NCBI GenBank assembly: GCA_033558025.1
Contig: JAUCEF010000014.1
Coordinates: 3,596,001-3,660,000, forward strand
DNA from: Phytophthora sp. 'mugwort'
Taxonomy: Eukaryota > Oomycota > Peronosporomycetes > Peronosporales > Peronosporaceae
Direction of reading: 5' to 3'
Length of the DNA: 64,000 nt
Shown here: positions 1-64,000 of the stretch, one piece after another
How positions within the stretch are numbered: the stretch's first letter is position 1
Layout: every line of letters begins with the position of its first letter
Notes under the pieces: model-generated
The model's database searches: none
Seen by the model: the letters and a program-made list of their open reading frames with translations, nothing else
What the model was told of the DNA's origin: nothing
Translations under genes and position numbers: made by a program

Positions 1-239
1 ACCAAACCATACTTGAGCACAAGGCTTCGAATGGCCTCGCGCGGGACGTCCATGATAGATGGCGCCGGGAAGCCCTCTTTGGCTTGGGCGATGATGAACA
101 TTTTGGTGCGGATGAGCTCGACATGCAGCGGGACCCACTGGGCCACTTCCTCGGGCGTGCACGATGGTCGCTCGACGTATCCCCACTTGCGTCCGCGCTT
201 ATAGACCAGGTCGTACTTGTCCGTGTCCACGTCCTTCAG
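1..239 (-). repeat. Near-identical tract shared with 3888..4126 (likely gene conversion)
   Basis: This stretch, read on the minus strand, matches 3888..4126 on the plus strand with one substitution (position 47). Just upstream in the coding direction the two genes become clearly different, for example GTGGAT before CTGAAG here and ACTGAC in the other copy. The tract begins at the codons for LKDVDTDKYDLVYK and runs to the window edge, so its full length is unknown. Confidence 0.9.
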
Positions 240-1139
240 ATCCACGGCGTGCACGGCGCCGTCACTATCCTCGCAGATGACTGAATGCCACGGCGTTCGC
301 GGACTGTCCATCTGCTTGGCTGGTAGCAGGTGGATGCCGAACTTGGGTCCGTCATTGCGGTAGCAGTGGATGGAGACACGGACGGCATGCGCGTACTCCT
401 CCGCCACGAGTGACGAGAAGCCAACGTTGCGCAGCAGCATCTTGCGCGCGACTTCATCGCAGCCCTTGCGTATTTCAGCCTCCGACTTTCCACGCCAGTG
501 ATCGGCCATGTCTCGCTCCATGAAGTGCGAGAACGAACGGAAGTTGTTTCGGATTTCTGGTTCGTTCGCAATCCGGGCGTTCATGTCCATTTGGTTTATG
601 TGAAACCGGTCAAGCACCTCCTGTATCGGGTTGTCTGTCTTGGTGTAGTTTTCAAGCCCGTCGAACTGGATGTGCGTGTGGCCTGCCTCCTCCACGAGCT
701 CTTTCAGACCGTTCTTGTACCCGCGGATGTTCTCCAGGGATGCACCCACAAGATCTCCAAACACGCGACCGTCGCTGAAGATCGTGACCTTGCATCCTGT
801 CGGATACACTTCTTCGATGGACGTGCAGAACTTCTCCAGACGCGCCAGCGCCAGCTCCTCGGCGCGGTCAGGCAGCGGCCCAAGTACCTTGCCACCGTGG
901 TTCGGCGTCTTGGTCGGAAATCCTGGCAACACGATCGTGATGGACTCGTTGTGGTCCACGAAGCGACCGATCGTCGCCTCCAGGAAGCGCTTTCCCTTGG
1001 ACTCGAACACATCGGTGGCCGCGTCAAAGTGGCTCTGCAGGTCAGCGAATTTGTTCAGAAAGTGCGCCGCGACGGCGGCCTTGTCGACGGTCGTGCGGTC
1101 ACCAGATTGTGCGGACGGGGTGGTAGCATTGGGAGCCAT
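1..1139 (-). CDS. Isocyanide synthase (PvcA/DIT1 family), probably fused to a TauD dioxygenase; 3' end outside window
   Basis: Reading the minus strand from an ATG at 1139 gives one uninterrupted frame of about 379 codons that leaves the window still open. It begins MAPNATTPSAQ, which lines up with the MAPN start of the paralogue at 2970. It carries the family's core motif FSDGRVFGDLVG and the later block NVGFSSLVAEEYAHAVRVSI. Known members of this family turn the amino group of tyrosine or tryptophan into an isonitrile using ribulose-5-phosphate. The paralogue continues into an Fe(II)/2-oxoglutarate dioxygenase, so this copy probably does too, but that part is not visible. The gene is divergently arranged with the 2970 gene, and an oomycete initiator lies about 90 nt upstream. 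No frameshift or stop is visible. The last 239 nt are nearly identical to the paralogue while the rest is diverged. The substrate cannot be told from sequence. Confidence 0.85.
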   Translation of the reverse strand, partial: MAPNATTPSAQSGDRTTVDKAAVAAHFLNKFADLQSHFDAATDVFESKGKRFLEATIGRFVDHNESITIVLPGFPTKTPNHGGKVLGPLPDRAEELALARLEKFCTSIEEVYPTGCKVTIFSDGRVFGDLVGASLENIRGYKNGLKELVEEAGHTHIQFDGLENYTKTDNPIQEVLDRFHINQMDMNARIANEPEIRNNFRSFSHFMERDMADHWRGKSEAEIRKGCDEVARKMLLRNVGFSSLVAEEYAHAVRVSIHCYRNDGPKFGIHLLPAKQMDSPRTPWHSVICEDSDGAVHAVDLKDVDTDKYDLVYKRGRKWGYVERPSCTPEEVAQWVPLHVELIRTKMFIIAQAKEGFPAPSIMDVPREAIRSLVLKYGL

Positions 1140-1224
1140 AGTGGTCGAAGAGAACAGAACGAGCACGGCGCGAAGCTTGGTGGCGTGGCGTAGTGTTGCT
1201 GAATGGATGTGACTTGAAGCCCCC

Positions 1225-1240
1225 AAATTGAAGAATGAGC
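1225..1240 (-). promoter_or_regulatory. Oomycete initiator (Inr) of the left isocyanide synthase gene
   Basis: The reverse complement reads GCTCATTCTTCAATTT, which fits the oomycete core promoter consensus GCTCATTYYNCAWTTT at all 16 positions. It lies about 85-100 nt before the ATG at 1139, a normal spacing for this class of promoter. Confidence 0.75.
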
Positions 1241-2896
1241 TGATGGCCATGCAGCCGGCAATGCATCCCTCGGTGGGCAGACCCCCTTGCTGCTGCGGGA
1301 TCGATCACCTCTTGCCCGCTGATTGCTGGGCACACGGTCTCACCGCGTAAAGATGAAGCTGTCAATGACAGCCTGTCATTGCCACTAGGGCTCCAGTGGC
1401 TCCACAAGATACGGGTCCGGCCGGCGTCTCTACTGTATGATATAATATCCTCCGCGTTTTTTTTACCCTTGGTGGCGTAAGCGCGGACACGATTACCAAG
1501 CCTCACTGTTGGTTCCGTACCGTATATACATACCGTATTGTACATATATAATATGTTACGTAGCAATGTCGAGTCGACATTGAAAACTGACCACACTAAA
1601 CGGTGATGGCGAGACCCCGTACCGGGAGAGATAACGTCAGGACGGTAATCCACATCACCACGTAGACTTCGAAAGCAAAAGTGATTGGCTGCTCAGATTC
1701 ATCCCCCTGGATCTTTTGTTCGCCACAAGGAGATGCCTTCATGACGTGGTCGACGGTGTGTCCAATAGCCGCGAAAGAATTCGGGCCGGACACCTCGACC
1801 TGTATGTTCATCAGCCTCAAATGGGTCCCAGGGAGTGTCCGTGCCAAGGGTAATGTGCATGATCGCTCGGGCTGAAAATGCGAGTGACACTGTAGCGATA
1901 CCGCCATGAGCTCGCTGGGTACTTTCAGACAGGGTGGGAGGATTATGGAGCGAAAAATCCTTAGTGCACATGCGACATCTGGATCGTTAATCGGTTCGTC
2001 TACCGAATTTTGACATTAAATAGACTACATGTAGTCTGCTTCTCTCCCTAGCGAATCTTGATAGTGGGCAGATCGGAGGGATGCGGATGACGTATGATGT
2101 TGGAGGTGCGGTAGGTGCTTCAAAGACACGACGCCCCCGCGTTGGAAACTGCTTATACGGTGCAGTGTAATGTTCAAGGCAACGCCCGATAGCTACACTG
2201 GTACTGCAAATTGCTCGATAACGCAAACCTTGATGGTCATCGTTGGTTTCACTTAAAAATTCGATGCACCGAAATTGCAAGAAAGGTAAACGACAGCGCA
2301 TTTTTTTCATTTTAGGGAGTATTGCTGAGTGAGAACAGGGCGAGTCGTCGCTTTCTGAGTGCAGTTACATGGGCAAGCTATAATATTAACCATTCATCGA
2401 CCCTCCTACAGTATGAGTTTGGAATGCACTGGCCATCTGGTCCGCGCTGAGTTAACGCTTGGATTTCCAGCAGACAATCCAAGCGACGTGATTCATGCAA
2501 GTCCCTTGTGGGTACAGCAAAGTCACACCGGTCAACAAACTACACAAGCACGACAATCGACAGCAGCCGAAAAAAGACACCGAACCGTGCCGTACAAACT
2601 AAATTTGATGAGTGGTGGGTACAACCAAACCCAGGTGTGCAACCAACTTTCTGCTGGTCTAGCGTTGCAGGCCACGTTTTGTACCGTCCGTCTCCGGTAC
2701 CATCAGCGGCGTCGGCGTCATGGCCTGCTGGTGGTCGTAGGCGGAGCCGCTGTCCGTTTTTTTGCCGCAGCAGTGACTGCTTCGATCAAGGATCTGGTAC
2801 ATGTGTAGCAGATTTCCCTGCTCCCCACCTCAACTGCGGTGGGGCCTCAACGCTGCCTCACCATGGCCAGGCCGCCAGTGCGTTTGACATGACATG
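1241..2896. other. Divergent intergenic region between the two isocyanide synthase genes
   Basis: About 1.65 kb separates the two initiators. No convincing coding sequence is seen. Open frames here lack homology to anything I recognise. The region presumably holds the regulatory DNA of both divergent genes, possibly shared. It includes AT-rich stretches near 1430-1570 and around 2000-2050. No operator could be assigned. Confidence 0.5.
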
Positions 2897-2912
2897 GCTC
2901 ATTCCTCATTTC
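2897..2912 (+). promoter_or_regulatory. Oomycete initiator (Inr) of the right isocyanide synthase gene
   Basis: GCTCATTCCTCATTTC matches the oomycete consensus GCTCATTYYNCAWTTT at 15 of 16 positions. It lies 58 nt before the ATG at 2970. This supports 2970 as the true start and argues that the open frame extending upstream to about 2508 is not translated. Confidence 0.75.
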
Positions 2913-2969
2913 ACTCAACAAGCCTCAAGTCCTCCTCCGGCCTCCGACTCGACCAAACACACCATCGGA

Positions 2970-4853
2970 ATGGCGCCCAACCTCGACCAACACACTTACA
3001 CGCAGGACGCCAACACGAGCCCAGTCTTGTGGACCGAAGAGCAACACACCAAAGTCTGGGAGCATTTCCTCGACAAGTTTGCCACCATCCAAAGCCGCTT
3101 CCCCTCTCCAATCGATCGTTTCAACGAGGAAGGCAAACACAAGATGGAGAAGATTGTGATGCAACTGATCGAGCGCCGCGCTCCGATTACGCTGGTGCTA
3201 CCGTCGTTCCCATTCAAGTCGCCAAACTCAACCGACAAAGTGCTGGGGAAACTGCCGGACCGAGCCGAAGAACTATCAATGGAACGTCTTGAGCACTTCT
3301 GTCGTGAAGTGGAAGAGGCATATCCCCCGGGATGCAAGATGGTCATCTTCAGCGACGGCCGTGTCTTCAACGACTTGCTGGGAGTGAGTCTGAGTGATCT
3401 ACGTGCTTTCGAGGACGAGTTGCTGTCAATGGTGAAGGAGGCGGACCTCAGTCACATCGTCTTCGACTCCATGGACAATTACGTCAAGAACGTGGACAAC
3501 CCCATTCCGGAAATACTCGAGCGATTCAACGTGCTGCACATGGATTTCGACGCTCGTATCAAGACGGAACCGGAAACCCGCAACATGTACTGCTCGTTCT
3601 GCAAGTTCCTCGAGCGTGATCTCGCACCGCGATGGATGGGTATGTCTCGCACTGCTGTGAAGCGCAGTTGCGGTAAGATCGCCAAGCAAATGATGCACCG
3701 CAACGTGGGCTTTTCAGCTTTGGTCGACGAATCATATCCGGATGCGCTCCGTATCTCCATCCACCAGTACAACAATGCCGGTCCCAAGTTTGGTATTCAC
3801 CTTATCCCACAGAAGTCTGGCAAATGTCGTACCCCCTGGCACTCCGTCGTTTGTGAGGACCTTGATGGAACACCGCACACGACTGACCTGAAGGACGTGG
3901 ACACGGACAAGTACGACCTGGTCTATAAGCGCGGACGCAAGTGGGGATACGTCGAGCGACCATCGTGCACGCCCGAGGAAGTGGCCCAGTGGGTCCCGCT
4001 GCATGTCGAGCTCATCCGCACCAAAATGTTCATCATCGCCCAAGCCAAAGAGGGCTTCCCGGCGCCATCTATCATGGACATCCCGCGCGAGGCCATTCGA
4101 AGCCTTGTGCTCAAGTATGGTTTGGTGACGCTGCGTGGCTTCAAGCAGGACGACGACTTTGAGACGGCGACCGAGCGCTGGGGAGACGTGCTGCAGTGGC
4201 CCAAGGGGACCTTCGCGGGTGGCAACGTTTTCGACATCAAGACGGAGGCCGGCACGAATCTGCCGGCACAAACGCGCGAGGCATTGTCGTTCCACTACGA
4301 CGGCATGTTCAAGAAGAAAACATCCGAGTCCACCGAGCTGGGCGACCCGCCCGTCTTCATGTTCTTCCACTGTGTGGAGGCCGCTCCGCCTCAGGACGAC
4401 CCGAAGCATGGTAACACCATCATCACGGACACGCGCCGCCTGCTGTCGGCATTGCCCGACTCCACCGTGGAGCGCCTTAAGAACATCTCGCTCACGTACC
4501 GCACGTCGCTTTTCGGGTATCAAGATCGCGTAAACACGTCGCCCGTGGTGGCGACGCACCCGATTACCGGAGAGTTGGCATTGCGCTACCACGAGCCGTG
4601 GGGTCCTGAGAAGACCAAGTTGCACCCGACGTACGTGACGTCGGTGGGATTCGATCCGGAGACGAACCAGAAAGATGAAGACGCTGACTTTGTGGCGGAG
4701 ACACTGCAGCCCCGTCTGTACTCGGACGAGTTCGCGCACTGGCACCAGTGGGTCAAGGGCGAATTCGTGGTCATGGACAACATTTCACAGCTGCACGCGC
4801 GCTCGGTGGTGGGCTTGGGTAACCGCCACATGCGTCGTATCCACTTCAACTAA
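2970..4853 (+). CDS. Isocyanide synthase-TauD dioxygenase fusion protein, 627 aa
   Basis: The N-terminal half (about residues 25-340) is a PvcA/DIT1-type isocyanide synthase, with FSDGRVFNDLLGVSL around residues 127-141. The C-terminal half (about 375-627) is a TauD/TfdA-type non-haem iron dioxygenase. Its iron ligands are visible as the H-x-D motif in SFHYDGMF (H442, D444) and a distal histidine in QLHARS (H609), followed by R611. In bacteria these two activities are separate proteins (PvcA and PvcB): the first makes an amino-acid isonitrile and the second oxidises it, often to a vinyl isonitrile. The fusion suggests channelled synthesis of a small isonitrile, possibly metal-binding or toxic; the product is inference. 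The frame stays open upstream to a GTG at 2508, but the ATG at 2970 matches the divergent paralogue (MAPN) and lies just after an initiator. A single exon, no signal peptide, GC-rich codons and no damage are visible, so it is probably functional. Confidence 0.93.
   Translation: MAPNLDQHTYTQDANTSPVLWTEEQHTKVWEHFLDKFATIQSRFPSPIDRFNEEGKHKMEKIVMQLIERRAPITLVLPSFPFKSPNSTDKVLGKLPDRAEELSMERLEHFCREVEEAYPPGCKMVIFSDGRVFNDLLGVSLSDLRAFEDELLSMVKEADLSHIVFDSMDNYVKNVDNPIPEILERFNVLHMDFDARIKTEPETRNMYCSFCKFLERDLAPRWMGMSRTAVKRSCGKIAKQMMHRNVGFSALVDESYPDALRISIHQYNNAGPKFGIHLIPQKSGKCRTPWHSVVCEDLDGTPHTTDLKDVDTDKYDLVYKRGRKWGYVERPSCTPEEVAQWVPLHVELIRTKMFIIAQAKEGFPAPSIMDIPREAIRSLVLKYGLVTLRGFKQDDDFETATERWGDVLQWPKGTFAGGNVFDIKTEAGTNLPAQTREALSFHYDGMFKKKTSESTELGDPPVFMFFHCVEAAPPQDDPKHGNTIITDTRRLLSALPDSTVERLKNISLTYRTSLFGYQDRVNTSPVVATHPITGELALRYHEPWGPEKTKLHPTYVTSVGFDPETNQKDEDADFVAETLQPRLYSDEFAHWHQWVKGEFVVMDNISQLHARSVVGLGNRHMRRIHFN
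3888..4126 (+). repeat. Partner of the near-identical tract at 1..239
   Basis: These 239 nt cover the linker between the synthase and dioxygenase domains (from LKDVDTDKYD to YGL). They match the opposite-strand paralogue with one difference, whereas flanking coding sequence of the two genes differs at many positions. Confidence 0.9.
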
Positions 4854-5268
4854 GGTACTTGTAGGAGAAGTGTAGCCTTAAACATTGGTTCTGTATGTAG
4901 TACGCGCTTTTCACATTGGAATTGGTTGGGCAGTTGAGGAATCAATTATGATGAGTAGTGGGATTTAGGATTCTTTGCGGCCCGTGTTAAGTAGTCAAAA
5001 GCTCAAGAGACTGCTACATATTGTCTTTTTTTCGAAACGAAAATAGAAAGCATGCTGCGTTGGAACAGAGCGTATTGTAGTTATTATACCATTTTCAACG
5101 ATTTTCGATATTTACAAATGTGTCCCTACTATAATACCTCTGTGAAGGAAATATCGCACATTTCCAATCAAATTACAACCTACCCAAAATCGATATCTTG
5201 CAAAAGCGATCAGGTTTAAATTTTGAATCCCCCGCCTTCATCTTGAAAGATAACTTGTTCTGCTGAAG
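4854..5268. other. Downstream non-coding region of the isocyanide synthase gene
   Basis: AT-rich sequence with no recognised gene. It holds the 3' untranslated region and the left flank of the mariner relic. A terminal inverted repeat of that transposon could lie near 5100-5130, but I could not match its partner. Confidence 0.4.
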
Positions 5269-6460
5269 ATGGAAGCCACAGACGAAGAGCGCCAAGCAGT
5301 GTGGGAGTACCTGATCCATCGCAGCACAAATGGAGTGCTGAAGCACGGTGACATCATCCAAACTGCAGCTTACTTTCGTCTTAGCCGCCTCACGGTTGCC
5401 CGCATCTGGAAGAGAGGCAACAGTTCGTTGCGCTTGAGTCGCTGCTGTAGTCAAGTTCAGAAAGAGCGCCCGGGGAAGGAAAAGCTTGATCGTGCGGCTC
5501 TGTGCAAGCGTGTGGCCGAGGTTTCTGTGAATAATCGCAAGAATCAATGCCGTCTTCAAGCTGTATTCTCTGTAAACTCGTATCTGGTCCAAAGCTTGAT
5601 CAAGGAGGGATACTTGCGACGAGCGCTACGTCAACACGGTCGTTGATCACACCTGTGCACAAGGTAGCGCGCCTCAAGTTCTGTGTGGAGCATGTCAAGC
5701 CAGGCGGCAAGGGAACTACTTTCTCGATCCAATGTACAATATCGTACATATGGACGAGAAGTAGTTCTACGTTAAGAAGGTTGGACAGAAGGTCTACGTG
5801 CTGACGGGCAAGGACGGCTCGCCCGCTGAGGAGTTACCGGTGCAATATCGACATCAAGCGGTACATTAAAAAGTAATGTTCATGTGCGCTGTGGCTCGGG
5901 AAGCCTGGGATGGAAAGGTGTGGCTATGACCGGTTGTAGAGACTTACATCACCCAACGGGAAAGTGTGAACTGAGCAGCAGGTGTTGAAGAGCTCCGCCC
6001 AGTATTCATTACGCGAGTGATATCGCGCCAGATGCTCATTGACAACGTGATACCAGTTGATGCGAACGGCCCCGCGATGCCGATGCAGGCTGCAGCGACG
6101 ACTGGACGATCAAGCTCGATAATCAGCCAGCGCAAAGCCCCGACCTCAACTACCTCGATTTGGTCTACTTTTCCAGCATCCAGTCTCTTCAGTCAGTTAC
6201 AAGGCCGCGCACGATCGAGGTGCTGATCGAGGAAGTGATTCGCGCATTTGCTGAAACGACTGCCGATACGCTGAACAAAACTTTCCTGACTTTGCAGATG
6301 GTAATGCTGCAGATCATGAAGTGCGGCGGGCGCGATGACTTTCGGCCCGGCCACTTGCACAAGGACAGTCTGGCCCGTACCGACTCATCCCAGTAACGCT
6401 GCCGTGCGATGTTCAGACGCTCATCAACCCTCACCTGGACATGACCACGCTGTCGGCATT
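5269..6460 (+). pseudogene. Broken plant-type mariner transposase
   Basis: A frame from 5269 (MEATDEERQAVWEYL) gives the helix-turn-helix N-terminus, with VARIWKRG near residues 44-51. It ends at a stop at 5646. Further pieces of the same protein follow in shifting frames: a first DDE-type block around 5735-5800 (VHMDEK-like, FYVKKVGQKVYVL), VMFMCAVAREAWDGK near 5874-5925, the SPDLNYLDLVYF-type block near 6130-6175, and a C-terminus at 6160-6396 (TLNKTFLTLQMVMLQIMK). The order and motifs match plant/oomycete mariner-like transposases. At least three frameshifts or stops make it dead. Terminal inverted repeats were not identified. Confidence 0.75.
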
Positions 6461-8260
6461 GCAAGCCGCTCCTCCACTGCCTTCTACATTGCCCCTCTGT
6501 TATTCAGCCCACTGCAGTATTGCTTGCCGCTCCGACTTCTCAGCTCGATCCATTTATTTACTAGTGAAACGTGTACCTCTACATATCTTATAATCGCCAA
6601 AAGAAAATGTGGCGGAGCGCTGCGCAATTTTTTTATATGTGCATTATTTTCCTCACAGAGGTAGTAATTACGTTCCGATCGCTTCAGCATTTTTGGCTTG
6701 TGTAAACGCACCAATTGAGCAATGGGAGCTTTTGGTAAAAACAAATTCAGTTTACCTTCAATATACAGTCGAATTTTGTTGAAGTCCGCATTGTTCTTGT
6801 ATCACAAAATTGATGTGCTGAGAACTCGTGCAAGATCATAAAGAATATCAAAATATGAAGCAGCTCGTACAGCACTGGATCTGCATCTCCTTGATCAGCT
6901 AGAAAAGATCATGACTTCCCGCTGATATGCAGTTTCAAATAGAGTTGTAAATATGCCGGTCGTCTCCACCTGGGCACGCCGCCCCGCTAAAGGTGTATTG
7001 AGCACATACATGTACAAAAACCGCATAACTACAATATATTATAGAAACCTACAAAATTTGAGTGTGTAGTGATTAACAACAACTAAGATCATTGTACAAG
7101 TGTCAACACGTTCTGAGCCAGCATGCGGATAGGTACTGGCTCCTTGACTGCGTGTTCTCGTGTCGGCTAGCCTCCGGTGCCCTGCCTAGTCCAAGCGCAC
7201 GCCCGGTCAGTCACAGCGGCGGCGAAGTGCCACCAATAAAATAATCACTGGCAAACAATACGGACACAACGATGGTGTGCAATGATGCTCGATGTATTTA
7301 TGCACCCAGCCGAGGTAATGTAAGCTCAGCACCAGCCGCCTGAAGCCAATTATGTGGCATGCACTGTGAAGCCAAGCTGGACACTATCAGGGTCGCTGGA
7401 CTGGAGTAGTAGCAGCCTCCCAATGCCCTGCGAGGCTCATGGTGAGTACATGACGATATTTTGGACCAGCCCATCGGGACAGGCTGCCGAAAAGGGCTCG
7501 CGCTGCAATAACAAAACAGACGAAGACTGACAAGCGGCCGAAGTGGGACAGTGATATGATCGCAGAGTTGCTTCGCCTACATTTCAAAGATGGTGCAAAA
7601 ATAGGTTAGGTTCAAACTAGATCGTATTCGGTATTGGTCAGAAGCATGGTGAGACAGCTGTTTCGCGGTGATATGAGGTATGGAAACGAGCGGTCATAAG
7701 ACATTGAAAATTGCTTCGGCGGGAGGATCGACCAGTCGTGAAGATACGTCAAGGGCCTCATGTGAACTTGCTAGCAGAGGGCGGAGTAGGCGACGATGTA
7801 GCTGCAGATCATGCAGCCGAAGAGGAGACTGCAACAGGCGCACAGTGGACGGGTTCGGAGAGCATACTGGTGACAGGATATGCTGCTGTGGAGAATGTGG
7901 TGACAGATGATGTATTTGTGGACGCGTACGCGCAAAAGGAACCACTTAGTTGCATCACGACAGTGTAGTGAGCAATACACCTACTTGCCCGGGTCGAGCT
8001 ACTTGGTTCCTTTTTAGGTTACACAAGTACACACGTGCGTCGGCGTCCACGAAGAAGGCAGTGTTTCGTTGCTCAAATTTTCGTCAAGGATGTGCGGGAA
8101 AGATGGAGCTCTGACTGCTTCAATATGGACCGTGCGTGAGCAGTCACACTTGTCGCGTTGCACTTGTTGCCAGTACCTTGACAGACACTAGCGACGAGAT
8201 GAGAGCACAGGTAGACCTCCTATCCATTGAGCACGTTGCGTGGCCAGTGCGTCAGGTCTG
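6461..8260. other. Non-coding or unrecognised repeat-rich interval
   Basis: Short open frames occur, including overlapping ones at 7680-7968 on both strands, but none has a recognisable motif, plausible length or consistent codon use. I see no gene here. Confidence 0.4.
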
Positions 8261-8261
8261 T

Positions 8262-8545
8262 GAGACATTACGAGATATTAATATAGTGTAGATAGTTAGA
8301 GTCATACATTTACACCACAGGCGGCTTTGCAACAGATAAGCAAACAAATAACAGTTCGGTTTTAGCACTAAAGACTAAAGAGAGTATTGCCTTAGGTTTA
8401 GGAATACTGACTCTTTGAGTCTCTAGTGGTATAACTAGAGTGATCTAAGCCTCAGCGGAGACATTATGATAACCACAGCTAAGAATCGGGGAGTCATACA
8501 TCTTCCTCTGAGGCACTACGCTACGCAGCCCCGCTGCACCTGGTA
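8262..8545 (+). repeat. Possible 5' LTR of the Ty3/Gypsy element
   Basis: The sequence starting TGAGACATTACGAGATAT sits immediately upstream of the gag frame and ends before TGGTAGCACTTGTTG (from about 8543), which has the TGG start of a tRNA primer-binding site. I could not find a matching 3' LTR after 14.04 kb, so the call and boundaries are weak. Confidence 0.3.
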
Positions 8546-8596
8546 GCACTTGTTGTCAATCCCGCACCTGAGTCTTAGGACTATTCCTCCGTGAGG

Positions 8597-9601
8597 ATGG
8601 AGCTGACAGCGTTTTCTAACCTGTCCCAGAGCCAGCAAGACCTGCTGGAAAAGGTTATGTCTTTGCTCGGCCCTGAGGGCATAACGCAGCTTGCTTCGCA
8701 AGGACCGGACGCGGTGAACGCTCGTCTGAAGGCTTTCTCAAGTACGAGAATGCTCTGTTAGAGCACCTCCAGCAGAGGATGTCGGCGTCTGCACCGACGT
8801 CGACAACATCGAGATAGGGCCTCCCGGCCTAAACCGCTCATCGTGAGCGTCAAGACTTTCGAAGGAAAGGAGGAGAAAGAAACCTCATGTTGTGGATCTG
8901 CGAGATCAAAATGGCGATGGGATCGGCCATGCTCCGTACTGATCAACAGCGCGTGACGCTAGCTATCTCGAAAGCTTGGTGGCCAAGCACGAGAAATGGC
9001 AGTCACGTCCGGCACGTCGGTGGACGCGGCCTTCCCGAGCTGGGAAGAGCTGAAATTCTAGCTATCGTAAGTGTTTGCCCCACCTAATCAGGCGTACCGC
9101 GTGAGGTCACGCTTTCTGAGTACCCGTCAGGGTAAGAAAGACATGGTGGACTTCGTCCGGGAGGTGCGAACTCTGATCGCCGGCATGGTGGTCGATCCTC
9201 TGCCAGAGGCAGTGACTGTGACAGTCTTTATGGAGGGTCTCCGCACTGGCGTGGCTAGGACAGAAGTGTTCCGCACTCACCCTTCCTCCTTTGAAGAGGC
9301 CGTGAGAGTGGCGTTAAACGCCGAGTTCAACTTCAAGTTGTCTCGAATTGGATGGGGCGTTGCCAACGCTACTCCGTCCGACGGACCGGTCCCAATGGAC
9401 CTCAGCAAAGCAGAAGATGAGGAAGCTGAGCTTCATGCTGCCGAGCATCGTATGGGCGTCCATCGGTGCTTCATCTGCCGAAGCACCACCCATTTGAGGG
9501 CAACCTGCCCGTCACGCAGGTCGCGTCAATCTCCTACGTGCCGTCGCTCTTCATCGAGCCAAGCCATCGGCTCGTCGCGGGGAAACGCCGATACTCAGTA
9601 G
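8597..9601 (+). pseudogene. Ty3/Gypsy gag (capsid/nucleocapsid), frameshifted
   Basis: A frame starts at the ATG at 8597 (MELTAFSNLSQSQQDLLEK) and breaks near 8757. Capsid sequence resumes at 8830-8950 and again from 9092 (YRVRSRFLSTRQGKKDMVDF). It includes SSFEEAVRVALNAEFNF and ends with one zinc knuckle, CFICRSTTHLRATC (C-x2-C-x4-H-x4-C), at about 9467-9508. In intact elements this protein forms the virus-like particle and binds the RNA. At least two frame breaks make this copy non-functional. Confidence 0.8.
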
Positions 9602-9639
9602 GCGCGGGGCGCCCTTCTGGGGAAGAACGGGGTGGCGTG

Positions 9640-10085
9640 CAACAGGGCCCAGCCCCGGAGAGAGCCGTACTCTCTAACACGGAACGTGTATGCAAGCCGG
9701 GCTTGCTCGTCGTTGATGCGACGGCGAAGGGCTTTGAGAAGCCATGGATCATAATGATTTATTCCGGGGCGTCGGGCAACTACGTTCGACGCTCCACGGT
9801 GGAAGGAAGTCAGCAATACGCTGAGGCGCTCAGGGAGCGCAGTGTGACATCATCACTGTTCGTCTAGCGACGGGGACCCGTGTCACGGTGCCTATGGCTC
9901 CTGTGAACCTGGGCGTGAAGTTTCTCGACTTCGAAATAGCGTGGAACGCTGTCTTGTCCTGGACCTGGATTCGAGGTATGACCTCATCCTGGGCATGGCA
10001 TGGCTGGAACGCCATGGGTCATGGATCGATTGGAGGTCGAGGACCTTGGGCGCAACGCGCTTTACTCCTGGTGGAGCTTTGGTGA
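9640..10085 (+). pseudogene. Ty3/Gypsy aspartyl protease region
   Basis: The translated block IIMIYSGASGNYVRR (about 9748-9792) is the retroviral-type protease active-site loop. The catalytic aspartate of the usual D-S-G-A triad is replaced by tyrosine (YSGA), so it could not cleave. Downstream fragments (NLGVKFLDFE, LILGMAWLERHGSWIDW-like reading near 9990-10040) match the rest of a Ty3 protease but lie in other frames. It sits between gag and the RT of the same element. Confidence 0.65.
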
Positions 10086-10240
10086 ATCATGAACCCACCT
10101 TTGCTAGGAAGCAATAGCGCTTTTGGCGCGGGCACTGGACCGAGTCGGTCAACAAGCTGGACATCGGAGTATCCGAACTTGTAGACACTGAAGGTGTTGA
10201 GGACAAGAGTCCCGAGCAGAGTTCGTCGGCTGTTACTGGC

Positions 10241-10565
10241 GCGGCAGGAAACACGCTGGGTGACACAGGTGACATGTGTCACGGCAACAACACTCGTCAT
10301 GATGACGGTGTGTCGTTACACGCCATGAGTGGCGTGGCCGGCGGTATACCGGGGCTTGAAGGCCGCGGGCCTCAGGATGCAAGTGGAGCGGCAGGTAATC
10401 CGCTGGTTGACCGACGTCATGGTGACATTGGTCACGACAGTGACATTCATCACGACGACGAGTTGTCGTTACACGCGTGGTGTGGCCGGCCGTGAGCCGG
10501 GCCATCAAGGCCGAGGGCCCACTGATGGAGGTGACGTGGCAAGTAATCCACGGGGTAGAGACTGC
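10241..10565 (+). repeat. 147-bp tandem repeat inside the Gypsy polyprotein, about 2.2 copies
   Basis: Units start at 10241 (GCGGCAGGAAACACGCTGGG), 10388 (GCGGCAGGTAATCCGCTGG) and about 10535 (GTGGCAAGTAATCCACG). Internal landmarks such as TGTCGTTACACGC repeat at the same spacing. The repeat lies between protease and reverse transcriptase. The period is divisible by three, so the original array could have been translated. Confidence 0.75.
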
Positions 10566-10689
10566 GAGCATCGCAGCTCTGCGACAGTTGTCGGTCCAGA
10601 CATACCAGTCCCGGGTGAAATGCACACGGTGCAAGCACCTAGAGACGCAGCTGATGTGACTGTTAGGACCTCTCCGAGGCAAACCGTCT

Positions 10690-11996
10690 CAGCGGGGAGA
10701 AGGCTACGACGCCAAGCGTCTGCCATGAGACGCAGAGCGTCTGATGTGTCTAGCATGACGAGTGAAGATACTCCTGGTGATAGCGATCGGCTATATACAC
10801 TCGTCAACGGAGTGACAGGGGAAGTCGATGGAGACATCAGTCTAGAGAGGATGCCCCCTTCGGACGCTCTGTCGGAGCTGAACGAGATGTCCATGGCCGA
10901 GTTCGGCGACGCCTTGAAGGCCGGCAAGCTAGCCCAGTTGGTCATTCTACGACGTGAAGAGGGGTTAAACCCGTCGTCGCTTTTGAATAAAGCAGTCCTT
11001 GAGGACACCAAGAATGCGCTGAATGCGCAGGCAGGATCCTCGGCCCTCATGGACCCCTCGGATCCGTACTACCCTTTGGTGAAGGAATATCAAGACGTGG
11101 TCTCGAAGGAATCTGCCACGAGGTACCTCCGGATCGAGCTGTATATCATGAGATTGACCTGGTTCCGGGAACCAAATACTGTATGGCAAGGCAGTGGCTT
11201 TGCCACGAGAACAGTGTGACGTCATTGACGCGTTCTCCCGTGCTAAGCACGAGGCGGGTATGGTGCGCGAGCGCAAGTCTCCACACTCAACGCCTACGTT
11301 CTGTGTCAGAAAGCCGAATGGCAAGTGGCGAATCGTTCAAGATTTTAATAAGCTCAACACGGCCACCATTCCGGCGCAAACGCCTATTCCTAGGAAGGAC
11401 GTTCTCCAGAACAACATGACGGGGTGTACGGTGTACAGTGCCCTCGACTTGGTCGATGGATACTATCAATTTCATGCAAGCAAGCATATTCCGCTTACGG
11501 CGGTCAGCACTCCGAGCGGTATACTCTGGGAGACGCTAGTAATGCCCCAAGGGCTGTCGAACGCGCCTGCGACGTTCAATCGTATTGTGACGCAACTGTT
11601 CAGGCCCCACACAAGGCGTATGCTCAGACATACTTCGATGTGAGTTCGAGTCCCCGAGTGGGCAGGACTTTCGGCCGGAGTAGAGCAGGGTCAATAGTGT
11701 AATGGACCGACCTCACAGCTCGCGCTTGACATGGCTTACACCGCAATAGTGGAGGATCCTAATTGTTCAGACACACTTCGACGATATATTCGTCCAGAGT
11801 CGTGCGGAGCACGGAAATACTGATGTGGAGAACCGCATTGATCACCTGCGAGCGGTGCTCGAGTGCATGCGCACATACATGTTGTATGCCAACCTTGACA
11901 ATTGTGTGTTCGGCGCTGAAAAGATACCCTTTCTGGGATCCTTTATTAGGAAGCGAGGCCTTTGAGCGGATCCCGCTAAGGTCAAGGCCATTGTAG
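10690..11996 (+). pseudogene. Ty3/Gypsy linker and reverse transcriptase, interrupted
   Basis: After a poorly conserved linker (10690-11150), RT begins around 11230. It contains TFCVRKPNGKWRIVQDFNKL, TVYSALDLVDGYYQFH (catalytic D of motif A) and LVMPQGLSNAPATFNRIV. The frame then reads QTYFDV at 11626-11640, is interrupted by about 127 bp, and resumes as QTHFDDIFVQSR near 11768-11803, the Y/F-x-D-D catalytic motif. VFGAEKIPFLGSFI follows near 11909-11950. A stop occurs before the RNase H region. The upstream part also has a frame break near 11160-11230. Confidence 0.85.
11641..11767. mobile_element. 127-bp insertion in the RT, flanked by a 16-bp direct repeat
   Basis: CAGACATACTTCGATG at 11625-11640 is repeated as CAGACACACTTCGACG at 11768-11783, with two mismatches, on either side of 127 bp that do not belong to the RT. 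The inserted DNA starts TGAGTTCGAGTCC, close to a pol III B box. It could be a short truncated tRNA-derived SINE with a target-site duplication. The identity is inference. Confidence 0.5.
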
Positions 11997-12032
11997 ACTG
12001 GCCGGTTCCAAAGAATCACTTACGGAAGTGGC

Positions 12033-12929
12033 TTGGCCAATTACTTGCCCAAGTACAGCAAGAACTATGCTGAGATGGCAAGGCCACTGTCCAATCTCCT
12101 TAGGAAGGATGTGGACTGGGGTTGGGACACCGGACATCAAGCGGGTTTTGAAGCCATTAAGGAGAGTCTCCTTCAAGCCCTGATCCTGGCCCTGCCAGAC
12201 CCCGTTCGTCCTTTTAGTGTCGTCTGTGATGCGTCTGATTTGCCATCGGCAGGACTATGTTTCAAGCAGACGCTGAAGGGCGTAAGCGCGTTTGAATCTC
12301 GCCAGCTTAAGGCTGCTGAGAAGAACTATCCAGTTCATGACAAAGAGCTACTTACGATGAAGTATGCGCTCGTCAAATGCAGGGTTCACCTGCTCGACTC
12401 CAAGCCGTTTGTGATCTACACTGATCATGCGTCGCTACGCACTACGACGCCGCCGCCTCATCTCTCTCAGAGAATGGCCCGTTGGCTTTCCTTCTTTGCG
12501 GAGTACAACTTTGAGGTGAAGTACAAGCCTGGCAGGCAGAATGTTTTGGCCGATGCGTTATCACGCAGGCCAGAATATGAGATCGATTACGGCACGACGA
12601 TGACTTCGTTTGTGACAGACTTGATCCGCGCGGAGTACGCGCGTGACGAGTCCTGCGTAGCTCTGCTACATGCGCTAGGAAGCGCGGAGTTTGCTAACTC
12701 AGAGATTAAGCTGTCAGCGCGGTTACGCGCGAGGCTACATCGATACACTCTGGATGATGCCCTATTGTACTACGGTACTGGTCCAGAAGACACCACACGT
12801 GTCGTGGTACCTCACGAAGAGGATCTCAAGTATCTTATCCTCTATGAGGCACGTGATACCCCAAGTGGGGGCACTTGCAGTCATCTCGGTCGAGAAAAGG
12901 CCTACAGCTCGGTGAGACCCCACTGCTGA
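12033..12929 (+). pseudogene. Ty3/Gypsy RNase H and start of integrase
   Basis: An open frame of about 298 codons covers the RT connection and RNase H: VVCDASDLPSAGLCF (first acidic residue), VHDKELLTMKYALVKCRVHL, FVIYTDHASLRTT, and VLADALSRRPEYEIDY. The N-terminal part of integrase follows (VVPHEEDLKYLILYEARD, SHLGREKAY) and then the frame is lost. Length and order match Ty3 pol. This is the best preserved part of the element, but it is separated from RT by stops. Confidence 0.85.
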
Positions 12930-14036
12930 TGGCCAAAGCTTTACAAGTGGGTCAGTACGTATGTACGCACGTGTGAGACGTGCCAACGGGTTAAACGCTC
13001 GCCACACTCGGCTGCGCCGTTGGCCAGCTTGCCTGTACTCACGGGGGTTAATAATCCATGAGTATGGACCTTGTGTTCTGCCTGCCACGGGATGCGGCGG
13101 GCAACACGGCATGTGGTCTTTGTCGACCGATTGAGCAAGATGGCTCATTTAGCGGCGTGCCAGACTCCATCGATGGAGAAGGAACAGCCACGCTGTTCAT
13201 GGGTCGTGTCTTTCGACAGCATGGTCTGCCAGAGGTAATTGCCTCGATCGAGATCCCCGTTTAACGGGTAAGGTTTGGATGTCGGTCTTTAAGGTGCTCG
13301 GCATTCGACTCGACATGTCCACAGCGGACCATCTGCAGACCGATGGTCAGACTGAACGCGTAGAATCGCGTAGTCGAAGACATGATTCGGAGCGTCTGTG
13401 CAGTTAGACCCAAACAATGGAGCTCGATGCTCCCACTCGCTGAGTTTACATTGAACAATGTGGCGCAAGTCTCGACAGGCACCCCGTTTTACTGAACGGT
13501 CTCACACACTCGCATCCCGCTGACGCCACCACTCCGTGGTTCCAGGATTGGTGGGGGAGGGATAGCCGATGGGCTAGCTGATATCAGCCCAGCTGCAGTT
13601 CGCAAGCAAGTTGACACGGACGTGTCTACGCGTTTAAGTGGCTTACGACTAGTACGCGATGCGATGTCTGATACCCAATATGTTCAGATAGAACACGCTG
13701 ATGCAAAGGGCAGAAGCAACATTGAAGTGTTTAACGTGGGTGACAAAGTTTTATTTAAACGCTAAAAACCCTACCTACACAGCAGTGTCTGCGGTCTTTA
13801 AGACCAAGTTGCGCCCGCGCTTAATTGGATCTTTTAGGGTCGTGGCCAGGAAGGGCATTGCGTACACGCTCAATCTTCCGAAGACGATGCGTACACGCCC
13901 CGTGTTTTACGTAGGCTTCCTTAAGCCATATCGAGACCCGGGTCGGGTGAGCGCGGAGGGTTTGGCGCCACAGCCGGTGGTTGCCCGAAGCGCTGGAGGC
14001 GCACGAGGAGGTCCAACTGACCACATAGATCAATGA
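12930..14036 (+). pseudogene. Ty3/Gypsy integrase core and C-terminus
   Basis: Fragments in several frames read CETCQRVKRSPHSAAPL (zinc-binding C-x2-C part, about 12990-13030), MDLVFCLPRD (DDE core start, near 13061), and, at 13701-14036, NVGDKVLF and then LPKTMRTRPVFYVGFLKPYR, the usual end of a Gypsy pol before the 3' LTR. Several frameshifts and stops are present. The 3' LTR is not clearly visible downstream. Confidence 0.75.
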
Positions 14037-14627
14037 GCGAACGGCCCAGCGCTTCGAAGCGACGCGCAGAGGACTGCTCCAGGAGATCTAGGCGGTTGGC
14101 AACCGAGGCAGGATGGGATAAGTGCCCGATAGTCGGAACATTTCCGCCGGCTTTAAATTGCGAGTCCCCCAGCCGCAGTTGCGTTAGTTTCACTCCGCCT
14201 ATCTCGTCCTACAAGCATTATCCTCTCTGGTTTCGCCGGTCTTCCCTCCTCTGGGCCAGCATACCCCTAGCTTGCCATCCGCACATTATCATTATCCCCT
14301 CTCTCAGATACATGCAAAAATCAGACGACGCAAAACGACACGCTGCAAGTGACCACCGAACTACGGCAAGGTGGAAGGAGGAGAGCTAAAGGCAAGTGGT
14401 GTTATCGCTCCCGATGTGAGTTTGGTGTTTCAAATCTACATCCGACACAACTGTTGATACTGAGAAAGCGTGGTAGACGCTCAGGAGTAGAGCAACCGGG
14501 ACACATAGAAGAAAAAAAGATCTTAACGACGCAGGATAGGCATAATTCAAGATGCAAGATGACAAGCCTTTCCAAGACCATCTAGATCATTTTTCAAGGT
14601 TGCGCGCCTCCGTTTTCACGGTTGGGC

Positions 14628-14790
14628 GCCAATTTGGAGTTCGTCGGCAGAGATATGGACGAGACTTGGAAGATCTTTATGCTGCTAGGTATTCTCACCA
14701 GCGAGTATCAAGTCATCGATAGAGTTTTGGAACATTGGTACCGTATCGACGTGATGTTCATACTTTGGGTAAGGTTAAAATGTTTGCGAC
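14628..14790 (+). repeat. Dispersed repeat, copy 1 (copy 2 at 32405-32560)
   Basis: TTGGGCGCCAATTTGGAGTT and the following stretch, including AGTATCAAGTCATCGATAGA, reappear at 32405-32515 in the same orientation with scattered differences. The family is not recognised. Confidence 0.6.
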
Positions 14791-14853
14791 AGACTATCTC
14801 CGAATTAGGAGCTAAACCCTACGATTCACTAATTGTGATTATTGTAAAAAGTT

Positions 14854-14926
14854 ATGGATACGACGGGAACTGAACCCGTGTCCATCCGCATCAAACGCGG
14901 TGTTTTTGCCACGTGTCCAAGCACGC
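14854..14926 (-). tRNA. tRNA-like sequence, probably a relic
   Basis: On the minus strand a T-arm with a perfect 5-bp stem is visible (ACGGG-TTCAGTT-CCCGT), a 4-bp anticodon stem CCGC/GCGG, and an acceptor end CGTATCC that pairs with GGACACG except at one position. The D-arm is too short for a normal tRNA. The anticodon is uncertain (TTG if the loop is GTTTGAT). It may be a decayed tRNA or the head of a SINE. Confidence 0.35.
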
Positions 14927-16094
14927 TTGGAATATTCTAAACTGAGCCAGCTTCCTGCGAGGCTTTATTATGCATTGCTAATCTTCATCACTACTGACGA
15001 ATTCGTCGCTTGCATCGACTGCATCATCTGTTACGCCAAGGTCCGTAAGTCGATAAACAAACCAGCTATCGTTCGACTTGTTCTTCATGTGTGATCCTGC
15101 TATCTCGAGTGCAACCAAGCAGCTAGCCTAGCAAACCGCTCCCGAATGTTACTCTGCTAAGGTTCGACGATGATTATGCTATCCAAAACGTGATTTCTTT
15201 GCGTTTAGGAGCCACCATAACAACCGCGGAGCTCTGTAGGCATTGTTGAAGCTATCTGGTCTTGCATGTGCACTTCCTACATTTCGAATCTTGGGGTTGT
15301 GGCGATCCGCTCTGAGATCTGCTTGTTTTGCTGAAGCCTTCGTCTGTCAAGTGCGTGATGATCCAATCAGTTCTCGCAGATAGATCACCCGTTGGCTACG
15401 CAACAGTGATTTAAGGGGTGATTCCACGCCACGTTGGCACACATATTTATATACCATGGCGACACCTAAGCAGCACCACATTGATCGAATCGGCATACTA
15501 CTTGACTTCTCGAGTTCAATTACCGGAGAAGTCATCCCAAAGCACTTTGTTCTCCATGTTCTCTCGATTTCCAATTGTACTCCAAAACCTTGAGCAAAAT
15601 TTGAGCGTTCAGAATCATGTTCCGGACTGACGATAGTTGGGAACACCCCTTCTACCCGAGCTTCATACACATTATACTTTAGTTTTCATCGCGCAGCTTA
15701 TCGACGTCGTGGTCTGGGCTCAGAATCACTTCAAAACGACTAGTAAGGCGATCATAATCGGTGGCTTGGGCGGAATCTCTACTTGGAAGTGACGATGTCA
15801 TGCGACGTCTCGCTATCTTGCTCCTACAATTGAGCAAATCATTCTCGATCATAACCAGACAGCCCACACTTGGATCACACAGGACTGTATTGACGACGGA
15901 TAAATCCGGCAGCGAAAAAAACAACAGAAAGAGTTGTATATTTCACTGTGGGTAATTTGGTAATCCAATCAAAATCGATCCTACACATGATTTATTATTT
16001 CAGATTTCTTCTCTGTGATTTCGTGTATTTTGGGCACGTGTGTGGTATATTCAAACTCCTACGTACATTTTATACCGATTCCGACAAATATATT

Positions 16095-16385
16095 CGGCAT
16101 GATGTCATTCAGTGGTGCCGGATTTATATCGTTGTCTGTAGTGTTTCGTCTAAGCGCGCGGGGGGGGGGGGGGGAAGGGTATGCTTGCGTTCTTAAAGTG
16201 AATCGACAGCTGGTACAGTGGCTCTAAGATTGGTTTATATTTTGGATGCGCTGCAATGGATGGCGGCGAATATATGCCAAGTTCCGTATACCACAGTTTC
16301 AGTGACTGCGACGCATCAGGGCTAGATATCCACATAAAATTAACCTTGATTATTAGCTTCATGTACAACATCGTACCTTTCGGAC
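16095..16385 (+). repeat. Dispersed repeat, copy 1 (inverted copy at 31790-32080)
   Basis: The stretch from CATTCAGTGGTGCCGGATTT through GTATGCTTGCGTTCTTAA and AACCTTGATTATT to about 16385 reappears in reverse complement at 31790-32080. A 15-G run (16160-16174) is inserted in this copy only. At 15893-15918 there is also ACGACGGATAAATCCGGCA, an inverted match to the start of this repeat. The element type is unknown. Confidence 0.65.
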
Positions 16386-16404
16386 GCCTATAACCATTAG
16401 TTCA

Positions 16405-16528
16405 CCATCTTCTCTTTTCTACGTAAGATATAACCCCTTTCCACAACGTTGGGGGGTAAAAAAGCGTAATTTAGTAATGGGCATATGTGTGTGACCAACC
16501 GCTCATCCAAAGAGACGAGGAGAGGCGG
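16405..16528. repeat. Direct repeat of the DIRS-type element, copy 1
   Basis: Contains CCTTTCCACAACGTTGGGG and GCATATGTGTGTGACCAACC, matching 16650-16776 at an offset of about 248 bp. Split direct repeats at an end are characteristic of Ngaro/DIRS-like retrotransposons. Confidence 0.6.
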
Positions 16529-16649
16529 GCTTAAACTTGCTTGGGTTTCGTGTCTTGGTCGAAAGCTGAACTGAGGAGCTCGCAGCGCCACTCGCAGCTA
16601 GCAATGGATGGCTCATACAGAATATGTGCACCACACCGAGTTTATATAA

Positions 16650-16776
16650 AAGACCATTTCCTTTCGTGCCTCCAGGAAATGTACCTTTCCACAATGTTTG
16701 GGGTAAAACAGCGTAATTCATTAATGAGCATATGTGCATGACCAACCTCTCACCCAAAATGGACGAGGAGAGCGGA
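16650..16776. repeat. Direct repeat of the DIRS-type element, copy 2
   Basis: Contains CCTTTCCACAATGTTTGGGG and GCATATGTGCATGACCAACC, with about 80-85% match to 16405-16528 by eye. A TATATAAAAG sequence lies between the copies at about 16641-16650. Confidence 0.6.
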
Positions 16777-16879
16777 GCCCATGAGGAGCATGCAGTATGT
16801 AAAGTGTTGAGTCGCCCTTGGAGTCGGTGACCATGTTGCTGGCGAGGGAGGTGACAGATTTCGGACAGAGATTGGTATA

Positions 16880-17450
16880 GGTCTTGAAGGTGTCCGAGAC
16901 CCACCGACCGTGGGAACTGAATCGTCACGGCGTTCACTCCTGTCCGATATATGTGCGTTGCGCCCCCGGCACGGAGAGAGTGCGGGCTGGGGTCTTCACC
17001 AGCGGCCATATGATTGCTCTGGACAGCTGTACCGTTAAAATACACGCCGCTGGCCGGCGTGCCCTCGTTACACCGTCGCCGAAATTCCGATAGGATGGGC
17101 TTGTCTCGCCCGAAGCAGAAGAAGAGCACCAAACACAAAGCAAAGGAACTTGTGGCGTGATCGAAACAACATTCGGATGGTGCATGACCGCATTGGTTAG
17201 TCTTGGAACCGCGAAGCCTCATGTGTATTGAGGGTGCTTCAGTCGGCGATAGTGTCGGTTCCCCGACCGCGTTCACGACAACAAGATCCACGGCTCTTAG
17301 AGCAAACCATTTGAAAGAGTTTCCGCTGATAGAGACAATTTCCGATCGTCTCAAGAGGAAAAAGAACGCCACGCACACGACCCCCCTACACACAGAGCGC
17401 TCGTGTGAAGGGATCATTAAGCCGTAAGAAGTGAAAGCAGGTCTCGACAA
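16880..17450 (-). pseudogene. Tyrosine recombinase of the DIRS-type element
   Basis: The minus frame ending at 16503 includes FFFLLRRSEIVS (first catalytic Arg), LRGSKTNQ (the catalytic lysine position), SPHSLRAGGATHIYRTGV (the H-x-x-R motif) and LYQSL (a candidate catalytic Tyr). These are the landmarks of a tyrosine recombinase, which in DIRS elements integrates a circular cDNA. The region between H-x-x-R and Tyr (VTIQFPRSVGLGHL) seems to have lost the usual GRW block, probably by a frameshift. The frame starts at a TTG and is cut off upstream, so it is not intact. Confidence 0.65.
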
Positions 17451-18420
17451 GTCGGATGGACACTGGCGCCTTGTGGCTCGAAGGCGGGTTGAGCCGGCAA
17501 ATTCTTTTTAAGAACATGCGAACGTGTGGGTGTGCAAATGGGAAGGACTTCGCCCGCCGCTGGGAAAAAGTGGCGAACTCTTTGTAGCATATTGAAAATA
17601 GACGCTCCGCGAAGCGGGCCGCCAGCACCAAATCTGTATTGAATCCTGTGCAGGATAAACTCAGAGAGTGCTTGAATACGATTTCCATTGGAGACGCACG
17701 ATAGTCACGGCTGAATTCCCCGTCTTGATGTTCATGCCACCCACTTTGGCATCGCTGCAGAGTACTTGGTAAATGTGGAGTCGGCAACGGAATGCTCGCG
17801 GGGATATTGCGCCAGAGCGACGAAAACCCGTGGACCTCTATCGTCGGCGAGACCTGCGTCCAACCACGAGTTAGTTCTTCCAACTGAGTAAGATAAGACG
17901 GGTGGGAGGCAATGCGGGAACCGGCATCTGTGCGGGTATTTTCGATCCCGGCGATATTGGAAAACAGAGAAGCGGAGGTGGAACGAGCTTTCCCGGTATC
18001 CAATCAGCCTGATAACGTCTTGGGCGGGATTACGCGACGCGACGCGGTTTTGCCCCAGCCGATGTATTGTCGTAAGGGAAGTGGACGTGGAGGGGCGATG
18101 CCCGTGGTAGACACGCTAAGACCTTCGAGCACCCCATTCGTGCGTAGCGAAAACGCATGAAAGCACTTCCCGGAAATTGATATTGAAGCCATTGACTTCC
18201 CCGTCCTGAAACGCGCGATGATCCGAAGCTCCTGGTGCGTAAATAGGTAAGTCAGTGCAATCTTGGCCTTCACATCGAGAGCGCACAAACCATGATCGCG
18301 TGCGTCCATTTCCACCACCACGTCCGGCTCTTGGAGAGCGTTAAATACACGAGAGTCGCGCCGTTCAGAAGCGGGGAGTGAATATCTGTCACCAACCCCC
18401 CAGAGCAGATCTTGTTTCAT
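17451..18420 (-). pseudogene. RNase H domain of the DIRS-type element
   Basis: Minus-strand translation of 18420-18004 gives VVEMDARDHGLCALDVKAKI, ALTYLFTHQELRII and KCFHAFSLRTN, typical of the DIRS RNase H. The next frame (18003-17386) gives AGIENTRTDAGSRIASHPSY, which corresponds to the end of RNase H (ADxxSR-like). The two parts are in different frames, so a frameshift near 18000 inactivates the gene. Confidence 0.6.
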
Positions 18421-19230
18421 TGAGTCGCATACGGCGACATGTCGGAACCTGTTTATCTCTCTTTTGGAGGCGCTGGAGGAACGGACGCGCTGACCTGATG
18501 CACGTTGCGTCGTGACGCCATCCTCTCATAAGGGAGCGATACTCTTTCCTCCTGGATCTGCTTAAGTGGAATGCCGTAGACACGAACCTGAGGGCCTTAG
18601 AGAGCTTGACAGCTGACATCGAGACCGTTTCCGCGATGGAATCAAACTGCAACCCCAATACCTCCTGAATGTATCCCACGTGGTGAATTTGTCCTCGTTG
18701 ACGGCATGGCTTCACAATTTTGCGGTCATCGCATAGCGCAGCGAACTTTCCATATCGTCGCAGTTGGACCCGATATCGGCGGCGGCATAGATGTGGTCAT
18801 CGACCCAATGATAGTTGAAAGCCCCTTTGGATTTTGCCTGTTGCAATGTGCGCCATGGACAAATGCTGTCGCCCCACCGATGTCTTCATATCCGCCCGGA
18901 GAACCCAACCTAATAGGCACGCAAGCCCAATGACGAGTGCGTTCACAGCCTCAATGCAACCAGCAAATAGATGCACGCTGCGACTGTGAATACTAACGCG
19001 GTGGCGACAGTGTCGGAGTGCCGACAGTCGGTCTGTGGGATAGCGTCTGTAAGCTCGTTGATTGAGGCCATCTTCTGGAACGAGAGATCGTCGATAGTCC
19101 TTCAGAAGACAGTGGATCACCTGCTGCTTTGTCGTCGATCCCGAATGGACAAACGAACACTTCGGGTCATAACGAAAGGAGTTCCATGTCCAGTACAAGA
19201 CACGGGTGTTGCTCCTTTCGGACATTCTTT
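18421..19230 (-). pseudogene. Reverse transcriptase of the DIRS-type element
   Basis: Fragments on the minus strand read WVDDHIYAAADIGSN near 18810-18770 (the x-x-D-D catalytic motif), then GYIQEVLGLQFDSIAETVSM and SKALRFVSTAFHLSRSR (about 18690-18570), the C-terminal RT part. Upstream pieces to 19225 are in broken frames. The order RT, RNase H, recombinase supports DIRS. Confidence 0.6.
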
Positions 19231-19362
19231 CGCAGAATGTTCACCCTCTTAACCACTGAGCTATGGTTTGCTGGTTGTTGCGATTGAAGCAGGACGGCCT
19301 TCTTAAGCTCCACGCGCACATCTTCCGCTGCTATAGCTTGCTGTTTTCCCAATTGATGGTAA

Positions 19363-20428
19363 TCATTGCACACTTGAGCGAGCACTGTTATTTGGTCGGT
19401 AGTCCGTTTTCGTCTCGCCGCGTACAAGCTTCATGAGCGTCGGCAAGGGCATCTGCGTCCTGCACACAAATTCAGACAAGGTACGTTGCAGAGGTGGGTT
19501 GAGTAGAAACTCGGTTCCGCTTGACATCTGTCTGGGTGTAGGAAACGCCGACGTTGGAAGTTGCAGGCCGACCTTCATTAAGGCCTTGTTCAGTGACAGC
19601 CGACGAAGCGCTTTGATGGCCATTGCGCGGCGGACTGCATTGGCGTTAATTGAGCAGCTTTCGCACTAGTTACTACAGTGACGCGTTGTGTGTGTTGCAT
19701 CAGCGACGGGTTGTGTGCATGTTAGCGTACCATCTAGCTCTATATCCGTTTGAACTTCGCGAGGCTGTATGGCCATCGCATGTACTGTGGGTGCCCTAGG
19801 CTGCATGACCATTTCAGGTGCTGATGATGCCCTAGGCTGTACGGCCATCTCAGGTGCAGGTGGCTGTATGGCCGCTGGAGTCGTCCTAGGCTGTATGGAC
19901 ATCATAGATGCGGATGGCTGTATAGCCGGTTGACGATTAGCAGACGATGAGGTCGCAGGCTGACGTGGTGTCTACAGCACGGGCCCAACTGAAGTCTTCT
20001 GATCGCGCGGGGCCACGAAATTGGGAACAGAATGTGGTTCAACGGCGAGCTTCCGAAGGGAGATTTATCAAAAATCCGCATTTGTAGCCGCGACGAGGGC
20101 GGATCTTCTTCCACTCCCTTGTACGCACGGATGGGATGGGGCTCGGTAGTCGAGCGAGCCTGAGACGTCATCCACGCAGCTGTGTCAGCGGTATCGTCGA
20201 CGACTTCCACATTCGGAGTCGCGGCGGCCGCCAGTACATCGGCGGGATCAGCATTGGCTGGAGCAGGAGTCGTCGTGGGAGCTGCACCCGAAGCGGCTCC
20301 GGTGGCCTTGTCAGGTGTTGTTGATGGGTAGGTAATTGCTGTTCATTTCTGTATGTTCTCCAGTTTAGTGCTTCACCCTGGCTCTCTCGTAAATACTTAC
20401 GGAAGCATCGAGCAACCTTATCCTTCAT
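19363..20428 (-). pseudogene. Possible gag-like region of the DIRS-type element
   Basis: Short minus-strand frames include a Pro/Gln/Ala-rich stretch with a repeated M-x-Q-P-R unit (MSIQPR, AVQPRA, VMQPRA, AIQPRE; 19905-19690). There is no zinc knuckle or other gag landmark. The assignment rests only on position upstream of the RT. Confidence 0.3.
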
Positions 20429-20589
20429 TGTGCATTATGCAGTATTATGCATTTCCTGCACGAAACAACGGTTTATAATGCCCTTAAAACCGTGCACGTA
20501 ACATCACTACTCCGATCCACCACATCGAATATTAAGTCTCCGATCGCTGCCGCAGCAGCGATCGGAGGTAGTCTATAACACTAGCCAAA

Positions 20590-21233
20590 ATGAAGCGTTT
20601 CGGGCTCCGCTTCAGCAAGAAGAGGACCTGTAAGAAGACCGGGACGATCTACTACAAGTGCGTCAAGTTCTGGAAGGGCTGTGGGGATCATGCATCGTCA
20701 AGGCGATGGTGTGCGCAAGAAGGCCCAACACTCGTGCGAGGAAGATCTTTTTGCTGAGGTTGTCGACGTGCACGTCGCTATGGGCCAGCGAATCCGAGAC
20801 GCTATGCTCAACCAGCTCAACAAGCGTCCCAGCAACGTATGACAGCTGGTCATGCAGGATATGCGCAAGCAGCACCCAGGTATCACGCGCAACTACGTGG
20901 CCAAGACCCTAGCAGTCAACATGGTGAAGAACGTGCGGACTCGTACCGTAGGGCACGACATCTTTCGCGCGGCCGAGTGCACCTCGACCCTCAAATTCAA
21001 CGAAAGCGACCCAAGCCGTTCCTGCGGCTCAACACATCACAGACCGACTGCGATGGCCGTGTTCGCCGAATGAGCGGTTCTGTGCCTGCTCTGTTATCCG
21101 CAGATCACGCCCTTCGTGGATTACACGTTCAAGATCGTGCCAGTGGACTTCAGTCTGCTCCTCATCAACATGACTCACTCCACTCGGTTCGATGTTTACG
21201 TTCCAGTATGCTGCCGGCCATGTCATCACGTTG
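20590..21233 (+). pseudogene. Mutator-like (MULE) transposase fragment
   Basis: From the ATG at 20590 the frame reads MKRFGLRFSKKRTCKKTGTI and then YYKCVKFWKGC, a FLYWCH-like zinc-binding N-terminus. In a second frame come DLFAEVVDVHVAMGQRIRD and VMQDMRKQHPGITRNYVAKT, and then, after a stop, ITPFVDYTFKIVPVDFSLL (about 21110-21160), the start of the MULE catalytic domain (D in VDYTFK). It is broken by at least three frame changes. A related fragment lies at 48.5-49.1 kb on the other strand. Confidence 0.6.
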
Positions 21234-23024
21234 ATGAATCAGCTGAGAACACAGCACAGAGAGCTCCGAGTATAGCGCCTGATGCCGACCATGGTGGTGA
21301 ATTTCTCAGTACGGAGCTGGGTTTTTACTGCGATGACCAACTAATCATGCAGAACTTCACGAACGCCTACTCACCGCAAGAAAACGGGATCGATGGAACG
21401 TGCCAAGGGAGTGATTCTACCGCGTATTTGTGCTATGATAGTGGCAATGCATCTTCCTAACATGCTGGGGGGGAAGCGTTGCTGCACCTGTTAGCCAAGT
21501 TGAACGTGCTTCCTACAAAGCCACATGGCTTTGTGTCGCCATATAAGCGGTCGTATGGAGTATCATCGAATCTGAGTCAACTGCACACGTGGGGCTGCCT
21601 TGCTTGTGTGCGAATTCCGCCTGAATCTTGATCACCGTGTGAGAAGCTGAAGCCTCAAGCGCGCTTGAGTCTCTTGCTGTGCTACAGTGATTCGACAAAA
21701 GGGTGCAAATACCTGGACCTACTGACTGGTTAAGTGGTCACTGCTAAGCACGGAAAAGTTCGATTCCATGAGGAATCACGGCGAACGGGCTGTATGTGAA
21801 ACATCGTTTTGGAAAATATGTACCTTGGTTGTGTCCATGATCTTCCTTCGACGGTACCTGCTGAGCGCATAAAGACGACAATGGGCATATACGTCGCTAG
21901 CCAAGCTGGCTTGGATCCTTCAATAAATGAAGCAGATTTTACATATCAGCTCAGTGGGAGACGTATGTACGACTGGTGTTCAGTCGAGTGACTTGGTGAC
22001 TAGTGGGACTATCGTTGCAGCTGACGCAGCACCGAAGTCCAGTGGGAGAAATGATGATGAAACCTCCAGTAGGAGTTCCCGCTATGTCGCTGTGTGGATA
22101 ACGAAGCTGCGCAGCAGGACGATCCTGCTAAACCAACCTCATCAGTTAAGAGCAAGGGGAAGAGCCGCCGCCGACGTGTGCGCACAATAGCTCTAATGCA
22201 CCTGCCGAAGTGACGACTGGATTTGCAATCTAGTCGACGTCTGTCGAGTCGTGTCTGAAGCGTCCGCAAAGAACGCAGAAACCGAACGTGCGACTACTGA
22301 ACTACGTAGTGGGCCATATATACTTGAAAAGTAGGGACATTGACGTCCCGATTACCTGCAAGCATGCTCGCGCAAGTAAACAGTGGCCACAATGGAAAGC
22401 CGCGATGCTGTCAGAACTGCAATCCCTGAAGCACCACAAGACGTGGAAACTTGTGCCTCGGTCTGCGGTCAACAAGGCCAAAGTCATCACATGCAGATGG
22501 GTGTTCGCGGTCAAACACGAAGAGCGTGGTCGAGTGACTAGGTTCAAAGCTCGACTCGTCATTCACGAATTCAAGCAACAGCGGGGCGTAACTTATTCGA
22601 GGCGTTTGCCCCCGCCATCCGCTTTGAAACCATCCGAGTACTCCTCTACAGTGTGGCTGGGATGTGCTTCAGTATGACGTGAAGACCGCCTTCTGTATGG
22701 TGATCTTGTTGAAACAATGTTCATGGAGTAACTGCCCGGTTTTCAGATTGACGGACCTGGTTTCGTGTACAGCCTTTTGAAGAGGCTCTACGGATTGAAG
22801 CAATCATATCATATCTAGAAGAGGACGTTGCATGCAAAGTTGTTGACATAGAGTTTGAGTCACCAGGGACATCCCGAGCTCTGTGCGGAGATTGCGTCTT
22901 CGCTGCAGAAGTCCCTTAAGCTTATGACGATGGAAAGTGTGAAGTACCTGCTTGGAGTGGAAATCCTGATTGATCGACAGGCCGACGGATCATCTACTCG
23001 CAGCACCGGTATGGTCGTCGTAAT

Positions 23025-23177
23025 CTGAGTGTGTGACGTAGTTACCGTTAGCGGTAGATCTTGCCGCCAACCGCATCTACGTCAGGTAGCAGCTGAAGAG
23101 ACTGAGTGTGTGACGTAGTTACCGTTAGCGGAGATCTTGCCGCCAACCGCATCTACGTCAGGTAGCAGCTGAAGAGA
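23025..23177. repeat. Tandemly duplicated 77-bp hairpin unit
   Basis: Two copies, 23025-23101 and 23102-23177, differ by a single deleted T. Each contains an imperfect palindrome: GACGTAG...CTACGTC outside and GTTAGCGG...CCGCCAAC inside. They lie inside a Copia pol gene where RT sequence should continue. Confidence 0.85.
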
Positions 23178-23540
23178 CAGCCTTTTGTGGTTCTACAATT
23201 TTAGGATATCAATCTGAGATAGGAAATATGCCATAATCATTTATGTGATTGGTCTGAAATCATATAAGATAGGCAAGAATCCAGACAGGTATCTGGATTA
23301 CTAGATTGAACCAGAAATACGCGGAGGTTTAATCAAGGCGATTGGTCGGATACATACCAACTGGGATTAGAGAATGAGTAGAGTTTAGGATAGGCCCTAG
23401 ATACTTCAGGAAGAGCCACCGGGCCACTAGTTAGCCGCAGGGCATCCATAGCTACTAAGCTCAATCTCAATCACTTCTCAATTTGTTTTTAAAGCAACAG
23501 CTACCTCTCCTCCCCCGACCTCCCCCAGCTTGCCAACCAA
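23178..23540. other. Non-coding insertion within the Copia relic
   Basis: AT-rich sequence without open frames that separates the RT and RNase H parts, ending in a pyrimidine-rich stretch (about 23505-23530). It could be an LTR or another element, but no second copy is seen. Confidence 0.4.
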
Positions 23541-24060
23541 GCCTCGTCGAAAGGCCCTTCACACCAACCGCTTCCTCCACGCTTGTGTTACACAGTGGCT
23601 ATGTCACAATGCTGGATAGAAACGCTATCTCTTATGATTCGCGAAAGCGGGAAATCAAAGCGATGAGTACGTGTGAGGCGGATACGTGTTCATGTCTGAT
23701 GTTGCAAAATATGTCCTGTGGTTACAAAACTTATGCAAAGAGTTGAGCTGCATGGAATATCTAGTGCCGCTCATGCTTGGCGACAACGATGGTGTCATCT
23801 CGTTGAGCACTAAGCCAGCCAACACTTAAATATCAACCCCATTGAGAACAAGTATCACATGGTGCGGAGGAACGTTGAGCTGAAGCGGTGATGGTGGAGC
23901 AAGTTGGCACTGAGAATATGGTGGCCAATATCACGACGAAGGCGCTAGGAGCTGTAAATTCGTTCGTTTCACCAAGCGATGCAAGTTCTACCGGTTGTGA
24001 GTCCTGCCAACGACCCTACGGACAAGACTACTGCGGTTAAGTCCAAGCTGGTAACGACGG

Positions 24061-25545
24061 GTATGCCGCCGTCACACCAATCATGATGCAGCTTAGATGA
24101 TGATGTTATCTCTGTCTGCTTTACTGTATCATGTAATTATTAGCAATAATAGCTACACTACGTAGCCATGCAAGGAAAGCTCGTGATGAGAACGAGACTA
24201 GATTTAGCCTGCATTTTGCGCTGTCGAGGAGGAGCGTCCGCCATCTTCCAAGTGCTCAAGTTGGGATTTCGAACGTGATCCGTTTAAAAGGGCGGGACAT
24301 TAAAATAGCTAGAAAAGTGGGTGCGAAACTGTTTCGAGAGGGATTTGTTTGAAAAGGGTACGCGTTCTTTTGGGTTTCACGTTCTGGTAGAAGTCTTAAT
24401 CTGCTGCAAAACGATTGCCGAAGCAACTGCTCAAATTCGACTCCAAAACGACAGAAAGCATATCCGAAAGTTGAAGGACTTATACTAGAATTTTTCGAAT
24501 GAGGCATAGTGGACCTTCTCTTCTCGCAGAACTTGTCAGCTATCGGACTTCGTAATCGTGTCCACAAATGTTGATGCCCGCTACCGCCCCGTTTCTGCGA
24601 TGTCTGTTCCGTTACCGTGTCCTCAGGAATTGACATCCTTCTTCTGTCAACGGAGTCTTCCAACCACTAAACCTGTCAGCGACAGTCTACGATGTTTGCA
24701 GCGATTGATTATAATCAGCCTCTGAGAGACTCGATTCTCTAGCAATTCCGACAAACACACCAACGTGTGGATCCTAGCGTTCGTTCAGCTCGTTCGGGGT
24801 TGCCGCCATGGGCAGCTGCGCTACAGCGACACGCCATGGGTCATTTTAAAATATCCTGTCGCGCAAGATGCTGTCTGCACATTGCGCTTATTAAAAATAG
24901 ATTCAAGTGGAGGGCCGTGTGCATGGGTGGCAAATCTGCAGCGGTTGCTTGGTCTCTTGGCTCTCTCTTGAAGCGGCAACAGGTCCTGCTAGTCGTGACG
25001 AGAGTACCCTACCGCCAAGCGGCAGAGTTGCACGCCTCCGAGCAGGAAGAACATAGGTCGGATAGCGAAGTGCGAGCTCTCGTGCGACCAATGCTGATGG
25101 TGTGCTTTATGGTAGTGGTGGTGGTCCTAGGTTGCCTCCTAGCAGCATGACGTCTAAGTGCTGCGTTTCAGCAAGTCCGCTTACATTCTTTCTCCTCTGT
25201 CGACAGTACGTAGTGACAGGTGCTACAGTAGCTGCAACTGCAGCTGCAGTTGATGCTACGAGTTCTGTCATCTCATGTTTTTCGTGTCTACCACATCGTC
25301 GAGACCATACAAACTCCAAGTGAAGTGTAGGGTGGGACGGAGGGATATGTTTTGCGCTGTTCGTAACCAGCTGCTTTGTAATCAGCGACATGTCCGCAGG
25401 ATAGGCCGAGATAAAGCGGCGTTAGACAGCCTCTGAAGCCCATACAGGACCCCCCAGTGTGTGCCGCCCGATTCCTGACAGCAAAAAGCGCCGATGCACA
25501 TGGGAAGCCACTTCTCGATTCACCTCGATCTATATCTACAGTAGC
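24061..25545. other. Unassigned region upstream of the Cys/His repeat gene
   Basis: Contains an open frame at 24767-25150 (plus strand) that starts only at GTG and ends in a hydrophobic run (MLMVCFMVVVVVLGCLLAA). It resembles nothing I know. The last few hundred bases must hold the promoter of the gene at 25546, but no initiator matching the oomycete consensus was found. Confidence 0.35.
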
Positions 25546-26226
25546 ATGAACAGCCTCAGGCTACCTTCGCTGACGGTGTTCGTTAACTTCGCGCTGAGCC
25601 CGCGCAGTAATAGCCTGCGTGACTTGGCGGCGACGCCTATGACACCCGTGGTGAGCTCGCCCAAGTTCTCGCTGGCCTTCATCCTGGACGACACCAAGGC
25701 GCTGCTGTCGCCTATGAGTCCGCCACGCGTCCAGGGATCGACGCAATCATCGCCGCCCAAGCAACAGCGCAGGAGCCCCAAGCGCAGACTCACGACCAAG
25801 GAGAAACGTGCTGCGCGCCAGTGCTGTATCGATGACTGCACCAACTACACCATCGACCGGGGCCTTTGCTTCCGCCACGGCGGCGGGAAGTCGTGTTCCA
25901 AGGCCGGCTGCACCGCCAGCGCCAAGCACCGCGGCCTCTGCTGGAAGCACGGCGGCTCCACGCTCTGCACGGTGGACGGCTGCACGCGAGGCTCCAAGTC
26001 GCGCGGTCTCTGCTGGTCGCACGGAGGTGGCACAAAGTGCTCGGTGGTCAACTGCAAGAAGACGGCCATCTCCAAGGGTCTGTGCTGGACGCACGGTGGT
26101 GGCAAGCGATGCGCGTTCGACGGGTGCAAGCGGCCGGCATCGCGAAGCAAGCAGAACTTCTGCTCTACGCACCAGCCCAAGAAGACCAAAGACGTCGGCA
26201 GCATTGTAAGGGCTGTAGACCTGTAA
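25546..26226 (+). CDS. Cys/His repeat (WRKY19-like zinc repeat) protein, 226 aa, intronless
   Basis: A five-unit array of the form C-x4-C-x9-C-x3-H-G-G fills the C-terminal two thirds, with units such as CTRGSKSRGLCWSHGGGTKC. The spaced cysteines and histidines probably bind zinc. The family is common in oomycetes and is sometimes annotated as WRKY19-like; its role is unknown, and DNA or protein binding is inference. Upstream of the repeats is the motif SPKFSLAFILDD, which corresponds to HKFGLPFILN in the paralogues, then a basic stretch (QQRRSPKRRLTTKEKRAARQ) that may act as a nuclear localisation signal. The frame is open to a GTG at 25459, but the ATG at 25546 gives a length close to the paralogues (234 and 217 aa). 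Both introns of the paralogues are absent. Codon use is GC-rich and there is no damage. Confidence 0.85.
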   Translation: MNSLRLPSLTVFVNFALSPRSNSLRDLAATPMTPVVSSPKFSLAFILDDTKALLSPMSPPRVQGSTQSSPPKQQRRSPKRRLTTKEKRAARQCCIDDCTNYTIDRGLCFRHGGGKSCSKAGCTASAKHRGLCWKHGGSTLCTVDGCTRGSKSRGLCWSHGGGTKCSVVNCKKTAISKGLCWTHGGGKRCAFDGCKRPASRSKQNFCSTHQPKKTKDVGSIVRAVDL

Positions 26227-27040
26227 CGATCGATATAAATTGCACTATTTATTGTCTTCAGAAAGAACATACAGAGCTTTGTCAGGCCATCCTGTCAGTC
26301 GGGCCGATCTTGCTTTGCGCGGCTGCACTAAATTTGTAAATCCCATTTATTGTAATACGTGACTGCTTTGCCAGGCTGCTTGGAGGATTGTTTGAGGACA
26401 ACACGCGTCCAACTCTCATTGTTCAGAAGAGGCTGTTGTGGAGATATTGTCATAGGCAATGTTTTTTTCGTGAGCCGAAAGTAACAAGAGCGCAGATACT
26501 CCTCCATCCGTCCAAGCTTTACGACTCGAGTACTAAGCTTAAGTATTCCAGCTTGTGCCACCTAATACTTCGTCTATAGTTTGTTGTCGAACGGAATGAC
26601 GCTTTGGGTGGCAACGGTGTCGAACTCATCGCTTCAGAGGGCGGCGAAAAAATCCAAATATCCGAATCCCACCGGAGCAGTAAAAGAGCCAAACTTCCAG
26701 TCTGTACAGGTACACTGTCAAACGATCCGTAGTTGATTATCTGCACTGCGCGCCGAGTTACTAGAGTCGTGCTGTACGTCTCCCTGACAGAGTCGTGAAG
26801 CCACATATTGAAGTTGGCGTTGTTTCAGTATTCTTTTGTCCATACCATCCCGCAATTGTCGAACAGTTGTATTTGTTTAATGGGCTTCTCGTTGCATATA
26901 AGTAGCTCGTTACCTTGACTAGCTCCATATATGCTACTGCAACACGACCTGTTGGCTGCATATATTTCTTTCTTCACGAGCCCTTCATTCGATCTCAAAA
27001 ATCACCTACACCATATCCAGCAAGTAAAGCATTTGGTAAA
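26227..27040. other. Intergenic region between two Cys/His repeat genes
   Basis: Convergent 3' ends of the genes at 25546 and 27937 flank this AT-rich segment. No gene or recognised repeat is seen. Confidence 0.45.
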
Positions 27041-27937
27041 TTATGTAGTTAGAACAAGATCAGTGCCGCAACCAGCAACAGTACGGACGCACATTTCATA
27101 GTACCTGACGTTACGCAGCTGTGCGAAATGCATTTCACACAAGTTATGCGTGCGCTCGTAGGCGGGCTTGGTACAGCCGTCATGGTCACAGCGCTTGCCG
27201 CCGCCGTGCGCCCAACAGTAGCCGTTCGACACGGCCACTTTAATACACTCGGTGTCGCGGCACTTGGTCCCTCCGCCATGTCCCCAGCACAAACCTCTTG
27301 CTTTCGCCTTCTTGTCGCAGCCATCCCTATTGCACTTGACCGAGCCGCCTAATATTTATACACATAGTCCACAAACAGATACGGCACCAGTTCAGCAACT
27401 GCGTGGTTAATCGTTCATTGAGCCGCCAACACGCACCATGCTTCCAACAGAGTCCGCGATGCTTGGCACTCGAGTTGCACCCTTCCTCGGAGCACTTTTT
27501 GCCGCCCTACAAGCAAGCAAAACATTCACAGAGAACGAACACGATCAATGACAGATCACAACTCCCTAAAAATCAAACGGGCATCCGAGCTCCAAAGCAC
27601 AGCGACGTACTCCGTGACGACAGCAAAGCCCCTTGTGCACGATGTACTTGTGGCAACCTTCATGCTTACATGTGCGGCGGCGTTTCTTTTCCTCCTTCGT
27701 CAGCTCAATGTCCTCATTACGAAGTCCTATCTTCCCATTGAGTGGTGGGGGCGCGACCGCAACTGTCTCGACCAGCGTCGACGGACGAGGTCCTCGTCGG
27801 ATGGGCACATTCAGGATGAAAGGTAGCCCGAATTTGTGCTCCTCGGATGTGATCGCCACTGGATCGGGCTCACGGGCCTCTGGGGGCTGCGTATTATCAG
27901 AACCGAGTTCGTCGAGATCGGATAGCTCTCCCTTCAT
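27041..27937 (-). CDS. Cys/His repeat protein, 234 aa, three exons
   Basis: Exons on the minus strand are 27937-27611, 27506-27437 (70 nt) and 27348-27041. Donors read GTACGT and GTGCGT, and acceptors end TTGTAG and TATTAG. The spliced length is 705 nt and in frame. The protein starts MKGELSDLDELGSDN and has the shared HKFGLPFILNVPIRR motif near residue 34. A basic linker (KEEKKRRRTC) precedes five zinc-type repeats (for example CHKYIVHKGLCCRHGGGKKC and CIKVAVSNGYCWAHGGGKRC) and an ending THNLCEMHFAQLR. Both introns fall just after the His-Gly of a repeat. It is a paralogue of the genes at 25546, 30261, 56280 and 61678. No disabling change is visible. Function is unknown. Confidence 0.8.
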
Positions 27938-30260
27938 GGCTTGCGGTATCAGGGTGCTCTCTCTCGCCGCCCGGTCTTAACTGAGTTGCTTTTGAAATTA
28001 TTGCGTCGGTCTACCTGCATGATATCGGCTGCGGGTCGAGGTCCAAACTCGCCTGATATGACACCCTCCCACTGTCTGTTATGTGTGAACCGAAAAAGTG
28101 CGACTGGTGGTTGTGTCGGACCAAAAAAGCGCAGGGAAATCGTTGCTGTTCATCAGCTTTTCTCCCGACATTTCGGCTGCGGAGCTGGCTCGTCGCGTCC
28201 TAGCGTTGTTCCGCATCTCGGTGGGGTTCCCGGACCATGGGGCGTTCCATAATGTAGATCATTTCAACAAATTGTAGAGGAAACGTAGCGACCGCTTTGC
28301 TGGAAGATGCCTGCTGAATTCGGGCTTGCTTGTTTGCTTTAATATATTCATATGGATAGCTGCGTGTAGGCCACGTCAAGTCATCCATGCTATCAGAATC
28401 GTCGAGATGCTTCAGCGTTCAATATCAGGCTCTTTCGTCGGCGTTCTCATGCCTGAGTCCCCTCCCTGCGGTATCACCATTGCGAATCTTGTCTACGTTC
28501 AAGCAACCGCCATCAACCGTTTGCAAAACCAAAAATTGTCCCGGTTCGATGTCGTTCGACAGAGATATCGGTGCGACCTATTACATATGTTTCTTAGGTG
28601 ATCACCAATATGAGTCCACGAGACAACGCTGTGGTGGGTGAATATTTGTGCATCAGCTCCGTGTGCCTCGCTATCCATTCTTGCAACCAACCTCGTAGTA
28701 TTCGTCTTATCGAGGACGAGTGGCCTCTTCGGACGCTTTACAGAGTTTTAGTCGTTCTATCCTAACTGGACGCCGGCATAAATTGCAGCACAGCTGCTTC
28801 AGCTGATTTACATCTGGTATGCCGCGACTTTATTTTTTTCTGCCTTTACCAGGGAGATCAATGCTCGTGTGAGAACGGAATTGTTGTTTTGGGTGTTAAT
28901 GCAATGGCACGAACATATCGGACATGAACATGTATGCTCGACGAAGATGGTGCGGAGGTACGAAAAAGTTTCAAATCGTGTTGTGAACGGCCGCTATCTA
29001 AATGAGTGCTTAGGTGCCGACGTCTCTACCATGGTATTGCTGTGCGTCCTTTTGGGAGTTCAAAGCTCCGAGATCATTACATACAACACCATGGACGCGT
29101 CCGCCTCGTAATACGCATCCGCTGAGGGTTGCTGCTAGCCGTGTGGATGAAGCTTCCGATATTCCGTACTTTTCTCACCGTGAGTTCTTTCAAACCCTGC
29201 GGACGCAAGTGAAATGAATCTCGAATGTCGTAGCTGGGCGGACATTCAATATACTGTGTTGTTGGTGTTGCACGATTGGTTGAATAATGTGCAGGTTCGT
29301 TTTCTTTAAATGTGATGAACGCGATAGTTTGTGCAGGAGGGGCCTTCGGCTACAGTTGTGAGGGTCTATGTCGACAAATGACAGAAACCAATTGCCACGT
29401 GTCGACTCGTTCCCGATAAGCCAATTTGTTGTCAATTGAACAGCGTAAGATAATGGTAACTTTCTGTAACACGATCGACAATGAATGCTTTCTTTCCCGA
29501 AATAACTTAATCTACCTGTGGTTGGCCTCAGGATTCTGCTACGCGCTGGACCTGATTGTCATAGGGAATGGCAGAGATGTGGCGACTGTAGCGCGAAATA
29601 CATGCATTGCAGAAAATACAAGCGATACAGTGTAACGCTACTGTTCGTCGAAATAATAGGAACCGGTACGGCTTTAGTTAATCTGTTCGAGAAGAGGATT
29701 CCTGGATAGCGTTCCGTATACCACGTGATATCGTCGACAATAGCCCAAACCTTCCTAGTCGGAATGCAAAGGCTGTTTTCGCTCTATTTGCCGTTAGTTT
29801 TCTCGCAAGGGCGCCGGATATAGAAGTTATTTCTGGGAATGAAGTACTGTACATGGACTGCAGTGAGAACAATAACCCGCACGCTGGAGTTGTCGCCTGC
29901 CGTACACATGATTCAGACTTTGCAACATAGCCATGTGGTCAACTGAATCAAAACCCATTTTAATTGGGTCTTTTCATAATTCTGTCTGTGCTAATTCCCA
30001 GGAGCATGCAACCACTCGGTCTCAACCACAGTGCCAAAGTGAAACATCTTCCTGAGCAATTTGCGTAGCAGAACTATGAGGAAGGCGAAGTCCCCGCCAG
30101 TATCTGAGCACCAGAGATCTCTTTCGTGTGTAAAATGATGTAGCTAGCATACAGTGAGACTCGCGTGGACCAGGGAGTTGAGACCCAAACCTGGAGGCAG
30201 CAAACCCAGTGTGAACAAGCCTTCGTTTGCAGCGTGGCGGAAGCGCGTCTGGTAAGGAGG
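27938..30260. other. No recognisable gene
   Basis: Several short open frames occur on both strands but none shows a known motif, consistent length or plausible start. The 200-300 bp next to 27937 should contain that gene's promoter. Confidence 0.4.
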
Positions 30261-31113
30261 ATGCAATCAGCCTTGTCGGATATGGGGGATTTACCAGAAG
30301 AACGCGATGGCGCCATGGCGTCCAGCATCTACAATGAGCACAAGTTCGGGCTACCCTTCATTCTAAATATGCCCGAGCAACGTGGATCTCAGCAATCCGA
30401 GCTGACCGAAATGATTACGGTGTGGCACTGCCAGCTACTGAAAAAGCTATGGCGGCATCTGTCAAGAAGACAGAGGCTTCGGAGCTGAGCAAGGAGGCCT
30501 GCATGTATGTGCAAGCACGAGGGTTGCCACAACTATATCGTGCACAAGGGGCTCTGCTGTCGCCACGGGGTGCGTATATGGCTGTGACATCTTTTAGTCT
30601 TATGATTTTTGTTCATTGATCAAGAAGTCGCGCGCGCTGCTTTATGGACGTTGATGGAATGCTTAAACTCAATTTGTCATCCTATTCCTCCTGTGTACGT
30701 CGGCGTGCTTAGGGCGGCAAAAAGTGTTCACCGGAAGGATGCAACACGAGTGCCAAACATCGCGGACTCTGCTGGAAACACGGTGCGTAAAGGGAACATT
30801 CATTACACTTACACCACGTATGTTGCTTAACTTGCTTGCTGGTAGGCGGCTCGGTGACGTGCAAGCAAGGCGGGTGCGACAAGAATGCGAAGGCGCGCGG
30901 TCTGTGCTGGGCGCATGGGGGAGGCACCAGTGTCGAAACGCTGAGTGTACGAAAGTGGCCGTGTCAAGTGGGTACTGCTGGGCTCACGGTGGCGGTAAGC
31001 GTTGCGGTATCAACGGCTGCATCAAGCACGCGTACAAGCGCACGCATAATTTATGTGAACAACACTTCTTGCAGCTACGACAGGACAATTATTTCGTTGT
31101 GTACGTATGCTAA
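30261..31113 (+). pseudogene. Cys/His repeat protein pseudogene
   Basis: The same gene plan as at 27041-27937: a start MQSALSDMGDLPE, then HKFGLPFILNMPEQRGSQQ, and three exon-like parts (30261-30582, about 30713-30782, 30845-31113) with the family's GTGCGT donors and AG acceptors. It is broken by a frame change after EMITV (about 30421), a deletion in the basic linker near 30500, and a single-base loss in exon 3 near 30930 (GGGTS instead of GGGTKC). The final repeat and tail (CIKHAYKRTHNLCEQHF) are well kept, so inactivation is probably recent. Confidence 0.8.
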
Positions 31114-31789
31114 GGGAGTCAGACGTGTGTGTGCTGCCTTATGGGCAATTCATTCTAATAACAAGATGTGCACCTGGTACTGTAGATAAATCTACGCTAA
31201 GCCGACTGCAGGTTTCTCAAAGATGGGCGTGCTTAAAGCGAGCTTATAGCAATGTGGGTTTTACGATAATCAAGGGGAAAGCACATTGCATAACTGCAGG
31301 TGTAGGAACGTGATGACTCATTATTTCGCCGTTCTAATGCACAAGCGTCGTGCTTTCGCATGTCGATCTTGCCCAGAAAAGGCAACAGCATACGAGGCAA
31401 CGAGGCATTTAACACGTGATCATAGATTCTTCATCGTGAGAGTGACCAACTGACCGAATAATCTGACACAGCTAACCTCGAACAACACCAATACCAGGTA
31501 CTGTAACGGGGTAAAGGCCCGCTACTTAGCTTACACTGTTAGCGTAGGAAGCAGTAGGCAAATTTGACTCTGATTGATTGACGGGACGGGAATGTCGGGA
31601 CCGTCCCAGTCATTGCTTTATCTAACCGGTGATTGGCCATCACGTAAGCGCGATGGCAACTGTGTGACGGAGGCCATCGCGCTGTCACAAGTACAGAGGA
31701 AAAAAGTTATACCCTACGTAGAAAAATGAAGATACTGAACCAATGGATATAGCATCGTAGTAAGCGAAGTCTAGAGAGAGCATCAAGTC
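31114..31789. other. Unassigned region with a possible solo LTR and hairpin
   Basis: TGTAACGGGGTAAAGGCCCG at about 31502 has the TG start and style of an oomycete Gypsy LTR, but no partner is present. Near 31650-31686 a hairpin is formed by AGCGCGATGGC and GCCATCGCGCT with a 15-nt loop. Otherwise empty. Confidence 0.3.
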
Positions 31790-32080
31790 GTGCGAAAGGT
31801 ACGCTGGTGTACGTGAAGCAATAATCAAGGTTAATTTTATTTGGATAATCAGTCCCGATATGTTGCAATCACTGAAACTGTGGTATACGAAACCCAATAC
31901 TCAGTCGCTGTATCCATTGCAGAGCCTCCAAAATATAAACTACTTTGATGCGTCTTGAGGCCACCGTATCAGCTATCTTTTTTTTCACTCTTAAGAACGC
32001 AAGCATACCAACACCCCTCGACACGCTACAGACAACGACGGATAAATCCGGCACCACTGAATGGCATCCCCCTGTAAATC
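31790..32080 (-). repeat. Dispersed repeat, copy 2 (inverted copy of 16095-16385)
   Basis: Read on the minus strand, CATTCAGTGGTGCCGGATTT, GTATGCTTGCGTTCTTAA and the rest recur in the same order as at 16095-16385, with many differences and without the 15-G run. Confidence 0.65.
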
Positions 32081-32404
32081 AGTCACGATATCGAATTTAT
32101 CTGCATGCAGGTGTATTATCATGGCGCAACAAGGGAATTATGTTTTCCATATGAAATTTTCTATACCGGTATACCAGTAGACTACCAATTCCACTTCTAT
32201 CGCGGTCAACAGCTCAGCTCCTGCTTGTCACGCGTTCGGAGCTCCCCTCCTCACTTCAGTTCCAGAGGAATATGCCGCATTCTTAGTAAAGGCCCACTTC
32301 CCTTTATTCCCTTATTGGATTGAGCTGATGGCCGCTGCATAAACTACATTAATGTATTGTTCAGTTGGCCCCCAAAGATTGTGGAAAGAGCCGTTTTTAA
32401 AGTT

Positions 32405-32560
32405 GGGCGCCAATTTGGAGTTTCGTTGGCAAAGATATGGACGATACTTAAAGTTTTTTTTTGCTGCTGTGTACTCTCACCATCAAGTATCAAGTCATCG
32501 ATAGAGGTTTGGAAAAAGACCCCGGACATTGGTATGATGCAGGTGATTCGGGGATGTGTT
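32405..32560 (+). repeat. Dispersed repeat, copy 2 (copy 1 at 14628-14790)
   Basis: TTGGGCGCCAATTTGGAGTT followed by ATCAAGTATCAAGTCATCGA, collinear with 14628-14790. A minus-strand frame over it (32646-32344, with GVFFQTSIDDLILDGE) is not recognised. Confidence 0.6.
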
Positions 32561-34053
32561 GGCAAGCGCGCCAACAACGCCCGAAGGTACGATGCTGTAC
32601 ATCTCGCCACAACCCGCCCCAGCAACCAGTAGAAGGCCTCGAACACGGGATTCTCCCTGGACCACCGGCGTGCAAGTGTTTACATATTTCAGAGGACACC
32701 ATGAATGACCGACCACAAGGCGGATATGATACGGGCACTACCTTGCATATTGTATTTCAGAGGCCCAGTAGTAAAAGTTTAGAGAGACTGGCGGCTATGG
32801 ATGGAGATAATACCTCTCCAGGGTGCTGTCAGCCACATCAGTACCGCTCTTGTGGTGGCAATACATGACCCCTTCTGTGGGGAAAGGCTCCATACACCGT
32901 GCTATCGCATATTCGATTGGTATCCGAAACCGGGAACGTGCTGTGCCCGATGCCTCGTTTTCGCTTGATCTGTCTGGCCGAATCGCACTCAAGGATGTGG
33001 TGAAACTGGCGCTAGAATCCGGCGGGCAACCTCGTGCGACGGTGCTTTAGACAACAGTGTCGCGAGGATGCAGAGGCAACTGAGCTATTTGATGGAGCAA
33101 AGGTCAACATGCGATCATTCCGCGATTTATTTTTGTGAGTGACGATGGTTTTTTGCGTATCACTTGAGCCGTCAAGCAGTTTAAGGTACAACTAGCTTTT
33201 ACAACGGCAATCCACATGGCTCACTGACAAGCTATGACGAAGCCGGGGAAGATTGGTCTTGTGCTCAACTACCACCAATTAGTGATTTCGGGGGACCATT
33301 GCTGGACTGTAAGATACACTACACAGTCGAACAAGCACGGCCCATCAAGCGGCAGCAACTTCATGCAGGGCAACTCGTGCGAGGACACGATGCTGATACG
33401 TCAGCAGGAATGCGGCCTGCTATTAGCACGCACCGCGACCCCCAGTAGCAGATGCAGCGAGAGTTGGGAACGGAACTCAAATTACAAGGTGTTCACCCTC
33501 ACCCTCGGCTGGCCAGGCTGGTCTGTTTGTGGGCGGGCCACAGAAGATGGTCGACCCCGCGGAAAGTGTTCTAGTCATTGATATCCACTGGACACACAGC
33601 GCAAGGTCTCCACCAAATCGCAGACAAACACCTAAAAAAAAAATGGGAGAAGCTCAGCCCACCAGCAACGGAGGGGTTGAAGAAGGGCGGGTGGACGTGA
33701 ATCAGACGCGTTGTGTCTATGGCGTGAGCAACTATTACTGAGCGCCAAACATCATGCTCTCTCTGTCAATGATTCGATATCGGTTGGACCGGGACATCCC
33801 ACGTACAAGCACTCCGTTAGGCAGAGTCGACCTATATGACGTATTTTGGTCGTGCCGTGCCGCGACAAAGCTCCGCGGTATTCTCGTGAACAGATGGCAG
33901 TCGGCGGGACTGCGCCGGGCGGACTATGAGGATGCCATTTTTCGTTGGCCATTCCGGAAACACCGCTGGGAGATCTGAACGAGATGGGCACCTTACTGGC
34001 GGACCATGCGGAGGAGGATGTAATAGCACTAGGAGACACGGTGGAACGGATCA
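32561..34053. other. Unrecognised interval, short open frames only
   Basis: Plus-strand frames at 32867-33050, 33234-33581 and 33945-34151 could be pieces of one decayed coding sequence leading into the frame at 34054, but I do not recognise any domain. Confidence 0.35.
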
Positions 34054-34770
34054 TTGCGTGGACATTTTTATTTGCCAAAGATAATCGAATCCTGGAGCCT
34101 GGGAGCCGCTCACCTGCTTGCATGCTGGAGATGGCGGGTGGCGCATATTGATGCCCTCAGTACTGCTACGGAGGCACACCATGCCAGTGGACTCGCTGCA
34201 CAGATCCGGCACACCCATGCGGATATTACTCGGGCCATATCCGCACGGGTATCGGATCCGTTAGGTTTAAAGGTTAGCAGAACCATTTGTGCTCTTCTAG
34301 GAGACCACTGGGACGGCTCAGATACAGTGGAGCACACCTGCGACGTCTGGAGCCTGCTCTTTTTTGCAGGTGGAGCACCGCCTCTGTCAGGAGAAGGAGG
34401 ATTGTGGCTATTTAATTGCGCAGTTTCAACGAAGTACGGGCGCTTGCAAGGTGCTATACAAGGTGATATACATGAGAGGCACTCAACACATCGGGGGGAC
34501 AAAGTCACTGGCGTTGGCAGCACACCATGGACTAATATGAGGGTTGCCATTATCAATCGGCTCGGCTGGCCCCCGGTCCATGTGGTTGGGGAGAATGGTG
34601 TACTAGTGCGGCAGCATGCGACGAGAACCCCGCCACGCATCCAACGCCTAACAGACACGTACTGGAAGACAAGACGTTTGGCGGATGCACTGTATGCACC
34701 GCTGGATGACGCAAGTAGTATATACTGGCACATTACGCCGGCAGTTTTTTCCCTTAACATATGTTTCTAA
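34054..34770 (+). other. Unidentified open reading frame, 238 codons, ATG-less
   Basis: The frame starts at a TTG and runs to a stop at 34770. The opposite strand is also open for 216 codons (34760-34110), which makes it hard to judge which, if either, is coding. The plus translation has DPLGLKVSRTICALLGDHWD and WLFNCAVSTKYGRLQGAIQG, matching no family I can name. It lies about 220 bp left of the integrated virus and could belong to it or to an unrelated element. Confidence 0.3.
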
Positions 34771-34986
34771 AGGAGAGTAGGTTTAATCGTTCCTAATACC
34801 CAGCTGGTGTTTCTAACCAAATAACCAATTCATAACCCCAGAGCGTAAGGAGTCATTTAACTCATAATAACGATGTCTGAGATAGGTTAAAGCTCCTTTA
34901 GCGACAGTACCGTGCACCTCCCTAATTAATTAATTTTCTCAAAAAAAATAAAGGGGCTATGTATATAGATGCACTCAGCTGATACC

Positions 34987-35288
34987 ATGTCGAACGAATT
35001 AACTTTTGGAAAATACAAGGGCACCCAGATCGAAAGAAGTCTATTGTTCTGATCCTGGTTATTGTCGATGGATATTTAATCAACCCAGTTAAGTATTGGG
35101 GAGGAGATCAAAATATTCTTACACACGAAATTCCTGACTGATGATAATTCATATATGATGACGTGGGGAAATTTCGAGGGAAGTCTCTCAAGCAAATCAG
35201 TCGAATTGATCCCAATTACATTAACTGGTTTCGAAAGAGTCAACTTGTTATTAAGAAGTGTCCTAAAATCTTAGCAGAAGTAAACTAA
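34987..35288 (+). pseudogene. Two-repeat FGKYKG-domain viral protein
   Basis: From the ATG at 34987 the frame reads LTFGKYKGTQIER, then shifts to DPGYCRWIFNQPS. A second unit follows, VGKFRGKSLKQISRIDPNYI and NWFRKSQ, ending at 35288. The F-G-K-Y-K-G...D-P-x-Y-C-x-W pattern is the small domain often attached to exonucleases and common in large DNA viruses. Two frame breaks split it. It lies 22 nt from the end of the capsid gene, tail to tail. Confidence 0.55.
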
Positions 35289-35310
35289 AATAAGCGTGTA
35301 ATTTGATTTC

Positions 35311-37017
35311 TTAAGCTGTCGTATAATCGAGAACCTCACCGGCTAGTCTATCGACCGTTAGCTCTTGTTCGCTCACCAATAATACAAGCATGTAGGTGCC
35401 CTGACAACCAGCGTTTACACCGCGAATCTGAATAGAGGTGGGGGCATCACTACCGGTTAGGTGACTAACGTCCGCGATGAGCACGCGGTTAGCTAGATAC
35501 CATGCCTGGTAGTCAAAAAGTCCATTGACCAACGCAGGAGTCAGATCACCGTTGATCAATCGCTGAAATCTTGGCAATTTCGTTCGTGAAATGATGGAAA
35601 TCGTAGTCATGGCTAATAGCAAAGACTTGCTGGGAGCTGATACGAACATTAAAGTTGCGAATGCTCGAACCGGGATAGACCGTCCAAGGAGCCGAATCAA
35701 ACGGGCTCTGGAACTCTTGAACAGCTGCAGAAGCAAAACTACTCGTCTGCTCAGCGAAAGGAAGTAGAATGACATACTTAGCGTTCTTAATCGATGTGAT
35801 AGCTGAAGATCGAGTGCTGAGTCGATTTTTTACCAATGCCAGCTCGTTGGTTAATCCACTGCGCATAGCAGTCATTAAATCGAACCTTCTTGACTGGCTT
35901 TGAGATGATCGCTTGAGGGTTCTCAAGATATACAAACGGTACGTATATACGTGAAATGGTGAATGACATATATGTACCATCCACAGTAGGCTCGAGGCCA
36001 TTAACGACAGCACCCCAAGCAATACTGATACCGGCAGAAGCAGCAAGGGTTCCGGCCATGGGATTACCGTGGATGAAGTAGAGACCGTTACTGGACAAGT
36101 ATTACCACTCGCAAGAGTAGTGCTGGTTAGAGACATACTCTTTGAAGCATTGACAGCGATGATAGAAGTACCCTGATTGACACGGACGCGAAGTCGAATT
36201 TGTGGGTTGGCCATTAAATCGAGATCCTTAAAGATGGAATGGAGATCATTTAGCTTAACCTTTACCATATATTCCACGTACCCATAATTGCGTTAGCAGT
36301 AGTAGCACCGGCTACAGAGGCACCACGCGCCAGTTGATTTGATATTGTGATGGACGCTGCAGCTCCACCAAGCGAAGTCTACGAAGTGGAGAAAGCAGAT
36401 CCAGCGTTAGGTGGATTTGACAACAGGCGTCTTACAAGACCATCATTAACGACCGAGGGACAACCTCAAGGACCAATTGTCGCAAAGGATGATGAGAATG
36501 CAGTGGTATTAGTCTATCCATCGCCCGTAGTTGATGATGTGACTGAGCTGTACAAAGCCGACTGAGCAGCATCCGGATATAGGAACGACTCAGCTCCGTG
36601 CTTCTCAACATACTGAGGACTGTAGCTTGTCTGAGCGCGAATGTTGTTCCAAAATAGTTTATAGTCCGCCATACTTACAATGGTTTTGCTGTTGAGTTCA
36701 AGCGACATGCTATCGATAACATTCCAGTTACCACATTTGAGCGTAGCACAGAAACGATTCGCAACAGCTGTCTGGGCAGTAGCACCATTCTTCATACTCA
36801 CTTTGTACGGAGCATAATGTAAGCATCACGAAGGCAAGCAAACCCCTCTGAACCGTTAAGCTGGGCTGCTCATCGATGGTGATAACACCATTCAGATACG
36901 ATCCTTGATTAAGATCGATCCCAAATGGCACGCGTTTACCGGAAGATAATTGATATCTGGGTCGCTTTGGAGCGAGCACTGGTACAAATACTGATCGGAT
37001 AGTTGAGTTTCACTCAT
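35311..37017 (-). pseudogene. Major capsid protein of a Polinton-like virus, frameshifted
   Basis: The gene would start at the ATG at 37017 (MSETQLSDQYLYQ) and end at the TAA at 35311, about 569 codons, a normal length for a double jelly-roll capsid protein. Conserved pieces in order are: NGATAQTAVANRFCATLKCG and NWNVIDSMSLELNSKTIV (36790-36670), KVKLNDLHSIFKDLDLMANP (36265-36200), GLEPTVDGTYMSFTISRIYV and PFVYLENPQAI (36000-35910), NAKYVILLPFAEQ (about 35785-35745) and DVSHLTGSDAPTSIQIRGVN (about 35475-35415). They sit in three frames, with changes near 36890, 36560, 36100, 35830 and 35560. The family call is by pattern and synteny. It is dead as it stands. Confidence 0.75.
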
Positions 37018-37027
37018 TGTTAAATAT

Positions 37028-37447
37028 ATGGTTTCTAATATACTTTCGTCAAAATTTAAAAATTATTTGAGCGATCGTATTAAACCAATCACCAGCGACC
37101 ACGATCTTATCGAGCTTGCAGATCGAATTGGAGTACAAATGGATGGAATATTTGAATCGAATGAAATATCGAAACCGCTTCCAAAAATAGGTACATATTT
37201 GGTCTTATTAAGGCCTCCTAACCTTGATGTAGGTCATTGGACAGCTGTTCATAAAGGAGAATACTTCGATAGTATGGGCGAAGCAGCTCTTACCAAGTAT
37301 GGAATTGGAAAGTACAATCCCAAACAGTATCAAGGTACTTATGGAGACTATTGCGGTATATGGTGCATGCTCTGGTTGTATTGCAAACGAAACAATAAGA
37401 TTGGACTATTGAGCCGATTCAAAGACTTGAATTTAACCATTCTTTAA
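37028..37447 (+). CDS. Adenovirus-type cysteine protease of the Polinton-like virus, 139 aa, intact frame
   Basis: The catalytic layout of the adenovirus maturation protease/Ulp1 fold is visible: His70 in VGHWTAV, acidic Asp81 in YFDSMG, Gln102 in YQGTYGDYCG and the nucleophile Cys109. In related viruses this enzyme trims virion proteins during particle maturation. The length fits the small proteases of Polinton-like viruses. Its ATG lies 10 nt from the divergent capsid start. The frame is uninterrupted and all four catalytic positions are kept, in contrast with the broken neighbours. Whether it is expressed cannot be told. Confidence 0.85.
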   Translation: MVSNILSSKFKNYLSDRIKPITSDHDLIELADRIGVQMDGIFESNEISKPLPKIGTYLVLLRPPNLDVGHWTAVHKGEYFDSMGEAALTKYGIGKYNPKQYQGTYGDYCGIWCMLWLYCKRNNKIGLLSRFKDLNLTIL

Positions 37448-37474
37448 ATAATAAATCAGTCATGAAATATAATC

Positions 37475-38231
37475 ATGACATTAAAAAAATAGCAGTTCAG
37501 CGTCAGTTCCAGAGACAAAGCTCAAGCGAGCGTTCAAGACCGGAACTCTATCCTTAAATAAATATGAGCTGAGTGGTTCTGGTGCTACGCTTCATCTTCA
37601 TCCTGAATCATACGCTAAAGCTCTTCGAGCTAACAAATCTGATAAAGGAACGCGTTTAGCTACCACACACAAAGAGATCGGCTATCCGTTTAGGCACATG
37701 CAAGGAGGAGGCATGCACGGGACGAGTATATGGAGTAAGATTTGGGGAGGAATCAAATCCGCTTTCAGATTTGATAAAGACTCAAGGATATTTTCTCGTG
37801 TTGCTAATGCAGCTGTTCCCGCTCTTGCAACAACCGCACTCGGAGCTCCACAGGGTGCTATTCCAGCAAGCGCTGCTATCCGCTCTATGACTGGTATCGA
37901 TTTGTATGATAGCGACAGTGATATTAATGATCTTGGGGGACGTCTGACCATCGCTGATGCTAAGCAAGGAGCCAAACGTGCTCTCGCTTGCACGAAGCGT
38001 AATAGTATCCGTAGTGCTGCAGTCGATGCTGGAGAGAAATATCTTCTCTCTAAGGCTGTTAAGCCTGCGCATAGTGATTTAATCAAATCGCTTCGTGGTG
38101 AGGTTCGACGTCGCTATGGAGTAGGCGTTGCCAAGCCAAAGTCAAAGAGGTTTACAAAGGGGTACCAGGAGGCGAAGGATCACATGGCTAAGAAGTTTAG
38201 CCATGTGATCCTAAGGAGTTTAGCCATGTGA
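37475..38231 (+). CDS. Possible virion core/minor capsid protein of the Polinton-like virus
   Basis: A frame is open from about 37484 to the TAG at 38231. It reads TKLKRAFKTGTLSLNKYELS, then MQGGGMHGTSIWSKIWGGIK and VPALATTALGAPQGAIPASA, and ends in a very basic tail (RGEVRRRYGVGVAKPKSKRF). The Gly-rich amphipathic block followed by an Ala-rich segment and a basic C-terminus resembles small internal virion proteins of adenovirus-like viruses, but this is inference. The first in-frame ATG is at 37698; the ATG at 37475 is out of frame by one base across a run of seven A, so the start may be damaged. The 3' end is part of a large inverted duplication. Confidence 0.5.
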
Positions 38232-38283
38232 TCCTTCGCCTCCTGGGACCCCTTTTGCAAACTTCTTGACTTTGGCTGAGGGG
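38131..38283. repeat. Inverted duplication of the core-protein gene end
   Basis: The left arm (about 38131-38190) ends in CCAGGAGGCGAAGGATCACA and TGGCTAA, and the right arm (about 38218-38280) begins TTAGCCATGTGATCCTTCGC. The inner 26 bases pair perfectly and the outer part (CAAAGTCAA, AAAGGGG) with a few mismatches. A third partial copy, TTAGCCATGTGATCC, lies in the loop. The left arm is coding (KPKSKRFTKGYQEAKDHM), so the right arm is an inverted copy of gene sequence. Confidence 0.9.
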
Positions 38284-38527
38284 ATCCTTTAAAATGTGAG
38301 AAAAAAATTGAGTTTATTGTTTTGGTCTCTAAAAGTAGGAGAGGAAGAGCGTGCGGGGCGAGTTGATGAAGAAGGCTTCTTGGCGAGGTTGCAAAACCAA
38401 AACTGAGTGGGATTGATGTCGTTATTGTTCTCTACCTTCCTAGCTCATTTCTTCTACTGTCTTTGCTACGGTGAGTTTCTAATCCCATCAGGTATCCCAT
38501 ATGTATAGTGGGAAGACGCAAAAGTTG

Positions 38528-38600
38528 TGGTCAAACCGGACTCGAACCCGCTAACTGCTGGCTCGCATAGAGAGACTAAACCAGCTGAGCCATAGAAAGC
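38528..38600 (-). tRNA. tRNA-derived sequence with perfect pol III A and B boxes
   Basis: On the minus strand, TGGCTCAGCTGG (38592-38581) fits the A box TRGCNNAGYNGG, and GGTTCGAGTCC (38548-38538) fits the B box GGTTCGANTCC. The acceptor ends do not pair and the T-stem has a G-G mismatch, so a working tRNA is unlikely. A SINE head or tRNA pseudogene fits better. It lies inside the virus, between the core and penton genes. Confidence 0.5.
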
Positions 38601-38789
38601 ATTTGGTCTAGTAATCATGAATGCGTATCCATACCAAAACACCATAACTCACGCAAACCCACACATGCACAACATATGCAAACCGGCACTTCAGCACACG
38701 CAACATTACCTGCCAGCAGTCTCAGCAATAGCATGATCGACACTGACGTATCGCGAAATTTAATTTTCTGGTCGTTTTGGTTATAGATG

Positions 38790-39571
38790 CTAATAGTAAT
38801 TGCTGATCGCGAAACCATTATGACAATTCATCCACGCATACTGTGATGGTTTATAGTTGATCAGCTGACCAATACTGGCATCGCCTCTATCAAAAGCACT
38901 TAGAATATCACCAGATGCAACGTATTCATTTTTGATTAGATCACAGCGAACGATGTATGAACTGGTTGGGTGGATATGCGGGATGATATTGGATAGTTGA
39001 GCACTTGCCATTGTCGCTGAAGTAGCCGGATATGTAGCTACAGTAAGCCCAAGTACCGAACCAATGCAGTACTATTGATGATTAAACGGGGAACGCGAGT
39101 GGTAGTTCACAATCCAGTACTAGCAGCCGAGTATAGTCCAGTAGCAGGTCTTGTGTATCCAACTGGAAGGCTCGAAGGAGTAGGAGAGAAATCTATCAGA
39201 GCTGCGCAATAGACACTGTTCTCAGTTAGTTCGATATAGGCAACATTGTTTCCAGATCCGTCATTAAGATAGGCATCTGCATTAACGAGAGTCTGGATAC
39301 TTCTGTTGATATCATCGTAGCTGTAATATCCATCTGGTAGTGTTATACTGATCGTAGAAGCTATTGCAGCCGTCGGAACCTCGAGTTGAAAGGTTGTGTT
39401 TTGGAAATTAATAGAATCGATGTTGTACTCACTGTTAAGGAGACTGATTGATTGAATCGCGCACGCAACATCGCGAAAGTCAGCTGCCGAGCCAGGAAAT
39501 TGGTATTTCCATGAAGAGTCATATCCGTCTGCTACGAGGTTCGTGCTATCGATCTTCAAGAACCTCGTCAT
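38790..39571 (-). pseudogene. Penton-like minor capsid protein of the Polinton-like virus
   Basis: From the ATG at 39571 (MTRFLKIDSTNLVADGYDSS) the frame runs through WKYQFPGSAADFRDVACAIQ, NSEYNIDSINFQNTTFQL and SITLPDGYYSYDDINRSIQT to a TGA at 39107. The rest continues in other frames: RVPRLIINSTALV and then SNIIPHIHPTSSYIVRCDLI, ending at 38790. The PDGYYSxxDIN signature and the spacing are typical of single jelly-roll minor capsid (penton) proteins of Polinton-like viruses and virophages. One in-frame stop and one frameshift break it. Confidence 0.7.
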
Positions 39572-39591
39572 GTTGAAATATATAATTATCG

Positions 39592-40286
39592 TCAAAATTT
39601 AGGTGATATCATAATCTTCAGTCTTAATTGGCTTATCGAAGTTGTATCTGATTTCCCCCTAGCATAATCGATGAGAAGCATCGGACCTTTTTGTTCAGTA
39701 ACCTTGTTATAATAATAAACGATTGACCGATCATCTACGCCCTTAATATTAAAATCTTTGACAACCGACTGTAAAGCTCGCTTTGAATTGGCGTTTAAGA
39801 TTGCTACGTATTCCGAATTCAAGCGTATCATCTTATCGGTAGCAAAGCAGCTGTGGCCTAAAAATATGGTGCTCAACTTGAAATGACGTCCTCGAGTATA
39901 GTAATGTGAGAAAATCTTCTTCTGGAGTAGATTGTCGTTACTGTAGTCGTCTAGCTCAGGTTTGTTTGAGCTCATGGGTGTATGACGCACTTGATCAACT
40001 TTCGGAGGTGTGTCTGGATCAGCAAAGTTATGAAATTTTCAAGCTTGTCGTGGCGGTACTCATAAAGTTCTTGGTGGGGATTGCGAACAATGATCGTTTT
40101 TTAAGGCGAGAATATGCTGGGAGAATGCATGAGAATGAACATACATAGGTTGTTCTTACTGCTGAACGAAGGGCCAAGGACAACCATTCTAAATAGCTTT
40201 TTAATGTCAAGCGCCGGAATATCACCCATTCCGGCAGACTTGAATTTTTCCGGCAACGAAGCGCGATAGTTTGGATTAACGCTCAT
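39592..40286 (-). pseudogene. Viral DNA-packaging ATPase (FtsK/HerA, A32-like)
   Basis: The ATG at 40286 begins MSVNPNYRASLPEKFKSAGM. A Walker A region follows at residues 38-46 as GPSFSSKNN, altered from the usual GPSGSGKTN, so nucleotide binding is probably lost. A Walker B-like ELDDYSND is near 39960, and a later block YYTRGRHFKLSTIFLGHSCF and MIRLNSEYVAIL matches the sensor part of the family. The middle (about 40110-39990) is in another frame. This ATPase pumps DNA into the capsid in related viruses. It lies 20 nt upstream of the penton gene on the same strand. Confidence 0.75.
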
Positions 40287-40335
40287 GGTCGCGTCTTTAA
40301 ATCGCTGGATCTATATATATTGAGATACAACAAAC

Positions 40336-41843
40336 ATGAGTTCTGGTTTCTCGTATCCTCAGCCAATATTCATATCACCATCTTCAATCCTGCATTCTAT
40401 CTGTCGTTAGACGCCAGTGGTTATCTAACATACGAATATGCGCAGACTTTATACATTCGCAAGAATGATTACCGACTTACATACATCACCGGAATTACTC
40501 CCGGTGTAGCAGCACAAGGATATCTCTTTTTCCAGGTATTAACAATGATATCGGTGGCAATGGAACACATCTTGCACTAGCCTGATTATTAATGGACCCG
40601 CCGTGTCGTTTGCTCCTGTTTACATTCTCGCATCACGCCAGGCAGAGGTGCTGTAAGCAAAGCTCTTCTACTTGACTCGACTCGTTCATGTTCAAATACA
40701 TACTCTATGACCTACGACCCCGGAACGGGGTTGAATGTACCTACTTTTCAATTCGGTGGAATCACACTAAACCAAAGCTACGACGTTAGTATCACGGAGG
40801 GAGGTGCTATCACATCGAAAGCACATGTCTTAAACTCTACAAAAGATTACAGTGGGATGCGTAATCTAACGTGTTCAGGTACCGTAACGGCTTCTACTTC
40901 GTTAGATTCACCTACATTGACATGCGATACAATCAGTAAATCTGGGACTCAAATCATGAATGCAACAGCTGTAAACTTGAACCCAACGACGCTTCAGTTA
41001 AGAGGTACTACAATCTCCACTTCAGCCACTGAGATTAACTACCTATCCACGATATCACCCGGAACGGTAGGCAACAGCAAGGCTATAGTCGTAAACTCAC
41101 TTGGTAGTATTGCTGACTAAATGCACTGTCTGCTGTTAGCGTAAGTACGAGAGGTAATATTACGGCGGGTGGATTGCTTAATGGATTCCTGGCGTACGGA
41201 AATCAAACGACTATAACGACACTTGGAGCTCTAACGGAGCTTGGGATAAACGCCTCGCCATCTACTGAGTATTTTTCAATTAAAGGATCGGACTTTTCGT
41301 ACCTGGACGGTTCATATACCCGAATGTTAAGATTTTCGGGCAGCAATGTCACGCTGGTAGAATTTCAAGTTGAGGTGAATAACGGTAGTTTGGGAACTTC
41401 AACGAACGCCTCGTGGATTGGAAACATAACGGCAGCGATCTTCGATTTGGTACAGGTAACTCAACTCAAATGGTACTGAAAGCATCAGGACTGCTTGATA
41501 TTGGTACAGTATCTCCAGCGGCCGGTGTTCATTGTACAATCAATCATCATTTACTTGGGGAGCGGGAGAAACTACTATGTATCGGATACGCACGAGTAAT
41601 GGTACTGTTGAGTCAGCATTGGGTCCTATTACATATCCAACTATGAGACGATATTTGCCGGATGCGTTGTTTGCGACGCCATTGTCATGTGCAGTGATAG
41701 ACGATTATAGCGATATATCGAGGATGTGTAACACTTCGTGTAAGGATGTACTCGAGAGTAGCTTCCCAGTCGATGATACCGACAAGTTCACTTTGCTTAT
41801 CGTTTCGAACGGTGATCCGAGACGAGGCGATGATAAAGCTTAG
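40336..41843 (+). pseudogene. Fibre-like virion protein of the Polinton-like virus
   Basis: Begins at the ATG at 40336 (MSSGFSYPQPIFISPSSILH) and shifts frame early (NPAFYLSLDASGYLTYEYAQ). It then runs through 40707-41120 with TLTCDTISKSGTQIMNATAV, ISTSATEINYLSTISPGTVG and NSKAIVVNSLGSIAD, a repeat style common in fibre or spike proteins of large DNA viruses and Polinton-like viruses. Two later pieces (41174-41479, 41532-41843) are in other frames. It starts 49 nt from the divergent ATPase start. At least four breaks. The attachment role is inference. Confidence 0.5.
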
Positions 41844-42120
41844 CATCAGGGCCGAGAAAGTACATATATCGTTTCGCTTTAGCATCAGATAGCAGTAACG
41901 GATCAAACATTAGATGAAGATCCCATGATGCGAGATTAGGCTGGAGTTTGAACAAATCGACTATTGCCTCGTAAGTCTTCATCTGGCGATTCTCATCGAC
42001 AGTCGACATAGCTGTAGCCATCTGAGCCGAATTGTTCTCTGATGTAGTTGTTTGAGTTCCAGTCGATACCATGCTTGATGCTATCGGCATTATACTCGCT
42101 TCGTTATCTGTGGCCCACAT
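41844..42120 (-). pseudogene. Small unidentified viral-region protein
   Basis: The minus frame 42120-41797 reads TYEAIVDLFKLQPNLASWDL and HLMFDPLLLSDAKAKRYMYF and ends inside the 3' end of the fibre gene. It starts at a methionine before WATDNEASIMPIASS. I do not recognise it. Its compact fit suggests it is part of the virus. Confidence 0.35.
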
Positions 42121-42253
42121 CGTCTCCGCATATCGTTGCTTGGATGATTATCGATATAACGCAACCCGTTCTATTCACCTGTATCCTTGTGGGCGGCGCT
42201 TTCGTAGGTGTCTATCGCCTGGAGGTCTGCCACAGTCATTCGAGTATAGAGAT

Positions 42254-42322
42254 ATTTAAGGGTGGGTGGAATCGAACCACCTCCTTCGCTTTCTGAAGCT
42301 CTTCCATTAAGCTACATCGGTT
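42254..42322 (-). tRNA. tRNA-like sequence at the right edge of the virus
   Basis: On the minus strand: TAGCTTAATGG (A box), a D-stem GCTT/GAGC, a CTTC/GAAG anticodon stem and a perfect T-arm GGTGG-TTCGATT-CCACC (B box GGTTCGATTCC). The acceptor stem pairs only partly and the anticodon loop (AGAAAGC) lacks the usual T33, so it is probably a tRNA pseudogene. A run of 12 G follows immediately at 42323-42334. Confidence 0.5.
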
Positions 42323-42334
42323 GGGGGGGGGGGG

Positions 42335-45300
42335 TAACGACAACAACATCGCAGGGGATACTCTGCCGGAGTGCTCGACGGGAAATTAGCGACCACAGTT
42401 CTTCGTGGACGCGACAACCCTCTTAGAAATACCAAGGACACAATCCCTCTACTCACCAGGCCACAATCACTAAGTTCGCTGGGCAAATGACGCAGTCAAA
42501 ACCGCACGTGTGACACTCCTTTGCAGACGTAATTACGCCTGCTACCTATCAATAAGCCTTTACGAGGATATTTTTTACGGACCGTATACCATTTTACAAA
42601 AGCCTCCACAACTTGGTGCGATATATAATTCTGCGATATGGTCAGATGCCAGTCATAGATGCGGCGACGGCCGGAGTCATCATGGTACGGTTAAAACCGA
42701 GCTGGGAGTAGACTTCGCCGCGAGGCGGAACGGCGAAGCACATTTGCGCGATGCTCTTATCAGATAGCAGTATAACAGTCACAAACATAATATAGTGTGA
42801 CGTCTAAATAAGTTTCGCTAAGATGTCGTCAATTAAATGCGTGTCGAGTAGCGCTCTCCTCAGGCCGAGGTGACCACTCAATTGCACCATGTCCTCGATT
42901 GGTGTCTGCCTCCGTGAGGACATATCATCAAATAAGCTGCGGCGGGTCACACATATGAGAAGCATGCAGCTTCCCAACGGTGTCAGAACGTTCATCAATA
43001 TTCTTGCGAGCAGCGTATCCAACATCATTTTTTTCAGCTTCTTCTTGCGTTGGTACTACTGGTCTCCCGCTTCGCATAGTGGTTCTGTTGTCTGGCACGA
43101 CAAGCTGCAGTATATGTCGTGGCGCAAATCAAGCGGATGCCGCCACAACATGTTTGAAAATATGACCACAACTAAATATTTTTCACAGGATATCACTATT
43201 CCGGTTGGTTTTGGGAAGTCTCTCGTGTGGAATAAAGTTATTGCGACTTGGATTGATGACTAAATGGCTTTCGTAGCATACCGACAAAATGGTTTTTTTT
43301 TGCTTGCGGAAACTTCTGTAATACATTGCCTACACCGAAGGTTGAGTGGTTGATTGTCCGTCCTAGAAGTGTCGTATTATTTTTTTTTGGCCTATAAATT
43401 CAAATTTTTGCGATAGCTTTCCGGTGATATTACAGACCTATCGGAGCAGATGCTGGCTATATTTTGTTGGTGACGCTCTAGCCTATAAGCAGCAACTAAA
43501 AATATTGGAACGACTCTTCGCGTTGTGACTTGTCATTTTCTACTAGCTGCCAAGGATCTCTAGCTCATACTCGAATCAGAGAGAAACCATCCGATGTCTG
43601 TACGACGCGGGACTTCTGCCTCCCTGCCGCTCCGGTTTTATCTTTTTGACGAGCTCGCTGAAGCCGAAGATGTTAACGCTGGGATGCTCTCCTCAGCGAT
43701 TGTAGAGCAGCCTCTTATTCCCTACATGCGCTTCCACATTGAAAACGTATCCTGACGCGAACGCAGACGAGGACTTTAGATTCACATGTTCGGAACAAAA
43801 ACGGCTTGCAACCGTCATGGACATTTTTTATGTGTTCAGCACAGCCATAGCTGACCGTACTCAAGGTGTGAAGCCCTATCCATGTTATGCTCCCGGATAT
43901 CCTATCCAGGAAAGCTCGCTCGAATTCGCGAGCTGCTCGTAAGAGCGGATTTGCCCTGCTCTTAGATAATCACGGAGCTGTGTATGAGTGTGCTGCACTT
44001 TATCTTTCACAGCTCTCTAAATTAATGTTGTGTCCTTATTGCTATCAGTTTCTTGCTGAACGAGGCGTGGAAACACACGCTCTTCTATAACTTCCGCGTG
44101 TATGCCGAGCGCCTTGCGTCCTACGTTCAGGATGTTACAAATAAAAGAAGTGTCGTTGTCAAAAACGTCTCCATGTTTCAAGACGGAACCCAAGCCTTCA
44201 TCGGCCGGTCGGGAAAGAGGAAGTAAAGGTTATAGCGGTACATAGTGCTATCGACTGCATTCCAGTAGGAGATCGCGAAAAACATCGAAGGTTTGTTACA
44301 GCGGTCATAAGCGGCGCCATTGCCTGAACTACCACGGCGTATGCACCCCGATGTTAAGTCGGTTTCTTTGTTCCAGGAGGTGTAATCTGCGCGCTAACGC
44401 GCTATCATTTCCAGCATTGTGCATATTTATCTTTGGACCGGTTGAAAGACAGCTTCATGATTCTATTATGATACGTCAAAGCATGCTTCTATCTTACCTT
44501 TCAGACACCGATTGTGCAGCGGCTGGGGGTGGTAATCAACAGTTACGGAGTTGATGAGATGCTGGGCGGTCCTTTCAAAATTCCCAAGCCGATATGTGAA
44601 TATCCCGTAAACGATAACCAACACGCGCTCCGAAAGGTCTCTATTGGACAGATTTTCAGACAGTCGAATCGGCCACAAATCCGGTCTCTCCCGGTATGCA
44701 AGGTGCCCGGCGTCGCATCCAGATGACAGATACGTTGTGACCAAAGCATACTAGGCCAACATGGATGTGTTACTTAAACGGAGCCTACAACTGCTCAATC
44801 TAGCTAAACTCGACGTATTTCTGAGGGTCGGCATGGTTGGGGCGCGTGCATGTTGCGGAGTGTCAGCGCGGTTGTTTTGGATGTCGTCGCAGAGGCTGCG
44901 TACCGAATGCATTCTGCCTTCGTGACCTCGACGAAGGTCAACAGGCTCGGATGCGTGCCCTAGAAACGTTCTGCCAGGTCACGATTGTTCTTTTCGAGCG
45001 GGTTTTCGTTCTGTTGACGAGGTCTAACCCACTGACAACCAAGCCTGAAGTAGGACCAGAACTGATCCAACTTTTGCTTTGCGTTCTGGTCATCAACGAC
45101 CAAACGAACATACCGAATTCCCTACCGAAATTGAGATGAGATGATATCAGTTGTAAGATTCGAAGACGATTTCTGGAATGTACCTTCTTCAGAATTTCGG
45201 GCTTGGGAACCAATCATCATGTCCATGTCTCGCGTCCAAGATCTGGTCTTGTGGGGTCTTCAGGTCGATCATTTTGCGTCGAGGAGCTTAATTAAATTGG

Positions 45301-45379
45301 AATAGGCATCCCATCTCAAAGTCACATGCCACTGCGGCGGGTTCCAATCGGCGGATGTAGGATAATATGAGTCCTGTGC
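42335..45379. other. Unassigned 3-kb interval
   Basis: Scattered open frames (for example 42889-43263 plus, 42804-43028 minus, 43739-44090 plus) show no motif I recognise. A stretch at 43900-44225 reads KSGFALLLDNHGAVYECAAL and SMFQDGTQAFIGRSGKRK in two frames and may be remains of a real gene. Confidence 0.35.
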
Positions 45380-45598
45380 TGCTCATAGCCTCGAAAACTA
45401 GTAGTGTGTGGTGTTCGTAGTCACCGCCCGTTTAATACTTACTCTGATTTTAGTGCAACGCTTTTTTCTGCCAAAGGGGTCCACTTCGGTGTAGCTCCCG
45501 CAATCCCGAAACTGCTAAGTATGCGTGCGCTGCATTGATGTGTCTGTTGTGCGTGTTCACGCCCTCTGCAATTCCTACTCAAGCGGTAGCGTAAAGCT
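45380..45598 (+). repeat. 5' LTR of a Copia element
   Basis: Starts TGCTCATAGCCTCGAAAACT and ends GCGGTAGCGTAAAGCT. It matches 48236-48458 along its whole length, with roughly 80% identity by eye, which implies an old insertion. Confidence 0.85.
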
Positions 45599-46499
45599 AG
45601 ATTATGAGCCGAAAGGGATGCCCTTCCCGTGACTTCGTGAACGTGAACAATGTCGCGCTTTCTATCGCTTGCAGATTTGCTCGGTTCGGCTTCAATACCT
45701 GGAAGTCGACGGATGATGGCTGTGTCAATTCCATCATCAGTACTATGTATGGGCCATATTTACCGATGACAAGTCTGGCTGAAGTCCCCGTTCTGCAGTC
45801 GGCGTCACCAGTTATACCAGTGGCACCGACAGCAGCTCTTCCTGTGGAAGTGCTTGTGTACCAGTTTGGTGCTGTGCTGCCACGTATTTTGCTTCTTAGA
45901 AGAAGTGGAAAGGCAAACGTGACCCAACAGTGCGGAGGCACTCTTTCTCGGCTATCCTGAAACGACGACTGGTTACCACCTGTGAATCTAATCCCTGGTC
46001 GTATTGTTGAATCGCGTGACGTAAAGCTTCGCAAGCAGTAGACTGTAGCAGGCCACTATGTAAGTAATATAGGAGAAGGTCTACGCTCATCGGTCAGGTG
46101 TGGTGCTATCCGCTACGATTCCGTACGTAAGCTGCCTCCTCATACTTACTCGAACCCCCGTCGCAACAACGATGTTTCCACGGTATCCCATGACTCCGAT
46201 GATATCGAGAGCATGAATGATCGGGAGGTTGGAGACGAAGTAATCGGCAGAAGAGAGCGGGTGCTAGAGGTATGGGGGAGGTTGAGGTGACTGAAGCCGT
46301 CTCGAGGCCTAAGAATCGTAAATACGCGGGGAAGCTGGCCCTGAGTGAAGATGGTGTAATTCTGAAGATAGTTCACCTGATAGTGAAGATACGACCGATA
46401 AAAGTGATTAGCAGCAAGATCTTGGAGGTGATCCCCAATCAAAAGACAGCCGCAGAAATGGAAGCCTGAATTGTTAAAATCCAAGCGAAAACCTGGCTT

Positions 46500-48150
46500 G
46501 GTCGAGGTGAAGCATCCTCGTCGTTCCAAGAAGACACTGTATGGGCCTCTTCGACGATCGACGCATCACGCCGGATGAATACTCGACTCCATGGTTATTC
46601 GCTTAACAACTATTTTATTTCGATTAGGATGAGCAGCCGAAAACGGTTCGTTCAGCAATCCCTGGTCTTGATCGCGATAAATGGTTTAAGGTGCTTCAAG
46701 TTGAAGAATGAAACGTGTATATTGGTGAATCTTTCGCCGAACACCAAAGTAATAACAAGTCGTGGAGCTTTGTATCAAGAAAGCAACACGGAGAGATTGA
46801 ACGGTATAAGGTCAGGCTCACCCTTCGTGGCTGTGAACAAGCATTTGGAGAGGACTATTGGGCAATTTATTCGCTAGTAGTTAGTATGGAGGCTATTGGT
46901 GTGGTGATCGCGTTGGTCTTCTCCTACAATCTGGATCCCCGTCAAATCGACTTCACTACAGCATCTCTTAATGGTAGTATGGATGTCGATGTGTACATGA
47001 AGCAGCAGAAGCTGTTTAACAATGGGAGTGGTCGCGTTTTGTTGCTGAAGAGAAGTTTGTATTGTTTGAAGCAGGCACCCCTCATCTAAAACGCAACTCT
47101 GAGTAAATATTTGGTCGAACTCGGATTCAAGGCTAGTATTATTGCAGATGGTGTCTACGTGAAGTGTATTGGTGGCCCCCCCCCCCCCCCCCCCCGATCT
47201 TTCTCACAGTCTACGTCGATGATGTGGGCATTGCTGCTAAGACCGAACACATCGAGTGGCTAATTGAAGGGCTTAAAATATAATTTAATCTGAACGATTT
47301 GGGTGAGGTTAACCTGCTGCTAGCTATGAATGTGAAGGTTGAAGCAGACAGAGTCACACTTTGCAGAAGTCGTACATTCGTCATATATTGGAAACGTTTT
47401 GTGCCAGGGATACTTAAGTTGCACGTACTCCAATGAATATGAAGGTTAGACCAGCCAAGCCCAAAAAACCTTACGGACCTGAGGTGAATCGGTCTGATTT
47501 ACCGCCAGATTGTGGGTTCACTACAGTACTTGGTGCGCTACATGCGGCCTGACATAGCGAATGCGGTTTTCATCTTGAATAAGTTCATGAACACCTACAC
47601 AGAAGAACATTACGCGCTGGCTCAGCGTGTGTTGGCGTACCTGAAAGGAACTTCTTCGTATGGACTAGCTCTACTGAAGAAAACTGCAAAAGAAGAACGA
47701 TCGACTGTTGGTTACGCGGACGCTGTACTCGACTATGATCCTGACACTCGTCGTTCAATATCGGGCCAAGTTCAGAAACTTGGAGGCTGTGTCATTGTTT
47801 ATCAAGGTAAGCATCAAGCTGCTGCACGTACGGACACGTGTAATGCAGAGATGATTACTGCAGGTTCATGAGCCGACCGAATTCGATGGTTGCAGAACTT
47901 GCTGGCTGAGTTAGGGGTATTTGTGCAGTTTCCTGCAACTCTTTGTGGACGGATAGCATGTCTGCCATTCAAGTGATGGCACACTCAAGCGGCCACCATA
48001 ATATCAAGTGCTTGGATTTGGCAGTGTATAAGGTCATCGACTACGTGGATGCTGGTTACATGCAATCAAGTATTTACCGTCAGCATATATGCCAGCGGAT
48101 GCTCTTACCAAGGCGTTGCGGAGAATAAGTTCCGCAAATACCGAATCCAA
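46500..48150 (+). pseudogene. Copia reverse transcriptase and RNase H
   Basis: RT reads AIGVVIALVFSYNLDPRQID, DFTTASLNGSMDVDVYMKQQ (the motif A aspartate), and LLLKRSLYCLKQAP (46715-47089). The frame is then lost through a 20-C run (47176-47195) just before the VYVDD box (about 47211-47226). RNase H follows at 47512-47871 (GSLQYLVRYMRPDIANAVFI, LNKFMNTYTEEHY, GYADAVLDYDPDTRRSISGQ) and the tail at 47943-48120 (MPADALTKAL). Several stops and frame changes. Confidence 0.8.
47176..47195. repeat. 20-C homopolymer in the Copia RT
   Basis: A run of 20 C breaks the coding sequence shortly before the catalytic VYVDD box. Other long G/C runs lie at 16160-16174 (15 G), 42323-42334 (12 G), 49933-49945 (13 C, followed by an AC repeat) and 62204-62220 (17 G). 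Confidence 0.9.
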
Positions 48151-48235
48151 CTAGGTGTGCATGTGTACTGATGAAGCTGACGAGGGTCAAGAAGGTTGAA
48201 GATGCAGACTAGAAGTTTGGGGGGGAGCCCTGAAG

Positions 48236-48458
48236 TGCTCATAGCCTCAGAAATAAGTAGTAGTTTGTATGGTGTTTGTAGTCACCCGCACGTTTGATAC
48301 TTAGCCTAATTTATTGCAGCGCTTTTTCTTCTTGAGGAGTCCATTTCGGTGGAGCTCCCACAATCCCAAATCTGTGCAGTGGGCGTGTGCTGCGTTGACC
48401 TGTCTGCTGTGTGTGTTCACCACCTCTGCAATTCCCATTCAAGTGGCAGCGTAAAGCT
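48236..48458 (+). repeat. 3' LTR of the Copia element
   Basis: Starts TGCTCATAGCCTCAGAAATA and ends GTGGCAGCGTAAAGCT, matching the 5' LTR at 45380-45598. Confidence 0.85.
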
Positions 48459-48469
48459 GTTAGATAATA

Positions 48470-49110
48470 ACCCAATTCAGTACCTTCCACTGTACTCATG
48501 TCCTGAGTCTTCCTGTTCACGAGGATGTAGAGTACTAGGTTGTAGACATCGACCGAGGAGTCGTGGGCCATGTTGATCAGGAACTGGCTGCAGCCCACTG
48601 CACGATCTTGAACGTGTTATCCACGAAGATCGTGGCTTGCGTATAGCGAAGTGATCTGAAGACGCATGACGGACACCGCCGTCGCTGTCGGTCTGCGACG
48701 TGTTAAACTGCAGGAACGGGCATTGGTCGATTTCGTTGACGTTGCGGTCGAGGCGCGCTCGACCACGAGAAACACGTCGTGCCCTATGGCGTGAGCCCAC
48801 CATGCTGACGGCTAGGGGCTTGACCGCGTAGTCGAGCGTGACAACTGGGTATGCTCATGCATCACCTACATTGCCAGCTTCCATGCGTCGCTGGGACGCT
48901 CGTTGGGGTTGGGCATAGTGTCCCAGATTTGCTGATAGCGGCACGCGCATCGACAACATCAGCAGGCAGATCTTCGTTGCAGGATTGTTGGCTCTTCTTG
49001 CGCACGACATCCCATGACAATGCTATGAGCCTCATAGCCCTTCCGGAACTTAAAGCAGCTGTAGTAGACCGTCCCGGTCTTCTTACAGGTCCGCTTTTCC
49101 AAGAAGTGGA
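48470..49110 (-). pseudogene. Mutator-like transposase fragment, second copy
   Basis: On the minus strand the pieces TCKKTGTVYYSCFKF, then FLQFNTSQTDSDGG and VGCSQFLINMAHDSSVDVYN match the fragment at 20590-21233 (KTGTIYYKCVKFW, FLRLNTSQTDCDG, FSLLLINMTHSTRFDVYVP). It is cut into at least three frames. Its end nearly touches the 3' LTR of the Copia element, which suggests nested insertion. Confidence 0.6.
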
Positions 49111-49850
49111 GACCAAAACCTGCCCCAAGCAGCCCCGTGCTAGGCGATTGTCACCAAACGTTTCTACTGCGCTTCAGTATGCGGGGTCCGGTGACTCTCG
49201 CGTGTATCCAAGCTCCGCACCAAGTTTGTGATGGACCTGGCGGACCTCTCGCATCCAAGAAGATAGCATCGGCAAGGCGCCCAACAACTCGGTACCCCCC
49301 GGAGCGCTCACGAAGAACCAAGTACCAAAGCGTGCGGATACGCTGATCCCTCGCACTCGAGAAGTCCAAGCACCAAAGCACGGAAGGCCTGGTGACCCTC
49401 CACGTGTTCAATCTACTAAAGTACACTAAGACGCATCGGGCCTGGTGAGCCCCTCGCGTTTTCCGGTAAGCAGCCAACGAGCAGATGATTTGGGATTCTC
49501 TGTGCGCATCTTCTCCCCCCCGAGCGACCACAACAGCCCATATAGATACTCGCTTGGCCTGAAGACCCATATCGACCGAACAAGCCCTCTGAGAGAATCC
49601 ACTGTAACGGATATGGCACGTCCACCACATGCAAGGTCGAAGGAAAGAACGAGGTGAAAGCCTTGAAAAGCCAGGCAGATCTCTGGACTTCATAGTTTAG
49701 GCTTCTATATGATAGCAATCGCATAACTCAGATAGACCAACCTAACGACTACACAGTCAGAGGTGCCACAAAGGGTTGTAGGTCTTGCCTACACAATGCT
49801 GACCAGGACAAGTCGGAAATTCTCAGCGCCACCTCGTTGCAGCCACAACC
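49111..49850. other. Non-coding interval
   Basis: GC-rich sequence, open on the minus strand at 49693-49151 without recognisable motif. Short phrases such as GGCCTGGTGA recur (49390, 49439). No gene assigned. Confidence 0.35.
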
Positions 49851-49932
49851 TCTCGTTTGGCGGGGAACCCGCGGAATTGCAGAGCTGGTCGGAGCAGGCT
49901 GCATCATTTACAAACTGACGGTGATGCGATCG

Positions 49933-49957
49933 CCCCCCCCCCCCCACACACACACAC
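49933..49957. repeat. Poly-C followed by AC microsatellite
   Basis: 13 C followed directly by about six AC units. Confidence 0.9.
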
Positions 49958-50039
49958 CATTGTTGGACATTTGGCGGCATCACAAATAAACCCCGCTGAT
50001 TATAGGGCCTGCCGAACGGAGACACACCAACCGCAAGGA

Positions 50040-51290
50040 GCTACGAGGATTACAGGTGTTTGGAAATATCAACCTTATCGTACAACGCCTGCGTCAGCGG
50101 GACCCGCCTAATGCGGCTGACTTACAAATACTCTACGAGCAGTGTCGTAGGATCGATCACCTACAGGTAACCCAGTGGAGACGTTATGTTCGACCCTTCA
50201 AACAAATGAACACAGATACATTAGCCAGCACCACCATGAACACGCACAAGAACATACCAATCCTTGAAGCAGACGTAGTAGAACTTGGTGCCGATGCAAC
50301 CAAGAAACAGAGTGCGACGGATGTTGAGAACCAACATCGCCCCTGAATGGCAACAGCCAGATGGGAATCTCCACATGGGCATTGCGAAACCAAACGGAAC
50401 TACGATCAAGGGCAAGTTCGGAGGGAAATACTACTTGTCATCTCAGAGATCGAACTAAGGACCTCCTTCAATTCGTAAATCCAATAATGGTGCTCGGGCA
50501 GGTGGTAACGTAAAACCCGACAGGAATTACCATTTTGTGGACGTGGGCCGAACTGAGAGGAAGATTGTTAGTTTTAACACCCCGATAAGCGCCCTAACAT
50601 TGTGAACAAGAAAATCTTGACGATGCTCGAGCGAATGGCAGTCGCCGAGAGCGAGGCACAACACGGCGGTGAACAGTTAAACGAATAAGCCCTCTTGATG
50701 TAGAGCGATTGCGTTGACATGCTCGCAAGCTCAGACGGCTTAAGAGCCGTATTGATCGCTGCCATTTTGCAATAGGGAAACGAAGTGGAGTAACGATACA
50801 GCACCGTGTACGTGGGAAAAGCGAAAATCACCAAAATGATGAATTTGAAAATCGCGAACAAAAATAAAAGCGAAACGAAGTGACGATGCACATGAGCGCG
50901 CCGAATGGAGGAAATCGATGGGTTTTATCGATGACAACCAAGCCGTTGCCAATCCGAGTGCTGCATATTCATTACCTCGTGACTACTAATGTTTATTGGA
51001 TACTACCAGTACTGTCCAGTGCATCCGCGATGACGAATTCGAACTTCGTCGACAGCGGTGCGAATATTAACGCGGTAAGTCATGAATTCTGTCGCCGAGC
51101 AGGACTGGAGGATAACATCCGGGATCACGCGATATAGCGATACCAATCACTTCGGCGAACAAACAAGAGATGATCATTGCGAAGCGGACAGTGAAACTTC
51201 ATGTGTTTATTGAATCTTTTGAACCCTATGCTGGAGACTTCCTGGTTCTTCCGGTTCCTGAAAATCAGGACATCTAACTCGGAATGCCCT
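50040..51290 (+). pseudogene. Second Ty3/Gypsy element: gag remnant and protease
   Basis: A short plus frame ending at 50346 (QWRRYVRPFKQMNTDTL) may be a gag remnant. The protease is clear: NFVDSGANINAVSHEFCRRA (about 51034-51095) with the D-S-G-A catalytic loop kept, then IAKRTVKLHVFIESFEPYAG and DFLVLPVPENQDI, ending in GMPWLKAVNSNIDW (about 51280-51320). Stops occur after NIRDHAI (about 51137) and near 51277. The element differs from the one at 8.6-14.0 kb. Confidence 0.65.
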
Positions 51291-51599
51291 GGCTAAAAGC
51301 TGTAAACTCAAACATCGACTGGATTGAGGAAGCCGTGAAGCCCTGGAAAACGTCTTGCATTGAAACGAAAACACGGCGGAACCCGACGAAGAAAACGATA
51401 GTGAAGCCACAGACTCAATCAATTACAGCCAGGCTAGTCTTAAAAAAACCCAGCGAGTTTCTCTTAAGTGGATCTACAACCCGTTCGTGATGTAAACACT
51501 TTCAGAATGGCTATTTCCCAATCAAGAGTGGAGAAACGAAATTCATAACGAGTAAACAATTCAAACGACTACTTTGTAAACCACAAGACCTCGAATCTG

Positions 51600-52300
51600 T
51601 GTTTGTGGAGCGACCCGTCGAGGAGAAGGAGCAGACAGACCTGAAGAAAGCGTTCAGTAGCATTGAGGACTATGAAGGACATCGAGTGTATACTGTGTTG
51701 GAGCGGCTCAAAGCTGTTTTTAGGCAGAAGATGCCAAACCACTGCCGCCTGAATCCGATGGAGTACATGAAATGGATGTGGACCTAATGAACCCATTCTT
51801 CGCCAACAATGGAGACAGTCTCCGGCCCAAGAACAAGTAATTGGGGCCTGGATTGAGGAAATGCTTCGAGCTGGTAAAACTCGGCCTTCGTCATCCCCCC
51901 ATGGTGCTCCCATTTTCTGCGTAAGGAAACCGTGTGGTGGAGGGTTGTGCATTCCTATCGGGTCATGAACAACCATACAGTACGCTGAACGCTGCCAATG
52001 CCACGAAACGATGTCATCTTCAAACGATGCAATGATCATATTGGTACAGCTGCATGGATCTTCGCACGGGTTATTCCCAGTTCCGAATGCGCGCTGCATA
52101 CGTGAAATATACAGCATTTCAAACAACAGATGGGTCATTCGAGTACTTGGCGGTTCCTGTGGGTATATTCATTCATAGATATGAATGCATCTGCCACTTG
52201 CTACGATGGAATCAGACGCTTACTCAAGGATTTGGCTGACTTCTGCCTTTCATACTTCGACGATATTTACATATTCACGCGAGGGTAAGATCTGGATGAG
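51600..52300 (+). pseudogene. Second Ty3/Gypsy element: reverse transcriptase
   Basis: Pieces in several frames: EEMLRAGKTRPSSSPHGAPI and FCVRKPCGGGLC (51858-51950), MDLRTGYSQFRMRAAYVKYT (52054, catalytic D) and FQTTDGSFEYLAVPVG (52108-52160), then SYFDDIYIF (about 52249-52276), the F-x-D-D box. Heavily frameshifted. Confidence 0.75.
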
Positions 52301-52399
52301 CATTTAGCAGCTCTAGTGCGGCGCGGTTGGAAGACGATGCATTTTACGTCAAATTGAGCAAGTGTATGCTCTGTGCAGCGGAAATATCATGCATGTGTG

Positions 52400-53330
52400 A
52401 CTACATAGGTCTGAATGGGATGCGAATTGACCCAAAGCAGGTAGAAGTTCTACGTGAGTGGCCACTACCTACTACAAGAAGAGAGTTGCAGCCGTTTTGG
52501 GAATAGCAACCTATGTGCAGCGTTTCTGCGATGATTTTGCTCAAGACGCTGGCTCACTGTTCGAATGCTGACAACGAAATCTAGTGTGATGAAGAAGGCG
52601 AAGCTAGAGTGGACGGACAAGCTTGTGCAGCATTTCAAAGGATTCAAAGAACGAATTTCGTCTACGCCTGCGCTGGCTATTGCCGACTTTAATAAGCCGT
52701 TCTATTTGCGGCGGGATGCTAGAGACTTTGCAATCGGGGCCGTTCTTTTTCAAATGGAAGAGCAAGACGGCCAAGTTGTAGAACGAATCATAGCATGTCA
52801 AAGGTAGAAATACGAAGCAGCCGAGAAAAAACTATTCAATCAGAGAAAGAACTACTGGCTATTTTGTTTGGTCTGCGCGTTTGGAAAATAGACCTTCTAG
52901 TAAGCCATTCGTGGTGAAAAAACAGATCACAAGTCGTTCGAGAGTGTGTTTTCGCAGAAACGTATTTCACGACGTATTACACGTTGGTACGACGGACCCA
53001 GCGAAAATCCCGTTATTTTTAAGTACATACGCGGATATTCGAACACCGTGGCAGATGGCATAGCACGGCGAGCATATTTCAGGAACACCACTCGCTGAAG
53101 ACCTTAATTGCCACTGTAGTAGTGCATTCTCGCGTAAAAGAGGGTATCATGGCGGTGGCTGTTGGTAGATAGGTATACGGAAGACCCGCACACAGATTCG
53201 ATTATTCGAGCGCTCAAAGGGGCAAAGCTTGATGGTGACGAGCACGTCAAGTCCATCAAACGTTATTTCCTAGACAACAAGAAACTGATGTATTGTGGAC
53301 CGAACGCTGAAATTCATCGAATTTATTGAA
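52400..53330 (+). pseudogene. Second Ty3/Gypsy element: RNase H and start of integrase
   Basis: CDYIGLNGMRIDPKQVEVLR near 52398-52455 is the RT connection. RNase H reads WTDKLVQHFKGFKERISSTP, ALAIADFNKPFYLRRDARDF and AIGAVLFQMEEQDGQVVE (52610-52775), and the tail NTVADGIARRAYF (about 53040-53080). A possible integrase start is RALKGAKLDGDEHVKSIKRY (53208-53268), followed by stops. Downstream integrase core was not recognised. Confidence 0.7.
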
Positions 53331-55433
53331 ATGAAACGATGTTCATTTTGGATCGCACTAATTTGTTATGCGCATGTGCTGTGATGGACTGATATTGTGA
53401 ATTTCAGCCAAACTTGCCGATGATTGGTTGGTTCATCAACAATGACGGCAAATAAGTTGTTTTGTCAGACCCATTCGATATGGTACGGAAACGTTTCGAC
53501 TAAGTCCGATTACGTACTTAGTGGTGACTCTTGCTAACTCAAGTGCGTTTGGGCTTCCGGTCAATTTGCAGGTCGATTCAACCACGACTAAAACGGACAA
53601 TAGTTTGGAAACGGGATGAAACAATAAACTGTTTTCCATCAACGCGCTTGATTGAAACAAACTCTCTTGGAAATAGATTATTTTGTATTAACTATTTCCA
53701 ATGGTTGTACGGTACAACCATTTGGGGTACAACTTGTACCCCAGTTCACTTGCCTGGCTTGCTGCTCACTATGAACATTTCAAGGAAAGGAAAAGGTCAT
53801 TCTTGGACAGGTTTCTAGTGGTTTTGTACTCGCTGATGCTCAGGTCAACAAATAATAACGTCTGATTATGATACCTTTGTCACCCCCGTTATCGCTCTTA
53901 GAAGCCGTTGCTCATTCATGCCAGGTATCACCCCCGAAAATGTTCAGAAGCGTGAACCGATGCCCACGGAAAAGTAGAGATCGACACCTCGGGCGTTGGT
54001 GCTTCGACAGCGTCTAGCTGACTATGCTGCCTGTGACGGGTTCGCCGGCGAACGGCGATCGAGCGAGGCAGCTGACAGACAGCAAGTTAATGAGCAGCGG
54101 CCACGCCTGCGGATCCGGCAGCAGACCGATGAACAGGCGCTTGGGATGCGTCACGAGCAGCAGGTAGGCCGTCAGCAGCCTGGCACCGAAGAGCGAAGCA
54201 AACGGGCGGTGCTGAGGCGACAACAGACATTGATGATGTGCAAAGCCGACTGTTGGCGGAAGATTGCTATGAAGTGAGATCTTGGCCGAAAGGGCCTTCC
54301 CAGTTATGTCCGAATGAAGGAGGCGGCAGCCGATGGGACAAGCAGCCAGAATCGAATCTGCAGTGGAGTTGAGAAGCCGCCAGTGAGCCAGCAGCCACAA
54401 CCGAATTTGCAGTGGAGCTGAGATGCGGTCAGCAAGTCTCATTCGAGTAGCCACGGGCAGAGCAGCGAGGGCACTAGCCCGGCAAGCGAAGCAGAAGTGA
54501 AGCACAACAGGTCCACGCAGACTCGAAGGGGTGCAGAGCGGGAGCCGTTCGAGCCTGAAAAGTAACAGAGATCCGACGCATAGTCGAAGGGGTGCAGAGT
54601 GGGAGCCGCTCAAGCCTTCGGTGTTGCGCAGAACGACAACTGGACGAGCAGTTGGCTGAAGGCTGACTAGTAGTAGGTGGTGGACGAGCAGGACGAGTGC
54701 TGCAGCGGGACGGACGGACAGGAGGCCAGTGTGCCGACGAGTTTGCTGGAGGCTGCGGAGTAAGGTGGGCGCCAGTGGGCGTAAAACCCAAGTGGCTAGT
54801 GAGCGTTGCCGGACGTACCTGCGTAAATAGTGCGAATTGTGTGAGTTGATCAGCAGTTGCTGAGCTGTTACACAAAGATAGAAATAATCCGAATTGCGTT
54901 CGTCTTCCTGTCTTCAGAGACGAAACCATTAATGATTTGCTCGGCAGCCGGCGTGTTGTGGTGGATAACTAATGATTTTGGTGGCAAATCTTTCTGTGAG
55001 ACACGTTTTCGGTCTCGTTCGTCTATTCGTTACAGTGGTCGTCAATTTGCTCGATCGATGAAGTTAAATTGGCGTGACCAAATGCTCAATCCAGAGCCGT
55101 CTTTAACCTGTTACGCGAAAAGAATCACCCGTCGAACGAGCAATACAGAAAGTGGTTGCAATAGATGGGCACACTGAGGCGGGCCTAAGGGGGAGGATCA
55201 CCACGCAATATCCATAACAAGTGGACACGTGACCAACAGTTTCAATCCAAGCGAATTTATTATAGTATATTGAGCGGAGGTCTCTTGCTGTAGCTCCAAC
55301 GCATCTATAGCGTTAGAGCGTCTTCTCTGTTTGACATCTTCACGAGCGTTTCTCAAGCTACTCTTAAAAGCCTTCAGTCGGCTTCACTGTAGATTTACCT
55401 GATCATGACAACAAGCACCGTCAGGCTAGTTAC
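53331..55433. other. Repeat-rich non-coding interval
   Basis: No gene recognised. Between 54.0 and 54.8 kb the DNA is built of short imperfect direct repeats: AGCAGCCAGAATCGAATCTG (54341) with AGCAGCCACAACCGAATTTG (54390), period 49; and TCGAAGGGGTGCAGAG at 54523 and 54584, period 61. Open frames here on both strands are probably a by-product of this composition. Confidence 0.45.
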
Positions 55434-56280
55434 TTACCACCAACAATAAGCATCTCGTCGAGACAAAAGAAATCTCGAGACGTACTCTTCGAAGTAGTTG
55501 GCACGACGCACCTGCACAAAGTGGTTCTCACACAGATTGTGTGTGCGCTCGTACGCCGGTTTAATGCACCCGTCGACGTCGCATCGCTTTCCGCCGCCAT
55601 GAGCCCAGCAGAAGCCGTTTGAAACAGCTACTTTGGAGCACTCGGCATTTCGGCATTTGGTGCCTCCGCCGTGCGCCCAGCACAAACCACGCGCCTTCGC
55701 CTTCTTGTTGCATCCGTCGTGCTTGCACGCCACCGAGCCACCTGTCAGTCAACAAAAACATTAAATTAAGCCACACATACGGTGCATGTATGTGCATTGC
55801 TTGTTCCGTTTACACACCGTGTTTCCAGCAGAGACCACGGAGCTTAGCACTTGTATTGCATCCTTCTAGCGAACACTTCTTGCCACCCTGCGTACACGAC
55901 GAACGCAGTGAGGTCCACCGTCCCATGAGAACACACGTGTATGTCCATAATCGATGAATGAAAAACCACGAGACAAAAAGATGACGCAGTCATGCCATAC
56001 GCACCCCGTGGCGACAGCAGAGCCCCTTGTGCACAATATAGTTGTGGCAGCCGTCGTGTTTACAAGTGCGGCGACGTTTCTTCTCCTCCTTACTCAGCCC
56101 TGAGGTCTGTTTGAGGCCGTCCGGCTTCGCTGCGGCCGGCGCCGATTGGCGAGTACGTCGGATGGGCACATTGAGGATGAAAAGCAGCCCAAACTTGTGC
56201 GAGGTCGGCCCTAAGTCATGGGCGTGAGGCAGCTGGGCTCCATCGATGGAGACGAACTTGTCGGGCGCCACCACCTCCAT
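55434..56280 (-). CDS. Cys/His repeat protein, 217 aa, three exons
   Basis: Exons on the minus strand are 56280-56005, 55887-55818 (70 nt) and 55741-55434. Donors are GTGCGT and GTGTGT, and acceptors end ACGCAG and GACAG. The spliced length is 654 nt and in frame. The protein starts MEVVAPDKFVSIDGAQLPHA, carries HKFGLLFILNVPIRR near residue 32 and a basic linker KEEKKRRRTC, then five repeats (for example CHNYIVHKGLCCRHGGGKKC, CSKVAVSNGFCWAHGGGKRC) and ends THNLCENHFVQVRRANYF. Intron positions and exon sizes 2 and 3 equal those of the gene at 27041-27937, so the two are recent paralogues. No disabling change is seen. Function is unknown; zinc binding is inferred. Confidence 0.82.
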
Positions 56281-59200
56281 TCTCCTTAGATCCTTTCGGG
56301 ACGCGCGCGATGGGTATGTGGGGACCCCTTCGAAATTATTTGGTCGGTGGGTCGGCTGCGGGCACGCGACCCGGAAAATGCTCATAGCAACGACGGCCCA
56401 ATTTACAGTTACGACGAACTGATAAAAAGGGAGCACAAAAAACTGTTGGACCAAAGGACCATGAAGAGCGCCAACAAGGCTGGATGGAGCATGGACAAGA
56501 GCAGTGTGCAAGCTAGCAGTGTTGACACTTACAAGGGCCGTTTCGGGATTGGGTGGCGGCCTGCTATTTGCTGGTGGGGCTGGCGGGTGCGTCTCAACTG
56601 GAAAGGTCGCTCTTCGAAAGATATCATATAATGGATCTCTCCTATGAATCACGTGGCCCGGCAATCGATGCTCGTACCTGAGTTACATCCGAGTGTGAGA
56701 CGTCGCCACGGCGAATCTTCTCGTCGCTCATAAGCCTTGGGAACCAGTCTCAGGAACTGAAACCCATAAAATGTTACAAGAAGTGCTCGTAAGAAATAGG
56801 CTTGATTTCAAGGGTGATGAATGAGCTGGTACTTGACGTTGTCTACCACAGAGCCGCCATGCAAGTCTGCAAAGCACATCATCTCAAAAGCGAGCTAGCC
56901 TCTCATCGACCGGCAGTCTGCTCGTGACGATCCGTCTAAAAGTTATAAAGCGCTGAAGCCATAACTTGAAGTGATGCCGCCGCGCCATCGTAGCGTAAAT
57001 AGTAGGCGTTTTGCTGCTGCCTGTGAATCATCTCGAAAGGTCCATGGCCGCCACCATAGGAATGTGCAATGGCCACATGGGCCGATTTGTCCTTGGGGCT
57101 ATTAATAAGCTTCACACCCGGGCTACACGTACTAGTACAGTATAGTAGCAGCGACAGTGCACTATGTAGCATTCCAAACCGACTTCCTCCAAACTAAAAG
57201 GTGCTGTTCTATGATAATTTATATATCATTGATACGGTTGACACTTCAAGGGTCGTTTCAGCTCTAAATTTAATACTTGGGTTAGCAATGTGAACTTATG
57301 CCACCATCGCAAGGAAAAAAACTTCGGCGTTTACTTTACTTCAAATGTCCATATTCCGGTAGTGAGCAGCAAGTTATGCAAGCGAACTGGGGTGCATCCA
57401 TTTGAGTGCGCATGGATTGAGTGGTCAAGGAACCAGAGCTCGCTTGGAAATAATTTATTGGCTTCATTCCCGTTTCCAATCTATAAGACCATCGCATAGA
57501 ACAATAAGTGCGCTTCAAGATACCCATCATATTTATGATATGTCAGAAAATTCGAAAACCCGTTTGCCGTCGAAAAAAAAAAAACAGAATTGCAAGCGCC
57601 TGGAAAGCCACTTCCAATGTACGTAATACGTCTTTCGCGGAATGAAAAGTTTTCAGAAACAATAATCACCATTCTGTCTGTATACTGCGAATTACCTTTG
57701 GCTTTCAATTAAATTCGCAACAACCTCATACTACACGAGCATCTTCCCAGGTTCGACTTTGAGTCGTTGATCCATTGATGCATTTCTCAATACTCCACAA
57801 AAGAAAGGTCAGTTCAGCGATCTCCTGTAGAGAAATGTACAAGAGCTGTCAATTCTCAACTGTTGTGTCGGCACTGCTTCTGTGCAACTGCATGTACCTT
57901 GTCGTATCAGACAACAGATGGCTGGTGACCAACGCAGCAAGAAGCTGCAAAAACGACGTTGGATGCGGCATGCAAGTCCGCAATCGTAGTCACCAGAAGA
58001 TTGATCAACGTTCTGACATCATCGAGACTGCATGTTTCTCGTGGGTGGTTACCGTAGTGGAGTGGCCCATTGCAGATTGTCACGATGATAGGTCCTCATA
58101 GAGGCAGACACCAACCTCGAGGACATAGTCATCTATTATTTATACGATAAAGTATGCAATATACTCCACGACGTGAAATCGACGAGATACTTCAGTCCCG
58201 GCTCGGTTATCACCTACGGTTTTCGCTGGCTACATCAGAAATTGCGTTGGAATGTTAAGCAGCACCAGGGTCGGCACGAAGCCAGCTTCTGGCTTAGTAC
58301 TCAAATGACAGCCACTCAGAGGCAGACAAAGTGATATGGCTGGACCTTGACTGTAGATTACGGTATTAATAACTGGTCTTTTTCTGGCGCTTGGTAAACA
58401 GTATCGGAATTGCGGAGGCGCGCACGCAAGTTGCGCGGCCGTTTCCGCCGGAATAGACCAGTGGTGTCGATCGACTGCCGTTAAGCGCGCTCGAACGATC
58501 TCGAGCATCAAAGGAGGGGAGGGGGGGGCAGTCGGATTATCGCTTCACCAATCCGAGTGGGATGTAAAAGCAACTTACCAACCAACCAATCGTATATGGC
58601 GGAAATACATTCACGATTTGCACATCCCCTGATCAATAGAAGCTCTTTGTGTGCGTTGAATCTATGCTTTGTTGTCGAATATGAGGTTATAAAACTCGTC
58701 CAGGTATCCAACCCAAGCATAAATACTGGGCCTCGGAACGGGGACGTTGTTGAATTTGAGCTGCTTGTAGATTGAAGCGGGGAATAGTTTCTGGTCTTGC
58801 TATAGCTAGAATTGCTCATTCTGTAGCTCTGTCGCCAAAACGTGCGTGTTACGCGACTAGTTTCTTGAGTTCCAGCATCTTTGTCACGTCATGCTCGTTA
58901 TTGTAATGGGTTTTGAACGTCTCGACCATCGTCACTCGGTGGCGGCGGTTCCACAAGTTGAGCCTGGATCAGCCCGCCAGCTTCACAATTTCGTCCACAA
59001 ATTCGTCTTCTTGACCAGGTCCGTACGACCCATTTCCGAATCTTCCTTTTCTAATAATGACTAAAATCAAGTGAGCTTAGTATTTTCTGCTCTACGCCCT
59101 CTCGTATATGGCAGCGCATACGACGTGCAAATCGGTTCCTCGGATTACATGTATAACGTCTTGAGGAGCATCCATACAAGAGATTATAGCTTCAGATCGA

Positions 59201-59429
59201 TGCGTTGATTCCCAGAAAGGGGTTGATTAAGGCGGGGGGAATTATACCGTATTACATGGTAGCAAATGCAAGACTTGTATCGCCATGCGCAGAAAAATGA
59301 ATACTTGTATTACTCCATTGCACGGCGTTATTCACAGCGCCAACAATCAAATTCAAAATGTGAACGCTGGAATTCAAATGACCTTTACAAAATGATATTC
59401 ATCATTATATTCTGTATAATAGGATACGG
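56281..59429. other. No recognisable gene
   Basis: The part next to 56280 should hold the promoter of the Cys/His repeat gene. Remaining open frames (for example 57775-58101 plus, 58819-58508 minus) show no known motif. A poly-A run (about 57566-57577) and G-rich DNA near 58513-58530 are present. Confidence 0.4.
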
Positions 59430-60673
59430 ATGATTGGATCTGGGGTCTTAAAAAAAGGGCGGGAAGCTTCGCTCGAACGCTGCGCTCAGCCTACAACCTC
59501 AGTTCGCAATTGGCAGAATGCAATCACCAAACTACAAGAAGTACTCGCAGGAGGTGCGATCCTGCGTTTTGCGCGCGGCCAAGGAGACCAAGAACACTGG
59601 AAGATCGTCGTTGAGCTCCATGATGTCCCAGAGCGAACCGCCTGGGGCTGGATCAAGGTAGCGATGGGGCGACGGCGACTGGAGCGGCTCCCAACAGCGG
59701 TGTGGCGGCTATACCAAGAAGCTTATCGAAGCTCATATTGATTATTAGCTCGACGAGCTCGCCAGCACGCCAGAACTGACTCTCGTGAAGATGAATGAGC
59801 TCGTCCAGCAGAAGTTTGCTCGCCAGCACGCCAGAACTGTCTCTCGTGAAGATGAATGAGCTCGTCCAGCAGAAGTTTGACATGTCAACCGTGAGACCGT
59901 GCGTCGTGCTCTCAACACGCAGAGCTTCACGCTGAAGAAGATGCACCGGGACGTCTTTAGCCACAACAACGCTATCAACAAGCAAAAGCGCTACGATTAT
60001 GTGGTCAAGTTCTACGCGGCCCTCGCTAACAACAAGAAGGTGTTTTACATGGACGAGACTAACTTCGACTTGTGGTGCTCGCGTGGACGGATTGGAGTGC
60101 CCGAGGACAGCGAGCAGTGCAGACAAGCATGGAAAGCAAAGGTAAGAATATCCACGTTATTGCGGTTATATCGAGTACAGGCCTAGCCTATCAGGAATCC
60201 CAGTTTGGGTCTTTCACGTCAGAACTTGCGAACGAGTTCATTCGACGTTTCTTGCGCTATATTCGCGCTTCCACGCCGCTCGAAGAGGTTGTTCTTGTCC
60301 TCGACAATGCCCCCTGCCACACATCCGCCAAGGACGTCTTCGAAAAGCAGGAGTCGCAGCGGCGTAGATGCTGAAGCTTGGATCCTACTCACCCATGCTC
60401 AATCCTATAGAGAACGTGTTCTCTGTCTACAAGAGCGCCGTGAAACGCTTCCTCGCTCGACAGTGCCGAACTATTGTACGCGTCCCTGAAGGAACGACCA
60501 TAACGGCGTACCGAGCCGTATTTTTGGAGCTCGCTGCGGATCCTCTCTTCGCTGAAATTGTGACGCCCGAGCTGTGCAACCGAGCTTTCTGCCACACGCT
60601 TCCCCACCATCAGCGGCTTCGTGGACATGGAAGTCGGTACTTAATGTATCGAACGGATTCAGCAGGAATATAA
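59430..60673 (+). pseudogene. Tc1/mariner-type DDE transposase, broken
   Basis: The N-terminal part (59430-59741) reads EHWKIVVELHDVPERTAWGW and then IKVAMGRRR, a helix-turn-helix. The frame is broken at a 61-bp tandem duplication. The catalytic part resumes at 59899: SHNNAINKQKRYDYVVKFYA, VFYMDETNFDLWCSRGR (first D), then VVLVLDNAPCHTSAKDVFEK (second D, about 60280-60340) and LGSYSPMLNPIENVFSVYKS (third acidic residue E, 60374-60433). It ends at 60673. Three or four frame changes separate the pieces. Apart from these the sequence is well preserved, so inactivation looks fairly recent. It differs from the plant-type mariner at 5.3 kb. Confidence 0.8.
59758..59879. repeat. 61-bp tandem duplication in the transposase gene
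   Basis: 59758-59818 and 59819-59879 are identical except for one base (GAACTGA versus GAACTGT). 61 is not a multiple of three, so the duplication shifts the reading frame. Confidence 0.92.
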
Positions 60674-60837
60674 AATCTTGAAGGTAATGTATTTGCCAGG
60701 TTTTTGAATTCCAGCGTTTACATTTTGAATTTGATTGTTGGCGTTGTGAATAACGCCGTGCAATGGTGCAATGTAAACTTAAATTCCTTTGACTTCTGTC
60801 TACCCGCACTCTACAAGTTCGTCGGGGCGAACATTCT

Positions 60838-61678
60838 TCATGCGTCGTTTAAACGTGTAGTTCTCTTCCCATCGTTCAACTGGTCGTGGTGTTTGACGCA
60901 GTAGTTGTGGGTGCGCTCGTACGCAGCTTTCTTGCAGCCCTCGTACTCACAGCGTTTCCCCCCGCCATGAGCGCAGCAGCAGCCATTTGAGACTGCCACC
61001 TTCATGCAGCTGGGGCTCGAGCACTTTGTGCCCCCTTCGTGCGTCCAACACAGACCGCGCTCTTTTCCTCGACGCTGATAGCCTTCCGCAATGCACTGCA
61101 CGGAACCTCCTACCGAATGCAAGACTCCAGATTAGCTTGACATGAGCGAGTTTTAAACACAAACTTAGAAATATTTTACGCACGATGGCGCTAGCAGAGC
61201 CCGGCGTTCTTGGCACTGGATCTGCAATCTTCAAAGGAGCATTTCTTGCCGCCCTACGACAATGCAAAAATAAGTATAAGACCATTGTCGTAGTGTATTG
61301 GACCAGAGCCAAATGTTTCACCCCATGGCGGAAGCAGAGCCCTTGTTAATAATGTAATTCTCGCAGTTGTCGACACTGCACTTATGCAATCGTCTCTTCT
61401 CCTCATAGCCGAGCGTCCTCCTAGCTTTGGGTTTCCTCCTACCGTCGGAGTTGGTGGAAGTCGTAGCAGACATCGAACTGACACCTGCTGCAGACGACAA
61501 CGGAGTGGTAAAGGTTGACGACCGCACCACTTTCTGCCTCGCACGAGTTGACGAACCAGTGCGGCTCCGCTGTCGAGACGGTCTCGACGGCGTTCATGAT
61601 GAAACCCAAGGACACATTGACGTTGACGCGGTTGTCGGCCTGTGCGGTGTCCACAGTGTTGACTGGTGCGCGCAGCAT
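60838..61678 (-). pseudogene. Cys/His repeat protein pseudogene, most diverged copy
   Basis: The plan matches the three-exon paralogues: an N-terminus from the ATG at 61678 with VNVSLGFIMNAVETVST (in place of HKFGLPFILN), then in another frame YEEKRRLHKCSVDNCENYII and NKG, a second exon (61256-61187) GGKKCSFEDCRSSAKNAGLC, and a third (about 61110-60838) SVQCIAEGYQRRGKERGLCW, CMKVAVSNGCCCAHGGGKRC, ending THNYCVKHHDQLN. Disabling changes are a frameshift in the N-terminus near 61530, a one-base loss near 61350 (NKGSASAMG for NKGLCFRHG), and TAG replacing the conserved Trp codon in exon 2. It is the oldest of the five copies by divergence. Confidence 0.75.
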
Positions 61679-61699
61679 AGCTGGATTTACAGTTCACGT

Positions 61700-62392
61700 T
61701 GGGCTCCGCTGCGTAAGTTGATAAATAGATCCCGGTGGACTGCAGAAGAAACGCGGTGTTGGAAATAACCGCCAGCATTGCGTCGCACGTGCGAAAGCAA
61801 AAAGGACGTACATACATCGGCTGCCTCCTAGCAGGCGTCCTGAAGGACATGACATTATTTCCTGTGGGTTCACTGTCAAGTTAAATACACTGTACATGGA
61901 TATAAAAATGATTTCGGCTTTCATCCTCTGATTAAATTCAAATGACGCTCCCGCCCCAGGTTTTCTTAAAAACAGCGTCAAGGTGGCAGCTCGTAATACA
62001 GCTTGAGCACTTTAAAAATGCCACTCTGCAGTTTTGTAGCCGTTTTCCGGGCCCAATGCGACCGACTTATATTTGTTGTGCGTTTCGTTACTAATTGTGA
62101 GGTTGTGTGTACCGTAAAACCTGTGTAATATCCGACACACTTTTGACTTTGAGGTTTGGGTCCCTTAAAAATCGATAATTCACAATTCATACGGAAAAAC
62201 AGAGGGGGGGGGGGGGGGGGTTACCCTGAGAACCCTCCCACCGCCGGGAACGATTATTATAACACAAAGTATTGCACTTGCCTTAGACGCTTACCTCTCC
62301 TCTGCTCATCATGTCTACAATGTTTCTCTTCATCATCGATCTCACCAACCTCAGAATCAAGAATCTCTATTCGCTTTAGTTGCTCAGCGAGA
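61700..62392. other. Non-coding interval with a 17-G run
   Basis: AT-rich sequence with no gene recognised. A run of 17 G lies at 62204-62220. Confidence 0.4.
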
Positions 62393-62892
62393 TCATTTAG
62401 ACGATGCCTCAAATGTTGGGTCGACACGTGGCACGGCGAGGACGCCCTTAAACCCGTTCAAGATCATCGAATCGGACAGCTCGTCCCACGCGCTGGCAAC
62501 ACAGCCAACCAGTTCATCCCTGGACGGCGCCTTAACCACGCTGCCGCTCTCCTGGTTCGCCAGCTTATCCGTCAGCCAGTCGACCCAGCGTTGGCGCAGA
62601 CGCTGCTTTAACGGGCGGTTCCAAGCAATGCCCGCCGGCTGTACAGCCGAGGGCGGCGACCTCGACCCGCACTGGTATACACATTGAGTTTCCAAGCTAA
62701 TATGTCTTGGCAGGAGTAGTTGGAAGTTATTGTCGGCCACACCATAGACGCTGGAGTTTCGAGCTCTGCCGAGGCGATTCGTGGATGACTATTCCGAGTG
62801 CTATGCAGCCTGCCGGTATATTGGTTGTTGGCAAAGGTAAGTGGGTGCAAGATAGTACCTTGTTCACTGCCCGCTGAAAGACGATAGAACAC
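62393..62892 (-). pseudogene. pogo/Tigger-type (DDE_1) transposase fragment, C-terminal part
   Basis: The minus frame 62740-62393 reads PAGIAWNRPLKQRLRQRWVD, WLTDKLANQESGSVVKAPSR and DELVGCVASAWDELSDSMIL, matching the segment after the last acidic residue in pogo/CENP-B-like transposases (QPLDVAWNKPLK...). Catalytic residues upstream are not preserved in one frame. A stop lies soon after NGFKGVLAVPRVDPTFEASS. The rest of the element was not found. Confidence 0.55.
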
Positions 62893-63892
62893 CGTCGCTT
62901 TTCCCAGTCATCTCGACCGTTTACTTGAATGGTTTATCTTCTCGAACTGAAGGAGTCATAGCCGCTGTCAACAAACGCAACCCGTATAGCGACAACTTAC
63001 ACGTTCGTTGCGTCGGGGTACGTCAAAGGCATGTACATCGAATCCGTAGCTGGTGATACTCACATTCTGCGACGCACTCGAACCAGTCTGATGCCCGAGG
63101 AAGACTGTCTGCTTGCCCCAACGCTCCTTGGATTAGTCCTCAAGGAGGATTCGATTACGTTTATCGCAAACCTGCCGAGCCGAAACCGTACGCTTTTGCA
63201 GTTAGGCGATTCTTCTCAAAAGCTGGCTGCTTCACTACAATAGCTAACTTTGGTAGTTCACCGCCCTTTCAAAATCGTCTTGCTCCTAAACGTAGACAAT
63301 CAATCCCTTGAATTGGTCATGCGTATCCCATCCCTTGCCCACTCCTACCATCGCATCTTCATAGATAACGTCGGCGCCCAAATCGTCCTGCTGCTTCCTT
63401 CCTTGTGTTGTTTCTCGTCCTAAATCGACTCGGCGTCCTCGAATATCTCTAACACGTTGGCGAGCCAGTCGTCCCGCTCGGTGTGCTTTCGTCGACGCCG
63501 CTGGCGGCAGAGCACTTGGTCGGCTTAGCCTGGAACTCGGAGAGTAGAAGTGTACAGCGTTCACGACAGCAGTGTTCGTACGCGTCAACCTTCGACGTTG
63601 TAGCCACGGCAGCCTAAAATCCTGTCTTCGACCAGCAGTTCCGCGTAGAACGGGTTGATGATCAGGATCTACTTGAACATAGCGTCGTCATCGACCTCGT
63701 TGAATCTCAGTTAAGTCTTGGGTTTTTGGCGGACTGGGCGTCTGATTTATGGCTTGGCTGGGCCAGGACGGCTAACGGGTTGGTTGGCAAGTGCGGCTCG
63801 AAAGCCACATTCCAATGAATAAAAGCACTGATGCAACTACTAGTCGAGTTCCGACTGCAAACTGGTCGGTGTGTGTTTATTTAGTCCCAACA
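62893..63892. other. Unassigned region, possible retroelement remnants
   Basis: A plus frame at 63031-63243 (with RTSLMPEEDCLLAPTLLGLV) and a minus frame at 63588-63286 are of unknown nature. Confidence 0.3.
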
Positions 63893-64000
63893 CATTCCGC
63901 TCGCTGTTCCAGCTCACTGCGCTACTCCCATTGCCCTACCCCATTCCGCTCGCTGTTCCAGCTCACTACACTACTCCCATTGACCTACCCCATTCCGCTC
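63893..64000. repeat. 49-bp tandem repeat at the window end
   Basis: Units start with CATTCCGCTCGCTGTTCCAG at 63893, 63942 and 63991 (the last cut by the window edge). Copies 1 and 2 differ at a few bases (CTGCGC/CTACAC, TTGCCC/TTGACC). The array continues beyond the window. Confidence 0.9.

Follow-up and report, generated by a model that had tools for sequence, protein, structure and literature searches.

Evidence for a dead, truncated copy of a Polinton-type virus in the genome of Phytophthora sp. 'mugwort'

Integrated elements with capsid genes of the Gossevirus (GKS1) group occur in oomycetes according to PMC7805220, which places the Polinton capsid of P. infestans in this group. Four of the oomycete elements described there have both RVE and polymerase B, and three of those bearing inverted repeats are flanked by target duplications of 5-7 bp. 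A single oomycete genome can contain as many as 299 capsid copies (PMC10120064), and fibres ending in S74 are widespread in Polinton-like viruses (PMC12220804). Oomycete elements of the kind described here have thus been published (PMC7805220 and PMC10120064). Our element shares with the Gossevirus group, as characterised in these two papers, an oomycete host, integrated copies and terminal inverted repeats, as well as the cysteine protease present in many members of the group, whereas the copy at our locus is truncated and broken. The connection runs through annotated Phytophthora proteins and through the papers' placement of oomycete capsid genes in the group, whose capsid is protein cluster PC_0014; the capsid family found here includes P. 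infestans PITG_18493. The stramenopile host of the group is also matched, and the named capsid and protease relatives are all from oomycetes.

Polintons/Mavericks provide the second comparison. Whole copies of the element resemble them in size (15-21 kb), inverted ends and 6-bp duplications and in carrying polymerase B, an RVE-type integrase with chromodomain, capsid, ATPase and protease, whereas the copy at our locus has neither the replication and integration half nor the right end, and its capsid is that of the oomycete family. Within the morphogenesis set, the ATPase and protease are supported, the penton has no match and the capsid is identified by sequence.

The window, the whole 64-kb stretch of DNA that was analysed, corresponds to contig C14:3596001-3660000 of a genome of 86,260,535 bases in 154 contigs. 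Very probably, it contains an integrated Polinton-type virus in the form of a dead, truncated copy, which retains the left end repeat, an ExoX-like_C gene and the virion block but lacks the half that serves replication and integration. The element spans window positions 34714 to about 41731, the left 7.0 kb of a Polinton-type element (Table 1). Its left boundary is based on the copy alignments starting at 34713-34714 (9 of 20); further left, the flanking sequence is unshared among the 20 compared copies. An extent of 34987-42334 had originally been proposed, and the block itself proved real, but the boundaries did not hold, 34987 being the start of the ExoX-like_C gene instead of that of the element. 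From left to right, the end repeat is followed by the ExoX-like_C (+), capsid (-), protease (+) and MQGGG (+) genes, and then by the probable penton (-), the ATPase (-) and the beginning of a fibre gene (+). The genes are densely packed and use both strands, confirming the tight arrangement noted earlier.

Table 1. Features of the element and of its surroundings, in window positions
Feature	Position	Strand	Remark
Left terminal inverted repeat and element end	34714..34923	+	Begins AGTAGTA
Short broken gene, two ExoX-like_C repeats	34987..35290	+	L052 counterpart matches PF20600
Predicted major capsid protein gene, broken	35314..37017	-	Interrupted by six stops; two or more frame changes
Predicted cysteine protease, Ulp1/adenain type, 139 aa	37028..37447	+	Frame open
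MQGGG-motif open frame, then amphipathic stretch	37485..38228	+	Putative minor virion protein
58-nt inverted duplication	38134..38277	.	Both arms only in the window among the copies displayed
Multi-copy insert of about 395 bp, later insertion	about 38329..38723	.	SINE-like by eye
Probable penton (minor capsid) gene, broken	38724..39571	-	Position, conservation, third-position bias
Packaging ATPase gene, A32 type, broken	39592..40286	-	Via sister copy
Fibre gene start, broken, cut before S74 chaperone domain	40336..41731	+	
Other repeats, outside the element	41733-42156 and 42172-42690		

The product of the capsid gene is, judged by its relatives, a capsid protein of a kind known from Phytophthora. 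Six database proteins cover its full length when aligned by tblastn, in three pieces, the first with 62-69% identity for five of them and 46% for the sixth, which bears out the capsid gene of the original prediction. Proteins of this family have 535-602 aa (mostly about 572) and are present in annotated Phytophthora genomes, including P. infestans proteins such as PITG_18493. The named relatives come from Phytophthora and Plasmopara, and metagenome proteins extend down to 45% identity among the best 120 of 203 relatives. Alignments of the capsid, for which a double jelly-roll fold would be expected, gave no credible match to Pfam or to PDB sequences, and a scan of viral_contigs for relatives found none. 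When 21 copies (the window and 20 others) were read closely, none carried the capsid gene in a single frame; these 20 had been picked for their likeness to the window and are thus biased towards decayed copies. Across the capsid region, the copy nearest to the window has 90% identity to it. Among nine genome matches covering all 572 residues of a relative, six were free of stops, and the genome therefore also contains capsid genes with open frames. Particles of its own are not expected from the window copy with its broken capsid.

The maturation protease was likewise confirmed, by an open frame with an H-D-Q-C pattern. Its family comprises 55 relatives, in whose alignment H70, D81, Q100 and C109 are conserved, barring gaps in partial relatives. 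The named relatives are from Phytophthora, Plasmopara and Lagenidium, one of them being a P. sojae protein whose UniProt name starts with 'Ubiquitin-like protease fami'; there was no match in a phage collection. The original reading of these genes as those of a Polinton-like virus integrated in an oomycete stands.

The MQGGG gene was detected in 11 of 21 copies by pattern search; the 11 printed lines show MQGGG in six cases and MNGAG in one, and four start downstream of the site. In the window, its far end is altered by the inverted duplication. The gene product may resemble adenovirus protein VI, and we likewise assume the consensus of such cleavage sites. Its product may be cut by the element's own protease. 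The hairpin formed at 38134-38277 was considered as a conserved element and rejected, other copies having one arm only.

Downstream of the MQGGG gene lies an insert that is missing from other copies, whose sequence continues straight through; it recurs at six further genome sites with 94-95% identity. The gene at 38724-39571 is conserved and in the right place, and is probably the penton. The earlier penton call found no support in Pfam or NCBIfam, where there was no match, and a comparison with PDB sequences returned nothing beyond two weak matches, one to MS2 coat with E 0.036 and the other with E 0.96. The packaging ATPase, tested at 39592-40286, was upheld through sister copy L012, whose counterpart matches Pfam Pox_A32 (E 4.2e-5, 23.6 bits, just over the cut-off of 22.8); the ATPase piece of a second sister copy had no match. 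At the left end, the L052 counterpart (100 aa) of the ExoX-like_C gene matches PF20600 in two stretches with E 6.6e-21. A complete virion module, as originally claimed, is not what the window holds: the reading frames of capsid, penton and ATPase are all interrupted, the fibre gene stops short, and the insert stands at about 38329-38723.

The right boundary is set by truncation. Matches of other copies end at window positions 41729-41731, where a separate repeat starts, and in one copy an S74 match follows where the fibre gene of the window is cut. Since the matches stop here and S74 continues elsewhere, the truncation of the window copy falls within its fibre gene. The option of a truncated copy in the original prediction proved correct, the right half being absent. 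The L012 counterpart of the fibre gene contains S74 with E 3.2e-8 (34.2 bits against a cut-off of 22). Peptidase_S74 thus ends the fibre in other copies, as in the S74-ended fibres of Polinton-like viruses described in PMC12220804, whereas the window gene is cut before this domain. A tRNA-like stretch (42257-42321) had been considered as a sign of tRNA-directed insertion, and this was rejected; the stretch belongs to another repeat, beyond the end of the element.

The genome contains many relatives of this copy. At least 86 stretches match the DNA of the virion block (40 of 243 candidates scored), at least 53 the DNA of the capsid region (40 of 192), at least 94 the 572-aa capsid relative (76 of 497) and at least 41 the end repeat (40 of 99). 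The left end repeat recurs in reverse orientation at the far end of other copies, and two-ended copies were found as nine pairs of facing ends with inverted terminal repeats, 15.3-20.6 kb in length. Target duplications of 6 bp were exact at seven of the nine and had one mismatch at the other two, compared to 0 of 72 mispaired left and right flank controls within one mismatch, under a right-end rule drawn up after the ends had been inspected by eye.

The right half of the copy represented by L012 and L029 encodes polymerase B, an RVE-type integrase and a chromodomain. The polymerase matches PF03175 with 26.9 bits, only just above the cut-off of 25.8, and the match in a second copy (22.0 bits) is below it. 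For the integrase, the RVE core matches PF00665 with E 4.1e-6 (27.4 bits, under the cut-off of 32.6) and NCBIfam IS481 with E 7.8e-14, and it adjoins the chromodomain (28.5 bits, cut-off 25.1). The same copy also gave a weak, lysozyme-like match to PF16754 (E 0.0066, below cut-off). When the right parts of five copies were compared with the 64-kb window by blastn, there was no match except the end repeat, and polymerase and integrase are accordingly absent from the window copy.

This absence could be read as belonging to a distinct short lineage, virophage-like or helper-dependent, which truly has no polymerase or integrase and is complete at about 7 kb, and neither gene is indeed present in the window. 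However, only the left side bears an end repeat, the cut interrupts a fibre gene that continues into S74 in another copy, and the related two-ended copies with target duplications are 15-21 kb, so we give this explanation almost no credence. The virion gene set is similar to that of virophages (Maveriviricetes), but no search returned a virophage match. The lack of polymerase and integrase is due to truncation, not to a new lineage. A novel lineage, the other option offered originally, is not supported, given related whole copies with polymerase B and RVE-type integrase and the capsid family in annotated Phytophthora. The proposed check for terminal inverted repeats and a polymerase yielded the left repeat, but not the right repeat or a polymerase in the window.

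Codon positions were compared on parsimony trees of 12-21 copies for seven gene stretches (capsid, penton, ATPase, MQGGG gene, two fibre parts and protease). Third positions accounted for 57-68% of the changes on internal branches in all seven stretches and for 40-51% on terminal branches, with p from 1.3e-18 to 1.0e-3. This preference on internal branches indicates that the virion genes were under purifying selection between insertions.

The window copy itself behaves differently in part. In a comparison with the nearest copy, where a third-position filter leaves 423 third against 533 first positions, the capsid changes common to both copies numbered 22, 17 and 75 at codon positions one to three, and those of the window alone 25, 21 and 19. 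On the tree, the window's own changes were 26, 28 and 27 in the capsid and 3, 4 and 3 in the protease. The capsid, protease and MQGGG genes show no lean of these changes to third positions, unlike the penton (10, 9, 26) and the ATPase (11, 13, 24), perhaps because the nearest copy is rearranged there. Neutral decay of the window copy is therefore clear for part of it only, with at least capsid and protease having drifted.

These patterns bear on two further explanations. The virion genes could have been domesticated, being kept by the host to defend it against large DNA viruses; endogenous relatives are reported to be protective elsewhere, there are many copies, and the window copy retains an open protease frame. 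The capsid, penton, ATPase and fibre frames, however, are broken there, and the window's own capsid and protease changes reveal no constraint, which makes domestication highly improbable. Alternatively, the elements may spread within the genome as transposons, with virion genes carried unused. Many copies have target duplications, and a tandem array of copies on contig C12 indicates that duplication of host DNA also multiplies them (6 kb of the array unit had no Rfam match; rDNA may lie elsewhere in the unit). Equal substitution over the three codon positions was nevertheless not seen on internal branches; capsid, protease, ATPase, penton and fibre were under purifying selection between insertions, and the left flanks are independent in the 20 compared copies. 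We therefore regard such spread as unlikely, although less so than domestication.

A bolder reading, to which we give slightly less than even chances, is that the family spread between insertions through working virions and not as a transposon lacking a capsid: capsid, penton, ATPase, protease, MQGGG minor protein and fibre would all have been under purifying selection, and the MQGGG product would be membrane-active and cut by the protease as in adenovirus. As we infer it, the intact form would be a linear DNA of 15-21 kb copied by its own polymerase B, for which protein priming is predicted. The A32-type ATPase would package this DNA, the cysteine protease would mature the capsid, and the particle would carry fibres trimmed by the S74 chaperone domain. 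The RVE-type integrase would then insert the DNA into a host chromosome, giving rise to the 6-bp duplications.

The locus thus takes its place within a large family, whose whole copies have the Polinton gene set, as a single member that is dead and truncated. The comparison of codon positions adds a modest general point, that virion genes were still selected between insertions in this host genome. The family acted as a virus, or at any rate depended on its virion genes, up to the decay of each copy.

The giant open frame lies on contig C18 of the host genome (G000), and the near-identical units, which contain a piece of the multi-copy integrated Polinton-type virus family, lie in an array on contig C12.

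Coordinates of the frames, repeat units and tRNA-like stretch
Feature	Position	Strand	Length	Match
DIT1_PvcA-TauD frame	window 2508-4853	+	781 aa	DIT1_PvcA (E 2.1e-81), TauD (E 7e-31)
Zinc finger frame	window 25459-26226	+	255 aa	three WRKY19-type stretches (PF24906, E 1.1e-26)
tRNA-like stretch	window 42257-42321	-		Rfam tRNA, 30.4 bits
Unit array (L052)	G000:C12, 1.95-2.76 Mb
Giant frame (L053, L054, L055)	G000:C18, ~1.57-1.64 Mb		41,472 aa

Within the window, the first frame is a predicted fusion of an isonitrile-synthase-like protein and a dioxygenase. The tRNA-like stretch sits within a many-copy repeat, and its Rfam score barely exceeded the cut-off of 29 bits; ARAGORN detected no tRNA there.

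In the C12 array, four units were spaced about 26.4 kb apart, with an identity of 100% (as rounded by the tool) over 3,000 bases, and more related units were present besides these four. An Rfam search of 6 kb from this array gave no match.

A literature search combining oomycetes and endosialidase found nothing beyond PMC12220804. The C18 frame was checked by samples, and in the sampled parts the letters were real and the frame was open. Inside it, a 2,700-base repeat occurred as 13 stretches at a spacing of 2,700 bases with 98-100% identity, and there were two matches to the Peptidase_S74 chaperone domain, which ends the fibre gene in other copies of the virus family. This single frame is a candidate giant fibre-like protein.
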